Both the position numbers and the translations under genes were made by a program. 64,000 nt of DNA, taken from positions 372,001-436,000 of the forward strand of contig NZ_JALXFV010000002.1 of the NCBI RefSeq assembly GCF_023699475.1. Direction: 5' to 3'. Under the pieces are notes generated by a model that saw only the letters and a list, made by a program, of their open reading frames with translations, was not told where the DNA came from and ran no database searches. This DNA is from Halomarina rubra. Its GTDB lineage: Archaea; Halobacteriota; Halobacteria; Halobacteriales; Haloarculaceae. Positions 1-64,000 of the stretch are shown here, piece by piece; the first letter of the stretch is position 1, and the number at the start of each line of letters is the position of its first letter.

Positions 1-751
1 TGCTCGAAACCGACGGTCTCGTCAAGCAGTTCGGCGGACTGACGGCCACCGACGACGTGGACATCAGCGTCGAACGGGGCGAGCGTGTCAGCCTCATCGG
101 GCCGAACGGGGCCGGGAAGTCGACCATCATCAACCTCATCACACGGCGACTGGAGCCGACCGAGGGCGACATCCATTTCAAGGGACAGTCCATCCTCGGT
201 CTCTCGCCACACGAGGTCGTCCAGCGCGGGATGAGCAAGTCGTTCCAGACCGCGTCCATCTTCCCGACGCTGACGGTGCGCCAGAACGCCCGCATCGCGG
301 CACTGGCCGCCGAACACGGCTCGTTCCGGTTCAACTTCCTCAGACACCGTCGACGCTACCCGGCGGTCGAGGAGGTCGCCCGCGAGACGCTCGACGCGGT
401 CGGACTGTGGGACCAGCGCGAGAGCGCCGCCGAGGACCTCCCGTACGGCGACAAGCGCCGCCTCGAAATCGGCATCGCGCTCGCCGCGGAACCGGACATG
501 CTCCTGATGGACGAACCGACCGCCGGGATGTCCCCCGAGGAGACCCACGCGACGGTCGACCTCATCGAACGCGTGAAAGAAGAACGCGGGCTGACGTTCC
601 TGCTCGTCGAACACGACATGGAGATCGTCTTCCGCGTCTCCGACCGCATCGTCGTGCTCAACCGGGGGGCGGTCATCGCCGAAGGGCCCCCGAGGAGATA
701 CGCGAGAATCCGGACGTGCAGGACGCGTACCTCGGAGGTGTCGAGGAGTGA
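1..751 (+). CDS. livG: LivG-type branched-chain amino acid ABC transporter ATPase, with apparent frameshift
   Basis: ATPase subunit energising import of branched-chain amino acids through a LivHM-type permease that must lie upstream. The window opens on TG CTC GAA, so the first base of the start codon is probably just outside. Walker A GPNGAGKS lies near residues 34-41, the signature-like LPYGDKRRLEI follows, then Walker B LLMDEPTAGM and the H-loop VEHDM. Reading frame 3 is good until about base 690. There the C-run at 687-691 is one base short of what is needed to continue as GPPEEIRENPDVQ. The expected C-terminus (ending GGVEE) is in frame 2 and stops at 751, giving a 4-base GTGA overlap with livF. 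Left in frame, the protein would run on as Arg-rich nonsense to 893. This is a real frameshift or an assembly error. Confidence 0.88.
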   Translation, partial: ARNRRSRQAVRRTDGHRRRGHQRRTGRACQPHRAERGREVDHHQPHHTATGADRGRHPFQGTVHPRSLATRGRPARDEQVVPDRVHLPDADGAPERPHRGTGRRTRLVPVQLPQTPSTLPGGRGGRPRDARRGRTVGPARERRRGPPVRRQAPPRNRHRARRGTGHAPDGRTDRRDVPRGDPRDGRPHRTRERRTRADVPARRTRHGDRLPRLRPHRRAQPGGGHRRRAPEEIRENPDVQDAYLGGVEE

Positions 752-1575
752 GCAGTCCCGACGGCGCTCCCGACGACGGGACCGCCCGAGCGACCGCGCC
801 GACCGACGCCACGGAGGAGACGACCGCGGGCGGGCCCCTGCTCGACGTCGAGGCGGTCGACGCCTACTACGGCGAGAGCCACATCCTGCGTGACCTCTCG
901 TTGCACGTCGACAGCGGCGAGATATGCGCCGTGCTCGGCCGTAACGGTGCGGGCAAGACCACGACGCTCCGCGCCATCGCCGGGACCGACGAACCGGAGG
1001 TCCGCAGCGGTCACGTCCGCTTCCACGGCGACGACGTCACGCACCTGCCGACCGAGGACGTGGCGGTGCGAGGCATCTCGCTGGTGCCCGAAGAACGCCG
1101 GATATTCCCCGACCTCACCGTCGCGGAGAACATGCACATCGCGGAGGTCGTCCGAAATCGGTCGAACGTCGTCGGTCGGGACATCGAGTTCGACCGCGGC
1201 CAGATGGCCGACGAGGACATCTACGACGTGTTCCCGCGGCTCAGGGAACGACTCTCGCAGAAAGGTGGGACGCTCTCCGGTGGCGAACAGCAGATGCTCG
1301 CCATCGCTCGGGCGCTGAAACAGAACCCCGACCTCCTGATGCTCGACGAACCGTACGAGGGTCTCGCCCCGCAGATCATCCAGGCGGTCGAGGCTGCCGT
1401 CGAACGCATCCGCGAGGACGGGACCACGGTCCTGCTGGTCGAACAGAACGCCGTCGCGGCGATGAACATCGCCGACCGGTGCTACGTCGTCGACCAGGGG
1501 CAGGTCGTGTTCGAAGGGACGGCCGACGAACTCCGGGCGGACGAAGAGACCCGGGACCGGTATCTGGGCGTATGA
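748..1575 (+). CDS. livF: LivF-type branched-chain amino acid ABC transporter ATPase
   Basis: Second ATPase of the branched-chain amino acid importer, expected to pair with LivG on the cytoplasmic face. The GTG start at 748 overlaps the livG stop. The first 35 residues are a low-complexity acidic/Thr-rich extension before the ABC domain (LLDVEAVDAYYGESHILRDL). Walker A is GRNGAGKT, the signature is LSGGEQQML, Walker B is LMLDEPYEGLAP and the H-loop is LLVEQN. The Glu-Gly-Leu after Walker B is typical of LivF rather than LivG. It is 275 residues, slightly longer than usual because of the N-terminal tail. It is translationally coupled to the next gene by ATGA at 1572. Confidence 0.92.
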   Translation: MSSPDGAPDDGTARATAPTDATEETTAGGPLLDVEAVDAYYGESHILRDLSLHVDSGEICAVLGRNGAGKTTTLRAIAGTDEPEVRSGHVRFHGDDVTHLPTEDVAVRGISLVPEERRIFPDLTVAENMHIAEVVRNRSNVVGRDIEFDRGQMADEDIYDVFPRLRERLSQKGGTLSGGEQQMLAIARALKQNPDLLMLDEPYEGLAPQIIQAVEAAVERIREDGTTVLLVEQNAVAAMNIADRCYVVDQGQVVFEGTADELRADEETRDRYLGV

Positions 1576-2279
1576 CGGGCGACGACACGGCGGGCACGCC
1601 CGCTACGAGTCCCCCCGAGACGGCCGAGCGACTGCTGGACGCGCTCGTCGAGGAGGGTGTCGTCCTGGAGCGAGCGGACGGGACGCTCGCCCTCAGCGAG
1701 TCGTACGACGCGACCCACGACATCTACCACGACAGCTACGGCGACGCCACCGACGAGGCGTTCGAACGGGCCGTCGCCGACGTGTTCGACCTCTCGGCGG
1801 ACGAGGCCGAAGCGCGCATCGCCGAGGAGGGCGTCACCCGGGAGATGCTCGTCGCGTACCTCGCCGTCCAGTCGGAGCTCGACGGCTCGTACTCCCGCGA
1901 GGAACGCGCCCGGATGGCCGCGATGGTCGAGGACCTCTCGCCGGAGTCGCCGGTACCCGAGGTGGTCGAACGACTCGACGACGACGGGTACGAGACGTTC
2001 CTCGCGACACACGACCGGGCGGTCGTGACGGTGTGGAAACGCCACTGCGACCCGTGTGCGGCGGTCAAGCGCGACCTCGACGCTATCCTCGAAGCGGTTC
2101 CGAGCGACGTGGCCGTCGGCGGCGTCGACGGCGTCGAGACCCCGGCGTTCCGTCGAACCGCCGACGTGACCGTCGCGCCCGCGCTCGTCGTGTTCGTCGA
2201 CGGGCAGCCAGCCGAGACGCTCACCGGACGGTTCACCGCAGAACAGGTCGCCGACGCCTGCGCTCGGGCGTTCGACTGA
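1572..2279 (+). CDS. Thioredoxin-domain protein with N-terminal helical domain
   Basis: 235 residues, starting in an ATGA overlap with livF, so it is probably cotranscribed with the amino acid transporter. Residues 1-125 are acidic and mostly helical, with no family I recognise. The C-terminal ~100 residues form a thioredoxin-like fold with a CDPC redox pair preceded by VVTVWKRH, then a cis-Pro-like VAPALVVFVDGQ and a closing helix. It should be a cytoplasmic thiol-disulfide protein. No signal peptide is visible. Its partner is unknown, and the link to amino acid import is only positional. The thioredoxin assignment is firm; the role of the N-terminal half is not. Confidence 0.82.
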   Translation: MTGDDTAGTPATSPPETAERLLDALVEEGVVLERADGTLALSESYDATHDIYHDSYGDATDEAFERAVADVFDLSADEAEARIAEEGVTREMLVAYLAVQSELDGSYSREERARMAAMVEDLSPESPVPEVVERLDDDGYETFLATHDRAVVTVWKRHCDPCAAVKRDLDAILEAVPSDVAVGGVDGVETPAFRRTADVTVAPALVVFVDGQPAETLTGRFTAEQVADACARAFD

Positions 2280-2326
2280 GGCTCCGATACTCGCCGCCGT
2301 CACGGCCGTCGCTGGTGTGCTTCGAG

Positions 2327-2605
2327 CTACCGACCGACCGCGTCGTCGTCGTAGCGGTTCGCGACGAAGACGATGGCCGCCAGCAACACCCCGAACAGCA
2401 CGGCGAGGGTGACCGACCCGTACAGCGCCATCCCGAGGGCGGTGGGCGGGAGCTGGATGAAACCGAACAGCTCCGGGTCGAGTTGGCCGGGACCCTGTCG
2501 GAACGACGCGATGAGCGCGCCCATCAGCCCGGCGATGGCGACGACGACCACGTACAGGGTGAGGACGAACCAGCGGCCGCGTAGCTGTCGTGGGGAAGTG
2601 CTCAC
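2327..2605 (-). CDS. Small membrane protein of the cox cluster
   Basis: 92 residues from a GTG at 2605 (STSPRQLRGRWFVLTLYVV). A longer version from ATG 2656 would add a basic, un-haloarchaeal tail, so the GTG is preferred. Two hydrophobic segments are visible: residues ~11-31, and ~50-80 after a short Gly/Gln loop. Haloarchaeal cox clusters carry small proteins of this kind; I associate this one with the DUF7520 'cox cluster protein' family, from memory. It is transcribed away from the 31-residue gene at 2665, and both could share the A/T-rich stretch near 2630-2640. An oxidase assembly or accessory role is inferred from position only. Confidence 0.7.
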   Translation of the reverse strand: MSTSPRQLRGRWFVLTLYVVVVAIAGLMGALIASFRQGPGQLDPELFGFIQLPPTALGMALYGSVTLAVLFGVLLAAIVFVANRYDDDAVGR

Positions 2606-2664
2606 GGTCGAGATAGGGCGGCCCACACGATTACGCTTTTGACTCGCGGTCCCCAACCTGATGC

Positions 2665-2760
2665 ATGGAGGAGAAGGAACTGCTGTTGCTCGTTCTCGTC
2701 GCGGTCGCCTCGCTGATGTTCGTGACGGGCATCGTCCTCGTCCTCAACACCATCGGCTGA
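2665..2760 (+). CDS. 31-residue single-span membrane protein in the cox cluster
   Basis: A very short gene. The start MEEKELLLLVLVAV is followed by a continuous hydrophobic span ending in VLNTIG and TGA. The charged cytosolic N-terminus (EEKE) plus one helix resembles tiny accessory subunits of respiratory complexes. An A/T-rich CTTTTGA lies about 27 bases upstream of the ATG at 2665, as expected for a leaderless haloarchaeal transcript. The upstream ATG at 2661 is in another frame. It sits between the divergent membrane protein gene and the oxidase subunit I gene, which converges on it. Possible single-helix subunit of the terminal oxidase; this is inference from size and place. Confidence 0.6.
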   Translation: MEEKELLLLVLVAVASLMFVTGIVLVLNTIG

Positions 2761-2843
2761 GCGAGCGCGCCGCTCGTCGACGTATCGACCCGAACGAACC
2801 GTCCACTCGCGACGCGGCGAAAGTTCGGAGAAATCGCGGTCGG

Positions 2844-4718
2844 TTACTCGTCGCTCTGTTCGTCAGCGACCGCTTCCTCGGCGGCCGTCTCGTCGACGCC
2901 ACCGTCGGTCGCGACCTCGTCTTCCTCACCGCCGTCCGTGACGGCGGTCTGGAGACGGCGTTCGTGCCACTCGAACTCCCGGCCGTACAGCGAGGTGTCG
3001 CGGAGTCCCCACGGGTCCCCGTCGACCTCGGGCCCCTCGTACCACGACTGGACGAAGTTGACGAGCCAGATGATCTGGCCGAACGCGAGGATGAACGCGC
3101 CGAGCGTCGCCGCCTGGTGGAGCAACTCGACCGTCTGGAGCGGTGCCCAGTCGGCGTTGAACGCGTACGTCGAGTAGCGGCGGGGCATCTCGTTGTAGCC
3201 CAGCAGCAGCATCGCGAAGAACGTCAGGTTCGTCCCGATCATCGTCGACCAGAAGTGCCACTTCGCGAGGCTGCGCTGGTACATCCGACCGGTGAAGATG
3301 GGGTACCAGTAGTAGAGGCCCGCGAACACGGCGAACGCGATGGCCCCCATGACGATGTAGTGGAAGTGACCCACGACGTAGTACGTGTCGTGGAGCACGA
3401 GGTCGATGGGGATGGCGGCGAGGAAGACGCCGGTCACCCCACCGATGATGAAGTTACTGATGAACCCGATGCAGAACAGCATCGGTGCGGTGAGGCGCAG
3501 TTTGCCGTTCCACATCGTCGTGATCCAGTTGAACGTCTTCACCGCGGAGGGTATCGCGATAGCCAGCGAGACGGCCATGAACGACGCCCGGATTCGCGGG
3601 TCGATACCCGTCGAGAACATGTGGTGCGCCCACACGCCGAACGAGAGGACGCCGATGGCGAGCGTCGAGTAGACGACGAACTTGAACCCGAACAGTTTCC
3701 GCCCGGAGAACCGGGGCAGGACGTAGCTGACGATACCCATCGGCGGTAACACGAGGATGTACACCTCGGGGTGGCCGAAGAACCAGAACAGGTGTTGCCA
3801 GAGGATGGGCGAGCCTCCGTCGACGGCGAAGAACGCCGTCCCGAAGTTCCGGTCGAGCAGGAGCATGATGAGTGCGCTGCCGAGCAGCGGGAACGCGAAC
3901 AGGATGAGCCCCGACTGCGTGAGGATGGTCCAGCTGAAGATGTCGAGGTTGGCCCAGTTGACGTTCTTCCCGCGCTCGGTGAAGATGGTCGCGATGAAGT
4001 TGATCGCCCCCATCGTCGCCGAGACCCCCGTCAGGTGGAGTCCGAGAATCATGAGGTCGGCACCGAAGCCGGCCTGTTCGGCCGACAGCGGCGTGTACAT
4101 CGTCCAGGACGTCTGTGCAGGGGCGAGCCCCGGCACGAAGAAGCCGGCCCAGATGAGTAGTGCGCCGGGCGGGAGGAGCCAGAACGCGATGGCGTTGATG
4201 CGCGGGAACGCCATGTCGTCCGCGCCGATGAGCAGCGGGACGAAGTAGTTCGAGAACGCCGCGATGATGGGCGTCCCGAACAGGAACAGCATCGTGATGC
4301 CGTGGCTCGTGAGCAGGCCGTTGTAGAGTGCGTTCCCGGCGTTGGTCCCGCCGGCGACCGCACCGAGCACGTCCATGCTCGGCGTGAACAGTTCGGTCCG
4401 CATGAGGAGGACCGCGAGGCCGCCCCAGACGAACGCCACGATGGCGTACAGTCCGTACAGCATCCCGATGTCCTTGTGGTCGACCGTCGTGAGCCAGCGC
4501 GTGATTCCTTCGGGTTTGTGTCGGACGTGGTGTCCCGACTCGCCGTAGCCGCCTCCGGCGAGTGGCGTGTAGGTCCGCCAGTCTTCGGCGCGAGTCAGCG
4601 CGAGGAAGACGGCGACGAGGAACACCCCCATCAGGACCGTCAGGGCCAACTGGCCCGACGTGCCGACACCCGCTCCCTGCGCTGGTATCGCAGGGAGCAA
4701 CGCTCCTGAAATTTCCAT
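2844..4718 (-). CDS. coxA: Heme-copper (cytochrome c type) oxidase subunit I
   Basis: 624 residues; catalytic subunit that reduces oxygen to water and pumps protons across the membrane. About 12 transmembrane segments lie between residues 20 and 585, then an acidic tail. Ligands are visible: His139 (SHGITM) and His453 (GHFHY) for the low-spin heme, His451 for the high-spin heme, and His316, His365 and His366 for CuB. The His316-Tyr320 pair (GHPEVY) gives the cross-linked Tyr. The start is ATG at 4718; a 54-base extension to 4772 is basic and crosses a TATA-like CCTTTCTAAT at about -27, so it is rejected. Neighbours are small cox-cluster membrane proteins on the same strand. No subunit II or III is in the window. 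Confidence 0.95.
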   Translation of the reverse strand: MEISGALLPAIPAQGAGVGTSGQLALTVLMGVFLVAVFLALTRAEDWRTYTPLAGGGYGESGHHVRHKPEGITRWLTTVDHKDIGMLYGLYAIVAFVWGGLAVLLMRTELFTPSMDVLGAVAGGTNAGNALYNGLLTSHGITMLFLFGTPIIAAFSNYFVPLLIGADDMAFPRINAIAFWLLPPGALLIWAGFFVPGLAPAQTSWTMYTPLSAEQAGFGADLMILGLHLTGVSATMGAINFIATIFTERGKNVNWANLDIFSWTILTQSGLILFAFPLLGSALIMLLLDRNFGTAFFAVDGGSPILWQHLFWFFGHPEVYILVLPPMGIVSYVLPRFSGRKLFGFKFVVYSTLAIGVLSFGVWAHHMFSTGIDPRIRASFMAVSLAIAIPSAVKTFNWITTMWNGKLRLTAPMLFCIGFISNFIIGGVTGVFLAAIPIDLVLHDTYYVVGHFHYIVMGAIAFAVFAGLYYWYPIFTGRMYQRSLAKWHFWSTMIGTNLTFFAMLLLGYNEMPRRYSTYAFNADWAPLQTVELLHQAATLGAFILAFGQIIWLVNFVQSWYEGPEVDGDPWGLRDTSLYGREFEWHERRLQTAVTDGGEEDEVATDGGVDETAAEEAVADEQSDE

Positions 4719-4796
4719 ACCACAGTTCCGAACTGGGGGATTAGAAAGGTTGTGTTCGCGTTCCGACCGCACGCAGGCGGCCGAATGAAACCCTGG

Positions 4797-5168
4797 TTAC
4801 TCGTTCGACGCTGTCGACTCCTCGTCGCCGTCCGTCTCCGTGCCTTCGATGGGCTGTGCGTCCTCGTCCTCGGACAGCTCACCGGTCTCCTCCGAGCCTT
4901 CGACCGCACTCGCGCCGGCGACCGCTCGCTCGCGCGCCTCGAGTTCGGCTTCGGACGTCGCGATGGCCTTCCCCGAGTAGTAGGTGAGGATGGCCAAGCC
5001 GACGAACGGCACGATGAGCAGTGCCATCTGGATGAGCGTCGGGACGAGACTGTAGCCGAACTGCGGAAGCACGGCGAACACGCCCACGAAGAACAGGATG
5101 ATGAACAGCGGGATTACGTTGACCGAGAGGTCCAACAGCGTCTCCCGGTCGAACACGTCCGGTGCCAT
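4797..5168 (-). CDS. Cox-cluster membrane protein (DUF6684-like)
   Basis: 123 residues, upstream of and on the same strand as the oxidase subunit I gene. Two membrane spans lie at about residues 15-40 and 45-70. A cytosolic helix and an Asp/Glu/Ser-rich tail of ~35 residues follow. I associate this arrangement with the haloarchaeal DUF6684 family found beside coxA, from memory. The ATG at 5168 has a TATA-like CCTATTTACTG about 27 bases upstream, supporting this start and a separate promoter. A role in oxidase assembly or stability is inferred from conserved neighbourhood; no catalytic motif is visible. Confidence 0.72.
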   Translation of the reverse strand: MAPDVFDRETLLDLSVNVIPLFIILFFVGVFAVLPQFGYSLVPTLIQMALLIVPFVGLAILTYYSGKAIATSEAELEARERAVAGASAVEGSEETGELSEDEDAQPIEGTETDGDEESTASNE

Positions 5169-5210
5169 GTACCCTGCTTCGCCGAGCGCAGTAAATAGGT
5201 TGTTGATTCC

Positions 5211-5636
5211 CTACGCGGCCTCGATGCTCCGGCGGCCGGTCGCGCGGCCGGCGACGCTCCCGAGCAGGGCGATGAGGCCGGCCATCGCGACCGAGAGGCC
5301 GCGCTGGACGTTCGCGTTGCCGTCGGCGGCCATCGCAGACCCGAGCGTGTCGAGGAGAGCGTCGACCGACGGGGACACCTGCGTGACGACGAGTATCGCA
5401 CCGAGCACGACGAGGACCGCACCGAGCCCACCGAGCACGCCCCACGGACGGTCGATGTAGCCTGCGTCCTGCACGATGCCCGAGACGCTGCCGACGAACA
5501 GCAACAGGCCGCCGACCGAGATGGGTAGGAGGTTCAGGACGATGCCGACCTCCGAGAGCGTGAGACCGAGGGCGACGAACAACGGCCACGGACTCGACAG
5601 CCGATATTCGTCGCTCACCCCTGGTTGTTCGTCCAT
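5211..5636 (-). CDS. Four-span membrane protein near the cox cluster
   Basis: 141 residues with about four hydrophobic segments: residues ~18-34, ~38-58, ~64-84 and, near the C-terminus, ~113-130. They are separated by short loops rich in Gly, Ser and Asp. Haloarchaeal genomes carry a protein of this type beside cytochrome oxidase genes (I associate it with DUF7541, from memory). The ATG at 5636 is preceded at about -27 by ACCTTTGAG, consistent with a leaderless start. It lies on the same strand as the coxA group, 42 bases upstream of the DUF6684-like gene. No conserved catalytic residues are evident. Confidence 0.68.
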   Translation of the reverse strand: MDEQPGVSDEYRLSSPWPLFVALGLTLSEVGIVLNLLPISVGGLLLFVGSVSGIVQDAGYIDRPWGVLGGLGAVLVVLGAILVVTQVSPSVDALLDTLGSAMAADGNANVQRGLSVAMAGLIALLGSVAGRATGRRSIEAA

Positions 5637-5771
5637 ACCGGAGCGAGGGGCCGGCGACTCAAAGGTACATCGGAACCGTGGTGTCTCCGTCGGCAGACCG
5701 CGGTGCGGTGGCTACGGTGTCGAACGACAGCGAGAACCGAAGCCGCACTGGACGTCGTCGGACGCAGGGAC

Positions 5772-6989
5772 CTACGCGAAGGTTCGGGACACTTCCTCGG
5801 TGTCGTCGTCGTCGCCCTGCTGGATTTTCTCCCAGGCGTTCTCGAAGTCCCGCATCTCGACGGTCGTGCGGTCGTCGCGGATGGCGAACATCCCGGCCTC
5901 CGTACAGATGGCCTTGATGTCGGCCCCGCTGGCGTTGTCGGTCTCCTCCGCGAGCTCGGCGAAGTCGACGTCGTCGGAGATCTGCATCGAGCGCGTGTGG
6001 ATCTGGAAGATGCGCTCGCGACCTTCGGGGTTCGGAACGGGCACCTCGATGAGACGGTCGAAACGACCGGGCCGGAGGATGGCGCGGTCGAGCATGTCGA
6101 AGCGGTTGGTGGCGGCGATGATGGAGATCTGCCCCCGCTCGTCGAACCCGTCCATCTCGGCGAGCAACTGCATCATGGTGCGCTGGACCTCGGCGTCGCC
6201 GGAGGTCTTCGAGTCCGTACGCTTCGAGGCGATGGCGTCGATCTCGTCGATGAAGATGACGGCGGGTTCGTGCTGCCGGGCGAGTTCGAACAGGTCCCGA
6301 ACCAGCTTCGCACCCTCACCGATGAACTTGTGTACGAGTTCGGAGCCGGCCATCTTGATGAACGTCGCGTCGGTCTGGTTCGCGACGGCCTTCGCGAGCA
6401 TCGTCTTCCCCGTGCCCGGTGGCCCGTACAGCAAGACACCGCTCGGCGGTTCGATACCGACCTCGTCGAACATCTCGGGGCTGGTCAGGGGCATCTCGAC
6501 GGTCTCTCGGACCTCGTCGATCTGCTCGTCGATGCCGCCGATGTCGGCGTAGCTGACCTCGGGCTTGCGCTCGACTTGCATCACGCGGGCGCGGACGTCG
6601 GTCTCGTTGTCGAGACGTTTGACGATAGAGAGCGAGTTGTTCACCGCGACTCGCGCGTCGGGTTCGAGATCGTCGCGCATCTCGGGGGTGACGTCGGTGA
6701 GCGCCTCCTGGTTGTTCCCGTGCTGTTTGATGATGACGCCGTTGTCGGTAATCTCCTGGACGGTGGCGACGAACAGCGGCGACTGCTTGAGCTTCTTGTT
6801 CTCGTGGGTCAGTCGTTCGAGCTTCTGCTGGAACTTGTTGTTCTCCGCGTTCGCGTCGAGGAGCTTGTCGCGCATCTCCTCGTTCTGCCGTTCGAGGACT
6901 TCGAGCCTGTCCTGGAGGGTGTCGATTTTGTCCTGCTGTGACGCGTCGTCGTCGTACGGCATGTCGACGTCGTCAACAGTGTCGGTCAT
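5772..6989 (-). CDS. panA: Proteasome-activating nucleotidase (PAN)
   Basis: 405 residues; hexameric AAA+ unfoldase that feeds substrates to the archaeal 20S proteasome. Residues ~15-68 form a coiled coil, followed by the OB-fold (~70-140) and the AAA+ domain. Walker A GPPGTGKT is at 189-196 and Walker B FIDEID at 246-251. The pore-loop region is FIGEGAKLVRD, and the second region of homology ends LRPGRFDR. The C-terminus reads SRTFA: Phe occupies the position of the Tyr in the HbYX docking motif. A TATA-like CTCTTATGAG lies about 27 bases upstream of the ATG at 6989. It is divergent from the small regulator at 7150. A 20S gene is not in view. Confidence 0.95.
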   Translation of the reverse strand: MTDTVDDVDMPYDDDASQQDKIDTLQDRLEVLERQNEEMRDKLLDANAENNKFQQKLERLTHENKKLKQSPLFVATVQEITDNGVIIKQHGNNQEALTDVTPEMRDDLEPDARVAVNNSLSIVKRLDNETDVRARVMQVERKPEVSYADIGGIDEQIDEVRETVEMPLTSPEMFDEVGIEPPSGVLLYGPPGTGKTMLAKAVANQTDATFIKMAGSELVHKFIGEGAKLVRDLFELARQHEPAVIFIDEIDAIASKRTDSKTSGDAEVQRTMMQLLAEMDGFDERGQISIIAATNRFDMLDRAILRPGRFDRLIEVPVPNPEGRERIFQIHTRSMQISDDVDFAELAEETDNASGADIKAICTEAGMFAIRDDRTTVEMRDFENAWEKIQQGDDDDTEEVSRTFA

Positions 6990-7112
6990 TGGCCCTATCT
7001 ATCACGTGCGCTCATAAGAGGTTTCGGTTCGAGTCGAAGTTTCACCCCGCCCACCGCACGAGCGAGGCGGCTACCGGTCCTTCACGAACGATGCACACTG
7101 GTTATTGGAGAA

Positions 7113-7127
7113 CGAAAAGTATTATTT
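7113..7127 (+). promoter_or_regulatory. BRE/TATA promoter of the small HTH gene
   Basis: CGAAAAGTATTATTT: a purine-rich BRE followed by an A/T-rich TATA element, centred about 29 bases upstream of the ATG at 7150. It is one of the clearest archaeal promoters in the window. It supports the short start of the downstream gene and excludes the longer start at 7105, which would lie upstream of the TATA box. Confidence 0.7.
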
Positions 7128-7149
7128 CGGAGCATCGTGTTCGGTGGGT

Positions 7150-7425
7150 ATGAGCGCCTGCAAACAGTCGGCCGTCGAGTGTCGGGAGGACGCACTTCGG
7201 GACCTCCCGCCGAGCGCGAAGCTCGTCGCGAAAGTGCTGGAGTACGACGGGCCACACACCCAGCGACAGCTCGCCGAGGAGACGCTGTTGCCGACTCGCA
7301 CGGTCCGGTACGCTATCGGCCGGCTCGAAGAGGCGGACGTCGTGGACGCGCGGGTCTCGTTCACCGACGCTCGCAAACGAGTCTACTCGCTGACCGGCGA
7401 GGACGACCGCCGGGCCGACCACTGA
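7150..7425 (+). CDS. Small winged-helix DNA-binding protein (MarR/TrmB-like)
   Basis: 91 residues, predicted transcriptional regulator. After a short N-terminus with two Cys (residues 4 and 10), one winged helix covers most of the protein. The recognition segment is QLAEETLLPTRTVRYAIGRLEE, split here as a helix-turn-helix around residues 38-60. The wing follows around VSFTDARKRVYSL. Start chosen at 7150 because the BRE/TATA at 7113-7127 sits at -29. It has no effector domain, so it probably acts as a dimer or responds through its N-terminal Cys pair (inference). It lies between PAN (divergent) and the mre11-rad50 genes. Confidence 0.75.
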   Translation: MSACKQSAVECREDALRDLPPSAKLVAKVLEYDGPHTQRQLAEETLLPTRTVRYAIGRLEEADVVDARVSFTDARKRVYSLTGEDDRRADH

Positions 7426-7456
7426 CCTTTTAGGGCGAAGCCGCACCAGCCCCGTC

Positions 7457-7738
7457 GTGCCCGACCCGACCGCCGTCAAGCGCTCGCTGGCCAGACTCGC
7501 GGCCGGTCCACCGGACGACCGGACCGTCCTCGCGACCGCCCGTCGCGCTCGCACCGACCTCGACACGGCCGCCGCCTTCGTCGCCACCGGTGGCGTCGAG
7601 CGCCTGCGACGGGCGGTCGAGCGGACCGGCACCGGCCGGGAGTCACTCGACGCCTTCGAACGCTACCGGGCGGCCTGTCAGTTCCACCCCGCTCACGCAA
7701 TCGATATACCGACGGGACCGAAAGACACGCCAGACTGA
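7457..7738 (+). CDS. Conserved small protein upstream of mre11
   Basis: 93 residues from a GTG at 7457. A TATA-like CCTTTTAGGG at 7427-7436 fits a leaderless start. The protein is Ala/Arg/Thr-rich and helical, with no domain I recognise. Motif-like segments are LARLAAGPPDDRTVLATARR and ALDAFERYRAAC-like text near the C-terminus. It ends one base before the mre11 ATG at 7740, so it should be cotranscribed with mre11 and rad50. From memory, haloarchaea keep a small ORF at this place. A role in DNA end processing is suggested only by the operon. Confidence 0.6.
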   Translation: MPDPTAVKRSLARLAAGPPDDRTVLATARRARTDLDTAAAFVATGGVERLRRAVERTGTGRESLDAFERYRAACQFHPAHAIDIPTGPKDTPD

Positions 7739-7739
7739 T

Positions 7740-9074
7740 ATGACGCGGGTCATCCACACCGGTGACACACACATCGGGTACCAGCAGTACCACCGACCCG
7801 AGCGCCGGCAGGACTTCCTCGACGCCTTCCGCCGGGTGCTCGACGACGCCGTCGCCGACGACGTCGACGCCGTCGTCCACGCCGGCGACCTGTTCCACGA
7901 CCGCCGTCCCGACCTCCAGGACATCCTCGGGACGCTCGACGCCCTCCGGACGCTCGCGGCCGCCGACGTCCCCTTCCTCGCCGTCGTCGGGAACCACGAG
8001 GCCAAACGCGACGCCCAGTGGCTCGACCTGTTCGCCTCGCTCGGTCTCGCCACCCGTCTCGGCCCCACGCCGCACGTCGTCGGTGACACGGCGTTCTACG
8101 GTCTCGACTTCGTCCCGCGCTCCCAGCGCGACGCCCTGGAGTACGACTTCGAACCGCACGACGCCGCCCACGCGACGCTCGTCACCCACGGCCTGTTCCA
8201 GCCGTTCGACTACGGCGACTGGGACGCGCGGGACATCGTCGAGGGGTCGCCCGTCGCCTTCGACGCCCTCCTGCTCGGTGACAACCACAAGGCCGACCGC
8301 GCCCAGGTCGCCGACACGTGGGTCACCTACTGTGGGTCGACCGAGCGTGCGAGCGCCAGCGAGCGCGAGGAGCGTGGCTACAACATCGTCACCTTCGACG
8401 ACGAGGTGAGCATCTCGCGACGCGGTGTCGAGACCCGCGAGTTCGTCTTCGTCGACGTCGAGTTGGGGCCGGGCGAGGGCGTCGAACGCGTCCGCGAACA
8501 GGCCGGCCAGCACGACGTCGAGGACGCCGTCGTCATCGTCACCGTCGAGGGCGAGGGCGAGCGTATCGCTCCTGCGGACGTAGAGACGGACCTCGACGAA
8601 CGGGGAGCGCTCGTCGCCCGGGTCAACGACCAGCGGGAGTTCGAGACCGCCGAGGAGTACGACGTCTCGTTCGCCGACCCCGACGAGGCGGTCCGCGAGC
8701 GGGTCCGCGAACTCGGTTTGAGTCGGGCGGCCCGTGACCTCGACGAGACCATCCGGGCGAGCAAGGTCGCCGACTCGAACGTCTCCGAGACCGTCGAGGA
8801 GCGCGTCCGCGACATCGTCGACGACGCCGAGGCGTTCGCCCGCGCCGTCCCCGACCGCGACGACACCGAGACGGACTCCGACACCGCCAGCGACACCGAG
8901 GCCGAGAGCGGCGAGGGGACGGTCGAGGAAGCCCCCGACACGCCGAGCGACGACCCGTCCGGGACCGACCCCGCGACGGCCGACTCCTCAGAAGGTGAGA
9001 CGGGACCGGAGGTCCCCGAGGAGGCCACCGCGAGCGCCGACGGCGACGGCCAGTCGACGTGGGGTGACTACTGA
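7740..9074 (+). CDS. mre11: Mre11 DNA double-strand break nuclease
   Basis: 444 residues; Mn-dependent nuclease that works with Rad50 in break processing. Phosphoesterase motifs are GDTHIG (Asp9, His11), HAGDLFHD (Asp50), GNHE (Asn85, His86) and VTHG (His150). The last motif, normally GHxH, reads GDNH (Asp181, His183), so one expected metal-ligand His is replaced by Asp. A capping domain follows to about residue 330. The final ~90 residues are a disordered tail rich in Asp, Glu, Thr and Ser. The start is ATG at 7740, one base after the preceding stop. The stop shares one base with the rad50 ATG (TGATG), implying coupled translation. Confidence 0.94.
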   Translation: MTRVIHTGDTHIGYQQYHRPERRQDFLDAFRRVLDDAVADDVDAVVHAGDLFHDRRPDLQDILGTLDALRTLAAADVPFLAVVGNHEAKRDAQWLDLFASLGLATRLGPTPHVVGDTAFYGLDFVPRSQRDALEYDFEPHDAAHATLVTHGLFQPFDYGDWDARDIVEGSPVAFDALLLGDNHKADRAQVADTWVTYCGSTERASASEREERGYNIVTFDDEVSISRRGVETREFVFVDVELGPGEGVERVREQAGQHDVEDAVVIVTVEGEGERIAPADVETDLDERGALVARVNDQREFETAEEYDVSFADPDEAVRERVRELGLSRAARDLDETIRASKVADSNVSETVEERVRDIVDDAEAFARAVPDRDDTETDSDTASDTEAESGEGTVEEAPDTPSDDPSGTDPATADSSEGETGPEVPEEATASADGDGQSTWGDY

Positions 9075-11743
9075 TGCGCTTCGAGCGCGTCTCCCTGGAG
9101 AACTTCAAGTGCTACGCCGACGCCGACCTGCGACTCGACGACGGCGTGACCGTCATCTACGGCCTCAACGGTAGCGGCAAGTCCTCGCTGCTCGAAGCCT
9201 GCTTCTTCGCGCTGTACGGTGCGAAGGCGCTCGACACGACGCTGGACGAGGTCGTCACCATCGGCGCGGAGGAGACCACCGTCGAGTTGTGGTTCGTCCA
9301 CGGCGGCGAGCGCTACCACCTCGAACGCCGCGTTCGGTACACGGGCGACCGCGCCCAGACGGCGACCTGCCTGCTGGAGACGCCCGAGGGTCCCATCGAG
9401 GGCGCGCGCGACGTTCGGAGCTACGTCGAGGACCTCCTCCGGATGGACGCCGACGCGTTCGTCAACTGCGCGTACGTCCGGCAGGGGGAGGTGAACAAGC
9501 TCATCAACGCCTCGCCGGGCCAGCGCCAGGACATGATCGACGACCTGCTCCAGTTGGGCTCGCTGGAGGAGTACCGCGAACGCGCCAGCGACGCCCGCGT
9601 CGGCGTCGGCCGGGTCCGGGAGAACAAACACGGCGCGCTGGAGGACGTCGAGCGACAGGTCGAGCAGAAGGACGCGAAGGACCTCCACGGCCGCCGGAAG
9701 CAACTGGTCGAAGAACGGTCGGCGGCCGACGCCGAAATCGAGCGGTTGGAGGCCAAACGGGAACAGGCAATCACCACGCGCGACGCCCTCGAAGAGCGCC
9801 TCGACGCCGTCGACGAACGTCGCGAGGAGCTCCAGTCCGTCGAGGACACCGTCGCGGACCTCCAGGCGGCCATCGCCGAGACCGAACGCGAACGCGAGGA
9901 CGCCAAAGACCGTCTCTCGGAGCTCCGCGAGACCGTCACCGATCTCGAAGCCGAACGCGACGCGACGCTCGCCGAGACCGACCTCGACGCGCCCGCCCCC
10001 GAGGCCATCGAGGAGCGTCGCGAGGAGCTCGTCGAGCGCGAAGACGAGCTCCGCTCGTCGCTCGAAGAGCACCGACTCACCGCCCAGGACGCCGCCAGCA
10101 CGGCCGAGACCCTCCGGGAGACGGCCGACGACCTCGAATCGCGCGCCGAAAGCGCGCGCGAGGAGGCCACCGAGACGGCCTCGGAGCTGACCTCGACGAG
10201 CGAGACGCTCGACGAGCGCCGCGAGCAGGTCGCCGCCCTCGAACGCGAGGCCGAGGAGAAACGCGAGACGTTCGCGGACGCCCCCTGTGCGTTCGGCGAG
10301 GCCGAGGCGTTCCGCGAGGCGGTGGCCGAGGAGGTCTCGTCGCTCCGCGAGCGAACGGCCGCACTGGAGAGCGACTTGAAGAACGCGAGGGCCGCCCTCG
10401 ACGAGGCGGAGGAACTCCAGGCGGAGGGGAAGTGCCCGGAGTGTGGGCAACCCGTCGACGGCAGTCCACACGTCGCGGCCATCGAGGAGCGCCGCGAGAC
10501 CGTCACGGACCTGGAGTCGGAACTGGCCGACGTGACGGAGTCGCTGGCCGACGCCGAGGCGCGCCACGAACGCGCCGAGGAACTCGTCGCGCTCGAATCG
10601 ACGGTCGAACAGGCCGTCTCCGACCGCGACAACCTCGAACAGCTCATCGAGGAGCGGGAGGCGACCGTCGAGCGCGACCGCGAGCGCGTCGCGGACCTCC
10701 GCGAGGAGGCCGAGCGACTCGACGACCAGGCCGCCGAGAAACGCGAAGCAGCGACGGACGCCGACGAGCGCGCAGCCGAGGCTCGGCAGGCCATCGGGGA
10801 ACTGAACGGCGACCTCGCGGCGGTCCGGGAGCGCCGCGAGCGTCTCGACCGCCTCGCGGACCTCGTCGCCGACGTCGCCGACGCCGAGGACGAGCGCGAG
10901 CGCCTCCGCGACCGCCGCGAGGAGCTGGCGGGCGTGAACGACGAACGTCGCGAGCGCCTTCGCGAGCGTCGTGACCGGCGCGACACCCTCCGAGAGTCGT
11001 TCGACGAACAGCAGGTCGAGAAGGACCGCGAGAACCTCCGCGGCGCGCGGGAGTTCGTCGAGTACGTCGAACCGAAACTCGACGCCCTCCGCGAGGAGCG
11101 CGACGAACTCCAGAGCGACGTGGGGGCCATCGACAACGAACTCGACGCGCTCGACGACCTCCGCGACCGGCGCGAAGAGCTGGCCGCGACCGTCGACCGG
11201 CTCGACTCGCTGTACGAGGAGACCGAACAGCTCCAGGCGATGTACGCGGACCTCAGGGCGGAACTCCGCCAGCGCAACGTCGTGAAACTCGAGTCGCTGT
11301 TGAACGAGACGTTCGACCTCGTCTACCAGAACGACTCCTACGCCCGCATCGAACTCGACGGCGAGTACGAGCTGACGGTGTTCCAGAAGGACGGCGAACC
11401 GCTCGACCCCGAACAGCTCTCGGGAGGCGAGCGCGCGCTGTTCAACCTCTCGCTGCGCTGTGCCATCTACCGCCTGCTCGCGGAGGGCATCGACGGGGCG
11501 GCCCCGATGCCGCCGCTCATCCTCGACGAGCCGACGGTGTTCCTCGACTCGGGGCACGTCGGGCGACTGGTCGAACTAATCGAGTCGATGCGCGACGTCG
11601 GCGTCGAACAGATCGTCGTTGTCAGCCACGACCAGGAACTCGTCGGCGCGGCCGACGACCTCGTCCACGTCGAGAAAGACCCCACCTCGAACCGCTCGAC
11701 GGTCGACCGCAGTCGCGACCTGACGGCGCTCACCGCGGACTGA
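9074..11743 (+). CDS. rad50: Rad50 SMC-like DNA repair ATPase
   Basis: 889 residues; ATPase partner of Mre11 that bridges and opens DNA ends. The N-terminal half carries Walker A GLNGSGKS at 30-37. A Glu/Arg-rich coiled coil of about 600 residues is interrupted at its apex by the zinc hook CPECGQP (Cys454, Cys457). The C-terminal half carries the signature LSGGERALFN near 782 and Walker B LILDEPTVFLD near 815. Length and symmetry match archaeal Rad50. It is in a one-base overlap with mre11 and ends 18 bases before a convergent gene. Long antisense ORFs across it come from the coiled-coil codon usage. Confidence 0.96.
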   Translation: MRFERVSLENFKCYADADLRLDDGVTVIYGLNGSGKSSLLEACFFALYGAKALDTTLDEVVTIGAEETTVELWFVHGGERYHLERRVRYTGDRAQTATCLLETPEGPIEGARDVRSYVEDLLRMDADAFVNCAYVRQGEVNKLINASPGQRQDMIDDLLQLGSLEEYRERASDARVGVGRVRENKHGALEDVERQVEQKDAKDLHGRRKQLVEERSAADAEIERLEAKREQAITTRDALEERLDAVDERREELQSVEDTVADLQAAIAETEREREDAKDRLSELRETVTDLEAERDATLAETDLDAPAPEAIEERREELVEREDELRSSLEEHRLTAQDAASTAETLRETADDLESRAESAREEATETASELTSTSETLDERREQVAALEREAEEKRETFADAPCAFGEAEAFREAVAEEVSSLRERTAALESDLKNARAALDEAEELQAEGKCPECGQPVDGSPHVAAIEERRETVTDLESELADVTESLADAEARHERAEELVALESTVEQAVSDRDNLEQLIEEREATVERDRERVADLREEAERLDDQAAEKREAATDADERAAEARQAIGELNGDLAAVRERRERLDRLADLVADVADAEDERERLRDRREELAGVNDERRERLRERRDRRDTLRESFDEQQVEKDRENLRGAREFVEYVEPKLDALREERDELQSDVGAIDNELDALDDLRDRREELAATVDRLDSLYEETEQLQAMYADLRAELRQRNVVKLESLLNETFDLVYQNDSYARIELDGEYELTVFQKDGEPLDPEQLSGGERALFNLSLRCAIYRLLAEGIDGAAPMPPLILDEPTVFLDSGHVGRLVELIESMRDVGVEQIVVVSHDQELVGAADDLVHVEKDPTSNRSTVDRSRDLTALTAD

Positions 11744-11761
11744 GTCGGTCGCCGTCGGCGG

Positions 11762-12211
11762 CTACTCCGAGGCTCGCTCGTCGTCCTCGGCACCGCGCAG
11801 GACGGCGAGTGCCTCTCGGGCGTCGTCGGTCAGGTCGTACCCACGTTCGCCGGTGGCGTCGGCCTTGACGACCAGCCCCGCGGCGCGGAACTCGCTCACG
11901 AGGCCGACCACGTCGCTCTCACAGAGGTCGTAGTCGACCAGCGCTCGCGCCGGGAGCGGGCCGCGCCGGTCGAGTTCGAGCAGGAGGCCGAGCGCACGGT
12001 CGTCGCGGCAGGCGGTGAGGACGCGTCGCACCGGGGCGGGGACTGCCCGGGCGGCGAGCGTGAGCGCGCTGTCGTCGTCACCCGTCGGTGTGAGGCGGTC
12101 GTTGGGCAGGTAGCGTTCGGTGCCCGTCTCCGGGTCGCGGACGAGCGACGACTCGCTCGACCGTTTGAGCAGGAGGTAGCGGCGGCCGTCGTCGTCACGG
12201 ACCGTCTGCAT
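11762..12211 (-). CDS. Predicted winged-helix protein beside rad50
   Basis: 149 residues, convergent with rad50. The first ~50 residues look like a small beta-rich module that reads an RDDDGRRYLLLKRSS start and a YLPNDRL element. The remainder is a winged helix: PAPVRRVLTACRDDRALGLL, an alpha segment at ARALVDYDLCESDVVGLV, then the wing LVVKADATGERGYDLTDDA. Haloarchaea keep a protein of this type at this place (I associate it with DUF7346, from memory). It is probably a DNA-binding regulator. Its target is unknown, and no second domain for ligand binding is obvious. Confidence 0.65.
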   Translation of the reverse strand: MQTVRDDDGRRYLLLKRSSESSLVRDPETGTERYLPNDRLTPTGDDDSALTLAARAVPAPVRRVLTACRDDRALGLLLELDRRGPLPARALVDYDLCESDVVGLVSEFRAAGLVVKADATGERGYDLTDDAREALAVLRGAEDDERASE

Positions 12212-12242
12212 GGAACGATGTAGTCGGGTCGACGTGGTAGCC

Positions 12243-12617
12243 TTACTGGTCGGACGTTCGCTGGTCGTCGTCCAGCATCGACTCCTCTTCTTCCTGTTCC
12301 TCCTCGGGGTCGTACATCGCGTAGTAGCGGTACGCGAAGACGGCTCCGACGGCCCCGACGAGGAGCGACCCGCCGCCGAACCAGACGTCCCCGCGGAAGT
12401 AGAGCAACATCGCGCCGAGACTGAGACCGAGGAGCGCGACGTTCAGGAAGACGACGCTCCCCCAGAACGCCTTGAACAGGCCGTCGCTGACGTCCGACTC
12501 CGAGAGGTCGTTCGCCTCCGGGATGTCGACGCTGGGGGCGAGACTGTCGGGGTCGAACTCCTCGGGTTCGTCCGGCCACGGGTCGTCGTCGCGGTCCTCT
12601 TCGAACGGGTCGATCAC
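12243..12617 (-). CDS. Two-span membrane protein with acidic tails
   Basis: 124 residues from GTG at 12617. A CTTTTTTCACC stretch about 25 bases upstream serves as TATA and excludes the longer start at 12698. The N-terminal 45 residues are very acidic (EEDRDDDPWPDEPEEFD). Two hydrophobic segments lie at about residues 53-73 and 77-100, and the end is EEEQEEEESM-like and acidic. The DLSESDVSDGLFKAFWGS segment precedes the first span. No catalytic motif is seen. It is found between the wHTH gene and the DUF7331-like gene, upstream of polB. Function not recognised. Confidence 0.65.
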   Translation of the reverse strand: MIDPFEEDRDDDPWPDEPEEFDPDSLAPSVDIPEANDLSESDVSDGLFKAFWGSVVFLNVALLGLSLGAMLLYFRGDVWFGGGSLLVGAVGAVFAYRYYAMYDPEEEQEEEESMLDDDQRTSDQ

Positions 12618-12652
12618 GACCGGCGCTACGTGGGGTGGTGAAAAAAGCGTCT

Positions 12653-12838
12653 CTATGCGGCGTCGTCGAGTCGGACCGTGGTGGCCGACTGGATCCACGC
12701 CAGCGGGTTCCTCCCGTCGAACAGGACGGTGCCGTCGTCCGTCTCGTAGGATTCGGTCGTCGCGATGGCGTCTTCGGCGGCCCCCGTGGACCGGGCCGAC
12801 TGTTCACTCGGGTCCGACGTCACGTCTCTGTCGACCAT
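12653..12838 (-). CDS. Small acidic conserved haloarchaeal protein (DUF7331-like)
   Basis: 61 residues from ATG at 12838. The C-terminal half carries TDDGTVLFDGRNPLAWIQS, a pattern I associate with the haloarchaeal DUF7331 family from memory. The N-terminal half is Ser/Thr/Asp-rich and probably disordered. A TATA-like GACATAACA lies about 26 bases upstream. The longer antisense reading frame that continues to 13789 lies over polB and is not real. No function is known to me. It sits divergent from polB, with about 160 bases between the starts. Confidence 0.62.
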   Translation of the reverse strand: MVDRDVTSDPSEQSARSTGAAEDAIATTESYETDDGTVLFDGRNPLAWIQSATTVRLDDAA

Positions 12839-13000
12839 GGTCGCTACCTTGTTATGTCGTGTCACGGTAAATGCGTTGTGTCCCGAGCAACGGTCGCCAC
12901 TACCGATAGGGTGGGGGAGTCCACTCCGGTGACACCAGCCAGTCGCGGTCTCGGGGCCGACCGCGGGGGTTTTTACCGGAGGACTCGAATCTCGGGCAAC

Positions 13001-15799
13001 ATGAAACAGAGTGGGCTGGCGGAGTTCTCGGCAGGGGGTGGCCAGGACCGCCCCGATGCCGAGGCCGAAGCCGTCGCGGGCGACGGCGGGGGTCTCGCGC
13101 CGGAGGTCGTCGACACCTCCGACTACCGGTATCCCGACCCCGACGGGAGCGTCGAACTCGCCGTGACGCAGGTCGACTACACCATCGAGGGGGCGGGCCG
13201 CGAGGAACACCCCGTGCTCCACGTGTTCGGCCGAACCGCCGACAACGAGACCGAACACGTCCGGGTTCGTGAGTTCCCGCCGTACTTCTACACGCCGCTG
13301 GCGGACCTCGAACGTGTCGAGAGCGCACCGGGGGCGGAGAGCGACGAACCGCTGCTCGCGAAGCAGTTCACCGACGACCGCCTGATGGAAGAGCGCATCA
13401 CGGGCGTCGAGACGATGGGCGACCTCGACCCGGAACTGTCGGGCGACGACGCCCAGGAGGTCGTCACCTACGAGTCCATCCGCGGGGAGACGCTCGTGAA
13501 GGTGACCGGTCAGACCCCGCGCGACGTGGGGCAACTGCGCGACCGGTTCGACCACTACGAGGCCGACATCCTGTTCCCGAACCGCCTGCTCATCGACAAG
13601 GACGTCACGAGCGGCGTTCGCGTCCCGGCCCGTCGGAACGACGACGGCGTCGTCGACGTGCCCCACCAGGAGGTACAGGCAGTGGACGTCGAGGCCGACC
13701 TCCGGGTGAACACGTTCGACATCGAGGTCGACGACCGCAACGGCTTCCCCGAGGACGGCGAGGAACGCATCGTCTGTCTGACGAGCCACGACAACTACCG
13801 CGACGAGTACGTCGTCTGGCTGTACGAGGCTCCCGACGGCGAGTCCGGCCCCGACGCCCTACCCGACTACGACCCGCTCCGGGAGGGGCCCGAGGTCGAC
13901 GTCCGTCGGTTCGACACCGAGGCCGCGATGCTGACGGCGTTCCTCGACTACGTCGACGAGACGGACCCCGACGTCCTGACGGGGTGGAACTTCACCGACT
14001 TCGACGCGCCGTACCTCATCGACCGCATCGACGTGCTCTCTGAGGCGGGTGAGGGCGACGACCAGTTGGACTCCGACCGCCTCTCGCGGGTGAACGAGGT
14101 GTGGCGTTCGGACTGGCAGGGACCGAACATCAAGGGCCGCGTCGCGTTCGACCTGCTGTACGCCTACAAGCGCATCAAGATATCAGAACTCGACAGCTAC
14201 CGTCTGGACGCGGTCGGCGAGGCGGAGTTGGGCGTCGGGAAGGAGCGTTACGCGGGCGACATCGGCGACCTGTGGGAGGAGAACCCCGAGCGCCTGCTGG
14301 AGTACAACCTGCGCGACGTCGAACTGTGTGTCGAACTCGACCGCAAGCAGAACATCGTCCCGTTCTGGGAGGAGGTCGCGACGTTCGTCGGCGCGAAGTT
14401 GGAGGACGCGACGACGCCCGGCGACGCAGTCGACATGTACATCCTCCACAAGGTCCACGGCGAGTTCGCTCTGCCCTCGAAGGGCGCGGTCGAATCGGAG
14501 GACTACGAGGGCGGCGCGGTGTTCGACCCCATCACGGGCGTCAAGGAGATGGTGTCGGTGTTAGACCTGAAGTCGCTGTACCCGATGTGTATGGTGACCA
14601 TCAACGCCTCCCCGGAGACGAAGGTCGACCCCGAGACCTACCAGGGGGAGACGTTCGTCGCGCCCAACGGGATGCACTTCCGGAAGGAACCGGACGGCAT
14701 CATCCGGGAGATGGTCACCGAACTCCTCGCCGAGCGTGACGAGAAGAAACGCCTGCGCGACGAGAACGCCCCCGGTAGCGACGCCTACGAGACGTTCGAC
14801 CGCCAGCAGGGTGCGGTGAAGGTCATCATGAACTCGCTGTACGGCGTGCTGGGGTGGGACCGGTTCCGCCTCTACGACAAGGACATGGGCGCGGCGGTGA
14901 CCGCGACGGGCCGCGAGGTCATCGAGTTCACCGAGCAGACCGTCGACGAGATGGGCTACGAGGTGGCGTACGGCGACACCGACTCGGTGATGATAGAACT
15001 CGGCGAGGGTGTCTCGAAGGAGGAGGCCATCGAGCAGTCGTTCGACCTCGAAGAGCGCATCAACGCCGCCTACGACGACCTCGCCGCCGAGATGAACGCC
15101 GAGGACCACCGCTTCCAGATCGAGTTCGAGAAACTGTATCGGCGATTCTTCCAGGCGGGGAAGAAGAAACGCTACGCCGGGCACATCGTCTGGAAGGAGG
15201 GGAAAGACGTCGACGACATCGACATCACTGGTTTCGAGTACAAGCGTTCGGACATCGCGCCCATCACGAAGGAGGTCCAACAGCGCGTCCTGGAGATGAT
15301 CGTCAAGGAGGGCGACATCGAGGGGGTCAAAGACTACGTCCACGACACCATCGAGCGCTTCGAGTCGGGCGACATCAGCGTCGAAGAGGTCGGTATCCCC
15401 GGTGGAATCGGCAAGCGTCTCGACGACTACGACACCGACACGGCCCACGTCCGCGGGGCGAAGTACGCCAACCTCCTGCTCGGGACGAACTTCGCTCGTG
15501 GGTCGAAGCCCAAGCGTCTCTACCTCGGGCGTGTCCACAACGACTTCTACGCGCGTATCGAGGCCGAACGTGGCCTCTCGACGCAGTCCGACGAACTGTA
15601 CCGAGAGTTCCGCAAGGAAGAGGACGTCATCTGCATCGAGTTCGCCGACCAACTCCCCGCGGAGTTCGAGGTGGACTGGGACGTGATGCTCGACAAGACG
15701 TTACAGGGGCCAATCGAGCGCATCCTCGAAGCCATCGGCGTCTCGTGGGACGAGGTGAAGTCGGGACAGACCCAGACGGGGCTCGGGAGCTTCGGGTAG
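13001..15799 (+). CDS. polB: Family B DNA polymerase
   Basis: 932 residues; replicative or repair polymerase with 3'-5' proofreading. Exonuclease motifs: Exo I FDIEVD (Asp240, Glu242), Exo II NFTDFD (Asp333), Exo III YNLRD (Tyr435, Asp439). Polymerase motifs: A DLKSLYP (Asp522), B KVIMNSLYG near 605, C YGDTDS (657-662). All catalytic Asp residues are present. No intein interrupts motifs A, B or C, although these are common intein sites in haloarchaeal polB. The start ATG at 13001 is set by a TTTTTACC element about 27 bases upstream. The first 30 residues are a flexible leader including the segment LAEFSAGGG. Confidence 0.96.
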   Translation: MKQSGLAEFSAGGGQDRPDAEAEAVAGDGGGLAPEVVDTSDYRYPDPDGSVELAVTQVDYTIEGAGREEHPVLHVFGRTADNETEHVRVREFPPYFYTPLADLERVESAPGAESDEPLLAKQFTDDRLMEERITGVETMGDLDPELSGDDAQEVVTYESIRGETLVKVTGQTPRDVGQLRDRFDHYEADILFPNRLLIDKDVTSGVRVPARRNDDGVVDVPHQEVQAVDVEADLRVNTFDIEVDDRNGFPEDGEERIVCLTSHDNYRDEYVVWLYEAPDGESGPDALPDYDPLREGPEVDVRRFDTEAAMLTAFLDYVDETDPDVLTGWNFTDFDAPYLIDRIDVLSEAGEGDDQLDSDRLSRVNEVWRSDWQGPNIKGRVAFDLLYAYKRIKISELDSYRLDAVGEAELGVGKERYAGDIGDLWEENPERLLEYNLRDVELCVELDRKQNIVPFWEEVATFVGAKLEDATTPGDAVDMYILHKVHGEFALPSKGAVESEDYEGGAVFDPITGVKEMVSVLDLKSLYPMCMVTINASPETKVDPETYQGETFVAPNGMHFRKEPDGIIREMVTELLAERDEKKRLRDENAPGSDAYETFDRQQGAVKVIMNSLYGVLGWDRFRLYDKDMGAAVTATGREVIEFTEQTVDEMGYEVAYGDTDSVMIELGEGVSKEEAIEQSFDLEERINAAYDDLAAEMNAEDHRFQIEFEKLYRRFFQAGKKKRYAGHIVWKEGKDVDDIDITGFEYKRSDIAPITKEVQQRVLEMIVKEGDIEGVKDYVHDTIERFESGDISVEEVGIPGGIGKRLDDYDTDTAHVRGAKYANLLLGTNFARGSKPKRLYLGRVHNDFYARIEAERGLSTQSDELYREFRKEEDVICIEFADQLPAEFEVDWDVMLDKTLQGPIERILEAIGVSWDEVKSGQTQTGLGSFG

Positions 15800-15827
15800 G
15801 CCGACGTCCCTCGACAGGCTTTCTCAT

Positions 15828-15841
15828 ACGAAAAGATTCGT
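15828..15841. promoter_or_regulatory. Inverted repeat upstream of sufC
   Basis: ACGAA-AAGA-TTCGT, a 5-bp inverted repeat in the 132-base gap between polB and sufC. The likely TATA is CCATTATG near 15880, which would give a transcript leader of ~25 bases. The repeat lies about 50 bases upstream of that, where an activator or repressor could bind. Because a DtxR-type regulator is encoded downstream of the suf genes, metal control is conceivable but unproved. The arms are short and chance cannot be excluded. Confidence 0.3.
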
Positions 15842-15931
15842 TTCCGTTCTCTGAACTCGAATCGGGCGAATACGAAACCATTATGCCCCGCACGCGCCGA
15901 CACCCCGACGACGAGATACAGTGTTCTCATT

Positions 15932-16843
15932 ATGGCTCGATTAGAGATCAAGGACCTCCACGCAGAGGTCGCTGAAGAAGGCGGAGAGCAGATTCTGAAG
16001 GGCGTGAACCTCGAAGTCAACACGGGCGAGATTCACGCGCTCATGGGACCGAACGGGTCGGGCAAGTCCACGACGGCGAAGGTAATCGCTGGCCATCCCG
16101 CCTACGAGGTGACGCAGGGTGAGGTACTCATCCACCTCGAAGCGGACGACTTCGGCGAGGACTTCGACATCCCGGAGGACAAGCGCACGTGGAACCTGCT
16201 GGACCTCGAACCGAACGAGCGCGCCGCACTCGGCGTGTTCCTCGCGTTCCAGTACCCCGCGGAGATCGAGGGCGTCACGATGGTGAACTTCCTTCGCACC
16301 GCCCTGAACGCGAAGCTCGAAGAGCGCGAGGAGCTGTTCGAGGACGACGACGGCGAGGAAGAAGAGGAGGAGGACGTCGGCTACGACACCTCCCCGATGG
16401 AGGGGAACGTCGACGACGGCGAGGTCGGCGTCGCCGAGTTCCAGCAGCTACTGGCCGAGAAGATGGAGCAACTCGACATGGACGAGCGCTTCGCCCAGCG
16501 CTATCTCAACGCCGGGTTCTCCGGCGGCGAGAAGAAGCAGAACGAGGTGCTCCAGGCCGCCATCCTCGAACCGTCCATCGCGGTGCTCGACGAGATCGAC
16601 TCCGGGCTGGACATCGACCGCCTGCAGGACGTCGCGACGGGTATCAACGCGCTGCGCGACGAGGTCGGCACCGGCATCCTCCAGATCACCCACTACCAGC
16701 GTATCCTCGACTACGTCGAGCCGGACCACGTCCACATCATGCTCGACGGCAAAGTCGTCAAGAGCGGCGGCTCGGAACTCGCCGAGCAGCTCGAGGACAA
16801 GGGGTACGACTGGGTTCGCGACGAAGCGTACGAGACAGCTTGA
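15932..16843 (+). CDS. sufC: SufC Fe-S cluster assembly ATPase
   Basis: 303 residues; ABC-type ATPase that binds SufB and SufD and powers Fe-S cluster assembly on the SufBCD scaffold. Walker A GPNGSGKS is at 39-46. The Q-loop lies in AFQYPAEIEGV, the signature is FSGGEKKQ and Walker B is IAVLDEIDSGLDID, where the Asp-Ser-Gly-Leu pattern is typical of SufC. Between the Q-loop and the signature it carries an acidic insertion of ~30 residues (DDDGEEEEEED and following), longer than in bacterial SufC (~250 residues). First of the sufC-sufB-sufD run; 29 bases separate it from sufB. Confidence 0.95.
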   Translation: MARLEIKDLHAEVAEEGGEQILKGVNLEVNTGEIHALMGPNGSGKSTTAKVIAGHPAYEVTQGEVLIHLEADDFGEDFDIPEDKRTWNLLDLEPNERAALGVFLAFQYPAEIEGVTMVNFLRTALNAKLEEREELFEDDDGEEEEEEDVGYDTSPMEGNVDDGEVGVAEFQQLLAEKMEQLDMDERFAQRYLNAGFSGGEKKQNEVLQAAILEPSIAVLDEIDSGLDIDRLQDVATGINALRDEVGTGILQITHYQRILDYVEPDHVHIMLDGKVVKSGGSELAEQLEDKGYDWVRDEAYETA

Positions 16844-16872
16844 ACCGTCTTGAGACCTAACCCCAACACAAC

Positions 16873-18300
16873 ATGAGTTCAGACGACCACCTCAAAGAGA
16901 CAGACACCGAAGCCCGCTTCGAGTTCAAGAAAGAACAGAAGTCGGCGTTCAAATCCGAGAAGGGCCTCACGGAGGAGACCATCCGGCTCATCTCGGAAGA
17001 CAAAGACGAGCCCGAGTGGATGCTGGAGCGACGCCTCCGCGCGCTCCGGCAGTTCCAGGAGATGCCGATGCCGACCGACTGGCCGGGCCAGCCCGACCTG
17101 AGCGAGGTCGACGTCGACGAGATCGTCCCGTACATCCGCCCCGACATCGACACGCGCGGTGGCGAGGAGTCCTGGGAGGACCTCCCCGAGGAGATCCGCG
17201 ACACGTTCGAGAAGCTCGGCATCCCCGAAGCAGAGCGCAACGCGCTCTCGGGCGTCGGCGCACAGTACGAGTCCGAGATCGTCTACCAGAACATGCAGGA
17301 GCGCTGGCAGGAGAAGGGCGTCATCTTCTGTGACATGGACAAGGCGGTCCAGGAGCACGAAGAACTCGTCAAGGAGTACTTCATGACGAAGTGCGTCCCG
17401 CCCAGCGACAACAAGTTCGCCGCGCTCCACGGTGCGGTGTGGTCCGGCGGCTCGTTCGTCTACGTGCCCGAGGACGTCACCGTCGAGATGCCGGTGCAGG
17501 CGTACTTCCGGATGAACTCCGAGGGGATGGGCCAGTTCGAGCACACGCTCATCATCGCCGAGGAGAACTCCGAGATGCACTACATCGAGGGCTGTTCCGC
17601 GCCGAAGTACGGCCGCTTCAACCTCCACAGTGGGGGCGTCGAAGTGTTCGTCAAGGAAGGCGCTCACGTCCAGTACTCGACGGTGCAGAACTGGTCGAAG
17701 AACACCTACAACCTCAACACGAAGCGCGCCATCGTCGAGAAGGACGGCACGATGGAGTGGGTCTCGGGCTCGATGGGTTCGAAGGCCACGATGCTGTACC
17801 CGTGTTCGATCCTCAAGGGTCCCGGCGCGACGGACAACCACATCACCATCGCGTTCGCCGGCGAGGGCCAGAACATCGACACCGGCGCGAAGGTGTACCA
17901 CAACGCGCCGCACACGAAGTCGACCATCGAGTCGAAGTCCATCAGCAAGGACGGCGGTCGCACGAACTACCGCGGTCTCGTCCACATCGCCGACGGTGCG
18001 GAGCACTCCAGCACCGCCGTCGAGTGTGACGCGCTGATGTTCGACAACGAGTCGACCTCCGACACGATGCCGTACATGGAGATCGAGGAGTCGAAGGTCG
18101 ACGTCGCCCACGAGGCGACGGTCGGGAAGATCGGCGACGAGGACATCTTCTACCTCCAGTCGCGTGGACTGGACGACGACGACGCCAAGCAGATGATCGT
18201 CGCCGGGTTCATCGAACCCATCACGGAGGAACTGCCCATCGAGTACGCGGTCGAACTCAACCGCCTCATCGAACTGGAGATGGAGGGGAGCCTCGGGTAA
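16873..18300 (+). CDS. sufB: SufB Fe-S cluster scaffold subunit
   Basis: 475 residues; core of the SufBCD scaffold on which nascent Fe-S clusters form. An N-terminal helical domain (to ~residue 130) precedes the right-handed beta-helix. The conserved segment around EGCSAPKYGRFNLHSG carries a Cys, and ECDALMFDNES near the C-terminal part carries another in the region where family members bind cluster precursors. Length matches archaeal and bacterial SufB. It is followed after one base by sufD. There is no SufS, SufU or SufE nearby, so the sulfur donor is encoded elsewhere. Confidence 0.95.
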   Translation: MSSDDHLKETDTEARFEFKKEQKSAFKSEKGLTEETIRLISEDKDEPEWMLERRLRALRQFQEMPMPTDWPGQPDLSEVDVDEIVPYIRPDIDTRGGEESWEDLPEEIRDTFEKLGIPEAERNALSGVGAQYESEIVYQNMQERWQEKGVIFCDMDKAVQEHEELVKEYFMTKCVPPSDNKFAALHGAVWSGGSFVYVPEDVTVEMPVQAYFRMNSEGMGQFEHTLIIAEENSEMHYIEGCSAPKYGRFNLHSGGVEVFVKEGAHVQYSTVQNWSKNTYNLNTKRAIVEKDGTMEWVSGSMGSKATMLYPCSILKGPGATDNHITIAFAGEGQNIDTGAKVYHNAPHTKSTIESKSISKDGGRTNYRGLVHIADGAEHSSTAVECDALMFDNESTSDTMPYMEIEESKVDVAHEATVGKIGDEDIFYLQSRGLDDDDAKQMIVAGFIEPITEELPIEYAVELNRLIELEMEGSLG

Positions 18301-18301
18301 C

Positions 18302-19522
18302 ATGAGTACGCAGGTACACGCGAACCTCACGGAAGCACAGGTCCGCGAGATTTCGGAGTCGCTCGACGAACCGGAGTGGCTGCTCCAGACTCGCCTCGAC
18401 GCACTGGCGGCGCTGGAGGACATCGACTTCCCGGCCGTCATCCAGACGCCGGGACGCAAGTGGACGAACCTCCAGGACCTCGCGTTCGAGGAGTTCGTCG
18501 ACCCGCTCACCGCCGCCGAGGAGAAAGACCAGGTCGGTCCCGACGAGGTCGAGGTGCTCTCGTTCGCCGAGGCGCTCGACGAGCACGAAGAGCTCGTCAA
18601 GGAGCACTTCGGCTCTATCGTCGACCCCCAGACGAACTACCTGACTGCGCTGTCGACGGCGCTGTTCTCGACGGGGACGGTCGTCTACGTCCCCGAGGGC
18701 GTCGACGCCGAGGACGTGACCATCCGGACGACGATGAACAGCCGCTCGCTGTTCAACTACACGCTCGTCGTCGCCGAGGAGTCCTCCTCGGTCACCATCC
18801 TCGAACGCCAGGAGACCGGCGACCACGTCGAGGGCAAGCGCTACTACTCGGGCATCACCGAGCTCGCCGTCGGCGAGAACGCGTACGTCCAGTACGGCTC
18901 GCTCCAGGACCTCTCGGAGGAGACGTACAACTACCAGCTGAAGTACGGTGCCACCGACACGTACGGACAGGTCGACATCGTCGACTGCAACATCGGGTCG
19001 CGACTGACGAAGACGTCGGTCGAGGCCGACCTGAACGGCGACGGCTCGGAGACGAAGCTCGTCGGCGCGTTCTACGGCCACGACGACCAGCACTTCGACG
19101 TCGACTCGCGTGTCTGGCACCGCGCCGAGCACACGACGGCGGACCTCGTCACCCGTGGCGTCATCGACGACCGCGCGCGCTCGGTGTACGAGGGCGTTCA
19201 GGACGTCGGTCGCGACGCCTGGAGCACGTCGTCGTACCAGCGTGAGAACACCTTGATGCTGAGCGACGAGAGTGAGGCCGACGCCTCGCCGAAGCTCATC
19301 ATCAACAACCACGACACCGAAGCGAGCCACTCGGCGACGGTCGGACAGGTCGACGAGGAGGACCTGTTCTACATGACCTCGCGTGGCGTGCCGCCACAGC
19401 TCGCGAAGAACATGCTCGTCGAAGGGTTCTACGTCCCCGTCCTCGAAGAGATCGAGGTCGAGGAACTGCGCGAGGACCTCCAGGGGCGCATCCGCGACCG
19501 TCTCGCGGGTCGCTTCGACTGA
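18302..19522 (+). CDS. sufD: SufD Fe-S cluster assembly subunit
   Basis: 406 residues; paralogue of SufB that completes the SufB-SufC2-SufD complex. It begins one base after the sufB stop. The N-terminal LTEAQVREISESLDEPEWLLQ helical region resembles that of SufB, followed by the beta-helix and a conserved HTTADLVTRGVIDDRARSVY-like stretch containing the invariant His that SufD families keep. The end carries EASHSATVGQVDEEDLFYM, close to the SufB counterpart HEATVGKIGDEDIFYL. Transcription probably continues from sufC. The gap to the next gene carries its own promoter near 19650. Confidence 0.94.
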   Translation: MSTQVHANLTEAQVREISESLDEPEWLLQTRLDALAALEDIDFPAVIQTPGRKWTNLQDLAFEEFVDPLTAAEEKDQVGPDEVEVLSFAEALDEHEELVKEHFGSIVDPQTNYLTALSTALFSTGTVVYVPEGVDAEDVTIRTTMNSRSLFNYTLVVAEESSSVTILERQETGDHVEGKRYYSGITELAVGENAYVQYGSLQDLSEETYNYQLKYGATDTYGQVDIVDCNIGSRLTKTSVEADLNGDGSETKLVGAFYGHDDQHFDVDSRVWHRAEHTTADLVTRGVIDDRARSVYEGVQDVGRDAWSTSSYQRENTLMLSDESEADASPKLIINNHDTEASHSATVGQVDEEDLFYMTSRGVPPQLAKNMLVEGFYVPVLEEIEVEELREDLQGRIRDRLAGRFD

Positions 19523-19678
19523 GCCGCGGTCAGTTCTCTCCCGTCTTCTCTCTCCGCTCGCCGCCGAGCACCGCGACCGGCCCGAATCTGTCCCGTGACG
19601 GATCGACCCCAGACGCCCCGGAGTCGCCCGGAGCGCCCGAGGGAACGACTTAACTGTCCGCCCGCGCCAGTTCGACAC

Positions 19679-19723
19679 ATGAGTGAACCGTTCGCCGACC
19701 GTCCCTGCTCGGAGCGCCGATGA
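19679..19723 (+). CDS. 14-residue leader ORF overlapping the ferritin-like gene
   Basis: ATG at 19679, product MSEPFADRPCSERR, stop TGA in an ATGA overlap with the next gene (ATG 19720). A TATA-like CGACTTAAC at 19646-19654 sits about 28 bases upstream of this ATG, not of the main gene. If the transcript is leaderless, as is usual in this class, ribosomes would begin here and reach the ferritin-like gene by termination-reinitiation. Product function unknown; it could be purely regulatory. It may still be a chance ORF. Confidence 0.4.
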   Translation: MSEPFADRPCSERR

Positions 19724-20211
19724 GCGTCACCCGGCAGGTCCGCTCGGACCACCAACTCGCCCGCCTCCTCCAGATCGGAATGGTCCTCGAAGAGGTCGTC
19801 GAGGCGCGGGCGTACAAACACGCCCAGGAGCTCGACGACGAGGAACTCGACGCCGACGTGCGAGCGCTGCTCGAACACGCCGCCGAGGAGTCCGCCGACC
19901 ACCGCGGGCGACTGGAGGCGCTGGTCGCGGAACTCGACGCGGAGAGCATCCCGTTCGACCAGATAGAAGGGCTCGTCGAGGCGCAGTACGGCCAGACGAA
20001 ACCCGAGGACTTCGACGGCGTCCTCTACGACCAGTTGTGCAACGAGGAGACCGCCTACAAGTTCTACGACGACCTCATCGACGCCATCGAGGCGTCGGAC
20101 GCCCAGTTCGGTATCGAGCGTGAGCGACTCGTCGCGACGCTCCGCGCGATTCGCGAGGAGGAAGCCGACGGCGTCGAGGAAGTGACGCGACTGATGGAGG
20201 ACCGCGAATGA
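19720..20211 (+). CDS. Ferritin-like (rubrerythrin-type helical) protein
   Basis: 163 residues, all helical. Repeated Glu/His patterns fit a four-helix di-iron fold: LEEVVEARAYKH in helix 1, EHAAEESADHRGR in helix 2 and NEETAYKFYDDLIDAIEA in a later helix. These give Glu and ExxH-type ligands, as in rubrerythrins and ferritin-like proteins. It lacks the C-terminal rubredoxin Cys pairs of true rubrerythrin. It lies between sufD and a DtxR-family metal regulator, suggesting iron storage or peroxide-linked iron handling (inference). Its start is preceded by an overlapping mini-ORF. The fold assignment is likely; the exact family is uncertain. Confidence 0.7.
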   Translation: MSVTRQVRSDHQLARLLQIGMVLEEVVEARAYKHAQELDDEELDADVRALLEHAAEESADHRGRLEALVAELDAESIPFDQIEGLVEAQYGQTKPEDFDGVLYDQLCNEETAYKFYDDLIDAIEASDAQFGIERERLVATLRAIREEEADGVEEVTRLMEDRE

Positions 20212-20249
20212 CCGAGCGCCGACGACCGACGGTACGGAGGTCCACATGA
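20208..20249 (+). CDS. 13-residue mini-ORF linking the ferritin-like gene and the metal regulator
   Basis: ATG at 20208 overlaps the preceding stop by ATGA. Its own stop at 20247-20249 overlaps the ATG of the metal regulator at 20246, again by ATGA. Product MTERRRPTVRRST is strongly basic, unlike the acidic neighbours. The sequence also holds GGAGG just before the downstream ATG, which could be a Shine-Dalgarno site on its own. It may be a coupling element or a coincidence. Confidence 0.3.
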   Translation: MTERRRPTVRRST

Positions 20250-20692
20250 ACACGGCAGACCAGTATCTCAAGGCCATCTACCTCATCCAGGAACAGGAGA
20301 ACGGACCGGCGGCGACCGGTCGCCTCGCCGACGCCCTCGACGTGAGTCCCGCCAGCGCCAACGAGATGATCGGCAAACTCGAAGGTCGCGGCCTCGCCGA
20401 CCACGAGAAGTACAAGGGGGTCTCGCTGACCGACGAGGGCATCGTCCGGGCGCGCGACGCGCTCCGAACGTACTGCATCATCGAGCGGTTCCTCGTCGAG
20501 GTGCTCGACGTCGAGGAGTTCCGGACCGAGGCGCGCCAACTCGAGAGCGTCATCGACGACACCGTCGCCGACCGCCTCGACACCATCATCGACCGCGAGT
20601 CCGAGTGTCCGGACTGCTTCGACCCCGAAGCCGACGTCTGTACCCTGCTCGAAGCGGAGTACCCACTCGCGGACTCGGAACCCGCGGACTGA
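20246..20692 (+). CDS. sirR: DtxR-family metal-dependent transcriptional regulator (SirR-like)
   Basis: 148 residues. The N-terminal winged helix runs from MNTADQYLKAIYLIQEQ through GRLADALDVSPASANEMIGKLEGRG to the wing at YKGVSLTDEG. The dimerisation and metal-binding domain follows, with a Cys in RTYCIIERFL, Glu residues in EVLDVEEF and a later CPDCFDP Cys pair. Members of this family repress metal uptake genes when Fe or Mn is bound. No C-terminal SH3/FeoA domain is present, as in shorter archaeal members. Placed after sufCBD and a ferritin-like gene, it is a natural candidate for their control or for Mn/Fe transport elsewhere. Confidence 0.88.
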   Translation: MNTADQYLKAIYLIQEQENGPAATGRLADALDVSPASANEMIGKLEGRGLADHEKYKGVSLTDEGIVRARDALRTYCIIERFLVEVLDVEEFRTEARQLESVIDDTVADRLDTIIDRESECPDCFDPEADVCTLLEAEYPLADSEPAD

Positions 20693-20810
20693 CACGAGCA
20701 CGCCCTCGCTCGTCCCGAACGGTAACGCTATTGTACGCGACACCGCAACCCCCAGTCGGAGGCTCGCGACGCGTCACCACCGACGGTGAGCGATGTGGGA
20801 CGAGCCGTGC

Positions 20811-20883
20811 AGTCCCGTGGTGTAGTGGCCAATCATAACGGCCTTTGGAGCCGTTGACGGCGGTTCGAATCCGCCCGGGACTA
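20811..20883 (+). tRNA. tRNA-Gln (UUG anticodon)
   Basis: 73 bases, full cloverleaf. The acceptor arms AGTCCCG and CGGGACT pair. The anticodon stem ACGGC/GCCGT encloses the loop CTTTGGA with TTG at positions 34-36. The T-stem GGCGG/CCGCC encloses TTCGAAT, and the discriminator base is A. CCA is not encoded. No intron is visible. A T-rich CTTTTC follows directly, which may serve as terminator. Confidence 0.95.
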
Positions 20884-21099
20884 CTTTTCAAATCTAACAA
20901 CGAGAGAAACCCGAGCGCGTCTGCTGGAGGCGGTCACGGTCGCTCTGCGGGAACGTTCTCTACCGGAATCGAGTGGTGGTGGCGAGCGGCCGTCGTCCGC
21001 TCGTTCACCGTCGGCGTCGGTCGCCACAGTCACCGAGTGGGGCCCGGAGTCCCCGGGGCGTATCCGCTGTCGGACGCGATAAGCAGTGTTGCAGCACAT

Positions 21100-21129
21100 C
21101 GAGAGTGTCACCTAGCGACGACACTCTCG
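21100..21129 (-). terminator. Perfect 10-bp stem-loop at the 3' end of the GNAT gene
   Basis: CGAGAGTGTC, a 10-base loop, then GACACTCTCG. The hairpin begins one base beyond the stop codon of the gene at 21131-21865 when read on its strand. It is not followed by a U-run in that direction, so it may be an RNA stability or 3'-end element rather than a classical terminator. The gap 20884-21130 otherwise holds no gene that I can see. Confidence 0.5.
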
Positions 21130-21130
21130 C

Positions 21131-21865
21131 TCACATGTAGGCGGCGTCCCAGCGCGTCGCCTTGCTGACGTTGCCACACTCGTTGCACTCGACGCGGCCC
21201 ATCGTGTCGACGGCGACGTCGAGGCTCTCGCAGTTCGTACAGTAGTACCCCCAGCGGTCGTCGCGGGTGGGGCCGGTGTAGACGGCGAGGAACGGGGCGA
21301 GCGTCGCGCGCTCGGAGTCGTTGTAGTCGACGAACAGTTCGCGACCCTCGTCGTTCGTGATGGCTTCGAGTTCCTCGGGTTCGTCCTCGACGTAGACGTT
21401 CTCGACGTAGTCGGAGCCGTCGATGTCGACCTTGTCGTCGCCGACCTTCGCGAAGCCGAAGTACTCGTAGAAGTCGTTGCCGGCGGTGTTGTCCCGGAGG
21501 ACGCGCCCCCGCATCCGGGAGGCACCCATGTCCGAGAGGCGCTCTCGGGTGGATTCGAAGAGGGTCCGCGCGATGCCGTCGCCGCGGTAGTCCGGGTCGA
21601 CGTGAAGCCAGTTCAGGTCGCCGTCGCCGCCGTCTTCGATGAGGACGGCCTCGCTGAACCCCAAGAGTGCGCCGTCGTCGTCCTCGGCGACCAGCATGAC
21701 GAGGTCCTCGTCGTCGAGTTTCTCCGAGAGCGCCTCGTCGTCGTACCACTGCGCTACGGCTCCCTCGATGGTCTGTGGACTGAGCGTGTACGACGCCTCC
21801 ATCGACCGTCGGGCCACCTCCCGAATCGAATCAGCGTCGGCCGATTCCGCGGTACGGATTTCCAT
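21131..21865 (-). CDS. GNAT N-acetyltransferase fused to a C-terminal zinc ribbon
   Basis: 244 residues. The N-terminal ~150 residues are a GNAT fold: MEIRTAESADADSIREV, core strands, and the acetyl-CoA loop RGDGIARTLFESTRERL, then DNTAGNDFYEYFGF, which is the usual end of the fold. After a linker, the last ~60 residues carry CTNC and CNEC pairs (YYCTNCESLDV and VECNECGN), a rubredoxin-knuckle zinc ribbon. The substrate is unknown; the ribbon suggests a protein or RNA-bound target (inference). From memory, haloarchaea have similar fusions. A stem-loop abuts its stop codon. It is convergent with tRNA-Gln. Confidence 0.82.
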   Translation of the reverse strand: MEIRTAESADADSIREVARRSMEASYTLSPQTIEGAVAQWYDDEALSEKLDDEDLVMLVAEDDDGALLGFSEAVLIEDGGDGDLNWLHVDPDYRGDGIARTLFESTRERLSDMGASRMRGRVLRDNTAGNDFYEYFGFAKVGDDKVDIDGSDYVENVYVEDEPEELEAITNDEGRELFVDYNDSERATLAPFLAVYTGPTRDDRWGYYCTNCESLDVAVDTMGRVECNECGNVSKATRWDAAYM

Positions 21866-21976
21866 GCCAGATGGGTCGACCGCCGGGGAAATAAAGCTAC
21901 GCGAGGCTCCGTCCGGTCGGTCTCTCGGACCAGAACCGTCGGTACCGTCGGGGACGACGTCGCCCCGAACGGTCGC

Positions 21977-22726
21977 TCACTCCAGTTCGAACGTTACCCG
22001 TTCTTTGCCGCTGCCCTGAGTCGCTCGACCGGTCACGGTGACGTCACCGACCTCGGCCGTGTTGGCGACGTGGGTGCCCGCGCAGGCCGTCCGGTCGTAG
22101 ACGTCGTCGTCCCCGCTCCCACCGGTCGGCCCGCCGACCTCCACGATGCGCAGTTCGTCGATGCTCGCCGGGAGGAGGTCGATGCGCGTCCGCTCGGGGT
22201 CGAGCGACGCTTCGGCCTCCGCGCGGTCCATCGTGTACCACTCGACGGGCCGCTCCTCGGCGACGAGGTCGTTCATCCGCGACTCGATGCGCGCGAGGTC
22301 CTCGTCGGTGAACCGGTCGTACCCTGCGTCGAGGCGCGCGTACTCGGTCGTCAACTGGTTGCCGACGGTCGGGGCGTCGAACTCCGTCAGGAGGAGCGCC
22401 GAGAGGAGATGCTGGGCCGTGTGATAGCGCATGTGGGCGTGTCGGCGCTCCCAGTCGAGGTCGCCGGTGACGGTCGTACCGACGGCCGGGAGGCCCTCGG
22501 TCTCACCGACGGGGTCAAGTTCGTGGTAGACGGTGTCGTTCTTCTGGACGTCGACGACCCGCCACCGGCCGTCGTCGGTCGTGAGTGTGCCCTGGTCGGC
22601 TGGTTGGCCGCCGCCCTCGGGGTAGAACAGCGTCGCGTCGAGGACGACCCGGTCGTCGAGCGCCCGTTCGACGGTGGCCTCGAACTGCCGTGCCGTCGAG
22701 TCCGTCAGATACCGTGGTTCGGTCAC
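21977..22726 (-). CDS. alaX: Alanyl-tRNA editing protein AlaX
   Basis: 249 residues; freestanding trans-editing domain that removes Ser (or Gly) from mischarged tRNA-Ala. The N-terminal FYPEGGGQPADQG motif belongs to the AlaRS editing family. The zinc site is HTAQH (HxxxH) in HTAQHLLSALL and CAGTH (CxxxH) near the C-terminus, and all four ligands are present. Length suits AlaX-M, which lacks the long AlaRS C-terminal domain. A TATA-like AAAATA at about 22750-22755 lies ~27 bases upstream of the ATG at 22726. It is divergent from the HD-domain gene. The 111-base gap towards the GNAT gene shows nothing else. Confidence 0.92.
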   Translation of the reverse strand: MTEPRYLTDSTARQFEATVERALDDRVVLDATLFYPEGGGQPADQGTLTTDDGRWRVVDVQKNDTVYHELDPVGETEGLPAVGTTVTGDLDWERRHAHMRYHTAQHLLSALLLTEFDAPTVGNQLTTEYARLDAGYDRFTDEDLARIESRMNDLVAEERPVEWYTMDRAEAEASLDPERTRIDLLPASIDELRIVEVGGPTGGSGDDDVYDRTACAGTHVANTAEVGDVTVTGRATQGSGKERVTFELE

Positions 22727-22832
22727 GGAGTATCGTGCGGTTTGGGAACTATTTTAGCTGTCGTAAGCCTCAAGAGCGGAACTGTTGTAATTACGGCCAA
22801 TATGAACGAGTTCACCCTCCGGAGGTGGTAGC

Positions 22833-23534
22833 GTGGGGGTCGAAATCCGCGAATCTCCCGTCTCCGACGACGAGTTCGAGCGTATGAAGACGTTCGTCCA
22901 CGACTACCTCGCCGCGAGCGTCCAGAGCGAGGAGACCGGCGGTCGGATGCGCTGGTACCCCTGGCACTCCGCGGAGTATCGGTTCAACCACATCCTCAAC
23001 GTGGTCGACCTCGCAACGAAGATCGCCGAGCGCGAGGGGGCGAACGCGGACGTCGTCCGCGTCGCCGCACTGTTCCACGACATCTCCAAACTCGAAGCCG
23101 ACCAGGAGGTCCACGCCGACGAGGGCGCACGCGTCGCCCGCGAGTACCTCCGCAGTCACGGCGACTACCCCGAGTCGTTCGTCGAGGAGGTGTGTGAGTC
23201 CATCGTCGACCACTCCTACCAGGGACCGCTCTCCGACCTCTCACTGGAGACGCAGTGTCTCATCGAGGCCGACCTGCTCGACAAGGTCGGCGCGAACGGG
23301 ACGACGCTGATGCTCCTGCGGATGGGCTACGAGGCCCGCACCCACATGGACGCCAGCGAGATGGTCGCGCGCGTCCTCGAACGCGGTGAGGACGCCGTCG
23401 AACGCATCGAGTCCGACACCGCCGAGAGCATCGCCCACCAGCGACTCAAGCGCGTCCGGTGGTTCAAGGAGTGGCTGGAGGGCGAGGTCGCGGAGATGGA
23501 CACGCCTTCGGAGTCGCTCGACGACCTGCACTGA
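22833..23534 (+). CDS. HD-domain phosphohydrolase-like protein
   Basis: 233 residues from a GTG at 22833, with a GGAGG Shine-Dalgarno seven bases upstream, an arrangement less common here than leaderless starts. The HD signature is RFNHILNVVDLATKIAE, then ALFHDISKLEAD (His-Asp), with further His in VDHSYQG and an Asp in EADLLDKVGANG, enough for one or two metals. The C-terminal 60 residues are helical and acidic. It is a metal-dependent phosphohydrolase, possibly on nucleotides; substrate unknown. A nine-codon ORF (22802-22831) ends one base before the GTG. It is convergent with the LysE gene. Confidence 0.8.
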   Translation: MGVEIRESPVSDDEFERMKTFVHDYLAASVQSEETGGRMRWYPWHSAEYRFNHILNVVDLATKIAEREGANADVVRVAALFHDISKLEADQEVHADEGARVAREYLRSHGDYPESFVEEVCESIVDHSYQGPLSDLSLETQCLIEADLLDKVGANGTTLMLLRMGYEARTHMDASEMVARVLERGEDAVERIESDTAESIAHQRLKRVRWFKEWLEGEVAEMDTPSESLDDLH

Positions 23535-23580
23535 CCCGGGCCGGAGACGACCGCCCGACACGGTTCTTTCGTCGTTCCCC

Positions 23581-24276
23581 TCAGCTCGACAGCGTTTCGA
23601 CCGTCTCGGCCAGCACCACGCCGAGCGTCGTCGCCGCGTCGTAGAGGAAGTAGACGCCGAACCCCGCGAGCACGAGCGCGCTCACACCGGCGACCACGGG
23701 GGCGAACTGTTGGACCCGACGTTCGGCGGCGACGAGCGTCGCGGGAAACACGACGGTCCAGCAGAGGATACCTCCGAAGAACCCGAAGAGCAACGTCGAG
23801 CTCCCGGTCTCGACGACGAGGACACCGGCCTGTGACGCGGCGACGGTCCCGAGCACGTCGAGCGTCCCCGGTTCGAGCAGGCCGACGCCGACGGTCAACC
23901 AGAACACCATCTGGTAGGGGTTCGTGATGGCGAGGACGAACGCTCGCTGGAACCCCGTCGCTTCGCTCTGTCCGTCTCGGAACCCCGAATCGAGCTCCTT
24001 CGCCGCTCCGTACGCGAAGTACAGCATCAACACCCCTCCGACGGCGACCATCGCGGCGTGGACCGCCGGGTACCGCTGGACGACCGCGACGACGCCGACC
24101 AGCGCGCCGACCATGAACAGGAGGTCGGCCGTCATCGCTCCCAACCCCGCCCGAAACCCTGCCGTCCACCCGTTGCGAACGCTCTGCTCTGCGATGACGG
24201 CGTTCATCGGGCCGGGCGGGGCCGCGAGCGCGAGGCCGAACACCGCCCCTGCGAGGAGCGTCGAGACCAGCGACAT
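23581..24276 (-). CDS. LysE/RhtB-family amino acid exporter
   Basis: 231 residues with six predicted membrane spans. The N-terminal LALAAPPGPMNAVIAEQSVRNG is the LysE family start with its PGP(M/A)N signature, followed by AGFRAGLGAMTADLLFM. A conserved ALNP-like segment appears as AITNPYQMVFW. The role is export of amino acids or derivatives, substrate unknown. The promoter is a GTTTTCTCC about 27 bases upstream of the ATG at 24276. A palindrome at 24333-24342 lies further upstream and could be an operator. It converges with the HD gene. Confidence 0.88.
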   Translation of the reverse strand: MSLVSTLLAGAVFGLALAAPPGPMNAVIAEQSVRNGWTAGFRAGLGAMTADLLFMVGALVGVVAVVQRYPAVHAAMVAVGGVLMLYFAYGAAKELDSGFRDGQSEATGFQRAFVLAITNPYQMVFWLTVGVGLLEPGTLDVLGTVAASQAGVLVVETGSSTLLFGFFGGILCWTVVFPATLVAAERRVQQFAPVVAGVSALVLAGFGVYFLYDAATTLGVVLAETVETLSS

Positions 24277-24332
24277 CTACCCCGTCGTATCGTGGTCGTG
24301 GAGAAAACCGTTCGGATGGACGATGCGCCGGC

Positions 24333-24342
24333 GTGCCGGCAC
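24333..24342. promoter_or_regulatory. GTGCCGGCAC palindrome in the lysE-thrC intergenic gap
   Basis: Perfect 10-bp palindrome about 60 bases upstream of the LysE-family start, inside the 252-base gap 24277-24528. It would suit a dimeric regulator of the exporter. GC-rich palindromes of this length can arise by chance in such DNA. The rest of the gap contains no convincing gene or RNA. Confidence 0.25.
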
Positions 24343-24528
24343 GAGGGTTCAAACCGGAAGACGGCCCCACCCACGCCGTGACCTGACCGTCGCCCGCGAA
24401 CGTCCCGCGAGGCACCGTCCTCGACCCGCGACCGGCATCGTCGCGGTGTGTGACACGGCGTTCGTGGCTCCGACTCGACTCGGTGTCGCCTGCTCGCCCC
24501 GCGATGCCGCATCAGCATTGCCTCCCGT

Positions 24529-25704
24529 TCAGATTCCCTGGCCCATCAGGTGACTGCGAAGCAAGTCGGCGTCCTTGCTGCCCGTGGAGGTGTTGACGAG
24601 CACCAGCGTCGCGTCCTCGTCGAACTCGTCGGCCACCGACCACGCGGCACTCGCTGCAGCCGCAGCCGAGACGCCCATCTCGATGCCCTCGTGACTCGTG
24701 ACCGTCGCCGCGCTCGACAGGATGTCGTCGTCGTCGGTCGCGATGGCCCCACCACCGCTCTCGCGCAGCGCCGTCTGGACCAGCCGCCCTCCCGGTGGGT
24801 CGGGGTCCTCCAGGCCGCCACAGACGGTGTCCGGAACCTCCCACGGCTCGTGGGTCGCCTCACCCGCCTCGAACGCCTCCGTGACCGGCGCACAGCCGCT
24901 GGACTCGCAGGCGTACAGCGCCGGCACGTCCTCGACCAGTCCGAGGTCACGGAACTCCCGTGCTCCCTTGTGGAAGCCGACGAGTCCCTCGGTGCCTTCG
25001 AGCGGGTAGAACACGCCGTCGGGGACCTGCCAGTCGAGCGCTTCGAGAACCTCGTACGCGAGCGTCTTCGACCCTTCGTGGCGGTACGGCGTCTCGAAGG
25101 CGTTCAACGAGTACGGCGCGTCGTCGGCTTCACGAGCCCCTTCGAACGCTCCGCGCGCGTCGGGCAGTCGTCCTTCGACGACACGCATGTCCCCGCCGTG
25201 GACGTTGATCATCGCCTTGTTGAGGAACGTCGACCGGGAGGGGACGAACGACCGACTGGTGAGGCCAGCACGTGCGGCGAACGCCGCCATCGACTGGCCC
25301 GCGTCGCCCGTCGTCGCGAGCGCGACCTCCTCCGCGCCGTGTTGGGCGGCCGCCGCCACTGACAGCGCCAGCCCGCGGTCCTTGACGGTTCCCGTCGGGT
25401 TCTGCCCCTCGTCCTTGACGAGCACGCGCCCGACGCCGAGTTCCTCGGCGAGGCGCGGTGCGTCGAGCAATGGGGTCGCCCCCTCACCGAGCCACGACCG
25501 GGCCTCGGTCGGGAACGGCAACAGGTCGTCGTACTTCCCCGGACCGGCCGGACGCGATTCGAGCTGCTCGCGCGAGAGCCGAATCGACTCGTAGTCGTAG
25601 GTCGCGTCGAGCGATTTCCCCTCGGGGTGGTGGCTCGTCGTCGCGTCGAACCGCTCGTCGGTCTCCGGGCAGACGAGACCGTCGAACGCCGAAGTCGTCT
25701 CCAT
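24529..25704 (-). CDS. thrC: Threonine synthase-like PLP enzyme
   Basis: 391 residues from ATG at 25704; fold-type II PLP enzyme. The N-terminal DGLVCPETDERFDATTSHH segment resembles the ribbon-like start of threonine synthases, followed by LGEGATPLLDAPRLAEELG. The PLP Lys is in GTVKDRGLAL, and the glycine-rich phosphate loop is TGDAGQSMAAFAA. Later, YPLEGTEGLVGFHKGAREF and a Cys-rich ACESSGCAPVT occur. The likely reaction is O-phosphohomoserine to threonine; a threonine dehydratase-like activity cannot be excluded. Start chosen because TATA-like CTTAGTC lies ~27 bases upstream; the longer start at 25794 overlaps the divergent gene. Confidence 0.85.
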   Translation of the reverse strand: METTSAFDGLVCPETDERFDATTSHHPEGKSLDATYDYESIRLSREQLESRPAGPGKYDDLLPFPTEARSWLGEGATPLLDAPRLAEELGVGRVLVKDEGQNPTGTVKDRGLALSVAAAAQHGAEEVALATTGDAGQSMAAFAARAGLTSRSFVPSRSTFLNKAMINVHGGDMRVVEGRLPDARGAFEGAREADDAPYSLNAFETPYRHEGSKTLAYEVLEALDWQVPDGVFYPLEGTEGLVGFHKGAREFRDLGLVEDVPALYACESSGCAPVTEAFEAGEATHEPWEVPDTVCGGLEDPDPPGGRLVQTALRESGGGAIATDDDDILSSAATVTSHEGIEMGVSAAAAASAAWSVADEFDEDATLVLVNTSTGSKDADLLRSHLMGQGI

Positions 25705-25787
25705 GGTCGTCGTTCCGTGGGGACCGACTAAGCCGTGTCCGTCTCGGCTCGGGGTGGCTTTTTGACGTCGCCGGGAGTGGTCGGCGT

Positions 25788-27050
25788 ATGACACGGGTTG
25801 CGGTCGTCGGCGGTGGGCTCGCGGGGTTGGTCGCGGCCCGCCACCTGACCGAGTCGGGCGTCGACGTCGAGGTGTTGGAGCGCGAACGAACGGTCGGCGG
25901 ACGGGTCAGGACGACCCGCGAGGACGGGTTCACGTTCGACCGGGGGTTCCAGGTGCTGTTCACGGCGTACCCCGCGGTCCAGCGCGAACTCGACCTCCGG
26001 GCGCTCTCGCTCCGACGGTTCACGCCCGGCGCGGTGCTCGCTCGCCCCGGCCACCGCTCGGTGCTGTCCGACCCGCTCCGGAACCCGGGAGCGGCGACAG
26101 AGACGCTGTTCAACCGGGACGTCCGTTTTTCCGACAAACTGCGGACGTTCAAGCTCCAGCGCGAACTCCGCCACCGCGACCCCGACGACATCCTCGACGC
26201 CCACGACGGCAGCATCGAGGAGTACCTCGCAGAGCGAGGGTTCTCCCGCGAGTACGTCGAGAACTTCGCCGCACCGTTCTACGGCGGCATCACGCTCGAC
26301 CGGTCGCTCGGAACGTCGAGTGCGGTCTTCGAGTACACGTTCAAGATGCTCACCGAGGGCGACATCGCCGTCCCGGCCGCGGGGATGGGAGCTATCAGCG
26401 AGCAACTGGCCGACCGCGCCACGACCGCGGGCGCGACGGTCCGGACCGGCGTCGCCGTCAGGAGCCTTGACCACTCCGACGACGGTGCGACGGTCGAGAC
26501 GAGCGTCGGCGAGGAGTCGGTCGACGCGGTCGTCGTCGCCACCGACCCGAAGACCGCCGGCGAGTTGACCGGCGTCGCGACGCCGACCGAGACCAACGGC
26601 TGTGTCACGCAGTACTTCTCGCTCCCGGAACACGTCGACCTCGCGACCGGCAAGCGCCTGCTGCTCAACACCGCCGACGCGCGGCCGAACCAGGTCGTCC
26701 CGCTCACCGACGTCGCATCCGAGTACGCCCCCGACGGCGAGCAACTGCTGTCGGCGACGTTCCTCGGCACGCCGAGTCGGGACGACGACGTCCTCGCGAG
26801 CGAGGTCCGCGAGGCCCTCGAATCGTGGTACCCGTCGCGTCGGTTCGTCGAACTCGACCTGTTGCGGACCGACCGCGTCCCGTTCGCCCAGTTCGCACAA
26901 CCGCCTGGGTTCCGTCGCTCCCTCCCGGCACCCGAGGCACCCGACGGACCGGTCGTCCTCGCCGGCGACTACACCCAGTGGTCCTCGATCAACGGCGCGC
27001 TCGACAGCGGGCGGGTCGCCGCGAACGCCGTCCTGGACCGCTTCGACTGA
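25788..27050 (+). CDS. FAD-dependent oxidoreductase (protoporphyrinogen/phytoene oxidase-like)
   Basis: 420 residues. The N-terminal dinucleotide-binding motif is VAVVGGGLAGLVAARHL, with Glu (VEVLERERTVGGRVRT) and the FDRGFQVLFTAYP segment of amine oxidase/phytoene desaturase flavoproteins. The C-terminal FAD site is VVLAGDYTQWSSINGALDSG. The family acts on carotenoids, porphyrins or amines; the substrate cannot be told from sequence. The start is ATG at 25788 with TATA-like GCTTTTTGACG ~27 bases upstream. It is divergent from the threonine synthase-like gene, 83 bases apart. Confidence 0.85.
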   Translation: MTRVAVVGGGLAGLVAARHLTESGVDVEVLERERTVGGRVRTTREDGFTFDRGFQVLFTAYPAVQRELDLRALSLRRFTPGAVLARPGHRSVLSDPLRNPGAATETLFNRDVRFSDKLRTFKLQRELRHRDPDDILDAHDGSIEEYLAERGFSREYVENFAAPFYGGITLDRSLGTSSAVFEYTFKMLTEGDIAVPAAGMGAISEQLADRATTAGATVRTGVAVRSLDHSDDGATVETSVGEESVDAVVVATDPKTAGELTGVATPTETNGCVTQYFSLPEHVDLATGKRLLLNTADARPNQVVPLTDVASEYAPDGEQLLSATFLGTPSRDDDVLASEVREALESWYPSRRFVELDLLRTDRVPFAQFAQPPGFRRSLPAPEAPDGPVVLAGDYTQWSSINGALDSGRVAANAVLDRFD

Positions 27051-27143
27051 GCCACGGCGGCGAACTCTCGGCCGTCACTTCTGTAACTCCGACGACCGTT
27101 TCGAAACGGTTATGTCGCCGTACTCGTTTCTCCTGTTCGCGAG

Positions 27144-27197
27144 ATGGTCACACACACCAGAGAGAGGGTCCGGGACGGAAGCGAGGGACGGCGGTGA
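27144..27197 (+). CDS. 17-residue leader ORF overlapping the Cys-rich gene
   Basis: ATG at 27144; product MVTHTRERVRDGSEGRR, stop overlapping the next GTG start by GTGA (27194-27197). A TATA-like GGTTATGTC at 27109-27117 is about 30 bases upstream of this ATG and ~80 upstream of the main GTG. A leaderless transcript would therefore start at the mini-ORF, with the main gene translated by coupling. It may be a chance ORF. Confidence 0.4.
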   Translation: MVTHTRERVRDGSEGRR

Positions 27198-27559
27198 ACT
27201 GCGTCGGCTGTGGGCTCGGTGCGGGCTACAATCGGGCCGTCGTCGACACGATTCACGACACCGAGATGGGCGGGTTCTGCTTCCGGTGTGAGGAGGCCGA
27301 GTTCGGCCGGAGCCTGGACCGGGGGGACTGGACCGCATCGGGTGACTGTGCGTTCTGTGACCGCGACGGCTTCTACGCGCTCCCAGAGTGGAAGCCGTAC
27401 TGCGAGGAGGTCGCGGGGCGGACCGTCTGTAAGGTCGACTACCGCGTCACCGACGAGACGCTCCGATTCTGTGACGAACACTTCGTCTGTCTCCACGAGA
27501 GCGCGAAGCCCCAGGACGCAGGCATCCAGACCCGCGACGACCCCCGACTCCGGGAGTAG
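27194..27559 (+). CDS. Cys-rich small protein, probable multi-zinc binder
   Basis: 121 residues from GTG at 27194. Three Cys pairs (CVGC at 3-6, CFRC at 29-32, CAFC near 52-55) and further single Cys and His (YCEEV, VCKVDY, FCDEHFVCLH) make at least two zinc knuckles likely. From memory I associate the pattern with a haloarchaeal Cys-rich family (DUF7558); not certain. There are no membrane spans. Possibly a nucleic acid- or protein-binding zinc protein. The gene is preceded by an overlapping mini-ORF and converges with the phosphoesterase gene. Confidence 0.65.
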   Translation: MNCVGCGLGAGYNRAVVDTIHDTEMGGFCFRCEEAEFGRSLDRGDWTASGDCAFCDRDGFYALPEWKPYCEEVAGRTVCKVDYRVTDETLRFCDEHFVCLHESAKPQDAGIQTRDDPRLRE

Positions 27560-27622
27560 TCTCTCTCCTCGCTCTGTCTCTCCTCCTCGGCCGCTCCCGC
27601 TCGGCCCGAGGCGACCCCGTCC

Positions 27623-28321
27623 TCACAGCAGGCGTCGAAACTCGCCGAGCGGCGGGAACGTCCGCGTCTCGTCGGCGGCTTCGTCGCGCACGACCGGGCG
27701 GAATCGGTCGACGTCGTCGACCAGCGGCGACCGGTCGTCAGTGCGCCGCCCGTACCGGCCGTTGACCGCGACGCCGCCCGCGAACCTGGTGAACGCCGGG
27801 AGGACGAGCACGTCCGCGCCGCGGTAGACGCCCTCGCCGTGGAGGTAACACGGCCAATCGTCGCCCTCGACGGTGATCTTCGGGTGGTCGTGGCCGACGA
27901 CGTAGCGCGGTGCGTCGAGGTCGGGTGCGGCGTGACCGTGACAGACGACGGTGCCGTCGCCGAGACGATACTCCGTCTCGGTCGGTCCGCCCCACACCGA
28001 GTCCAGCATCGTGTCGTGGTTGCCCGGCGTGACGACGAGTCGAGCGTCGGCGTCCGCGACGACGCCGCGGAGCGCGTCGAGACTGTCGGGCACGTCGTCG
28101 GGGACCGTCGAGAACGCGTGGAGGACGTCGCCCGCGAACACCACCTCCTCGGGTACGAACCGGTCGAGGAGCGCTGCGAGGCGCTCGCGGAGGTCGTCGC
28201 GCTCACCCAGCGAGAACTCGACGGCGCTCTGCGCGTCCCGCCCGAGGTGGAGGTCCGCGAGGACGAGCGTGCCGTCGATACAGACCGCGCGGTCGGCGAA
28301 GGCGGGTGTGGCGAGGCTCAC
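27623..28321 (-). CDS. Calcineurin-like metallophosphoesterase
   Basis: 232 residues. Metal motifs are LADLHLG (Asp, His), FAGDVLH (Asp), TPGNHD (Asn, His), CHGHA (His) and VGHDHP (GHxH). All expected ligands are present. The family is the archaeal SbcD-like phosphoesterase group often linked to Lhr-type helicases; here it follows a J-domain gene instead. It starts with GTG in a GTGA overlap with that gene's stop (28318-28321), so the two form an operon. Substrate unknown: nucleotide or nucleic acid. Confidence 0.85.
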   Translation of the reverse strand: MSLATPAFADRAVCIDGTLVLADLHLGRDAQSAVEFSLGERDDLRERLAALLDRFVPEEVVFAGDVLHAFSTVPDDVPDSLDALRGVVADADARLVVTPGNHDTMLDSVWGGPTETEYRLGDGTVVCHGHAAPDLDAPRYVVGHDHPKITVEGDDWPCYLHGEGVYRGADVLVLPAFTRFAGGVAVNGRYGRRTDDRSPLVDDVDRFRPVVRDEAADETRTFPPLGEFRRLL

Positions 28322-28926
28322 GCGGGCTCTGCCTGCTCGCTCGCCGAGGCGTACGCCTCCTGGAGTTCGCGGAACGTCTCGGGGTCGCCGCCGTGGTCGG
28401 GGTGGGCGGTCTTCACCTGCTCGCGGTACGCCTCCCGAATCTCGTCCCGGTCGGCCGTCGTCGGGAGACCGAGGTGGGCGAACGCCGACGGGTCCATCAG
28501 GCCGTCCTCTTCGTCGGGGGTGACCGAGACCTCCGGCGTCTCGAAGGGGAGTCGGCGACCCAGTCCCATCCCCGGCAGTTCGTGTTCGACGAGGACGGCG
28601 TGGGAGTGGCCGTCCGCGAGGTCGTCGATGGCGAGGAACGCCCGGGCGTCGAAGGTGATGGCGACGTCGCGCTTCGGGAGGTAGAAGTCGACGGTGTGGC
28701 CCTCGACGAAGTGGTTCTCGGCGAACGGCTCGTCGATGAGACCGAGGTACTCCCGAATCTCGCCTCGGCGTCGCGACTCGCCGTCCGCCCGCGGCCCCTG
28801 CTGTGGGGGGTCCGGGAACAGTCGGCCACCGACGACGAACGCGCAGGCTGCGACGAGGCTCATCCCGACGCCGATGAGCACCCCGAGGAACAGCCAGTTC
28901 GGCAGCGTGACCAGCACCGTGTTCAC
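28318..28926 (-). CDS. Membrane-anchored J-domain protein
   Basis: 202 residues from GTG at 28926. An N-terminal membrane span (residues ~8-33) is followed by a cytosolic region with a beta-rich module around residues 60-125. The C-terminal J-domain runs from HLGLPTTADRDEIREAYRE with the HPD motif (TAHPDHGGD) near its middle. The family recruits and stimulates Hsp70 (DnaK). Its anchoring suggests a membrane-proximal chaperone task (inference). Longer starts upstream give an Arg-rich tail and cross into the PAC2 gene, so are rejected. Coupled to the phosphoesterase by GTGA. Confidence 0.8.
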   Translation of the reverse strand: MNTVLVTLPNWLFLGVLIGVGMSLVAACAFVVGGRLFPDPPQQGPRADGESRRRGEIREYLGLIDEPFAENHFVEGHTVDFYLPKRDVAITFDARAFLAIDDLADGHSHAVLVEHELPGMGLGRRLPFETPEVSVTPDEEDGLMDPSAFAHLGLPTTADRDEIREAYREQVKTAHPDHGGDPETFRELQEAYASASEQAEPA

Positions 28927-28990
28927 ACCGCTCTTTGGGCGACGGGCTTGAAGAATCTCTCGGGAGCGAGTTACCAGGTCCGGGCGGTGC

Positions 28991-29731
28991 CTACCCGATG
29001 TACCGCAGGTCGTCGTCGCTCGGCGACGGTCCCTGTTCCATCTCTTGGATCTTCCGGACGACCTCCTCCATCTCCTCGGCGCGCTCTTCGAGGGAGTCGT
29101 AACCGACGTCGAACTCCTCGATGGTCTGGAGAACTTCGAGCACCGCACGGGCGCTCTTGGGGTCGACGAGGTAGCCCGAGGTCTCGCCCATCAGGCAGGC
29201 GGCGGGGACGTCCCGACGTTCGCCGAGACCGAGCAGGAGGCCCGAGACGCCGACGATTCCGCCGGCCGGTTCGTCCTCGCGGAACTCGACGTGCGGGTCC
29301 AACTCCTCGATGAGATCGTCGTCGGAGGCGGCGGCGATGACGCCGTACTCCTCGATGAGTTCGCCGGTCGGGACGCCGCCGAGCGCGAACACGCGTTCGA
29401 CCCCGTGGTCCTCGGCGACGTCGAGGACGGTGTCGGCCACCCGGTAGTGACCGACGGTGTCCTGTGCCTGGTGGTCGCCGGTGAGCACGAGCATGTCCGT
29501 CTCGGGGATGGCGTGGAACTCCAGACACGCCAACTGCGAGCGTCCCTCCTCGACGGTCACCTGCGGCGGGAAGTGCTCGGAGTAGAGCCGTGCGACGAGT
29601 GTGGCGTCGAACTCTTCCAGGAGGTGTTCGGCGGCGAGCTTCCCGACGTGGCCGACGCCCGGGAGCCCCTCCACCAGCACCGGCGCGTCCAGAGCGGCCT
29701 CCGCGACGTGCTCGACCTCGAATTCGTCCAT
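28991..29731 (-). CDS. PAC2-family proteasome assembly chaperone homologue
   Basis: 246 residues from ATG at 29731; an alternative GTG at 29740 overlaps the nop10 stop by GTGA and would add three residues. The fold resembles PAC2: PVLVEGLPGVGHVGKLAAEHL at the start, then DMLVLTGDHQAQ and FALGGVPTGEL, with a GETSGYLVDPKSA segment. The C-terminus is a charged helix. In eukaryotes PAC1-PAC2 chaperones build the 20S ring; the archaeal protein's role is less certain. It is the third gene of an eIF2-alpha/Nop10/PAC2 run, a pairing of translation, rRNA modification and proteasome-related genes seen widely in archaea. Confidence 0.85.
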   Translation of the reverse strand: MDEFEVEHVAEAALDAPVLVEGLPGVGHVGKLAAEHLLEEFDATLVARLYSEHFPPQVTVEEGRSQLACLEFHAIPETDMLVLTGDHQAQDTVGHYRVADTVLDVAEDHGVERVFALGGVPTGELIEEYGVIAAASDDDLIEELDPHVEFREDEPAGGIVGVSGLLLGLGERRDVPAACLMGETSGYLVDPKSARAVLEVLQTIEEFDVGYDSLEERAEEMEEVVRKIQEMEQGPSPSDDDLRYIG

Positions 29732-29736
29732 GGCCC

Positions 29737-29919
29737 TCACTCGCGCTCGCGGCGCTTAAGTGCGCGTCGGTACTCCCCGTAGCGGTCCGTGGGGTCGAAC
29801 GGCGCGGGCGCGCTGTTGACCGCCCGCGCACCACACTCGGGGCAGGTGTCACCGAGCGTGTACACCGGCCGGTCGTGGGCCGCCTCCCAGTCGCCACAGA
29901 CGTGGATGTCCGACTTCAC
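29737..29919 (-). CDS. nop10: Nop10, H/ACA ribonucleoprotein subunit
   Basis: 60 residues from GTG at 29919; part of the box H/ACA complex (with Cbf5, Gar1 and L7Ae) that makes pseudouridine in rRNA. The start MKSDIHVCGDWEAAHDRPVYTLG carries the first Cys, and TCPECGARAVNSAPA has CxxC of the zinc site, then the helical tail PTDRYGEYRRALKRRE. Only three Cys are clear here, one fewer than the four of the standard zinc ribbon. Three bases after the eIF2-alpha stop. Confidence 0.93.
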   Translation of the reverse strand: MKSDIHVCGDWEAAHDRPVYTLGDTCPECGARAVNSAPAPFDPTDRYGEYRRALKRRERE

Positions 29920-29922
29920 GCG

Positions 29923-30723
29923 TTACTCGTCTTCGGTCTGGCGCTCGCGGTGGAACCCGGCGGTGCCGCCGAGGTCGCTCATCGCGACGCGGGCGCGCTC
30001 GGCGCTCTGTTCGAGGGCGTCCTCGGCCGTCTTGTAGTTCGGCGCTTTCACCTTCACGCGGTACTCGGGTGCGCCGATGTACGTGACGCTCAACTCGATC
30101 TCATCGGGCACCTCGCCGTTGCCCTCGGCGGCTTCGAGCGCCTCTCGGACGTCGTCGACGCCCTCGGGACTCGCCGAACGAAGCTGGAGGTACCCCGTGA
30201 CGTTGACGTACGGGACGGAGACGTTCTCGCGGGCGGTCTCGACGATGGCCGCACGCTCCTCGTCGGAGAGGTCCGTCGACTCGAGCGCCTCGTCGCCGTG
30301 GATGGCGGCCTCCTCGAAGCCGTCGTACAGCGAGCCGAACTCGCCGTACAGTTCGTTGGCCACCGTCGAGTACGTCTCGTCGGACATCTCCTCGCCGAAC
30401 GCGAGGGTCATCCACTTGTCGGCCTTCCGCTCGTTCTTCCACTCCTGGATCTTCTCCGAGCGCTGGTGGTCGTTGACGTCCTTGATAGAGAGGTCGATCT
30501 GCTGGCTGGACTCGTTGATCTCCAGCACCTTACAGACGACCGTCTCGTCGACCGTGACGTGGTCGCGGACGTTCTTGATCCACCCGCTGGCGACCTCGCT
30601 GACGTGGACGAGGCCACGGCGGTCCTCGTACTCCTCGAGGTCGACGAACACGCCGAAGTCCTTGATCTCCTCTACCTTCCCGACGACGAGTTCACCGGGC
30701 TCTGGCCAGCCACTGAATTTCAT
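29923..30723 (-). CDS. eif2a: Translation initiation factor aIF2 subunit alpha
   Basis: 266 residues; the alpha subunit of the ternary complex that brings initiator tRNA to the small ribosomal subunit. An S1 domain (residues ~10-90) begins at [20 protein letters not shown] and includes RGLVHVSEV. The central helical domain is [19 protein letters not shown]. The C-terminal alpha-beta domain ends at [17 protein letters not shown]. The start is ATG at 30723, with TATA-like GTTTAACCC ~27 bases upstream. The rpl44e/rps27e pair that often precedes it in archaea is not upstream here. Confidence 0.94.
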
Positions 30724-30860
30724 ACTGAATGGGTAACCGACTCGCGGGGTTAAACCCACCGTCATTCGCGGTCGGGTCGTGAACCGCACTCGGTGTCGCC
30801 CCAACTCCCGCATCACCTCGGCATCGGCAGTTATGCCGTGTCGGCGAGTAGACACCACCG

Positions 30861-31658
30861 ATGCCCGACATCGACCTGACGCTGCTCGACCGCGGTCGCG
30901 TCCACGCCGACACGAACTTCGTCGTCGACGGCGCCGCCGTCGCGACGGCCTCCGACCAGGACCCGGAGCACGACTACGCCGAGTTCGTCGTCTGGAACAT
31001 GGTCATCGACACGCCCGAGATGACCGTCCTCTGGGACACCGGCTCCCATCCGGAAGCGGGCGACGGCTACTGGCCCGAGCCGCTGTACGAGGCGTTCGCG
31101 CACGTCGACGCCGCCGCCCACCCGCTCGACGGCGACCTCGACGACGCGGGCTACGACCTCGGAGACATCGACGCCGTCGTGATGAGCCACCTCCACCTCG
31201 ACCACGCCGGGGGCCTGAAGGAGTTCGCGGGCACCGAAGTCCCCGTCTACGTCCACCGCGAGGAGTTGCCGTTCGCGTACTACTCCGCGAAGACGACGGA
31301 GGGCTCCATCGCGTACTTCGCGCCGGACTTCGACCACGACCTGAACTGGCAGGTTGTCCACGGCGACCGCTCGGAACTCGTCCCGGGCGTCGAGTTGCTC
31401 CACCTCCCGGGGCACACGCCGGGACTCATGGGGGCGCTCATCAGACGCGACGCCGGTAACGTCCTCCTCGTCGGCGACGAGGCGTACGTCGACGCGAACT
31501 ACGAGGACGGGCAGTCGATGGGTGCGGGCCTGCTGTGGTCGACCCGTGACTGGCGCTCCAGCCTCTCGTACGCACGCGACCTCGAACGACGTCACGACGC
31601 GACGGTGCTGCTCGGCCACGACCTCGACCGGTTCGAGCGGGTCCGCGAGGAGCTGTAG
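30861..31658 (+). CDS. MBL-fold hydrolase, AHL-lactonase-like
   Basis: 265 residues. The zinc motif HLHLDHAGG is complete (HxHxDH), then [12 protein letters not shown] (metal His) and GDEAY (bridging Asp), with LLGHDLDR at the end (last His). The layout and the extra Tyr after the metal Asp match N-acyl homoserine lactonases of the AiiA group, though other MBL hydrolases fit too. Cytoplasmic, with no signal peptide. The promoter is a CAGTTATGCC at ~-27 from the ATG at 30861. It is divergent from eif2a with only 137 bases between starts. Substrate unknown. Confidence 0.85.
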
Positions 31659-31727
31659 GGCTCGCTCGCGTGGCCGGTGGTCTCGACAGTCGGTACAGTC
31701 TTGCCACCCGAGTCGTAGTCGCTACGC

Positions 31728-32624
31728 ATGACCGACGAGACGCCAATCGGGGCGAAACGCGCGAGTCGGAGCATCGGGCGCATCCCGTTCGGGTCGGCGA
31801 CGCTCGACGGCCGGTTCGACGGGATTCCCGCGGGGAGCGCCGTGTTGCTCGTGGGCGCACCCGACGCCGGGACCGACGCCTACGCCCACACGCACGCCGC
31901 ACAGCTGATGACCGCGCGGTACCACCCCGGACTCTACGGCGGTCGCGTCTCCGACCCCGCGGTCCTCCCCGACGAGGTTCACTACGTCACGCTCGACCGT
32001 TCTCGCCGGCACCTCCTCCACGAGATGGACGCCGTGTTGGGTCCCCGTCGGTTCAACACGCTCACCGAGCACCTGCACGTCGAGGACTTCTCGGAGGCGT
32101 TCCTCGACCTCACGCCGATGCCGGCGGCGCTCCGCCGAGCGGGTCGCCCCGACGAAACTGCCGTCCGAAACGGCGACCGACGGCCGGGGGCGACCGCGGC
32201 CGAGCATCGACCGGCGTCGTTCGACGAACTGCTGGACGCGGTCGCCGACTACGTCGCGAGCGTCGGCGACGGGAACATGGTCGTGTTCGACTCGCTGACG
32301 GCGCTCAACGGCGCGACGGCGTTCGGACTCTCGCAGGCGGACGTCGCCGGCTTCCTCGCCGGTCTCCAGAGCGCCGCCGAGTCCTGGGACGGGGTGGTGT
32401 CGGTGCTCCACCACGCCCGCCCCGAGACCGTCCGAGCCGACGAGATCGTCAACACCGCGCTCCACGGCTGTCTGTACTTCTACACCAACGACAGCGGGAC
32501 GACCGCCCAGAAGACGATGCGTATCGGCGAGTTCGGCGGCGCACTCAGCCGTCGGCGGCAGGTCGTCTACGACACGCAGGTGACGGAGTCGGGGTTCGTC
32601 GTCAGCAGCAACCGGCGGGTCTGA
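31728..32624 (+). CDS. RecA/KaiC-like protein with degenerate P-loop
   Basis: 298 residues. It has the RecA-like core layout of KaiC-type ATPases of haloarchaea. The Walker A-like GAPDAGTD at ~43-50 lacks the essential Lys and Ser/Thr. The Walker B-like VVFDSLTAL is kept, followed by LHHARPETVRADEIVNTALHG. It therefore probably binds nucleotide weakly or not at all. Similar proteins are annotated as HTR-like or RecA-superfamily in haloarchaea, from memory. It could act in signalling near the DICT-domain gene that converges with it. Function uncertain. Confidence 0.65.
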   Translation: MTDETPIGAKRASRSIGRIPFGSATLDGRFDGIPAGSAVLLVGAPDAGTDAYAHTHAAQLMTARYHPGLYGGRVSDPAVLPDEVHYVTLDRSRRHLLHEMDAVLGPRRFNTLTEHLHVEDFSEAFLDLTPMPAALRRAGRPDETAVRNGDRRPGATAAEHRPASFDELLDAVADYVASVGDGNMVVFDSLTALNGATAFGLSQADVAGFLAGLQSAAESWDGVVSVLHHARPETVRADEIVNTALHGCLYFYTNDSGTTAQKTMRIGEFGGALSRRRQVVYDTQVTESGFVVSSNRRV

Positions 32625-32645
32625 CCCGTCGAGAACGGGTCGCGC

Positions 32646-33374
32646 TCAGGGGTCGCTGCCGCCGTCGGTCTGGATGAGCCCGTACGTCGACGTGAGGTGG
32701 TCGACGATCCAGTCGACCGTGCTCGGGTCGTACGTCCAGAAGCCGTAGAACTCGCGGTCGCCGCGCTCCTCGGCCAGCAGGGCGCACTTGTTGGAGTCGA
32801 CGCCCGCGCCGTCGTAGACGACGAACCACGACTTCGCGATCTCCTCGGCGCGTTCTGCGTGGATCACGAAACCGTCGTGGCTCGGGAGTTCGGTGTCGGG
32901 GTAGCCGTAGGCGTGGACGCTCAGGTTCTCCTTGCTCCCGAGCTGTTCGTAGACGTCCATCTGGGAGTCGATGATGGAGACGTTCTGGAACCCAGAGTGG
33001 ATCTCCCCGGCCCCGATTCGCCAGGCACGGTCCTCGATCTCCCGTGAGGCCGACACCATCTGCTCGATGTCGTAGGAGGTGAACATCGTCTCGTCGAGGT
33101 GGTCGAGAATCGTGGTCCGTGCGCCCTCGAAGTGTGGTTCGGTGTCGCGGCGTGGGTTGAGCACCTCCTCGAGGCCGACGGCGGTGAGGAACTCGTCGTC
33201 CTTGCTGAGGACGACGTACTCGCGTGGTCCGTCGGTCGCGTCGGCCGCTTCGACGGTGAGGTTGCGGTCCGCGAAGCGCTCGCGGAGGTCTGCGGCGGCG
33301 TCGCTGTCGGCGTTGAACACGGTCAACGTCATCTCGTGGGCTTCGACGCCGGAAATCAGTTCTGTGAGCGACAT
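32646..33374 (-). CDS. DICT sensory domain protein
   Basis: 242 residues. The central region reads FTSYDIEQMVSASREIEDRAWRIGAGEIHSGFQ-like text (kept in parts here), then HAYGYPDTELPSHDGFVIHAERAEEIAKSWFVVYDG, which fits the DICT domain linked with diguanylate cyclases and two-component proteins. N-terminal ~100 residues: MSLTELISGVEAHEMTLTV and a beta-rich module with DGPREYVVLSKDDEFL. No membrane span is present. It is likely an intracellular sensor without an output domain of its own. The promoter is GCATATATCC at ~-27 from ATG 33374. A partner may be the convergent RecA-like gene. Confidence 0.75.
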   Translation of the reverse strand: MSLTELISGVEAHEMTLTVFNADSDAAADLRERFADRNLTVEAADATDGPREYVVLSKDDEFLTAVGLEEVLNPRRDTEPHFEGARTTILDHLDETMFTSYDIEQMVSASREIEDRAWRIGAGEIHSGFQNVSIIDSQMDVYEQLGSKENLSVHAYGYPDTELPSHDGFVIHAERAEEIAKSWFVVYDGAGVDSNKCALLAEERGDREFYGFWTYDPSTVDWIVDHLTSTYGLIQTDGGSDP

Positions 33375-33478
33375 CTCCGGTATACCCGCACCACGCCACG
33401 GCCGGATATATGCCTTTACCCGACCTGTGACGGGCCGGCGAGAACGTGACGCCGGGTCGTCAGCATCGTCGCGGCAGA

Positions 33479-33504
33479 GCGACCCACGTCGACCGGTGGG
33501 TCGC
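33479..33504. other. 9-bp stem-loop in the DICT-porA intergenic region
   Basis: GCGACCCAC, an 8-base spacer, then GTGGGTCGC: a perfect inverted repeat. It lies 106-131 bases upstream of the DICT gene start and 166-191 bases upstream of porA. It could be an operator for either divergent gene. The 295-base gap 33375-33669 otherwise contains the features at 33594-33609 and 33649-33660 and no ORF. Confidence 0.4.
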
Positions 33505-33593
33505 CGAACGACAACAAACGTTCGTGTAGGATTCGCCTGCCATCCGCCGGCCTCGTGGTCACTCGGGGTTAGCGTTCGAAACCATCATAATCA

Positions 33594-33609
33594 ATGTGTG
33601 CTAACACAT
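33594..33609. promoter_or_regulatory. ATGTGT-GCTA-ACACAT inverted repeat upstream of porA
   Basis: Perfect 6-bp arms with a 4-base spacer, in the A/T-richest stretch of the gap, followed by GATAAACGCTTTAG. It lies ~60-75 bases upstream of the porA ATG, in line with an activator or repressor site next to the TATA. The downstream Lrp-type regulator (36671) is one candidate for the binding protein. Confidence 0.45.
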
Positions 33610-33648
33610 GATAAACGCTTTAGTCGGGAGCGAGAGTTTTCAGGGTAG

Positions 33649-33660
33649 GGCCTTCGGGCC
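33649..33660 (+). other. UUCG tetraloop hairpin before porA
   Basis: GGCC-TTCG-GGCC: a 4-bp stem closed by the very stable UUCG loop, nine bases before the porA ATG. If transcription starts from the TTTAG element near 33616-33622, this hairpin would be in the 5' leader. If the TATA is GAGTTTTC near 33634-33641, the start would fall at or after it. The first case would make it a ribosome-access control. Confidence 0.4.
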
Positions 33661-33669
33661 ACACCCACT

Positions 33670-35559
33670 ATGACTGCAAACGAACTGGTCTGGCGAATCG
33701 CCGGTGGCTCCGGTGACGGCATCGATTCGACCAGCCAGAACTTCGCCAAGGCGCTGATGCGTTCGGGGCTCTCTGTCTTTACGCATCGCCACTATCCGTC
33801 GCGGATTCGCGGCGGTCACACCTACGTAGAGATTCGAGCGGCCCCCGAGGAAGTGAAATCACGAGGGGACGGCTACAACTGCCTCCTCGCGCTCGGTGAC
33901 TCGTTCGCTCGTAACCCGCAGGACGAAGCCTACTACGGCAACGAGGAGGTCAAACCGCTGACCGAGAACCTCGACGACCTGCGCGAGGGCGGCGTCATCG
34001 TCTACGACGAGGGCCTGCTCGACGACGACGACGTCGAGGACCTCGACGAGCGTGCCGAAGAGGAGGGCTGGCACGTCTACCCCGTCGACCTGCGCGGCCT
34101 CGCTCGCGAACACGGTCGCGAGGTCATGCGCAACACCGCCGGCGTCGGCGTCACCTGCGCGCTCATCGACATGGACCTCGACCCCATCGAGGAGCTGATG
34201 AGCGAGCGCATGTCCGGGGACATCCTCGAACAGAACATCGACATCCTGAACATGGCGTACGAGCAGACCGCCGAGAAGGAGTTCACCCACGACCTGACGG
34301 TTCCCGAGGGGAGCCACGACGAGGACCAGGTCCTCGTCTCCGGGTCGACGGGAATCGCCTACGGCGCGCTCGACGAGGGCTGTCGCTTCATCGCGGGCTA
34401 CCCGATGACGCCGTGGACGGACGTCTACACCATCATGACCCAGAACCTGCCGGCCATGGGCGGCATCTCCGAGCAGGTCGAAGACGAGATCGCGGCCGCG
34501 GCGCTGGCGATGGGCGCGTCCCACGCCGGCGTCAAGGCCATGTCCGGGTCCTCCGGTGGTGGGTTCGCCCTGATGAGCGAACCGCTCGGCCTCGCCGAGA
34601 TGAACGAGACGCCTATCGTGCTCGTCGAGTCGATGCGTGCCGGTCCGTCGACCGGGATGCCGACGAAACCCGAGCAGGCCGACCTCGAACACGTCCTGTA
34701 CACGAGTCAGGGCGACTCCAACCGCGTCGTCTTCGCGCCGGGCACGCCGACCGAGGCGTACGACCAGACGCGCAAGGCGTTCGAGATCGCGTACAACTAC
34801 CAGATTCCGAGCATCGTCATCTACGACCAGAAGCTCTCGGGTGAACTCGTCAACGTCGACGAGTCCTTCTTCGACCGCGAGCCGAACCCGTCGTTGGGTG
34901 CGACGCTCACCGAAGACGAGATCGAGGAGGCCGCCCACCACGCCTCCGGGAAGTTCCAGCGCTACCTGCACGACCCCGAGAACGGGGTCAGCCCGCGGAC
35001 GATTCCGGGCCAGAAGGGTGGCCGCTTCCTCGCCTCGGGGAACGAACACACCCCCGAGGGGCACATCAGCGAGGACCCCGCGAACCGCGTCGCACAGATG
35101 GCGCGCCGCGAGCGCAAACTGAACGCGATTCGCGCGGACCTCGACGGCCGCGAGCAGTCGAACCAGACCGCTCACGGCGAGGAGGACGCCGAGTACGGCA
35201 TCCTCACGTGGGGGAGTCAGCAGGGCACCGTCGAGGAGGCCGTCGACCGACTCAACGAGAACGGTCACAGCGTGAAGTCGCTGGGCGTCTCCGACATGAT
35301 GCCGTACCCAGAAGACGAGGTCATCGAGTTCCTCGAGAGCGTCGACCAGGCGCTCGTCGTCGAGATGAACGCCTCCGCACAGTTCCGCGGGCTCACCCAG
35401 AAGGAACTGGGTCGCTACGGCGAGAAGATGACGAGCCTGCTGAAGTACAACGGCAACCCGTTCGAACCCCACGAGATCGTCGAGGGGTTCGAGACGAGTA
35501 TCAACGGCGGGGACCTCGACAGCGAGACGACCAAGTTCGTCCCCGCGGCAGGTGACTAA
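33670..35559 (+). CDS. porA: 2-oxoacid:ferredoxin oxidoreductase subunit alpha (gamma-alpha fusion)
   Basis: 629 residues; with PorB oxidises pyruvate (or another 2-oxoacid) and CoA to acyl-CoA, reducing ferredoxin. Residues ~1-200 are the gamma domain (WRIAGGSGDGIDSTSQNFA, RGGHTYVEIR). Then comes the alpha domain I, with GYPMTPWTDVYTIM and the conserved MSGSSGGGFALMSEPLGLAEM. Domain II is at the C-terminus (YGILTWGSQQGTVEEAVD). No delta ferredoxin domain is present, as in the haloarchaeal two-subunit enzymes. Two bases separate its stop from porB. Which 2-oxoacid is used (pyruvate versus 2-oxoglutarate) cannot be settled from sequence. Confidence 0.9.
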   Translation: MTANELVWRIAGGSGDGIDSTSQNFAKALMRSGLSVFTHRHYPSRIRGGHTYVEIRAAPEEVKSRGDGYNCLLALGDSFARNPQDEAYYGNEEVKPLTENLDDLREGGVIVYDEGLLDDDDVEDLDERAEEEGWHVYPVDLRGLAREHGREVMRNTAGVGVTCALIDMDLDPIEELMSERMSGDILEQNIDILNMAYEQTAEKEFTHDLTVPEGSHDEDQVLVSGSTGIAYGALDEGCRFIAGYPMTPWTDVYTIMTQNLPAMGGISEQVEDEIAAAALAMGASHAGVKAMSGSSGGGFALMSEPLGLAEMNETPIVLVESMRAGPSTGMPTKPEQADLEHVLYTSQGDSNRVVFAPGTPTEAYDQTRKAFEIAYNYQIPSIVIYDQKLSGELVNVDESFFDREPNPSLGATLTEDEIEEAAHHASGKFQRYLHDPENGVSPRTIPGQKGGRFLASGNEHTPEGHISEDPANRVAQMARRERKLNAIRADLDGREQSNQTAHGEEDAEYGILTWGSQQGTVEEAVDRLNENGHSVKSLGVSDMMPYPEDEVIEFLESVDQALVVEMNASAQFRGLTQKELGRYGEKMTSLLKYNGNPFEPHEIVEGFETSINGGDLDSETTKFVPAAGD

Positions 35560-35561
35560 TC

Positions 35562-36497
35562 ATGAGCGCATTCTCAGCAATCGGCGAGGAACGAGACGTC
35601 GACCAGAACGAGTACACCCCCGGTATCGAACCGCAGGCGACGTGGTGTCCGGGCTGTGGTGACTTCGGCGTCCTCAAGGCGCTGAAGGGCGCGATGGCCG
35701 ACCTCGGGAAGGACCCCGAGGAGATCATGCTCGTCACGGGCATCGGCTGCTCGGGGAAGCTCTCGAGCTACTTCGAGTCCTACGGCTACCACTCCATCCA
35801 CGGTCGGTCGCTGCCCGTCGCTCGGGCGGCGAAACTCGCGAACCCCGACCTCGAAGTCGTCGCCGCGGGTGGCGACGGCGACGGGTACGGTATCGGCGGG
35901 AACCACTTCATGCACACCGCCCGCGAGAACCACGACATGACCTACATCGTGTTCAACAACGAGATCTTCGGCCTCACGAAGGGCCAGACCTCGCCGACGA
36001 GCCCGAAGGGTCACGAGTCGAAGACCCAGCCGGCCGGGTCCGCGAAGGACCCCATCCGGCCACTGTCGCTGGCGCTGACCTCTGGGGCGTCGTTCATCGC
36101 GCGCACCGCCGCGGTCAACCCCAACCAGGCCAAGGAGATCATCAAGGAGGCCATCGACCACGACGGCTTCTCGCACATCGACTTCCTGACGCAGTGTCCG
36201 ACGTGGAACAAGGACGCCCGCCAGTACGTCCCGTACACGGACATCCAGGAGTCCGAGGACCACGACTTCGACATCTCCAACCGCCGCGAGGCGGGCGAGG
36301 CGATGTACGAGGCCGAGTCCGCCCTCTACGAGGGTGAGGTCCTGACGGGTCGGTTCTACAAGGAGGAGAACCGCCACTCCTACGGCCAGGAGAAGCGTTC
36401 GCTCGGCGAGATGCCCGAGGAACCGCTCGCAGAGCGGTACTTCGACGACTCCTACGAGTGGGAGCGGTCGTACGACCTGCTCGACGCCCACAAGTAA
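35562..36497 (+). CDS. porB: 2-oxoacid:ferredoxin oxidoreductase subunit beta
   Basis: 311 residues; thiamine diphosphate and [4Fe-4S] binding subunit. Cys ligands are visible in WCPGCGDFG and GIGCSGKL, and a fourth in TQCPTWN. The TPP motif is GGDGDGYGIGGNHF followed by NNEIFGLTKGQTSPTSPKG, typical of the beta subunit. The family is POR/KOR; gene order and short length agree with haloarchaeal POR. The enzyme links glycolytic end products to the citric acid cycle. A T-run at 36517-36521, about 20 bases past the stop, can end the transcript. Confidence 0.92.
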   Translation: MSAFSAIGEERDVDQNEYTPGIEPQATWCPGCGDFGVLKALKGAMADLGKDPEEIMLVTGIGCSGKLSSYFESYGYHSIHGRSLPVARAAKLANPDLEVVAAGGDGDGYGIGGNHFMHTARENHDMTYIVFNNEIFGLTKGQTSPTSPKGHESKTQPAGSAKDPIRPLSLALTSGASFIARTAAVNPNQAKEIIKEAIDHDGFSHIDFLTQCPTWNKDARQYVPYTDIQESEDHDFDISNRREAGEAMYEAESALYEGEVLTGRFYKEENRHSYGQEKRSLGEMPEEPLAERYFDDSYEWERSYDLLDAHK

Positions 36498-36516
36498 CCC
36501 GGCCCGAACGAACCAC

Positions 36517-36521
36517 TTTTT
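36517..36521 (+). terminator. T-run terminator after porB
   Basis: CACTTTTTCG, five T in a row 20 bases after the stop codon. Archaeal transcription often ends at such U-runs without a hairpin. It is the only T-run in this stretch. Confidence 0.4.
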
Positions 36522-36640
36522 CGACGCGACCCGACCGGTCAGCGGCGCGTCTGGCGATGTGTGTGACGTCGGCGAGCGGTCGATTCCGTCGCAGCAACAT
36601 CTCCTCCCGTCACCTCTGTGGCGTTTTACGGTTCGCAAGG

Positions 36641-36649
36641 TATTTTTTC
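36641..36649 (+). promoter_or_regulatory. TATA element of the Lrp-type regulator gene
   Basis: TATTTTTTC about 27 bases upstream of the ATG at 36671. The preceding GTTCGCAAGG could be part of the BRE. A second A-run (GCAAAAACCCC) sits between the TATA and the start. Confidence 0.6.
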
Positions 36650-36670
36650 ACGGACGCAAAAACCCCTTTC

Positions 36671-37099
36671 ATGAGTGCGGACACCACCGAGGATCGCATC
36701 CTCTCCGTTCTTGAGGAGGACGCGCAGGCCTCCTACGCCGAGATCGCGAACCGGGCGGGGGTGTCGAAACCGACGGTGCGAAAGTACATCGACAAACTGG
36801 AGTCCGACGGTGTCATCGTCGGCTACTCCGCCGACATCGACCCGAAGAAGCTGACCAGCAAGTCCATCGCCATGGTCGGCATCGACGTCGCCAGCGAGCG
36901 CTACGTCGAGGCGACCCGTGCCCTCCGTGACCTCGACGAGGTGGAGTCGCTGTACTCCTCGTCGGGCGACCACATGCTGATGGCCGAGGTTCGAGGCACC
37001 GACGGCAACGCCGTCGGCGACGTCATCTCCGAACGCATCCTCACCATCGACGGTGTCACCGCCGCCCACCCCTCGTTCCTCCAGGAGCGGTTGAAGTAG
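36671..37099 (+). CDS. lrp: Lrp/AsnC-family transcriptional regulator
   Basis: 142 residues. N-terminal HTH: EDRILSVLEEDAQASYAEIANRAGVSKPTVRKYIDKLE, in parts (recognition helix SKPTVRKYIDKL). The wing reads GVIVGYSADIDPKKL. The C-terminal RAM domain contains SGDHMLMAEVRG and ends with GVTAAHPSFL. Members respond to amino acids or nucleotides and often autoregulate. Placement directly downstream of porAB suggests control of central carbon or amino acid metabolism, possibly of porAB itself. Start fixed by the TATA at 36641-36649. Confidence 0.9.
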   Translation: MSADTTEDRILSVLEEDAQASYAEIANRAGVSKPTVRKYIDKLESDGVIVGYSADIDPKKLTSKSIAMVGIDVASERYVEATRALRDLDEVESLYSSSGDHMLMAEVRGTDGNAVGDVISERILTIDGVTAAHPSFLQERLK

Positions 37100-37179
37100 T
37101 CGCCTCTCCGGACAGTCGCCCGTCGCTGTCGTTCGCCGCTGTCGTCGTCGTTAAACGAGCGCCCGCCGTACGTCGTGGC

Positions 37180-37653
37180 ATGCCTACGTACCGTCGTCAG
37201 ACCCGCGTCCGCGCGCCGTTCGAGGAGGTCTGGGAGTTCCACTCTGGCATCGGCGGCCTGGAGGCGTTGACGCCGGCGTTCATGAACCTCCGCGTGGACG
37301 AGGTGGTCGGCCCCGACGGCGAGCGAGACCCCGGCGTGCTAGCGGCGGGGAGTCGTGTCCACGCGTCAGTCCGCCCGTTCGGCGTCGGCCCGCGCCAGCG
37401 CTGGGTGTCGGTCATCGTCGACCGCGAGGAGACCGAGGGGTCGGCGTACTTCGTCGACGAGATGGAGGAGGGACCGTTCCCGTTCTGGCGACACACGCAC
37501 TCTTTCTACGCCGACGGCGAGGAGACCGTCGTCGAGGACAGCGTCGAGTACGAACTCCCCGTCGTCGGGACGGTGGGGCCGCTGGGCGACGTCGGGTTCG
37601 AACCGATGTTCAGGTACCGCCACCGGAAGACGCGGGAGCTGTTGGAGGGGTGA
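37180..37653 (+). CDS. SRPBCC-fold (polyketide cyclase-like) protein
   Basis: 157 residues. It begins MPTYRRQTRVRAPFEEVWEF, the usual first strand and helix of the START/SRPBCC ligand-binding fold. It continues with FMNLRVDEVVGPDGERD, RWVSVIVDREETEGSAYF, GPFPFWRHTHSF and ends with a long helix FRYRHRKTRELLE. It probably binds a hydrophobic ligand or acts as a cyclase/ketoreductase partner. No catalytic residues are recognisable. The TATA-like CGTTAAACG lies ~27 bases upstream. Same strand as the Lrp gene but separate promoter. Confidence 0.78.
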   Translation: MPTYRRQTRVRAPFEEVWEFHSGIGGLEALTPAFMNLRVDEVVGPDGERDPGVLAAGSRVHASVRPFGVGPRQRWVSVIVDREETEGSAYFVDEMEEGPFPFWRHTHSFYADGEETVVEDSVEYELPVVGTVGPLGDVGFEPMFRYRHRKTRELLEG

Positions 37654-37706
37654 GGAAAGGTCGATCGTCCGGAACAGTTTTGATATGTTGAAAGTACCGT
37701 TTGGCA

Positions 37707-39365
37707 ATGAGAAGCAGTGTCCTCCTCGTCGGACTCGTCGTCGCGTCGCTGGTCGTCTCGGGTGTCGCCGTCGGCGCGCCGGATGGGACCGTCGACGACG
37801 GGGCAGGGTCCACGACTGCCGTCACGGAGACGCGAACGTACGACCGAACGCCCGGACGGTCCGAACACGTCCGACTGACGCTCGACTACGACCTTCCAGC
37901 CGACGTCGACGCGTTCACCGTCTCCCTCCCGCACGAGACGACCGTCGTCGCCGCGACCGGGTTCGAGCGGGTCGTCGACGACTACCGCGACCGCTGGCGG
38001 ACGACCGCCGGCGACGCTCGTCTGGTCCTCGACGTCGCGCTCCGAGACGACAGCTACGAACACAGCACGTTCGTCGAGAGCGACGACTGGGCCGTCGCGA
38101 ACACCCGGTTCTTCTACGACGTCGAGGGAGCCACGACGACCGTCCGGACTGAGTCGCGCTTCCTGAGCGGGTCGGGCACTGTCGTCGGTGGCGTCACCGT
38201 CCTCGGTGCGTACGACCGGGTCTCCTGGGAGATGGAGGGCCGTGAGTACCGTGCGGTCGTTCCAGGTGGGGACACGGCGGCAGCCCAGGAGGCCCGCTCG
38301 CTGCTCACCGACGCGGAGGCGCTGCTCGCGACCGGCGGTGAGGCACCCACGGAGTTCGTCTTCGTCCCGGCCGACGGGGCTGGGGTCTACATCGTCGACG
38401 TCGTGGCGGCCCAAGTCGGCGACGACGCCTCGGACACCGCTGACACGGACCTCCTCTACGCGTACGTCTCCGGGTCCGAACGGTTCCGGACCGCCGACGG
38501 GATGGACTGGTTCCATCCGGCGGTTTCGACGTACTACCAGCACGGACTGCGACACCACCTCGGCGAGGAGTCGGACGAGACGTTCCGAGAGAGCGTCCAG
38601 ACGACCCAGCGAGAGGTCGACCGCTACCGACCGAAACCCACCGTCGACCAACCGGGGATGGCGGGCGGGAAGCCCCTCCACGTCGTCGCCGCGCTCGACG
38701 CGGAGATTCGCGGGCGGACCGACGGCACTCGGACGCTCCAGGACGTCGTGTGGGTCCTCAACGGTCAGGACAGCACAGTCGACTACGCGGACTTCGCCGA
38801 CGCCGTCGAGCGCGTCGCCGGCGAGTCGATGGACGGGTGGCTCGACCGGTACGTCCGTCACGAGAACATGCCGGCGCTCCCGAGCGGCGACTGGCACACT
38901 CCACCCGAGAACGGCGACGGCGACGGGGACGGCGTCAGCGACGAGACGGAGAAAGCGGGGTTCGCCGACCCGTTCGTCGCCGACACAGACGGCGATGGCC
39001 TGCTGGACGAGACGGAGTACGACCTCGGAACCGACCCGCGGGACCTCGACTCGGACGGCGACCTGTTCGCCGACGGCGAGGAACAGGAGGCGGGAACCGA
39101 CCCGCTCGCAGCGGACACCGACGGTGACGGTCTCGACGACTGGAGTGAGGTCGACGGTGAGAGCGACCCGCTCCTCGAAGACACCGACGGCGACGGTCTG
39201 ACCGATCAGGAGGAACGGCGTCTCGGTACGGACGCAACGGAGCGCGACACCGACGGGGACGGCCTGCTGGACGCCGTCGAACTGGTCTTCGGGACCGACC
39301 CGACGGACCCTGACTCGGACGGGGACGGCACCGTCGACGGTGCCGTACTCGGCATCGACGGCTGA
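37707..39365 (+). CDS. Secreted protein: peptidase-like domain without zinc site plus calcium-type repeats
   Basis: 552 residues, ATG at 37707. A signal peptide (MRSSVLLVGLVVASLVVSG) predicts export. Residues ~30-400 look like a degenerate M1/M61-type peptidase: DGMDWFHPAVSTYYQHGLRHH and RTLQDVVWVLNGQDSTVDY followed by LDRYVRHENMPALP resemble the C-terminal domain of that group, but no HExxH is visible. The last ~150 residues hold repeated DTDGDGLLDETEYDLGTDP units, the thrombospondin type-3-like Ca-binding repeat. TATA-like TTTTGATATG lies ~27 bases upstream. Possibly a cell-surface or extracellular protein; activity doubtful. Confidence 0.75.
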   Translation: MRSSVLLVGLVVASLVVSGVAVGAPDGTVDDGAGSTTAVTETRTYDRTPGRSEHVRLTLDYDLPADVDAFTVSLPHETTVVAATGFERVVDDYRDRWRTTAGDARLVLDVALRDDSYEHSTFVESDDWAVANTRFFYDVEGATTTVRTESRFLSGSGTVVGGVTVLGAYDRVSWEMEGREYRAVVPGGDTAAAQEARSLLTDAEALLATGGEAPTEFVFVPADGAGVYIVDVVAAQVGDDASDTADTDLLYAYVSGSERFRTADGMDWFHPAVSTYYQHGLRHHLGEESDETFRESVQTTQREVDRYRPKPTVDQPGMAGGKPLHVVAALDAEIRGRTDGTRTLQDVVWVLNGQDSTVDYADFADAVERVAGESMDGWLDRYVRHENMPALPSGDWHTPPENGDGDGDGVSDETEKAGFADPFVADTDGDGLLDETEYDLGTDPRDLDSDGDLFADGEEQEAGTDPLAADTDGDGLDDWSEVDGESDPLLEDTDGDGLTDQEERRLGTDATERDTDGDGLLDAVELVFGTDPTDPDSDGDGTVDGAVLGIDG

Positions 39366-39377
39366 CCCGCCTCTCGA

Positions 39378-39794
39378 TCAGTCCGAGTCCTCGATTTCGA
39401 CCGTCGTGGCCTCGTCCTCGTCTTCGTCTGCCACCGCTTCCATCACCGTCTCCTCGCCGAGGTGGGCTTCGAGTAGCGCGACGTTCTTCTGGTTGGCCTT
39501 GAACACCGCGTCGAACAGGTCGCCGAGCAGCGGAATCGCGCCGAACAGGAAGTCGACGACGACGTTGACCGTCATGCGTGCGACCGTCGCCTTCGGTGCG
39601 CCCAGGCGGGCGGCTTCGAGGACGATGTACGACGAGGCGACGGCCGTGACGGCGTCACCCGCGACGGGTAACACGCCGACGATGCTGTCGAGACCGACGC
39701 GTCGGTCGGTCCCGGGGACGGGAATCGCCTCGTCGAGCAGGTCGGCGACGAACTGACAGCGTTCGAGCGTCTCCGCGGCATCGAGTGGTGCCAT
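39378..39794 (-). CDS. DUF4112 family membrane protein
   Basis: 138 residues. The PGTDRRVGLDSIVGVLPVAGDAVTA stretch and the following VARMTVNVVVDFLFGAIPLLGDLFDA with FKANQKNVALLEAHL match the DUF4112 pattern (conserved Gly-Asp-x-Phe/Asp pieces). Two to three hydrophobic helices are likely, and the acidic tail DEDEDEATTVEIEDSD follows. Function is unknown in the family. A TATA-like TTATCAG lies ~27 bases upstream. It is convergent with the Ca-repeat gene and divergent from the EamA transporter. Confidence 0.8.
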   Translation of the reverse strand: MAPLDAAETLERCQFVADLLDEAIPVPGTDRRVGLDSIVGVLPVAGDAVTAVASSYIVLEAARLGAPKATVARMTVNVVVDFLFGAIPLLGDLFDAVFKANQKNVALLEAHLGEETVMEAVADEDEDEATTVEIEDSD

Positions 39795-39878
39795 CGCTCA
39801 ACCGTACCCGCGGGCGACTGATAACGCCGCGGCCGGCAGAGCGCAACCAGTATACCTCGTCTCTGCGGAGAGGGTGGC

Positions 39879-40823
39879 GTGTCGACGTCCCTCCGTTCCG
39901 ACGCACCGGTCGTCTCGCCGACGGTCGCCCTCGGCGTGGCGGTCCTCGCCGTTTCGACGAGCGCCATCCTCGTCGACCTCTCCGGTGCGCCGAGTCTCGT
40001 CAAGGCGTTCTACCGCGTCGCGTTCACGCTGGCGCTGGTCGCGCCGCTCGCCGTCGCTCGCCACCCCCGCGCGTTCGGTCGCCTCTCGACGCGAGACCTG
40101 CTGGGTGCGACGTTGGCGGGCACCGCACTCGCCGTCCACTTCGGGACGTGGTTCGAGAGCCTCCGGTGGACGAGCGTCGCCGCGAGCGTCACCCTCGTCC
40201 AGGCCCAACCGGTGTTCGTCGCGCTCGGAGCCTTCCTCGTCCTCGACGAGCGGTTCTCGCGCCGGATGGCCGCCGGCATCGCCGTCGCGCTCGCTGGGAT
40301 GGTCGTCATGTCCGCCGGCGAGTTCCTCTCGGGGGCGGCCGTCGCCGGTGCGCGACCGCTGTACGGCGACGCGCTGGCGCTCGTCGGCGCGGTGACCGCC
40401 GCGGTGTACGTCCTGGCCGGGCGTTCACTACGCCAGCGCGTCCCGCTGCTCCCGTACGTCACCGTCGTCTACGCGGTCTGTGCGGTCGTGTTGCTCGGTC
40501 TCGTCGTCGGAGCGGGCCACCCGCTCGGTGGCTACCCGCGCGAGGAGTGGCTGTTGTTCGCCGCGATGGCGCTCGGCCCCGGCCTGTTCGGTCACACCGT
40601 GTTGAACTGGGCGCTCGGCCACGTCGAGTCCTCGGTCGTGAGCGTCTCGCTGCTCGGCGAACCCGTCGGGAGCACGCTGCTGGCGGTCGTCGTGCTCGCG
40701 GAGTTCCCGACGGCGGCGACGGTCGGCGGCGGCGCGGTGGTGCTCGCGGGTATCTACCTCACAGCGAGCGACCGACGGGCGACGACCGACGCGGCGACCA
40801 CAGAACAGGCCACGACGGAGTAG
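39879..40823 (+). CDS. EamA/DMT-family transporter
   Basis: 314 residues with ten predicted membrane spans in two EamA repeats (about 10-140 and 165-300). GTG start at 39879, TATA-like CAGTATACC ~27 bases upstream. The repeat signature appears as TSVAASVTLVQAQPVFVALGAFLVLDERFSRRM and later SSVVSVSLLGEPVGSTLLAVVVLAEFP in parts. The family exports metabolites such as amino acids or nucleotide derivatives. Substrate unknown. It ends nine bases before the convergent DUF7310-like gene. Confidence 0.85.
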   Translation: MSTSLRSDAPVVSPTVALGVAVLAVSTSAILVDLSGAPSLVKAFYRVAFTLALVAPLAVARHPRAFGRLSTRDLLGATLAGTALAVHFGTWFESLRWTSVAASVTLVQAQPVFVALGAFLVLDERFSRRMAAGIAVALAGMVVMSAGEFLSGAAVAGARPLYGDALALVGAVTAAVYVLAGRSLRQRVPLLPYVTVVYAVCAVVLLGLVVGAGHPLGGYPREEWLLFAAMALGPGLFGHTVLNWALGHVESSVVSVSLLGEPVGSTLLAVVVLAEFPTAATVGGGAVVLAGIYLTASDRRATTDAATTEQATTE

Positions 40824-40831
40824 CCCGCGAC

Positions 40832-41245
40832 TCAGCCGACGATGATGTCGTCGAACTCCTCCCCTTCCTCGTCTTCGGCGTCGTCGCCCGTCTGGGCGGC
40901 CTCGCTGGCCTCCTCGACGCGCTCGACGGCGGCCGCCACCTCCGCCTGTGAGGCGCTGGCCGACCGGGCGTCGGCCCCGGCCGCGGACTCCGCCGACGAA
41001 GAGGCCGCGGTGGCTGCCGGTTCGGCGTCACCGCCTCCGGTGGCCGACGCGGAGGCGTCCGCGAGCCGCTGGAGGCGGTCGGGCAGGTCCGCGACCGCTC
41101 GCTCGGCCGCACGGTGCCCCTCACAACCGGTGAGTTCCTCCAGCGTGTGGATGCGCTGTTGGACCTCGACGTACTCGTCGAGGAGCGTCCGTAGCTCCCG
41201 TTCGAGTTCCCCCACCTGCGCTTCGAGCGCCTCGGCACGACCCAT
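40832..41245 (-). CDS. Coiled-coil small acidic protein (DUF7310-like)
   Basis: 137 residues. The N-terminal ~60 residues form a coiled coil (MGRAEALEAQVGELERELR, then LLDEYVEVQQRIHTLEEL) with one Cys at TGCEGH. The middle is Ala/Ser-rich and low complexity, and the C-terminus ends EEGEEFDDIIVG. From memory, haloarchaea carry a family with this coil and tail (DUF7310). TATA-like AACTTATAAGA lies at about -27. Function not known; perhaps a scaffolding or regulatory partner. Confidence 0.6.
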   Translation of the reverse strand: MGRAEALEAQVGELERELRTLLDEYVEVQQRIHTLEELTGCEGHRAAERAVADLPDRLQRLADASASATGGGDAEPAATAASSSAESAAGADARSASASQAEVAAAVERVEEASEAAQTGDDAEDEEGEEFDDIIVG

Positions 41246-41378
41246 TTGGCAGAAGTTCGTTCCCGATGTCTTATAAGTTTACGTCAGACATCCCCACACG
41301 ATAGCCCCCGCTCTCCTCGACTCTCAGCCCCCGACCGCCGTCGCCGCGTTTATACACCGACCCGTCGAAGCGCGCGCC

Positions 41379-42257
41379 ATGGCAAAACTCGCCGCCCTCG
41401 ACGGTGACGAACCGCGCGCAATCGATACCCACGCTCACCAACCGACCGCCGAGTTCCTCGAGGACGCCGGCGGCGAGATGATGCAGGACGCCGCCACCAA
41501 GTTCGGCACGTCCATCGAGACCTGGGACTACGACGCGATGCGCGAGGAGTACCACGAGGCGGGCATCGCCAAGACCGTCATGCTCGGCTGGGACGCCGAG
41601 ACGAACACCGGCAACCCGCCGGTCCCCAACGACTACGTCGCGGAGGTTCGGGACGACTACGACGACTTCATCGTCGGGTTCGGCAGCGTCGACCCGCTGA
41701 AAGACGACTGCGTACAGGAGGCCGTCCGCTGCGTCGAGGACCTCGGCCTCTCGGGGTTCAAGTTCCAGCAGATCGCCCAGGGGTTCGACCCGAGCGACGA
41801 GCGCCACGACCACCTCTGGAACACCATCGAGGACCTCGGCGTCCCCTGTGTGTTCCACGGCGGGAACTCGACGCTCGGGGCCGGGACGCCCGGCGGTCGC
41901 GGCCTGAAGATCAAGTACGGTAACCCGATGCTCCTCGACGACGTGGCCGCCGAACACCCCGAAATGGACATCCTCATCGCCCACCCCGCGTTCCCGTGGG
42001 AGAAACAGCAACTCGCCATCTGCCAGCAGAAGGGCAACGTCTACATGGACCTCTCGGGGTGGATGCCGAAGTACATCGACGAACAGGTGCTCCAGTACGC
42101 CGGCAGCGTCCTCAAGGACAAGGTGATGTTCGGTACCGACTACCCGATGATTCGCCCGCAGCGCTGGCTGGACCAGATGGCCGAGTACACCGACTTCTCC
42201 GAGGAGGTCCAGCGTAAGATCCTCTGGGAGAACGCCGAGGAGTTCCTGGGGCTGTAA
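41379..42257 (+). CDS. Amidohydrolase-family (TIM-barrel) hydrolase
   Basis: 292 residues. The start IDTHAHQPTAEF gives the DTHxH metal motif. GFGSVDPLKDDCVQEAVRC and SGFKFQQIAQGF carry the central barrel, HGGN gives a His, LIAHPAFPWEKQ another, and GTDYPMI provides the Asp near the C-terminus. It is the amidohydrolase-2 group (decarboxylase or lactonase-like). The natural substrate is unknown. TATA-like GTTTATACA is ~27 bases upstream of the ATG at 41379. It converges with the methyltransferase gene. Confidence 0.85.
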   Translation: MAKLAALDGDEPRAIDTHAHQPTAEFLEDAGGEMMQDAATKFGTSIETWDYDAMREEYHEAGIAKTVMLGWDAETNTGNPPVPNDYVAEVRDDYDDFIVGFGSVDPLKDDCVQEAVRCVEDLGLSGFKFQQIAQGFDPSDERHDHLWNTIEDLGVPCVFHGGNSTLGAGTPGGRGLKIKYGNPMLLDDVAAEHPEMDILIAHPAFPWEKQQLAICQQKGNVYMDLSGWMPKYIDEQVLQYAGSVLKDKVMFGTDYPMIRPQRWLDQMAEYTDFSEEVQRKILWENAEEFLGL

Positions 42258-42279
42258 GGGACGCCGCTAAGAGATAGCT

Positions 42280-42897
42280 CTAGAGCACTCGGAACGCGCG
42301 AATCGTGTCCCGGTTGGTCGGCTCACAGACGACCTCCGCCAGTCCGAGGTCGGTGAACACCTGGTTCCAGTTCCGGTGGTACAGCGGGAAGTCGTCGTTG
42401 ACGATGCTGACCTCGTGTTCGCCCCGGCCCCGTTCGGGGCTGTTGCCCTCGTTCTCGGCGGTGACGAGCAGACCGTCGGTGACCCGAATGAGCTCCTCGA
42501 ACACCCACTCGTCGTCGGGGTGGATGTGCTGGAGCGTCTCGACGGAGTACACCACGTCGAACGTGTCGTCGTCGAACTCCGGCAGCAGGTCCTCGATGGC
42601 TCCGACGTGGAACGTTCCGGTCTCGGCGAGTCGTGGGAACTGCTCGGCCATCACGTCGAACGACTCGTCGTTGATGTCGACGCCGGTCAGGTTCTCGTAG
42701 CCCGCTTTCCGGAGGTGTTCGAGGTGACGGCCGGAGCTACAGCCGACTTCGAGGACGGCCGCGTCCTCGTCGAGGTAGTAGTCGAACACGTCAACGAGCG
42801 TCTCGCTCACCTCGTTCGTCCCGATGTGGGCGTAGTACGTGGGCGAGAACTCCCCCGAGCGCTCGGCCCACCCACGATGGTTCTCGTCGGGGTCCAT
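42280..42897 (-). CDS. Class I SAM-dependent methyltransferase
   Basis: 205 residues from ATG at 42897. The SAM-binding motif is VLEVGCSSGRHLEHL (motif I), then NLTGVDINDESF (acidic end of strand 2), GAIEDLLPEFDDDTFDVVYSVETLQHI (motif for strand 4), and DGLLVTAENEG. The N-terminal HIGTNEVSETLVDVFDYYL helix precedes the fold. Substrate unknown. A TATA-like GCTTAACTC is ~27 bases upstream. It is divergent from the M24 peptidase gene. Confidence 0.85.
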   Translation of the reverse strand: MDPDENHRGWAERSGEFSPTYYAHIGTNEVSETLVDVFDYYLDEDAAVLEVGCSSGRHLEHLRKAGYENLTGVDINDESFDVMAEQFPRLAETGTFHVGAIEDLLPEFDDDTFDVVYSVETLQHIHPDDEWVFEELIRVTDGLLVTAENEGNSPERGRGEHEVSIVNDDFPLYHRNWNQVFTDLGLAEVVCEPTNRDTIRAFRVL

Positions 42898-43005
42898 ACG
42901 CCCCGTCCTCACCCGAGGGAGTTAAGCGCCGGCTTGTCCGGTCGCCGTCGCCGCCGCCGACGGCCCCTCCACAACGGCTTTGCCGTCGCCGCGTTCCCAT
43001 CGAGC

Positions 43006-44193
43006 ATGCCCGACCCTGACCTGATTCGCGAGAAGGTCGCCCAGGCCCAGCGCGCCTGCGAGGCGACCGACACCGACCTGTGGCTGACGTTCTGCCGGGA
43101 GACCGGCGACAGCCCCGACCCCTCGCTCCCGCTCGTCCTCGGCTTCGACGTCGTGTGGGCGACGATGGTCGCCGTCCCCCGCGAGGGCGAGTCGACGGTC
43201 GTTCTCGGTCGCCACGACGCCCCGACCGCCCGCGACCTGGGCGTCCACGAGGTCGTCGGCTACGACGAGTCCATCGAGGGAGCGTTCCACGACCTCCTGG
43301 AGCGCGTCGACCCCGACACTATCGCGGTGAACTACGACGAGGCTGACCCGGTCGCGGACGGTCTCACTCACGGCCTGTTCCGCAAACTGGAGTCGCTCCT
43401 CGACGGGACGGGCTACGAGGACACGCTCGTCAGCGCCAGCGACATCGTGCGACGCGTCCGGGGTCGGAAGTCACCGGCCGAGCGCGAGTGGATGACCCGC
43501 GCCGCCGAGACGAGCGAGGCGTTCCTGGCGGACGCCATCGCCCACTGGACGCCCGAGACGACCGAACGCGAGTTCGCCGCGTTCGTCCACGACCGGATGC
43601 GCGAGGAGGGCCTGGACAGCGCGTGGGCGTGGGAGTACTGCCCGACGGTCCACATGGGCGGCGCGAGCGAGGTCGGCCACACCACCGCGGGCGACCTGAC
43701 GCTCCCGCCCGGCGAGGTGCTCCACGTCGACTTCGGCGTGAAGGTCGAGGGCTACGCCGCCGATATACAACGCCTCTACTACCGCCCGAGCGACGCCTAC
43801 CCGGAGCCACCGGCCGACCTCGTCGACGCTCACGCCGACGTCCGGGCCGCCATCGACGCCGCGTTCGACGCGCTCGAACCGGGGGCGCTCGGCCACGCCG
43901 TCGACGCCGCGGCACGCGCCGAACTCACCGACCGCGGGTGGCCCGAGTACGCCCACGCGACGGGGCACGGCGTCGGCCGGTTCGCCCACGACGGCGGGAC
44001 TCTGCTGGGGCCGCGGTGGGACCGTTACGGCGATGCCCCCGACGGCGCGGTCCGCGCGGGGGAGGTGTACACCCTCGAACTCGGCGTCGAGACCGAGTGG
44101 GGCTACCTGGGCCAGGAGGACCTCGCGCTCGTCACCGAGGACGGCGCGGAGTGGTTCCACCCGCCCCAGACCGCGTTGCGCGTACTCGACTGA
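43006..44193 (+). CDS. M24-family Xaa-Pro peptidase
   Basis: 395 residues. The N-terminal creatinase-like domain (~1-150) is followed by the pita-bread domain. The metal ligands are Asp (HVDFGVKV), Asp (YAADIQRLY), His (HATGHGVGRF), Glu (TLELGVET) and Glu (GQEDLAL). The SPAEREWMTRAAETSEAFL segment starts the catalytic part. It is expected to hydrolyse the bond before proline in small peptides. Cytoplasmic. ATG at 43006 is preceded by a weak TATA-like GGCTTTGCC. It stands alone, not in an operon with its neighbours. Confidence 0.88.
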   Translation: MPDPDLIREKVAQAQRACEATDTDLWLTFCRETGDSPDPSLPLVLGFDVVWATMVAVPREGESTVVLGRHDAPTARDLGVHEVVGYDESIEGAFHDLLERVDPDTIAVNYDEADPVADGLTHGLFRKLESLLDGTGYEDTLVSASDIVRRVRGRKSPAEREWMTRAAETSEAFLADAIAHWTPETTEREFAAFVHDRMREEGLDSAWAWEYCPTVHMGGASEVGHTTAGDLTLPPGEVLHVDFGVKVEGYAADIQRLYYRPSDAYPEPPADLVDAHADVRAAIDAAFDALEPGALGHAVDAAARAELTDRGWPEYAHATGHGVGRFAHDGGTLLGPRWDRYGDAPDGAVRAGEVYTLELGVETEWGYLGQEDLALVTEDGAEWFHPPQTALRVLD

Positions 44194-44298
44194 GACACGG
44201 CGAGTCCGACACGAACCGACCGAGGCGGGGCGACCGTCGCACGCAGGTTTCGCCACCATCGCCAGAACGTTGAGGAGGGTCCGCGCAGAGGTGAGGGT

Positions 44299-45063
44299 AT
44301 GTTGGAGGCGTTCTCACTGGAAGGGTCGGTCGCGGTCGTGACGGGCGGCAGTCGGGGTATCGGCGAGGCGACCGCGGTCGCGATGGCCGAGGCCGGCGCA
44401 GACGTCGCCGTCGTCGCCCGGAGTGCCGACGCACTGGACGACACCGTCGAGCGAATCGAAGCGACCGGAGCGACGGGCATCGCGCGCGAGGTGGACGTGA
44501 CCGACGACGACGCGGTCGCCGGACTCGTCGACTCCGTCGCCGAGGAGTTGGGACCGGTCGACGTCCTCGTCAACAACGCCGGGACGAACCCGTACTTCGG
44601 CGACTCCCGAAAGCTCGACGTCGAGACGTTCGAGCACATCGCGGACGTGAACACCACCGGCGCGTTCCGCTGTACGCGGGCGTTCGCTCGGCACGTCACC
44701 GACAACGAGAACACGGGCGTCGTCGTCAACGTCGCCAGCGTCGGGGGCGTCGTCGGCCTCCCGTACCAGGCCCCCTACACCGCCTCGAAGCACGCGATGG
44801 TCGGACTGACCAAGAGCCTCGCCGTCGAGTGGGCGCCCGACATCCGGGTGAACGCGCTCGCGCCGGGGTACGTCAAGACCGAGTTCACGAAGGGCGTCCG
44901 CGAGAACGAGAGCATCCGCGAGGACCTGCTCGACGACATCCCCACCGACCGCTTCGCCGACCCCGAGGAGATCGCCTACGCGGCGGTCTACCTCGCCAGC
45001 GACGCCGCCGCCTACGCGACCGGCGAGGTCCACGTCGTCGACGGCGGGATGGCCGCGCGCTGA
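44299..45063 (+). CDS. Short-chain dehydrogenase/reductase
   Basis: 254 residues. The cofactor motif is VVTGGSRGIGEATAVAM, with NNAGTNPYFGD, the catalytic Ser in VASVGGVVGLPY, Tyr-x3-Lys in YTASKHAMVG, and the C-terminal YLASDAAAYATGEVHVVDGG. Length and motifs place it in the classical FabG-like SDR group using NAD(P)H. The substrate cannot be told. It converges with the SulP permease; there is no clear TATA at -27. Confidence 0.9.
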   Translation: MLEAFSLEGSVAVVTGGSRGIGEATAVAMAEAGADVAVVARSADALDDTVERIEATGATGIAREVDVTDDDAVAGLVDSVAEELGPVDVLVNNAGTNPYFGDSRKLDVETFEHIADVNTTGAFRCTRAFARHVTDNENTGVVVNVASVGGVVGLPYQAPYTASKHAMVGLTKSLAVEWAPDIRVNALAPGYVKTEFTKGVRENESIREDLLDDIPTDRFADPEEIAYAAVYLASDAAAYATGEVHVVDGGMAAR

Positions 45064-45133
45064 ACCGGGCCATCACACTCCCTGGGACGCGACTTAGCGT
45101 TCGGCGTCGCTCGGGTCGTCGCCGTCTCCGGTG

Positions 45134-46885
45134 TCACCTGCCTCCACCGTCGCTGCCGCCGCCGTCGCTACCGTCCCCACCGTCGTTCGAGCGTCGCCAC
45201 GTCTCGACGACGTCGGCGATGGTCTCGTCGTCGCCGATGGGGCCGACCCGGTCGTCGACGCCCGCCCTGACGAGCAGTCGTCTGGCCGCCGGCGAGACCC
45301 CGGCGAGTCCGAGCGCCACGTCCGCGTCTGCGAGGTCCTCGTGGAGGTCTCCGAGCATCTCGGCGGCACCGACGTCGACCGTCGGCGACGTCGAGAGGTC
45401 GACGACGACGAGCGACGGTGGTGGGTCGCGAGCACGCACCCGCCCGACCAGTTCCTTGCGGACCGGTTCGGCGTTGGCGTAGAACAACTCGGCGTCGACG
45501 CGGTAGACCAGCACGCCCGACTCCTCGGTCGTCTCGGGGTGGCGGTGGCGGTCGACGTAGTGCGTCGTGCCGGGCACCCGGCCGAGCGTCTCGGTCTGGG
45601 GGTCGCTGATGCGCGCGACAGTGACGAGCAGCGAGGCCGCGACGCCGAGGAACACCCCCCACAGGAGGCCGACGACGAGCACCCCGACGAGGACGACGGC
45701 CGCGACGGCGAACTCGGCTCTGCTCACGGCGTAGAGACGTCGCAGCGCCGGCACGTCGACGAGCCCCTTCACCGCGACGATGACGACGGCGGCGAGGATG
45801 GCCTCGGGGAGCGTCGTGAACACGCTCGTCAGGAACAGCAAGACGAGCACGAGCAACCCGGCGACGACGAAGTTGACGAGCTGGGTCCGCCCGCCGACGG
45901 CGTCGTTGAGCGCCGACCGGGACATGCTCCCGCCGACGGCGAACCCGCCGCCGACCCCCGCCGCGAGGTTGGCCACGCCCGTCGCCAGCAGCTCCTGGTT
46001 CGAGTCGGCCCGATAGTCGTGCTCGCGGGCGAACGTCTCGACGGCGCTGATGCCCTGGACGTACGACAGCAAGAACAGCGCCACGGCCGCCGGGAGCAGC
46101 GTCCCGACCGCCGTCACCGACAGCGCCGGAACGGTGAGTGAGGGCAGACCGCTCGGAATCTCGCCGACGACGGCGACGCCTCGTGCCTGGAGGTCCGTCA
46201 CCTGCATCGCGACGATGGCGAGGCCGACGACGACCAGCGCGTTCGGTGCTCGCGGGAAGAACCGCTCGCCGACGACGAACAGCGCGACGCCCGCCAGCCC
46301 AACGGCCGCCGTCGCCGCGCTCAGCGCGTCGAGGTGGGTCGCGACGAACCAGAGCCGTTCGTAGAACTCCCCGGTCGCCCCCTCGATGCCGAGCAACGGT
46401 CCCAGCTGTGTCGACATGATGTACAGCGCCGCGCCCGCCGAGAACCCCGTCAGCACCGACCCCGAGATGAAGTTGACGAGGAAGCCCAGACGCAACAGCC
46501 AGGCGACGAGGGCGACGACGCCGACCAGCACCGTCGTCGTCGCGACCAGCGCGGCGTACCCGCTCGCACCGCCGGTCGCGACGGCACCGACGCTCCCCGC
46601 CAGCAGGATGGCGAGCGCCGAGGTCGGCCCCACCACGACCTGCCGGGAGGTGCCGAACAGCGCGTACGCCAGCACCGCCAACAGTGCCGCGTACAGCCCC
46701 GTCTGCGGTGGCATCCCGGCGAGCGTCGCGTACGCCATGCTCTCGGGGATGACCGACGCCGTCACCGTGAGTCCCGCGACGACGTCGAGTCTGAGCCACG
46801 ACCGACGGTACCGGGGGAGCCACTCGACGACCGGCAGCACCGCTCGTGGTTCCTCGACCCACTTACCGAGACGTCCCGTCGCCAT
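45134..46885 (-). CDS. SulP-family inorganic anion permease with STAS domain
   Basis: 583 residues. Membrane spans run from about residue 28 to 420, with the SulP signature region GLTVTASVIPESMAYATLAGMPPQTGLYAAL and the SGSVLTGFSAGAALYI stretch. The STAS domain is at the C-terminus (VVVDLSTSPTVDVGAAEMLGDL). The family carries sulfate, bicarbonate or other anions coupled to Na+ or H+. The final residues are a Gly/Asp-rich low-complexity tail. Substrate unknown, with sulfate or bicarbonate both plausible. About 265 bases upstream, before tRNA-Glu, are a repeat and no gene. Confidence 0.88.
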   Translation of the reverse strand: MATGRLGKWVEEPRAVLPVVEWLPRYRRSWLRLDVVAGLTVTASVIPESMAYATLAGMPPQTGLYAALLAVLAYALFGTSRQVVVGPTSALAILLAGSVGAVATGGASGYAALVATTTVLVGVVALVAWLLRLGFLVNFISGSVLTGFSAGAALYIMSTQLGPLLGIEGATGEFYERLWFVATHLDALSAATAAVGLAGVALFVVGERFFPRAPNALVVVGLAIVAMQVTDLQARGVAVVGEIPSGLPSLTVPALSVTAVGTLLPAAVALFLLSYVQGISAVETFAREHDYRADSNQELLATGVANLAAGVGGGFAVGGSMSRSALNDAVGGRTQLVNFVVAGLLVLVLLFLTSVFTTLPEAILAAVVIVAVKGLVDVPALRRLYAVSRAEFAVAAVVLVGVLVVGLLWGVFLGVAASLLVTVARISDPQTETLGRVPGTTHYVDRHRHPETTEESGVLVYRVDAELFYANAEPVRKELVGRVRARDPPPSLVVVDLSTSPTVDVGAAEMLGDLHEDLADADVALGLAGVSPAARRLLVRAGVDDRVGPIGDDETIADVVETWRRSNDGGDGSDGGGSDGGGR

Positions 46886-47000
46886 GGCCGTGTCTCACGC
46901 TCTCGTTCCTGTTGGCGAGGTACCACGATAAACTCGACTTGCGGTCCCGAAGACGGTCAGTCGGGTGGAACGGTCGGAGGGCAGCGCCCCGAGAACGACA

Positions 47001-47171
47001 CCGTTCGCCGTCGCTCGAAGGTCGGTAACAGGAAAGTGCTCCGACGGGGATTCGAACTCACTCGCGGCGAAGTCGCTCGTTGCTCGAATCCCGTCTCTGA
47101 TTCGATAAATCGAGCCGTTCACCGTCGCTCACGACTCGACTTCGGTAGAATGCTCCGACGGGGATTCGAAC
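47001..47171. repeat. 114-bp-offset direct duplication including the 3' end of tRNA-Glu
   Basis: Two 57-base copies, 47001-47057 and 47115-47171, 114 bases apart. Their last 21 bases are identical and equal the 3' end of tRNA-Glu (TGCTCCGACGGGGATTCGAA plus one C on this strand). Their first 16 bases match at all but one position, while the middle 20 diverge. Between the copies, TCGAATCCCGTC at 47084-47095 is inverted and can pair with the 47043-47055 arm, leaving one bulged G. The arrangement resembles an attachment site scar beside a tRNA. Confidence 0.6.
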
Positions 47172-47225
47172 CCCGGTCATCACCGTGAGAGGGTGATATG
47201 ATTGGCCGGACTACACCATCAGAGC
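47151..47225 (-). tRNA. tRNA-Glu (CUC anticodon)
   Basis: 75 bases on the minus strand. The acceptor arms GCTCTGA and TCGGAGC pair with one G-U. The anticodon stem TCACC/GGTGA encloses CTCTCAC with CTC at positions 34-36. The T-stem CGGGG/CCCCG encloses TTCGAAT, and the discriminator is A. CCA is not encoded. No intron is visible. Its 3' end is duplicated at 47037-47057, downstream in its direction of transcription. Confidence 0.95.
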
Positions 47226-47291
47226 AGTCCTCGTCTGCAATCTACTGTATCGGAGAACGACGTATAACGGTTCCGTTTCGCGGTCTCTGTG

Positions 47292-48530
47292 TCACTCGTC
47301 ATCGAACGTCGGCCGGGTCGCGTCGGGCTCTTCGCCCGCTCTCGAGATGATGTTCTCGCGGCCCACCCGGAGCTTGTGAATCTCCTCGTCCTCTTCCATC
47401 TCCGAAAGCAGCATGCTCACCTTCGACTTCGACCAGCCGGTCTCGTCGACGATGTTCACCTGTTTCATCCGCCCCCCGTTCGCCGCGAGCAGCGACCGGA
47501 CGCGGTCCTCGTCGCTCATCAGTTCCTCGTCGGTGACGGACGGTTCCGGCGCGGGTGTCGGGTCCGTCCGGCCGCCGGCGGCCGCGTCGGTGGCTCCCGC
47601 CGACGGGTCGTCCCCGGTGTCGCCCCCGCCGCCCGGCCCGCTCGCTCCCCGGTCGTCGTCCTCGTCCAGGTAGCCGTGTCGGAACGCCAGGCCGCCGAGC
47701 GAGACGAGCACGATGGCCCCGAACGCGAACGGCCAGACCGGGAGGTCGTTGCCCGCCGACGTGCCGTTCGCGGTGGTGCCGGTGGCGGCGGGACCGCCAC
47801 TGAGGGTCGGGGTCGTCGCTCCTCCGTCGCCGCCGTCGCCGGCCCCACCGTCGCTATCGTTCACCACCGGCGTCGCCGAGCCGAGTTGGTCGGCGTCGGC
47901 GAACACGACCCGCGGCTGCTGGTCGAGGAACTGCGCGCCGCCGGCGTCGCCGAGCCAGACGAGCGCGTCGCCGGTCTCCTCGACGCTCTGTTGTGGCTGT
48001 GGCTCCGCCTCGACCGGGACGAGTGCGTCGTCCCACGTCACGACGAGGCGCTGGTTCTCGGTGACGGTCAACCCACCTTCGAACACGTCGCCCACGACGA
48101 GACGGCCGTCCTGCTGGGCGGCGAAGTTCGTCCACCGGAACGACATCTCGACGACGCCGACGTCGTTGACGCCGGTCCGGACGTACGCGTCTTTCGAGAA
48201 CGACGTCGCGTTCATCTCCCGCCCCGTCTCGTCGGTGCCGGCGTCGGTGAGCGCCCCGGCACGGGTGACGAAGTTCCGGTACGACTGGGTCTCGTTGGAC
48301 TCGAACGACTCGGCGTACGCCTCGAACTGTGTGCGTTCCGACTCGTTGGCGAGCACGCGCTGGTAGCTGAACGTCCAGCGCGCGGAGCCGTTCTCGTCGA
48401 CGTGGATGGTGAACGCCTCGCGGTCGAACTCCTGTTGTGTGGTCGTCGCCGGCGTCGTCGCGGTGACGGCCGTCAGCGGCGTCATCGCCACGAGGAGGGC
48501 GAGCACCCCGACCACGACCAGCCGTTGCAT
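47292..48530 (-). CDS. Membrane-anchored protein with C-terminal winged helix
   Basis: 412 residues from ATG at 48530. A signal-like hydrophobic N-terminus (MQRLVVVGVLALLVAM) starts an extracellular beta-rich domain of ~220 residues. A Gly/Thr/Ala linker follows, then one membrane span (VWPFAFGAIVLVSLGGLAF), a Gly/Pro-rich tail and a C-terminal winged helix: MKQVNIVDETGWSKSKVSMLLSEMEE, with the wing at IHKLRVGRENIISR. I associate the ends with haloarchaeal DUF7345 and DUF7343, from memory. It probably senses an external signal and binds DNA at the membrane. TATA-like TTTTATACC is ~27 bases upstream. Confidence 0.78.
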   Translation of the reverse strand: MQRLVVVGVLALLVAMTPLTAVTATTPATTTQQEFDREAFTIHVDENGSARWTFSYQRVLANESERTQFEAYAESFESNETQSYRNFVTRAGALTDAGTDETGREMNATSFSKDAYVRTGVNDVGVVEMSFRWTNFAAQQDGRLVVGDVFEGGLTVTENQRLVVTWDDALVPVEAEPQPQQSVEETGDALVWLGDAGGAQFLDQQPRVVFADADQLGSATPVVNDSDGGAGDGGDGGATTPTLSGGPAATGTTANGTSAGNDLPVWPFAFGAIVLVSLGGLAFRHGYLDEDDDRGASGPGGGGDTGDDPSAGATDAAAGGRTDPTPAPEPSVTDEELMSDEDRVRSLLAANGGRMKQVNIVDETGWSKSKVSMLLSEMEEDEEIHKLRVGRENIISRAGEEPDATRPTFDDE

Positions 48531-48659
48531 CGGCGAATCGGTAGCCCGCGAGGTATAAAATCGACACGGCATGCGCTCGTTGTGCTACCGTGAGTCACAC
48601 CGGAAACGAACGTGATGGACACCGACTCGGCGACGACGTGTCGGAACGCCCGCAGTTCG

Positions 48660-51600
48660 TCAGTGGTCGTCGCCCGTCGAGTCGCGGTCGGTCGTCGGCC
48701 GCGACGAGCGTCCACCGGGGGACTCCTCGTCGTCGGTCCGGACGACGTCGAGCCACTCGCCGGTCGGTCGGTCGGTCGTCGCGCCGGCGGGAGCGTTCGC
48801 GTCGTCCTCGTCGTCCGTCGTCCGGACCACGTCGACGCCCTCGGGGGTCGGCGCGTCCTGGCCGCGTTCCCACATCGCCATCGCCTCGCGGAGCAGTTCG
48901 GCGGGGTGGTCCGGTCGCTCGTCGTACGATTCGAGCTGGGAGCGACAGGACGCGCCCGGCGTGACGACGCGGTCACCCGGCGAGTCGGCGACCTGCCCGA
49001 CGAGCACGTCACCGATGGCGCGGCTCATCGAGTAGTGCTCGGCCTCGTAGCCGAAGCTCCCGGCCATCCCACAACACCCCGAGTCGACGGGGTCGACCTC
49101 GTAGCCCGCCCGTCGCAGGACGCCGACGGCGTGGTGGTCGCGCATCGTCGACTTCTGATGGCAGTGGCCGTGGTAGGTGAGCGACCCCGTCCCCGCCAGC
49201 GGGAGGCGCTCGTCGATGCGGTGGACGTCGAGGTACTCCGCGAACCCGTAGGTGTTCTCCGCGAGGTGCTCGACGTCGTGCCCGCGCAGGAGGTCGAGGT
49301 AGTCGTGCTGGAGCATCACCGCGTCCGAAGGTTCGAGCACGACGATGTCCCACCCCTCCCGGACGCGTGGTGCGAGGTCGTCGACGACCGCCTGGGCGCG
49401 TTCGCGGGCGACGTCGAGGCGGCCCTTCGAGTGGGCGGCCCGACCGCTCGGTCCAGCGTCGGCCACTTGCACGTGGATGTCGGCGGCCTCGAGCACCTCG
49501 ATGGCGGCCTTCCCCACCTCCGGCCGGTTGTAGTTCGTGTAGGTGTCGGGGAACAGCAACACGCCGCGGTAGGACTCGTCGAGGGAGACGGTCGGCGTCC
49601 GGTTGGCACACCACTCCTCGAACGACGTGGTGGCGAACCCGGGGAGGGTCCGCTCGCTCGCGATGCCGAACAGCGCCTCCTGGAGCTTCCCCGCCCCCGG
49701 CAGTCGCTTCAGCGTGTTCGCCAGCGGCGCGAACGTCGAGGCGAGCCGGTTGACGCTGTCGACGTTCGTGAACAGGCGGTCTCGGAGGCTCACCCCGTGG
49801 CGCTCGTGGTGCTCGTACTCCACTTCCGCTTTCAGCTTCGCCATGTCGACGCCGCTGGGGCAGTCCTTCGAACAGCCCTTACAGCCGATACAGAGGTCCA
49901 TCACCTCCTCGACGAACTCGTCGTCCGTGGGGTCCGCGGGGAGGCTGCCGCTCATCGCCCCACGGAGCGCGTTGGCCCGTCCACGGGTCGACAGCGCCTC
50001 CTCGTCCATCGCGCGGTACGTGGGACACATCACGCCGCCCGTGACCTCCTGTGAGCCGCGACAGCCCCCACAGCCGTGACAGAGTTCGACCATCCCCTGC
50101 ATCCCGTTGTCGTTCTCCCAGTTCAGCGTCGGTTCGAACCCCGCGTCGAACGCGTAGTCCGGGGAGAACCGCAGGTGTCGGCGCATCTCGTGGTCGCCGC
50201 AGACGTTGCCCGGGTTCAGGAGCCACTCGGGGTCGAAGGCGGTCTTCAACTCGCCGAACGCCTGCCAGAGGCGGTCGCCGTACAGCCGACGGTTCCACTG
50301 GGTTCGCGCGCGGCCGTCGCCGTGTTCGCCCGACACCGACCCGCCGTACTTCACGACGAGGTCGGTGACGGCGTCGGCGATGTCGTGGAACGACTCGACG
50401 CCCCGCTCGGTCTTCGTGTTGATCAACGGGCGGATGTGGAGCACGCCCGGGCCGGCGTGGGCGTAGTAGGAGGCGAACGTCCCCTCGTCCTCCAGGACCT
50501 CCTCGAACTCCTCGACGTACGCCGGGAGGTTCTCGGCGGGAATCGCGGTGTCCTCGATGAACGACATGTGCTTCTCGTCGGTCGTCCGCGAGAGCAAGAT
50601 GGGGAGGCCCGACTTGCGCATCTTCCAGAACGTCGCGCGAGTGTCGGCGTCGTGGGCCTCCATCGCGGTGCTGGCGTACCGCTCCGTCGCGGTGGTCTCG
50701 CTCGCGCCGTCGCTGGGCGCGAACTCGGTCTCGACGCCCGCCGCTCGGTCGGCGACGAGGTCGGCGACCAGTTGTCGCCCCTCGTCGTCGCTGTCGGCGT
50801 AGAACTCGACGAGCAGAACGGAGTCGGTCCCCTCGGGGAGCATCCCGACCACGTCCGCGAACTCCGGGGTGTCGCGTGCGAGGTCCAACAGCACGTCGTC
50901 CATCACCTCGACGGCCGCGGGGTCGTGGTCGAGGATGGGGGAGACGTCGCTCAGCGCGTCCAACAGCGAGTCGTAGGTGAGCAGCGCGACGGCCTTCGTC
51001 TCGGGGACGAGTTCGAGCGAGACGGTCACCTCGGTGACGATGGCGAGGGTGCCCTCGCTCCCGGCCATGAGGCGTGCGAGGTTGACGACGCCGTCCTCGC
51101 GGGCTTCTTCGACCAGCACGTCGAAGTTGTACCCCGAGACGTTCCGCTTGAGGTCGGGGAAGCGTCGCTCCACCTCGTCGGCCTCCTCGTCCAGAATCCG
51201 GACGACCTCGGCGTAGATGCGCGGGAGCAACGGACTCGGCGGGCCGTCGTCCCACGCGTCGCTCGCGGGGTCGGCCCTCTCGCGCAGTTCCGCGACCGGA
51301 GTCTCGCCGAACCGGGTGACGTGCCCGTCGGCGAGGACGACCTCACAGGACTCGACGTAGGCGTCGGTCTTGCCGTACACCAGCGAGTGCGACCCGGTCG
51401 AGTTGTTGCCGACCGCACCGCCGATGGCGGACTTGTCGGCCCACGCGGGGTCGGGTGCGAACTTCAGGTCCTCGCTGGCGAGTTCGCGGTTCAACTCGCC
51501 GAGGATCGTCCCCGCCTGTGCGGTCGCGCGGCGACGGCCGGGGCTGACGTTCGTCACCGCGTCCATGTGCTTCGTGAAGTCGAGGACGACCGCCTGGTTG

Positions 51601-51908
51601 ACGGTCTGGCCGGCGAGACTCGTCCCGCCGCCGCGGGGGAGGACCGGAATCTTGCGTCTCGCACAGTAGCGCATCACCGCCGAGACGTCGTCGGTGTCTT
51701 CGGGGAAGACGACCCCGACCGGTGTCACCTCGTAGGCGGAGGCGTCGGTCGCGTACAGCGACCGCGAGTAGTCGTCGAAGCGGACCTCGCCGGCGACGAG
51801 CGATTCGAGGTCCTCGACGAGGCCCGGTCGGGCGGTGTCGCCCATCTCGTAGTCGTACGTCGCTCGCGGGTCGTCTGCCGGGTCCCCCGAGCGCTCCCCG
51901 AGTGCCAT
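48660..51908 (-). CDS. FAD-linked and 4Fe-4S dehydrogenase fusion (D-lactate/2-hydroxyacid dehydrogenase-like)
   Basis: 1082 residues from ATG at 51908. First, a PCMH-type FAD domain with RGGGTSLAGQTVNQAVVLDF and AIGGAVGNNSTGSHSLVYG. Next, the FAD-oxidase C-terminal domain, with GSVSGEHGDGRAR. Then iron-sulfur motifs CHGCGGCRGSQ and CIGCKGCSKDCPSGV, and finally two CCG-type domains, one with HGHCHQKS and SGCCGMAGSFGYE. This fuses GlcD-like and GlpC-like parts, suggesting oxidation of a 2-hydroxyacid with electrons passed to the membrane quinone pool. The last ~60 residues are low-complexity acidic. TATA-like TTTTTTATCC at ~-27. Confidence 0.9.
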   Translation of the reverse strand: MALGERSGDPADDPRATYDYEMGDTARPGLVEDLESLVAGEVRFDDYSRSLYATDASAYEVTPVGVVFPEDTDDVSAVMRYCARRKIPVLPRGGGTSLAGQTVNQAVVLDFTKHMDAVTNVSPGRRRATAQAGTILGELNRELASEDLKFAPDPAWADKSAIGGAVGNNSTGSHSLVYGKTDAYVESCEVVLADGHVTRFGETPVAELRERADPASDAWDDGPPSPLLPRIYAEVVRILDEEADEVERRFPDLKRNVSGYNFDVLVEEAREDGVVNLARLMAGSEGTLAIVTEVTVSLELVPETKAVALLTYDSLLDALSDVSPILDHDPAAVEVMDDVLLDLARDTPEFADVVGMLPEGTDSVLLVEFYADSDDEGRQLVADLVADRAAGVETEFAPSDGASETTATERYASTAMEAHDADTRATFWKMRKSGLPILLSRTTDEKHMSFIEDTAIPAENLPAYVEEFEEVLEDEGTFASYYAHAGPGVLHIRPLINTKTERGVESFHDIADAVTDLVVKYGGSVSGEHGDGRARTQWNRRLYGDRLWQAFGELKTAFDPEWLLNPGNVCGDHEMRRHLRFSPDYAFDAGFEPTLNWENDNGMQGMVELCHGCGGCRGSQEVTGGVMCPTYRAMDEEALSTRGRANALRGAMSGSLPADPTDDEFVEEVMDLCIGCKGCSKDCPSGVDMAKLKAEVEYEHHERHGVSLRDRLFTNVDSVNRLASTFAPLANTLKRLPGAGKLQEALFGIASERTLPGFATTSFEEWCANRTPTVSLDESYRGVLLFPDTYTNYNRPEVGKAAIEVLEAADIHVQVADAGPSGRAAHSKGRLDVARERAQAVVDDLAPRVREGWDIVVLEPSDAVMLQHDYLDLLRGHDVEHLAENTYGFAEYLDVHRIDERLPLAGTGSLTYHGHCHQKSTMRDHHAVGVLRRAGYEVDPVDSGCCGMAGSFGYEAEHYSMSRAIGDVLVGQVADSPGDRVVTPGASCRSQLESYDERPDHPAELLREAMAMWERGQDAPTPEGVDVVRTTDDEDDANAPAGATTDRPTGEWLDVVRTDDEESPGGRSSRPTTDRDSTGDDH

Positions 51909-52050
51909 ACGGTGTCCACCCCGTCCGGGGATAAAAAACCGCGTGCGGCCGGCGGAATCTGTCGGTCCGAGTGGGTCCGGTTGTCGCCACTGCGCGCTCA
52001 CTCCACCGACCAGAAGACTCACCCTCGGACTCGTCGTCGGGCAACGCACG

Positions 52051-52188
52051 ATGCTCCAGACGCTGGCCCTCGCCGTCGTCGCGTTCTTCCAGGCGGTCTA
52101 CGCGGTCGTCGACCTCGGCTACACACTGTATCGACGGTCCGCCGACGGGACCGACGAGCGCGACGAGTCGCGAGACGGCGGTGACTGA
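52051..52188 (+). CDS. 45-residue single-span membrane protein
   Basis: ATG at 52051. MLQTLALAVVAFFQAVYAVV gives one membrane helix, followed by a short cytosolic tail with DGTDERDESRDGGD. A longer start at 51943 would add a Cys/Arg-rich N-terminus unlike its neighbours and is rejected. Strand opposite to both flanking genes, in the gap between the FAD/Fe-S gene and the acyl-CoA dehydrogenase gene. Function unknown. Confidence 0.5.
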   Translation: MLQTLALAVVAFFQAVYAVVDLGYTLYRRSADGTDERDESRDGGD

Positions 52189-52206
52189 GCCGACTGGGGC
52201 GCTCCG

Positions 52207-54042
52207 TCAGTCGTCGGCCGGGGCAGACGCCGGTGTCGCCAGTTCATCGGGGTCGACGCCCGCGTACCGGACGATGGCGTCGAAGTGGTCGAGCGCCACC
52301 CGGTCGCCCGAGGAGATGCCCCGACCCTCCTCGCGACCGAACTGGCGCGACACGAACTCGTGGGCGACGAGCGCGCGCCGACCGTCGCCCGATTCGAGGT
52401 CCTCGGCGGCCATGTCGAGCAGTTCCGCGGCCGCGAACACGTCGTAGACGTAGTTCGCCAGCTCTTTCGCCTGTAACTGGGCGTACTCCTGGTCCTCGGT
52501 GGCGAGCGTCGCCATCCCGCTCTGGAGGTCGGCGAGTTCCTCGCGGACCGTCGCGGCGGTCTCCGAGAGCGCGTCGTGTTCGCTGGCCGCATCGAGGCGC
52601 TCCTCCACTGCGGGCACGAACACCTCGTGGCTGGCCTGCTTGGCGAGCACGCGCAGCACGTCCAGCGAGAGGATGTTCGAGGTGCCCTCCCAGATGGGGA
52701 GCACCTGTGCGTCCCGGAGCAGCCGTTCGGTCGTAAAGCCCGAGACGTAGCCGTTGCCACCCAGCACCTCGCAGGCGTAGGAGGCCGTGTCGACGGACTC
52801 GCGGGCCGTCCGGAGTTTGGCGATGGGGACGAGCAGACGCATGAGGCGGAACGCCTCCGAGTCGTGCGCGCTGTCGATGCCCTCCTCGCGGACCGCCTCG
52901 CGGTACTCGTCGAGCAGTCGCGACGCCGAGAAGACGAACGCGCTCGCGGCCTCGTAGTCGACGGCCATCTCCACGAGGTCCCGACGCATCAACGGGTACT
53001 GGTCGATGGTCTGGCCGAACGCCTCGCGGTCGGCGGCGTACACCTTCGATTCGAGCAGACAGCGTCCGACGATGCCGACGCTCGCGGCGGCGTTCGACAG
53101 CCGTTCGAAGTTGAGCATCTCGGTCATGTAGCGGAACCCCTGCTCGGGTTCGCCGACGAGGTAGCCCGTCGCGCCGCGCAGTTCGACCTCGCCAGTGGGG
53201 ACCGACAGCGTGCCGAGTTTGTCCTTCAACCGACGGTACAACTGGTCGTTGAGCCGCGTGTCGTCGCCCTCGCCGCGTGGGTCACCGTCCTCGCTGACGG
53301 TGTGCGGGACGACGAACAGCGAGAGACCCTTCGTCCCTTCGGGGGCGTCCTCGCGGCGGGCGAGCGCGAGCGTCCCCTCGGCGTCGATGTTCGAGCAGAA
53401 CCACTTCTCGCCGGTGAGTTCGTAGACGCCCTCCTCGTCCGTGGCGACGGCGACCGTCTCGTTCGCGCCGACGTCGCTGCCGCCCTGTTTCTCCGTCAGG
53501 AACATCGCGCCCTCGACGTACTCGTCCGGGTCGTCGCTGGTCAGCGCCTCGAAGTAGCGCTTCGTGCGTGGGTCGTCCCGGCCGAACCGGTCGAGGACGA
53601 TGGCCGCACCGACGGTCATCGACGCCGGGCAGACGAACCCCGGGTCGACGTACGAGAGGATGGCTTCGCCCGCGATGGCGTGCGTCAGGCCGAGCGGTTC
53701 GTCGCGGCCGTCGGGTGCGTGGAACACGTCGTGGGCCAACCCGAACTCGCAGTACGTCGCGAGTTCGGTGTCGGCGAGCGCGGGGTGGTACTCGACGTGG
53801 TTCTGCACCTCGCCCCAGTCGTCGTAGGTGTCGAGTTCCGGCGGGTGACGCTCGACGGCCTCGCTGTTGTCGACGATTCGGTGGCCGGTCTCCTCGCCCA
53901 GCCAGTCCAACCGCTCGGCGGCCCACTCGAACTCCGCCTCGGGGTAGGCGCGCTCGACGACGCGCTGGAGGGTGCGGTCGAGCGCCCAGTAGTTGCAGTC
54001 ACGCCCGCTGTCGAGCGTCCCGTAGTCGATGGGGTCGTCCAT
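52207..54042 (-). CDS. Acyl-CoA dehydrogenase family protein
   Basis: 611 residues from ATG at 54042. The middle part has MFLTEKQGGSDVGAN and GEKWFCSNIDAEGTLALAR, the FAD-binding core. Later, MLNFERLSNAAASVGIVGRC, YEVLGGNGYVSGF (in the form CEVLGGNGYVSG) and IWEGTSNILSLDVLR follow. The large size and the last feature fit the AidB-like group, extra helical C-terminal domain included, rather than the ~380-residue chain-length-specific enzymes. It may oxidise an acyl-CoA or, like AidB, act in another role. TATA-like GGAGTTATGTC at ~-27. Confidence 0.88.
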   Translation of the reverse strand: MDDPIDYGTLDSGRDCNYWALDRTLQRVVERAYPEAEFEWAAERLDWLGEETGHRIVDNSEAVERHPPELDTYDDWGEVQNHVEYHPALADTELATYCEFGLAHDVFHAPDGRDEPLGLTHAIAGEAILSYVDPGFVCPASMTVGAAIVLDRFGRDDPRTKRYFEALTSDDPDEYVEGAMFLTEKQGGSDVGANETVAVATDEEGVYELTGEKWFCSNIDAEGTLALARREDAPEGTKGLSLFVVPHTVSEDGDPRGEGDDTRLNDQLYRRLKDKLGTLSVPTGEVELRGATGYLVGEPEQGFRYMTEMLNFERLSNAAASVGIVGRCLLESKVYAADREAFGQTIDQYPLMRRDLVEMAVDYEAASAFVFSASRLLDEYREAVREEGIDSAHDSEAFRLMRLLVPIAKLRTARESVDTASYACEVLGGNGYVSGFTTERLLRDAQVLPIWEGTSNILSLDVLRVLAKQASHEVFVPAVEERLDAASEHDALSETAATVREELADLQSGMATLATEDQEYAQLQAKELANYVYDVFAAAELLDMAAEDLESGDGRRALVAHEFVSRQFGREEGRGISSGDRVALDHFDAIVRYAGVDPDELATPASAPADD

Positions 54043-54221
54043 GTCCGAGGGTGACGGAGCGACGACATAACTCCTGTGGGGTGGTACCACGTCGGCGCAG
54101 ACGGACCCACAGCCCAGCGGCGTGCAGGCCGCTCACGGGCGTTTCGTCGAAAGAAGGACCGGCGCGGATGACAGACGAGTCGGTCGGGTGCCGGTCGTGG
54201 TGTCCGGAGTCGGCGGGCGGT

Positions 54222-54410
54222 TCAGTCGTCGGTCTCGACGGTGGCGGCCTCCGGTGCGTTCGTGCGGACGCTGTGGATACCGTTGCGGGCGTCGCTCTCG
54301 TTGACGTAGCCCTCGCCGGAGTCGGCGATGATGTTGCCGTTGTCGTGGACGAGTCTCCAGCGGTACTTTCCTGCCGCGTCTTCGTACAGTTCGAATGTCG
54401 CGTGGGACAC
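54222..54410 (-). CDS. DUF1508 (YegP-like) small protein
   Basis: 62 residues from GTG at 54410. The start SHATFELYEDAAGKYRWRL, then HDNGNIIADSGEGY, NESDARNGIHSVR and an acidic end fit one copy of the YegP/DUF1508 repeat. Bacterial YegP carries two tandem copies, so this single-repeat protein should dimerise. A close haloarchaeal homologue (HVO_2922 in Haloferax) is known to be a homodimer, from memory. An ATG at 54412 is out of frame. Function unknown. Confidence 0.85.
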   Translation of the reverse strand: MSHATFELYEDAAGKYRWRLVHDNGNIIADSGEGYVNESDARNGIHSVRTNAPEAATVETDD

Positions 54411-54625
54411 ATTCGTGACGACGGTCGCCGGTCGTAAAATACCGCCACAGCGTGCGAGTCGATAGTCTGTCTGTCGATAACGTCGAGCCCACAGACGAGT
54501 TTATGCGCTCGGCCGACCAACTGGAGTCCACGACCGAATCGACTCGTCTCCAGCCACGGCACCACGTCGCTCGCGGCTCGGACCGGCCGCGAACGGCCCC
54601 GACGCCCGGTTCGGCCGGAGACCTC

Positions 54626-55699
54626 ATGCACCCCGTATCCTCGACGACAGACGACCGCCCCGACGGGTCGCCCCGGCCCGACGCCATCCGCGCACAGCAC
54701 GTCTCGGTGACGTACGCCTCGGGCACCGAGGCGGTGAAGGACGTCTCGCTCACCGTCCCCGAAGGCGAGTTCTTCGGCTTTCTCGGGCCCAACGGTGCGG
54801 GAAAGACGACCACCATCAAGGCGCTCGTCACGCTGCTCGACCCGACCGGCGGGACCGTCACCGTCAACGGGTTCGACGTACGCCGGGACCGCCGCGCGCT
54901 CCGGGCCTCCGTCGGCTACATGGCCCAGGAGACGAGCGTCGACCTCGAACTCACCGCTCGGGAGAACATCCGGTTCGCCTGTGAGGCGTACGGCGTCCCG
55001 CGGGCCGAACGCGCCGCCCGAATCGACGAACTGCTCGACCTCGTCGACCTCGCGGCGGTAGCCGACGACCAGGCCAAGACCTACTCCGGCGGGATGAAGA
55101 AACGGCTCGACGTCGCCACCGCGTTGGTCCACCGCCCGCCGCTCGTCTTCCTCGACGAACCGACCACGGGGCTGGACCCGAAGGCGCGCAACCGCCTCTG
55201 GGAGTACTTCCGGGAGATAAACGACGCGGGGACGACGGTGTTCCTCACCACGCAGTACCTCGAAGAGGCCGACCAACTGTGCGACCGTCTCGCCGTCATC
55301 GACGACGGACACATCGTCGCCGAAGGCACCCCCGCCGAACTCAAAGCGCGCGTCGGCGGCGACGTCCTCGACGTCGACCTCATCGACGACGACGAGTCGA
55401 GCCGCGACCGCGCCGTACGCGTCGTCCGCGAGTCGGGCCTGCTCGACGGCGAGGGGTCCGTCTCCCGGACCGAGACCGGTGTGAGCGTCACGTCCCTGCA
55501 CGCCCGGCGGGTCGGGACCGACCTGCTCGTCGCCCTTCGCGACGCCGGCGTCGCCGTCGAAGGGTTCGAGGTCCACTCGCCGACGCTCGACGACGTGTTC
55601 CTCGCCATCACGGGCACTCCGGCGAGCGAGCGCGCCACGAGCGCGGACGGCGAATCCGAGCCGAGTGAGGGGCCGACCGACCAGAAGGTGGGCCGATGA
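54626..55699 (+). CDS. DrrA-type ABC transporter ATPase
   Basis: 357 residues from ATG at 54626. Walker A GPNGAGKT, signature YSGGMKKRLD, Walker B LVFLDEPTTGLDP and H-loop LTTQYLEEADQL. The C-terminal region EGTPAELKARVGGDVLDVDL followed by a LDDVFLAITG-type end is typical of ABC-2 exporters (DrrA/NodI). The gene overlaps the permease by ATGA. Earlier in-frame starts add an Arg/Pro-rich N-terminus; 54626 is the most likely but is not fixed by a TATA box. Confidence 0.88.
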   Translation: MHPVSSTTDDRPDGSPRPDAIRAQHVSVTYASGTEAVKDVSLTVPEGEFFGFLGPNGAGKTTTIKALVTLLDPTGGTVTVNGFDVRRDRRALRASVGYMAQETSVDLELTARENIRFACEAYGVPRAERAARIDELLDLVDLAAVADDQAKTYSGGMKKRLDVATALVHRPPLVFLDEPTTGLDPKARNRLWEYFREINDAGTTVFLTTQYLEEADQLCDRLAVIDDGHIVAEGTPAELKARVGGDVLDVDLIDDDESSRDRAVRVVRESGLLDGEGSVSRTETGVSVTSLHARRVGTDLLVALRDAGVAVEGFEVHSPTLDDVFLAITGTPASERATSADGESEPSEGPTDQKVGR

Positions 55700-56568
55700 G
55701 CGGCGACACGCCGGCCCGGACCGCGACGGCCGAGGACCCGCAGTACCCCGAGCCGACCGTCGGGACCGTCGAGCCGCCGCGGTCGACGTCCTACCTCGCG
55801 GAGGTGTGGGTGAACTTCAAGCGGTGGAACCTGAAGGCACTGCGCAACCCGTTCATCGTCGTCGGAAGCGTCGTCCAGCCCGTCGTGTTCCTCCTGCTGT
55901 TCTCGGAGGTGTTCGGCGGCGTCGTCGGCGCGGCCATCGGGGACGCCGCGGGCGTCGACTACCTGACGTACCTCGTCCCGGCTATCGTCGTCCAGGTGGC
56001 GCTCATCGCCGCCTCGTCGTCGGGTATCGGGCTGGTCAACGACATCGAGAACGGCATGTTCGAGAAGGTGCTGGTGACGCCGATGCGTCGCTCGGCGGTG
56101 TTCCTCGGCAAGACGCTCTCGGAGATGATCCGCGTCGTCGTCCAGGGGGCGCTCATCGTCGTCCTCGGCGTCCTCCTCGGGGCGACCGTCGAGACGGGGG
56201 TGCTCGGTGCGGTGGCGATGCTCGGCGTCGCCGTCCTGTTCAGCCTCTGGTTCACGGCGTTCTCGAACGTCCTCGCGCTCGTGACGCGCGACCAGGAGTC
56301 GACCATCATCGGCGCGAACCTGCTGACGTTCCCGCTGCTGTTCGTCTCCTCGGCGTTCCTGCCCATCGAGGCACTCCCCGGGTGGATGCAGGTCGTCGCG
56401 CGACTCAACCCCATCACCTACGGTGTGGACGCCACGCGCACGCTGATGCTGGAGGGGTGGGACTGGGCCGCGCTCGCCCCCGATTTGGCGGTGCTCGTCG
56501 CCCTCGACGTCGTCCTCGGGACCGTCGCGGTGGTCATGCTGTCGCGGGCCTCCTCGGCGAGGGTCTGA
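55696..56568 (+). CDS. ABC-2 type exporter permease (DrrB-like)
   Basis: 290 residues, starting in the ATGA overlap. A cytosolic N-terminus leads to six membrane spans, from NPFIVVGSVVQPVVFLLLF to VALDVVLGTVAVVML. The conserved ABC-2 segments GIGLVNDIENGMFEKVLVTPMRRSAVFLGK and the loop FLPIEALPGWMQVVARLNPITYGVDATR are present. Together with the upstream ATPase it forms a simple exporter, substrate unknown (drugs, lipids or polysaccharides in the family). Confidence 0.88.
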   Translation: MSGDTPARTATAEDPQYPEPTVGTVEPPRSTSYLAEVWVNFKRWNLKALRNPFIVVGSVVQPVVFLLLFSEVFGGVVGAAIGDAAGVDYLTYLVPAIVVQVALIAASSSGIGLVNDIENGMFEKVLVTPMRRSAVFLGKTLSEMIRVVVQGALIVVLGVLLGATVETGVLGAVAMLGVAVLFSLWFTAFSNVLALVTRDQESTIIGANLLTFPLLFVSSAFLPIEALPGWMQVVARLNPITYGVDATRTLMLEGWDWAALAPDLAVLVALDVVLGTVAVVMLSRASSARV

Positions 56569-56628
56569 GTTCGGCCGGCCCCGACCTGCCGCTGTCTCCC
56601 TTATCTCCTCGCACGACCAACCTGTCTC

Positions 56629-57507
56629 ATGAGTGACGACACCAGCCTAGCGAGTCGCGTGGCCGACGAGAGCGTCGAGACCGGCACGGTCCACACGAAC
56701 GGCATCGAGACGTACTACGAGCGACGGGGCGACGGGCCGCCCGTCGTGTTCGTCCACGCGATGGCGACGAGCACGGCGCTGTGGACGGCCCAAGCGACGG
56801 CGCTCGCAGACGAGTTCACGACCGTCGTCTATGACGTCCGGGGTCACGGCCACACTGGCGGCTCCGACCACGAATCGTACTCGATGGCCCTCTACGCCGA
56901 GGACCTCGACGCCCTGCTCGACGCGTTGGCTATCGAGCGACCCGTCCTCTGTGGGTTATCGATGGGCGGTGCCATCGCACAGGTGTACGCCGCCCGCCAC
57001 CCCGAGCGGGTCGCCGGTGTGGTGCTCGCCGACACGTTCACCGCCGCGCCGTTGCCCCGTTCCAGCCGGCTCGTCTTCTCGACGTACCGGGTGCTGGGTC
57101 GGCTGGACCGATTCGTCCGGTACACGACGCTGAACCGGGCGCAGTTGTGGGTCGGACGGACGTTCGCCCCCGGCGTCGAGGGCGACGGCGTCACCATCCA
57201 GCGGGTGATGGAGGACGCACCGACGATTCCTCACGACGAGTTCCGGAAGATTATCGAGTCGGTCGCCGACTTTCCGGACAGCGACTTCGACGCGTCGGCC
57301 ATCACCGTCCCGACGCTCGTACTCCACGGCGAAAACCTCCCGGGGGCCATCCAGGTGATGACCGACCGACTGCTCGACCGACTGGTGAACGCGCCCGTCG
57401 AGACGGCCGTCGTCCCCGGCGGCGGCCACGCCTCGAACGTCGACAACCCGGCGTTCTTCACCGAGCGCGTCCGCGAGTTCGCCGCCGAGCGGTTCGTCGA
57501 GGCGTGA
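56629..57507 (+). CDS. Alpha/beta-fold hydrolase
   Basis: 292 residues. The oxyanion-hole region is VVFVHAMATSTALW, the nucleophile elbow GLSMGGAIAQVYAARH (Ser), the acid near TVPTLVLHGENLPGA and the His in VPGGGHASNVDNPAFF. All triad positions are present. The family covers esterases, lipases and dehalogenases; the substrate cannot be given. TATA-like CCTTATCTC ~27 bases upstream. It is downstream of the exporter genes by 61 bases but has its own promoter. Confidence 0.87.
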   Translation: MSDDTSLASRVADESVETGTVHTNGIETYYERRGDGPPVVFVHAMATSTALWTAQATALADEFTTVVYDVRGHGHTGGSDHESYSMALYAEDLDALLDALAIERPVLCGLSMGGAIAQVYAARHPERVAGVVLADTFTAAPLPRSSRLVFSTYRVLGRLDRFVRYTTLNRAQLWVGRTFAPGVEGDGVTIQRVMEDAPTIPHDEFRKIIESVADFPDSDFDASAITVPTLVLHGENLPGAIQVMTDRLLDRLVNAPVETAVVPGGGHASNVDNPAFFTERVREFAAERFVEA

Positions 57508-57535
57508 CCCGGCGGTCGTCGCGGGGTTACTGCGA

Positions 57536-58081
57536 CTAGCGGCGTTCGTAGGTGACGAACGCGAACCCCTCGCGCTCGTCGCGTTCGACCTCGACGAAGG
57601 CGTCGCGGTCCCAGTCGGGGAAGCGCGTGTCGCCCTCGTGGGCGTCGGTGAGTTCCGTCAGGACGAGTCGGTCGGCGTCCGCGAGGAACTGCTCGTACAC
57701 CGTCGCACCGCCCACGACGTACACCGTCTCGACGTCGCGCGCTCGGGCGTCGGCGGTCGCCGTCTCCAGCGCCATCTCGACGCTCCCGACCTCGACGACG
57801 TGCGTGTCATCGTCGCCGCCGTCCTCCGCGTCGACACCACTCGTGGTGAGGACGACGCTGGTGCGGTTCGGGAGCGGGCCGCCGATGTCCGCGGCGATGG
57901 ACTCGTAGGTCAGCCGCCCCATCACGACGGGGTGGCCCGACGTCGTCTCCTTGAAGTGCGCGAGGTCCTCGGGGAGGTGCCACGGCATCCCGCCGTCGCG
58001 CCCGATGACGCCGTTGGCGGCGACCGCGGCGACCAGCGTGATGCGAGCCGTCGTCCGGGTGGTGTCGTCGGTCACGGTCAC
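57536..58081 (-). CDS. folA: Dihydrofolate reductase
   Basis: 181 residues from GTG at 58081, in a GTGA overlap with the thyA stop; a second GTG at 58075 would shorten it by two residues. The fold markers are LVAAVAANGVIGRDGGMPWHLPEDLAHFKETT and VVMGRLTYESIA, with VYVVGGATVYEQFL near the C-terminus and an acidic mid-loop. It reduces the dihydrofolate that ThyA makes. Halophilic DHFR genes (hdr) have this pairing. Cytoplasmic. Confidence 0.92.
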   Translation of the reverse strand: MTVTDDTTRTTARITLVAAVAANGVIGRDGGMPWHLPEDLAHFKETTSGHPVVMGRLTYESIAADIGGPLPNRTSVVLTTSGVDAEDGGDDDTHVVEVGSVEMALETATADARARDVETVYVVGGATVYEQFLADADRLVLTELTDAHEGDTRFPDWDRDAFVEVERDEREGFAFVTYERR

Positions 58082-59085
58082 TCGGCGACGGCGAACCGGA
58101 TGCCCTCGGCCGGGTCGTAGTCGTGGAGCGTGACGTCCTCGAACGTCAACTCGTCGAGGGGCACGTCCGCGACCTCGACGCGCGGTCGCTCGCGTGGCTC
58201 GCGCGAGAGCTGTGTGAGCAGACCGGGGACGTGGTCGTAGCGTTCGCGACCCTCCTGCTCGGCGGGTGCGGCGTCTTCGAGCCACCCGCGGACGGCCTCG
58301 TACTCGCTGCGGTCCGCGACGTTCGCGAGCCGTGACTGGAGTTCGGGGAGGTTGTCGTCGTACCACGCGCCGCGCTCGCCCTCGCCGCAGTAGACGTGTG
58401 CGTCGACGACGCTGTGACTGAACTCGCCGACCTCGAAGCCGGTGCGCTGGGCGACGGCGTGGGTGAGGATGGAGTAACACGCGACGTTGAACGGCACGCC
58501 GAGCGCGACGTCGCCCGAACGCTGGGTGAGGTGGCAGTTCAGCCGGTCACCCTGGACGTTGAAGACGAACGTGTAGTGACACGGGGGGAGCGTCGAGACG
58601 GCCGCGTTCGCGGGGTGCCAGGCGTTGACGACCATCCGCCGCGAGTGAGGGTTCTCACGGAGCGTGTCGAGCACGTACTGGAGTTGGTCGAACGTCCGCC
58701 CGCCCTCGTCGTCGCGGGTCCAGCGCTGGGTGTCGTCGGGCCAGGACTCGCCGTCCAGCCCGGACTCGGGGACGGGGTAGCGCCGCCAGAACCGTCCGTA
58801 GGCGGTGTCGAGGCGGCCCTCCTCGTCGGCCCAGGCGTCCCAGATGCCGGTCTCCTCGCGCAGCGTGCGGATGTGCTCCTCACCCGAGAGGTACCAGAGC
58901 AGTTCGTGGACCAGCGAGTTCCAGCGGAAGTCCGAGAGCTGTTTCGTGGTCAACAGTGGGAACCCCTCCTGGAGGTCGACGTGGTAGTGCTGGCCGAACG
59001 CGGAGACGGTGTCCACGCCCGTCCGGTTGGGTTTGTACCCCCCGGTTTCGAGGACGCGACGGACGAGGTCGAGGTAGGCGTGCAT
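58078..59085 (-). CDS. thyA: Thymidylate synthase
   Basis: 335 residues; converts dUMP to dTMP with methylene-tetrahydrofolate. The active Cys lies in LPPCHYTFVFNVQGDRLNC, followed by TQRSGDVALGVPFNVACYS. The N-terminal GGYKPNRTGVDTVSAFGQ and FPLLTTKQLSDFRWNSLVHELLWYLSG are standard. It is longer than the bacterial ~264 residues because of an acidic insert around residue 100 and an extended middle (SWPDDTQRWTRDDEGG). Upstream of folA on the same strand and overlapping it. TATA-like TTGATTAGA at ~-27. Confidence 0.94.
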   Translation of the reverse strand: MHAYLDLVRRVLETGGYKPNRTGVDTVSAFGQHYHVDLQEGFPLLTTKQLSDFRWNSLVHELLWYLSGEEHIRTLREETGIWDAWADEEGRLDTAYGRFWRRYPVPESGLDGESWPDDTQRWTRDDEGGRTFDQLQYVLDTLRENPHSRRMVVNAWHPANAAVSTLPPCHYTFVFNVQGDRLNCHLTQRSGDVALGVPFNVACYSILTHAVAQRTGFEVGEFSHSVVDAHVYCGEGERGAWYDDNLPELQSRLANVADRSEYEAVRGWLEDAAPAEQEGRERYDHVPGLLTQLSREPRERPRVEVADVPLDELTFEDVTLHDYDPAEGIRFAVAE

Positions 59086-59187
59086 CGGTCGTTGTGGGGT
59101 GTCGGGAGGGGCGTCTAATCAATGTTCATCTCGACGTGGCAGCGGCCGGGCCGACGTTGATACTCCGACCGGGAGACCGTCGTGACG

Positions 59188-59538
59188 ATGGAGTACGAGA
59201 CGGCGGGTGTCGACGAGGTGCGGTCGGTCGTCGAGGACGACGACGGCGAGATGTGGCCCCTCCGTGGCCTGCTCGGCTGTGACAGACTGAGCCTCACGGT
59301 GGTCGAACTCGCCCCCGGCGGTCGCGGCGTCGAGTACCGCCACTCCGGCGGTGACACCGAGACGGTCTACCTCGCCGTCGAGGGGACGTTGGACATCGAC
59401 TGCACGCGTCGCTCGGGCACCGTCGAGACCATCACGCTCGACACGTTCGAGGCCGCCCGGCTTCCGCCCGACCAGTCGCGCCAACTCGTCAACCGTGGCG
59501 ACGACCACGTCAGGGTCGTCGTCGCCAGCACTGTGTGA
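59188..59538 (+). CDS. Cupin-fold small protein
   Basis: 116 residues from ATG at 59188. The core reads LTVVELAPGGRGVEYRHSGGDTETVYLAVEGTLDI (cupin motif 1, with a His and Glu) and later LDTFEAARLPPDQSRQLVNRGDDHVRVVV (motif 2). The motif 1 is GxEYRHxGGDTETVYxxxEG. Metal ligands are incomplete, so it may be a binding rather than catalytic cupin. TATA-like CGTTGATACTCC ~27 bases upstream supports 59188 over the GTG at 59182. Confidence 0.8.
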   Translation: MEYETAGVDEVRSVVEDDDGEMWPLRGLLGCDRLSLTVVELAPGGRGVEYRHSGGDTETVYLAVEGTLDIDCTRRSGTVETITLDTFEAARLPPDQSRQLVNRGDDHVRVVVASTV

Positions 59539-59591
59539 CCCACGCGGGCCGAACGCTCTTGGCGCTGAGGCGTCTCCTCTGACGATACCAG

Positions 59592-60971
59592 ATGGCTTCG
59601 TCCACAGACGGCGGGTTCCTCACCTTCTACCGCGCGTACGTTCACACCGCCCTGCACACGGCGACGACGGTCGCACTCACGGCGCTCGGCCTCCTGACGT
59701 TCGTCCACTGGGGGTTCGCCGTCGCCGCCATCGCCGTCTACGTGCTCCCGCCGGTGTACCTGTACGTCTCGGGGACGACGCTCCCGTCGGCCGCCGACAC
59801 GGACGAGTCGCCGGTCGACGAGCGGTCTACTCCCGGACGGACCCAGGCCCCCGACGCCGACCGTGTCGAATCGGACTCGCCCGGTGGCCGGTCCGACGAC
59901 GGCCACGACGCGGACGGTGACACCGATTCGGACGCCGACGACGGTGACTCGGACTCGGACTCGGACGGTGTCGATACGGATTCCGACTCCGACTCGGACG
60001 ACGGCGACACCGATTCCGATACCGACTCGAACGACGGCGATTCGGATTCGGACTCCGACACCGACGACTCCCCGACGGGGACGGAGACCCGCTGGCAGTC
60101 CGTCGCCGCCCCGACCGACCGGACGCTCCGTGGCGTCGTCGGGACCACGGCCGGGACGTACGCCGTCGGCGACGGTGGGGTCTTGCTCGGTCGCCGGGGG
60201 GACGGCTGGGAACGACTCGTAGACGATGGCCCCGGCGCGGCGGGGCAGACGCTCCACGGCGTCGCCTCGACGGCCGACGGTCGCGGGGTGTGGGTCGCCG
60301 GCGACGGCGGTGCGCTCGGACGGTACGACGCCGAGACCGGGCGCGTCACCGACCACTCCGCGCCCGCGGACGACACGAACAACCTGACCGACGTGGCCGT
60401 GACGGGCGACGCCGGTGACGAGACCGTCCTGCTCGCCAACGGTTCGGGGGCCGTCCGCCGTGGCCGCTACGACGGGGCACGGGTCGCGTGGGCCGACCCG
60501 GTCACGCCCGGTAGCGGGTCGAGCATCGCCGCACTCGCCGTGACCGAGGACGCCGCGTACTGCTGTGACACGAACGCCTCGGTGTTCGTCAGTCGGGACG
60601 ACGGCCGCTCGTGGTCACGTCTCGGGGTCGAAGACGCCGGGTGTGCGTTCCGTGCGGTCGTCCCGTTCGGCGGTGACCGCGTCGCCGTCGCCGCGAGCGA
60701 CGGTCGACTGTTCGAGTTCGACGGGTCGGTGTGGACGCCCCGTCGCGTCGTCGACGGACTGCTCTCCGGACTCGCGATGGGGGCCGCCACCGGACACGAG
60801 GTCGGCGTCGCGTGCGGTCCGGACGGGACTCTCGTCGAACGGGCCGGAGACGGGTGGGAACGCCGCCTCGTCGCGACCGACGCCGACCTCCACGACGCGG
60901 CGGTCGGTCCCGACGGTCGGGCGGTGGTCGTCGGTGACGGTGGGGCGGTGCTCGAACGGGTCTCTCGCTGA
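59592..60971 (+). CDS. Membrane-anchored beta-propeller-like protein with Asp/Ser linker
   Basis: 459 residues. Two membrane spans (~22-38 and ~41-61) anchor it. Residues ~101-160 are an extreme Asp/Ser linker (DSDSDSD and DTDSDTDSN runs). Residues ~165-459 hold five to six repeats of a short pattern such as GTYAVGDGGVLLGRRGDGWERL, GVWVAGDGGALGRYDA and RAVVVGDGGAVLER, each a blade of an YCF48/WD40-like propeller. It probably binds a partner at the membrane. Function unknown. Confidence 0.72.
   Translation: MASSTDGGFLTFYRAYVHTALHTATTVALTALGLLTFVHWGFAVAAIAVYVLPPVYLYVSGTTLPSAADTDESPVDERSTPGRTQAPDADRVESDSPGGRSDDGHDADGDTDSDADDGDSDSDSDGVDTDSDSDSDDGDTDSDTDSNDGDSDSDSDTDDSPTGTETRWQSVAAPTDRTLRGVVGTTAGTYAVGDGGVLLGRRGDGWERLVDDGPGAAGQTLHGVASTADGRGVWVAGDGGALGRYDAETGRVTDHSAPADDTNNLTDVAVTGDAGDETVLLANGSGAVRRGRYDGARVAWADPVTPGSGSSIAALAVTEDAAYCCDTNASVFVSRDDGRSWSRLGVEDAGCAFRAVVPFGGDRVAVAASDGRLFEFDGSVWTPRRVVDGLLSGLAMGAATGHEVGVACGPDGTLVERAGDGWERRLVATDADLHDAAVGPDGRAVVVGDGGAVLERVSR
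59892..60071 (+). repeat. Low-complexity GAY-TCN (Asp-Ser) codon tract
   Basis: About 180 bases encoding the Asp/Ser linker of the propeller protein, from near-repeats of GACTCGGACTCGGACGG and GATTCCGATACCGAC with synonymous changes. It could expand or shrink by slippage. It is not a CRISPR array because there are no regular spacers and it is in frame. Confidence 0.6.
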
Positions 60972-61038
60972 CACGGCCGTCGGCGGCGAGGCGGGCCTGC
61001 TCGCGTAGTTTCTTGGCGTGCCCCGGCGAACGCTCGGT

Positions 61039-61815
61039 ATGTACCTCGCGGACCACACGTGGGAGGAGTTGGGCGACTACTTCGAGCGCGAGTCGCTGGC
61101 GCTCGTCCCCGTCGGCAGCACCGAACAGCACGGCCCGCACCTCCCCGAGGCGACCGACCACCTCATCGCCGAGGCGTACGCCCGCGAGGCCGCCGAGCGC
61201 ACGGGCTACCTCTGTACGCCGACCGTGAACGTCGGCGTCAGCCCCCACCACCGCCAGTTCCACGGGACGATGTGGGTCGACGCGCCCGTCTTCCGCGACT
61301 ACATGACCTCGTTGGCACGCAATCTCACCTACCACGGCGTCGACCGCATCGTCTTCGTCAACGCCCACGGTGGGAACGTCCAGCACCTCCGAGAGGTCGG
61401 CCGACGACTCCACGACGCGGACGAGGCGTACGCCATCGAGTGGATGTGGGACGAGTCCATCCCGGACCTCGTGAGCGAGGCGTTCGAGCGCAACGGCCCC
61501 CACGGCGGGCCGAAGGAGACGGCGATGATCCAGCATCTCCACCCCGACCTCGTCCGCGAGGAGAAACTGGCCGACGCCCGCGACGGTGGCTGGCCGGACT
61601 TCGACGAGGAGGTAGCGAAGGTCCGGAAACACGGCTCTCGGACGTTCTACGACAGCGTCGAGAACTCGCCGAACGGCGTGTTCGGCGACCAGACCGACGC
61701 GACCGCCGAGACGGGCGAGCGACTGTTCGAGGCTGCCACGGAGCAACTCGTCGCGCTCTGTGAGTGGCTGGCCGCACGGGACAGCGCGGACCTCGCTCCC
61801 CGCGAGCACGTCTGA
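61039..61815 (+). CDS. Creatininase-family amidohydrolase (ArfB-like)
   Basis: 258 residues from ATG at 61039. The family start LALVPVGSTEQHGPHLPEATDHLIAE carries the Glu and His metal ligands, and FVNAHGGNVQHLREV holds the second His and the Asn. NGPHGGPKETAMIQHLHP carries Glu. The creatininase fold includes creatinine amidohydrolase and FAPy deformylase (ArfB) of archaeal riboflavin/F420 synthesis. In haloarchaea ArfB is the more plausible role, but it is inferred. TATA-like TAGTTTCTT ~27 bases upstream; GTG at 61018 is rejected. Confidence 0.82.
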   Translation: MYLADHTWEELGDYFERESLALVPVGSTEQHGPHLPEATDHLIAEAYAREAAERTGYLCTPTVNVGVSPHHRQFHGTMWVDAPVFRDYMTSLARNLTYHGVDRIVFVNAHGGNVQHLREVGRRLHDADEAYAIEWMWDESIPDLVSEAFERNGPHGGPKETAMIQHLHPDLVREEKLADARDGGWPDFDEEVAKVRKHGSRTFYDSVENSPNGVFGDQTDATAETGERLFEAATEQLVALCEWLAARDSADLAPREHV

Positions 61816-61869
61816 CCAGACAGGCCGAACGGCTAAGAGCAAGCCACGAGCAGTGTGGGGTGACCCAAC

Positions 61870-62535
61870 ATGGGCACGATGACCGAGGTTCGCATCCCCG
61901 CGGCCGAGTTCGCCCTCCAACAGACGCTCTCCGACGTCCCTTCGGCGACCGTCACGGTTCACCGCGTCGAGACGGACGCTCCCGACGGTCTCGTTCCGTT
62001 CTGCTGGGTGACCGCCGACGACCTCGACACGCTCCACGGCTCGTTCGAGGCCGACGGGTCGGTCGGCGGCCTCCGACAGCTCTCGGAGGTCGACGAGGAG
62101 CGCCTCTACCGGATGTCGTGGGTCGGCGGCGTCGACCTCGTCGGCCGCGTGCTCCGCGAGGAGGACGGCACCGTCCTCTCGGCGACGGGCACCGGCGACG
62201 GGTGGCGACTCAGGCTGCTGTTTCCCGACGAGACGGCGCTCCGGCGAACCCAGGTGTTCGCCGACCACGAGGGCTGGACGATGGAGGTCGAGGCCGTCTA
62301 CGAACTGGCCGAGACCCCCCGAGAGCGGTACGGGCTGACGAAACCGCAACACGACACCCTCGTCAGCGCCTACGAACACGGCTACTACGACTTCCCGCAC
62401 GGCGTGACGACGGCGGAACTCGGTGCGGAGTTCGACGTCACCGCCCAGGCGGCCGCCGACCGCCTCCGGCGCGGCCACGGTAACCTCGTCGAGGAGGCGC
62501 TGTTGACCACCCACCTCGCCGACGCCGACCGGTGA
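61870..62535 (+). CDS. Bat-type helix-turn-helix regulator (HTH-10 family)
   Basis: 221 residues. The N-terminal ~150 residues form a beta-rich module with TMTEVRIPAAEFALQQTLSD as its start, matching the bacterio-opsin activator-associated domain. The C-terminal ~60 residues are the HTH: LTKPQHDTLVSAYEHGYYDFPHGVTTAELG, in parts, then FDVTAQAAADRLRRGHGNLVEEAL. Haloarchaea have many such regulators; the target is unknown. A TATA-like GGCTAAGAG is near -35. The shorter start at 61879 (MTEVRIP) is also possible. Confidence 0.85.
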   Translation: MGTMTEVRIPAAEFALQQTLSDVPSATVTVHRVETDAPDGLVPFCWVTADDLDTLHGSFEADGSVGGLRQLSEVDEERLYRMSWVGGVDLVGRVLREEDGTVLSATGTGDGWRLRLLFPDETALRRTQVFADHEGWTMEVEAVYELAETPRERYGLTKPQHDTLVSAYEHGYYDFPHGVTTAELGAEFDVTAQAAADRLRRGHGNLVEEALLTTHLADADR

Positions 62536-62594
62536 GCACCGCACCGGCCCCGTCGAGCGACACGCACTAACGGCGGCGTTCCCAACTCCCGGCG

Positions 62595-63173
62595 ATGATC
62601 CACAACCTCGCGCAGGGTGTCCGCTCGTTCACCAGCAACGCCTTTCTCGTCACCGGCGAGCGGACGGTGCTGGTCGACCCGGGCAACGACTTCGACGTCG
62701 TCGCGGCCGTCCGTGAACACGCCGACGACCTGGACGCCGTCGTCCTCACGCACACCCACCCCGACCACGTCGGCAACCTCGACGCCGTCGTCGAGGCGTT
62801 CGACGTCGAAGTGTGGGGGTTCGACCCGTCGTTCCCCGGCGTCGACCACGCCATCGCGGACGGCGACACCTTCCGACTCGGCGACGAGGACTACCTCGCT
62901 CTCCACACGCCGGGCCACAAGGACGACCACCTCTGTCTGTACGCCGCCGACCGTGGCGTGCTGTTCGCGGGCGACCTGATATTCGCCAACGGGAGTTTCG
63001 GTCGGACGGACCTCGCGGAGGGCGACCGGCCGACGCTCGTCGAGAGCATCGAGTACGTCCTCGACGCCGTCGACGAGGACCTCGCCGAGATGCACACCGG
63101 ACACGGCCCGAGCGTCGTCACGAACCCGTACCACGACGTCGAACTGGCGAGCCAGGCCGCCCAGATGTACTGA
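62595..63173 (+). CDS. MBL-fold hydrolase (glyoxalase II-like)
   Basis: 192 residues. Motif HTHPDHVGNLD (HxHxDH), then HTPGHKDDHLC and GDLIF (metal Asp), with GHGPSVV near the end (last His). The fold and length match small glyoxalase II-like or rhodanese-linked MBL proteins. The start MIHNLAQGVRSFTSNAFLV is standard. Cytoplasmic. Substrate unknown. TATA-like CACTAACGG lies ~30 bases upstream. Second MBL enzyme of the window (compare 30861). Confidence 0.85.
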   Translation: MIHNLAQGVRSFTSNAFLVTGERTVLVDPGNDFDVVAAVREHADDLDAVVLTHTHPDHVGNLDAVVEAFDVEVWGFDPSFPGVDHAIADGDTFRLGDEDYLALHTPGHKDDHLCLYAADRGVLFAGDLIFANGSFGRTDLAEGDRPTLVESIEYVLDAVDEDLAEMHTGHGPSVVTNPYHDVELASQAAQMY

Positions 63174-63263
63174 TACGCGACGTGACGCTCACCGAAACTG
63201 ATTAGTTGGGGCGATTGAAGGTTCCAGACGACACTCGGTTCCCCGTGTGGGACCTCCTCAACT

Positions 63264-64000
63264 ATGGCACTCGCAGAAACACTCCTCGCATCGAAGGTAA
63301 AGCTCGCACTCGTCGGTCTCCTCGTCGTCACGGGCGTCGGGGCCGGCGCGGTCGCTACCGGAGCAGTCGACGTCGACGGCGTCCTCGGTCAGGAGACCGA
63401 CCTCGCCGACACCGTCCCGGACGACGCGACCATGGTGATGCGCTTCGACAGCGGCGTCGTCGAAGACGACACGACGAAACAGATGGTGAACGCCGCCCTC
63501 GAGACGCAGGCCGAATCCTCGCCGAACTACGACGGCCCCGAGAGCTACACCGAACTCATCGAGGACGCCGAAGAAGAGTCGGCGGACTCCGACCTGAGTC
63601 TCGACGGGTTCCACGAAGCCGTCGTGTTCGGTGACACGGCCAGCACCGGCTTCGGCGGCGAACAGTACGTCGGCGTCCTCGTCCGCGCGGACTGGACCCC
63701 CGAGGAGGTCGTCAACGCCAGCGAGAGCGAGTTCACCACCTACGAGGAGACGACCGTCAAGGGCTACACCGTCTACGAACCCAACGAGACGTCGCAGTTC
63801 GGCTCCTCCGAGCAGATCGGCGTCGTCGAGGACGGCGTCTACGTCATCGGGACGCCCGACGTCGTCCGTGACACGCTCGCCGTCGCCGCGGGCGACGAGT
63901 CCTCGTTCGACGGCGAACTCCGCGAACAGTACGACTCGACCCAGGACGGCTACTTCCAGTTCGCGATGGAGGTGCCCCAACAGCAGATTCCCGACAGCGC
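63264..64000 (+). CDS. Membrane-anchored acidic protein, truncated at the window end
   Basis: At least 245 codons from ATG at 63264, with no stop before the end. MALAETLLASKVKLALVGLL and VVTGVGAGAVATG form one membrane span or signal anchor. It continues as an acidic extracellular domain with repeated beta segments such as DATMVMRFDSG, HEAVVFGDTAS, GVLVRADWTPEEV and GVYVIGTPDVVRDTLA. I do not recognise the family. An A/T-rich GATTAGTTGG is ~60 bases upstream. The C-terminus and any further domains lie outside. Confidence 0.65.
   Translation, partial: MALAETLLASKVKLALVGLLVVTGVGAGAVATGAVDVDGVLGQETDLADTVPDDATMVMRFDSGVVEDDTTKQMVNAALETQAESSPNYDGPESYTELIEDAEEESADSDLSLDGFHEAVVFGDTASTGFGGEQYVGVLVRADWTPEEVVNASESEFTTYEETTVKGYTVYEPNETSQFGSSEQIGVVEDGVYVIGTPDVVRDTLAVAAGDESSFDGELREQYDSTQDGYFQFAMEVPQQQIPDS

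Follow-up and report, generated by a model that had tools for sequence, protein, structure and literature searches.

Results

The tail of tRNA-Glu(CTC) in Halomarina rubra

The window, a 64-kb stretch of the 4.07-Mb genome of Halomarina rubra (G000), carries on its minus strand a tRNA-Glu(CTC) gene that is flanked by a sulfate permease gene and a DUF7345/DUF7343 membrane-type gene. Behind this tRNA gene its own 3' end recurs (Table 1). The stretches 47001-47057 and 47115-47171 start 114 bp apart and have the same base at 43 of 57 positions. Over the final 21 bases they do not differ and match the 3' end of tRNA-Glu(CTC), the exact copy lying at 47037-47057. Our comparison of the window sequence thus bears out an earlier note on this DNA, which had described two 57-base copies at this distance that share their last 21 bases with the tRNA 3' end. 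The first 36 bases of the repeat show a weaker likeness that goes back to a resemblance between the trailer hairpins GAGCGACGGTGAACGG and GAGCGACGGCGAACGG (minus strand), and not to tRNA sequence. The note had also pointed to an inverted stretch between the copies that could form a stem with one bulge. Indeed, TCGAATCCCGTC at 47084-47095 pairs with the tRNA-end copy leaving one bulged base, and the hairpin of TCGAATCCCGTC and the copy appears in the fold of the minus strand. Perfect inverted matching between the copy and its own unit extends over at most 9 bases, a length reached by 3 of 1000 shuffles. Throughout the window, the tRNA-Glu(CTC) repeat is the sole exact 20-mer direct repeat within 440 nt (two overlapping 20-mers). 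The window's other tRNA gene, tRNA-Gln(TTG) at 20811-20884, has no unit behind it; a decayed unit lies behind the same tRNA in Haloferax marinum.

Table 1. Features of the tRNA-Glu(CTC) gene and its tail, in the order of transcription of the tRNA.
Feature	Position	Strand	Basis
tRNA-Glu(CTC) gene	47150..47226	minus	ARAGORN limits; Rfam 47151-47225
The tRNA's own 3' end, T54 to discriminator base, TTCGAATCCCCGTCGGAGCA	47151..47170	minus	sequence
Trailer with first hairpin H1 (paired ~47102-47143); T-rich start directly after the tRNA	47096..47149	minus	sequence and fold
5' arm of H2, inverted T-arm copy, GACGGGATTCGA	47084..47095	minus	sequence; class-wide covariation with own tRNA
Loop region of H2, GCAACGAGCGACTTCGCCGCGAGTGAG, purine-rich, with GA-flanked inner stem	47057..47083	minus	sequence
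Exact tRNA 3'-end copy; T-arm part forms 3' arm of H2, acceptor strand mostly unpaired	47037..47056	minus	sequence
Tail behind the copy, T-rich start and second H1-like sequence	46996..47036	minus	sequence

Anatomy of the units

Units of this kind follow a common plan. They lie directly behind a tRNA gene and in its orientation, singly or in tandem, and 110 units from four genomes measured mostly 89-165 nt. A T-rich stretch after the discriminator is followed by H1, H2, the copied acceptor strand and again a T-rich stretch. H2 consists of an inverted copy of the T-arm, a loop of 20-60 nt that belongs to one of a few recurring kinds, and a 3' arm formed by the copied T-loop and T-stem. The direct copy comprises the tRNA's own 3' end from G53/T54 to the discriminator.

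The 5' arm of H2 follows its own tRNA: among the 140 of 201 units that could be anchored, positions 62, 63 and 64 were paired in fractions of 0.94, 0.75 and 0.49, compared with 0.07, 0.04 and 0.18 when the partner letter was taken from a tRNA differing there. Pairing stops at position 64 and is near background from 65 on, with or without a one-base skip. The copies fit the tRNA across all 20 nt, mismatches being commoner toward the discriminator. Pairing of the acceptor-strand copy with the sequence before the 5' arm (mean 4.40 of 8 versus 4.10 for swapped sequences) was too small to matter. Exact tandem units, in which the 20 bases following the tRNA and those following the copy are identical, accounted for 11 of 201, and there was a weak trend to more exact first copies (48 of 79 first versus 13 of 33 later copies; p 0.06). 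The purine-rich GA motifs are strand-specific, GAGCGA occurring 142 times on the tRNA strand and 16 times on the opposite one. Within 8-kb loci chosen by the H2 pattern, the GA-flanked hairpin motif reached 3.56 per kb up to 400 nt behind tRNAs versus 0.064 per kb elsewhere. GA-flanked hairpins of the same style occur away from tRNAs too, at L126 3136-3200 and similar places.

Occurrence in surveyed genomes and across the class

For the genome surveys, tRNAs were located with ARAGORN and a T-loop anchor, which gave 42 in the window's genome, and an own copy was scored if the last 20 nt of a tRNA recurred no more than 440 nt downstream and with 2 mismatches or fewer. This applied to 19 of the 42 tRNAs (22 at up to 4 mismatches) and, in genomes of other families, to 20 of 42 in G014, 12 of 37 in G143 and 16 of 35 in G040. 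For the latter two the survey covered only part of the 42 and 44 tRNAs listed by Rfam, and G112, the fourth genome of that search, was left out. Over the four genomes from four families, own copies lay downstream of 67 of 156 tRNAs and upstream of 0 of 156 (Fisher p ~1e-24), and when the cores of other tRNAs were put in as a control, 3 of 4986 matched. Haloferax marinum MBLA0078 had own copies behind 17 of 51 tRNAs (20 at up to 4 mismatches) once four whole tandem tRNA genes had been removed; upstream, 4 of the 51 had a match at up to 2 mismatches, a figure that equals the number of tandem tRNA pairs. Likewise, of the 207 tRNAs in the five genomes, 73 had an inverted T-arm (11 positions, no more than 1 mismatch) in the 400 nt downstream and a single one had it upstream. 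Occupancy is patchy: in each of the five genomes Ser-TGA and Arg-CCT have a unit behind them, while Asn-GTT, Ser-GCT and Ala-TGC lack one throughout. We rejected whole tandem tRNA genes as the source of the copies, as no tRNA body precedes the copy in the four surveyed genomes and the four H. marinum pairs had been removed.

Across the class, we used the hairpin pattern GGATTYGAN{20,50}TTCRAATCC, which is confined to tRNAs having that T-arm and hence detects part of the family. It occurred in 274 of 292 sampled genomes, the reversed control in 0; G143 had no match, yet bears units. In a sample of the phylum, matches were present in 31 of the 33 genomes that belong to the class and in 10 of 163 others, mostly single ones, and the reversed control matched in one genome. 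With a tighter pattern, GTDB contigs yielded at least 118 stretches, and all 80 among the matches listed came from haloarchaea. In 110 loci, 108 strand-matches of the first, looser pattern follow a same-strand tRNA, 94 of them with a copy at up to 3 mismatches; the remaining 117 strand-matches include opposite-strand readings of the same palindromes. Six of the 110 loci had matches without a tRNA, three of these matches lying at locus ends. Two other genomes of the phylum served as outgroup, where 1 of 32 tRNAs scored a partial copy, namely Ala-TGC of G437 with two matches; a second tRNA-Ala lies 360 nt away there, and no H2-like hairpin was seen by eye. Plain chance is ruled out by the upstream and swapped controls, the reversed pattern and the window-wide repeat count.

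The locus in the genus and the question of an attachment site

Since tRNA-Glu(CTC) adjoins the DUF7345 gene in all seven other genus genomes, we consider the locus orthologous across the genus. This neighbour (DUF7345/DUF7343, 47292-48572 in the window) is therefore found at the tRNA in eight of eight genomes, unit-less ones included. Five of the eight carry a unit, namely G000, G001 (two units), G002, G004 and G006, and none is present at this locus in G003, G005 and G007. G001 and G005 match from the tRNA up to nt 41 of the trailer and again further down, and differ between.

The earlier note had seen in the duplication the scar of an attachment site after the loss of an integrated element. 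Such an element does leave a direct repeat equal to the tRNA 3' end, and in this respect the tails resemble attL/attR tRNA attachment sites. However, the tails have tandem units and an inverted arm, occur at many tRNAs and come without integrase or element. In the window's genome there are 8 Pfam integrase matches, none of them within 150 kb on the same contig (the nearest PF00589 match on the contig is 153 kb off), and all 8 are more than 20 kb from each of the 42 Rfam tRNAs. No element was seen between the two copies in the seven other genus genomes; far downstream the search covered G005 alone, where 39.5 kb contained no second tRNA-end copy. Moreover, the same tail is found at about 45 percent of the tRNA genes of the window's genome, which belong to many kinds; most genomes of the class carry such tails, and the inverted arm fits each tRNA. 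The scar is thereby refuted as a general account, and that one lost integrative element left it at tRNA-Glu(CTC) is scarcely credible. According to the note, the same duplication in all relatives without a nearby integrase would instead indicate a conserved RNA. This agrees with our data in part: the unit is present in five of eight genomes, and the window's genome gave no evidence of an integrase nearby.

Shared interiors

In the five-genome survey, loops of different tRNAs reached a likeness of 85 percent or more in 12 of 593 pairs from one genome versus 4 of 2213 pairs from two genomes, the alike pairs not all being independent, as identical tandem units were counted more than once. Loop shuffles reached 80 percent likeness in 0 of 5000 cases. 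These figures are from the survey because loci picked by a loop-containing pattern would be biased. In G014, one loop stands behind Lys-TTT, Arg-CCG, Arg-TCT and Leu-TAG and a near variant behind Leu-TAA, the arms deriving from the own tRNA each time; the Lys-TTT and Arg-CCG units have H1 and loop in common and differ mainly in tRNA-specific letters. Loops common to different tRNAs, combined with arms from the own tRNA, therefore point to a spreading interior with ends of local origin. The Glu-TTC arrays of G001 and G005 are collinear and have kept their tRNA ends, and the inside of unit 2 has been replaced. Behind the tRNA-Leu at 706002-706086 (TAA-like place) in L269 (G014:C1:705000-707100), two kinds of H2 alternate at spacings of ~110 and 136 nt, which resembles the outcome of duplicating a block of two units.

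Pair statistics and loops

The arms contain 35 G-U and 36 A-C pairs. At the variable R57 site the counts are 11 and 14 in 277 distinct hairpins, and 3 and 4 in the five genomes. The tRNAs themselves have 31 G-U and 0 A-C pairs in acceptor stems and 54 and 1 in T stems, and the contrast between arms and tRNA stems is pronounced (Fisher p ~1e-10). A generic helix search gave 51 G-U and 58 A-C pairs in units; this search is noisy, because it returned only 21 to 10 for tRNA genes, and the exact tRNA stems are the better control. Folded apical loops are mostly triloops, often C-GNA-G. One loop position opposite a G is occupied by T in 111, G in 28, C in 18 and A in 6 cases (n=163).

Comparison with tyrT/RtT of E. 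coli

The tyrV gene of E. coli MG1655 is followed by three exact copies of its last 19 nt at intervals of 178 nt. Each RtT unit there contains a GA-flanked hairpin and an inverted arm whose pairing with the copied tRNA end amounts to 10 perfect bp, a length that 0 of 1000 shuffles attained. In L384 (E. coli MG1655 1285500-1288800), inverted T-stem and acceptor sequence of the RtT repeat pairs with the copied tRNA end. The RtT model RF00391 recognizes four units at the E. coli locus with 133-138 bits; its best match in the window's genome has 14.9 bits (E 7.5) and does not reach the cut-off of 45 bits, 8 unit-bearing loci gave no RtT match at E up to 1, and one of 14 control genomes scored above the cut-off. 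Because the model stays below its cut-off in G000, we regard the haloarchaeal units as working like RtT without being members of that family.

Both kinds of unit lie directly behind a tRNA, end in a copy of its 3' end, have an inverted arm that pairs with the copied end and contain a GA-flanked inner hairpin. However, RtT is confined to one operon with near-identical 178-nt repeats, whereas the haloarchaeal units follow many tRNAs in most genomes of the class and are mostly 89-165 nt long. In addition, the RtT arm pairs with T-stem and acceptor, while the haloarchaeal arm is fitted to each tRNA and pairs with T-loop and T-stem.

Discussion

The tail of tRNA-Glu(CTC) belongs, as a single unit, to a family of tRNA-tail repeats that extends through the class, and the anatomy and spread of this family are well supported. 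An extensive repeat family on the plan of E. coli tyrT has here been misread as a single scar. Its function and mechanism are putative. If our reading is true, a large share of haloarchaeal tRNA tails would be a recurring structured repeat instead of random spacer, without a family in the Rfam release searched, and att-site predictions could mistake such repeats for integration scars. Integron attC cassette arrays likewise consist of tandem units with imperfect end hairpins that are conserved more in structure than in sequence; in contrast, the tRNA tails have no cassette gene, and the likeness is one of analogy only. A 2012 paper reportedly dealt with tRNA-like elements in H. volcanii. In the open-access literature, including the accessible parts of PMC3119063, PMC8371274, PMC7237163, PMC7714728, PMC6490895, PMC4986893 and PMC2965389, we found no description of such haloarchaeal tRNA tails, an earlier one in a subscription paper being possible. 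Accessible text links RtT-like elements to BIMEs (PMC2965389) and describes PATE palindromic repeats for Haloquadratum (PMC3119063). REP/BIME and PATE are short, intergenic, non-coding palindromic DNA units as well, but the same text does not report them as carrying the 3' end of a neighbouring tRNA, which sets them apart by description and not by sequence.

The units are probably transcribed within the tRNA 3' trailer, like RtT in E. coli. They could constitute an RNA module that aids transcription termination or tRNA 3' processing, or that is released as a small RNA in the manner of RtT, the arms keeping the copied end off the tRNA body. Units occur only downstream and in transcription sense, the strand-specific purine-rich GA motifs are concentrated behind tRNAs, and hairpins upstream of 503 H. 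volcanii termination sites are reported in the accessible part of a published study. RtT units share the plan and, in the accessible text of PMC4986893, are reported as stable RNAs that the tyrT transcript releases and that affect the stringent response. The T-rich stretches behind the copies, as behind tRNAs, suit transcription termination, and the mostly-T loop position opposite G would suit wobble in an RNA helix, or else reflect a sequence motif. These points, like the stable RNA of the E. coli counterpart, count against a purely DNA-level reading, as do arms that match the local tRNA, which are not expected of the cargo of a simple transposing cassette. However, the arms contain G-U and A-C pairs in equal measure and tRNA stems do not, which argues against selection on an RNA helix. 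Moreover, about half of the tRNAs have no unit, the set varies among genomes, and an RNA module leaves the identity of the unpaired acceptor strand unexplained. We consider such a module rather unlikely. The other suggestion of the earlier note, a tandem duplication that forms an RNA hairpin, thus described the anatomy correctly; membership in a class-wide family and pair statistics unlike those of RNA-helix selection speak against it as a full account.

Overall, we tentatively prefer, at a little under an even chance, to see the units as class-wide haloarchaeal tRNA-tail repeats made of palindromic DNA that spreads and turns over by recombination and is not kept as an RNA helix, the enzyme and the movement being putative. 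Judged by the sequences, the lack of a G-U preference favours a recombining palindrome at the DNA level. C-GNA-G triloops, which are frequent here, are especially stable in DNA and typical of stable DNA hairpins. Under the recombining-palindrome reading, units would be duplicated by recombination between repeated tRNA ends, interiors could be exchanged between units, and ends might be re-copied from the local tRNA, while the hairpin may act as folded single-stranded DNA or arise as a product of template switching. More doubtful, though conceivable, is the broader proposal that class-wide DNA palindromes take up the 3' end of the local tRNA while their interior spreads between loci, with E. coli tyrT/RtT as the bacterial case and not a private oddity.

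Recombination might also act on sequence that has no function at all: fold-back template switching at the quasi-palindromic T-arm could generate the units as a neutral by-product, amplified and lost by unequal recombination. The inverted arm does copy the local T-arm, arrays vary and decay, and there is no sign of RNA-helix selection. A by-product of this kind is nevertheless improbable, given that the repeats are near-universal in the class and rare outside it and that recurring loop kinds and H1 would be unexpected from independent accidents. An element that integrates into a tRNA 3' end normally leaves the tRNA restored, none was found to use a copy, and G005 lacks a distal copy in 39.5 kb. 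These observations make it very hard to believe that the downstream copies are decoys that divert virus or plasmid integrases from the tRNA gene, even if each copy covers the 3'-end region that archaeal integrases prefer according to the accessible text of PMC8371274.

If our reading is correct, the haloarchaeal tails would supply many cases comparable to E. coli tyrT/RtT, so that origin and role become testable by comparison. It would also bear on tRNA genes as recombination hot spots and, in the model group Haloferax, on the ending and maturation of tRNA genes. For H. volcanii tRNA-Pro, the accessible part of a published report mentions two RNA 3' ends. We draw no link from this tRNA to a unit; the stretch examined at tRNA-Pro(TGG) of H. 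marinum contained no recognisable trmY adjoining it. Viral sequences gave pattern matches as well: contigs L218 and L221 have a match but no ARAGORN tRNA, and on IMG/VR contig L217, which may be virus, provirus edge or host DNA, a tRNA-Glu(TTC) is followed directly by a match to the H2 pattern (13744-13909).
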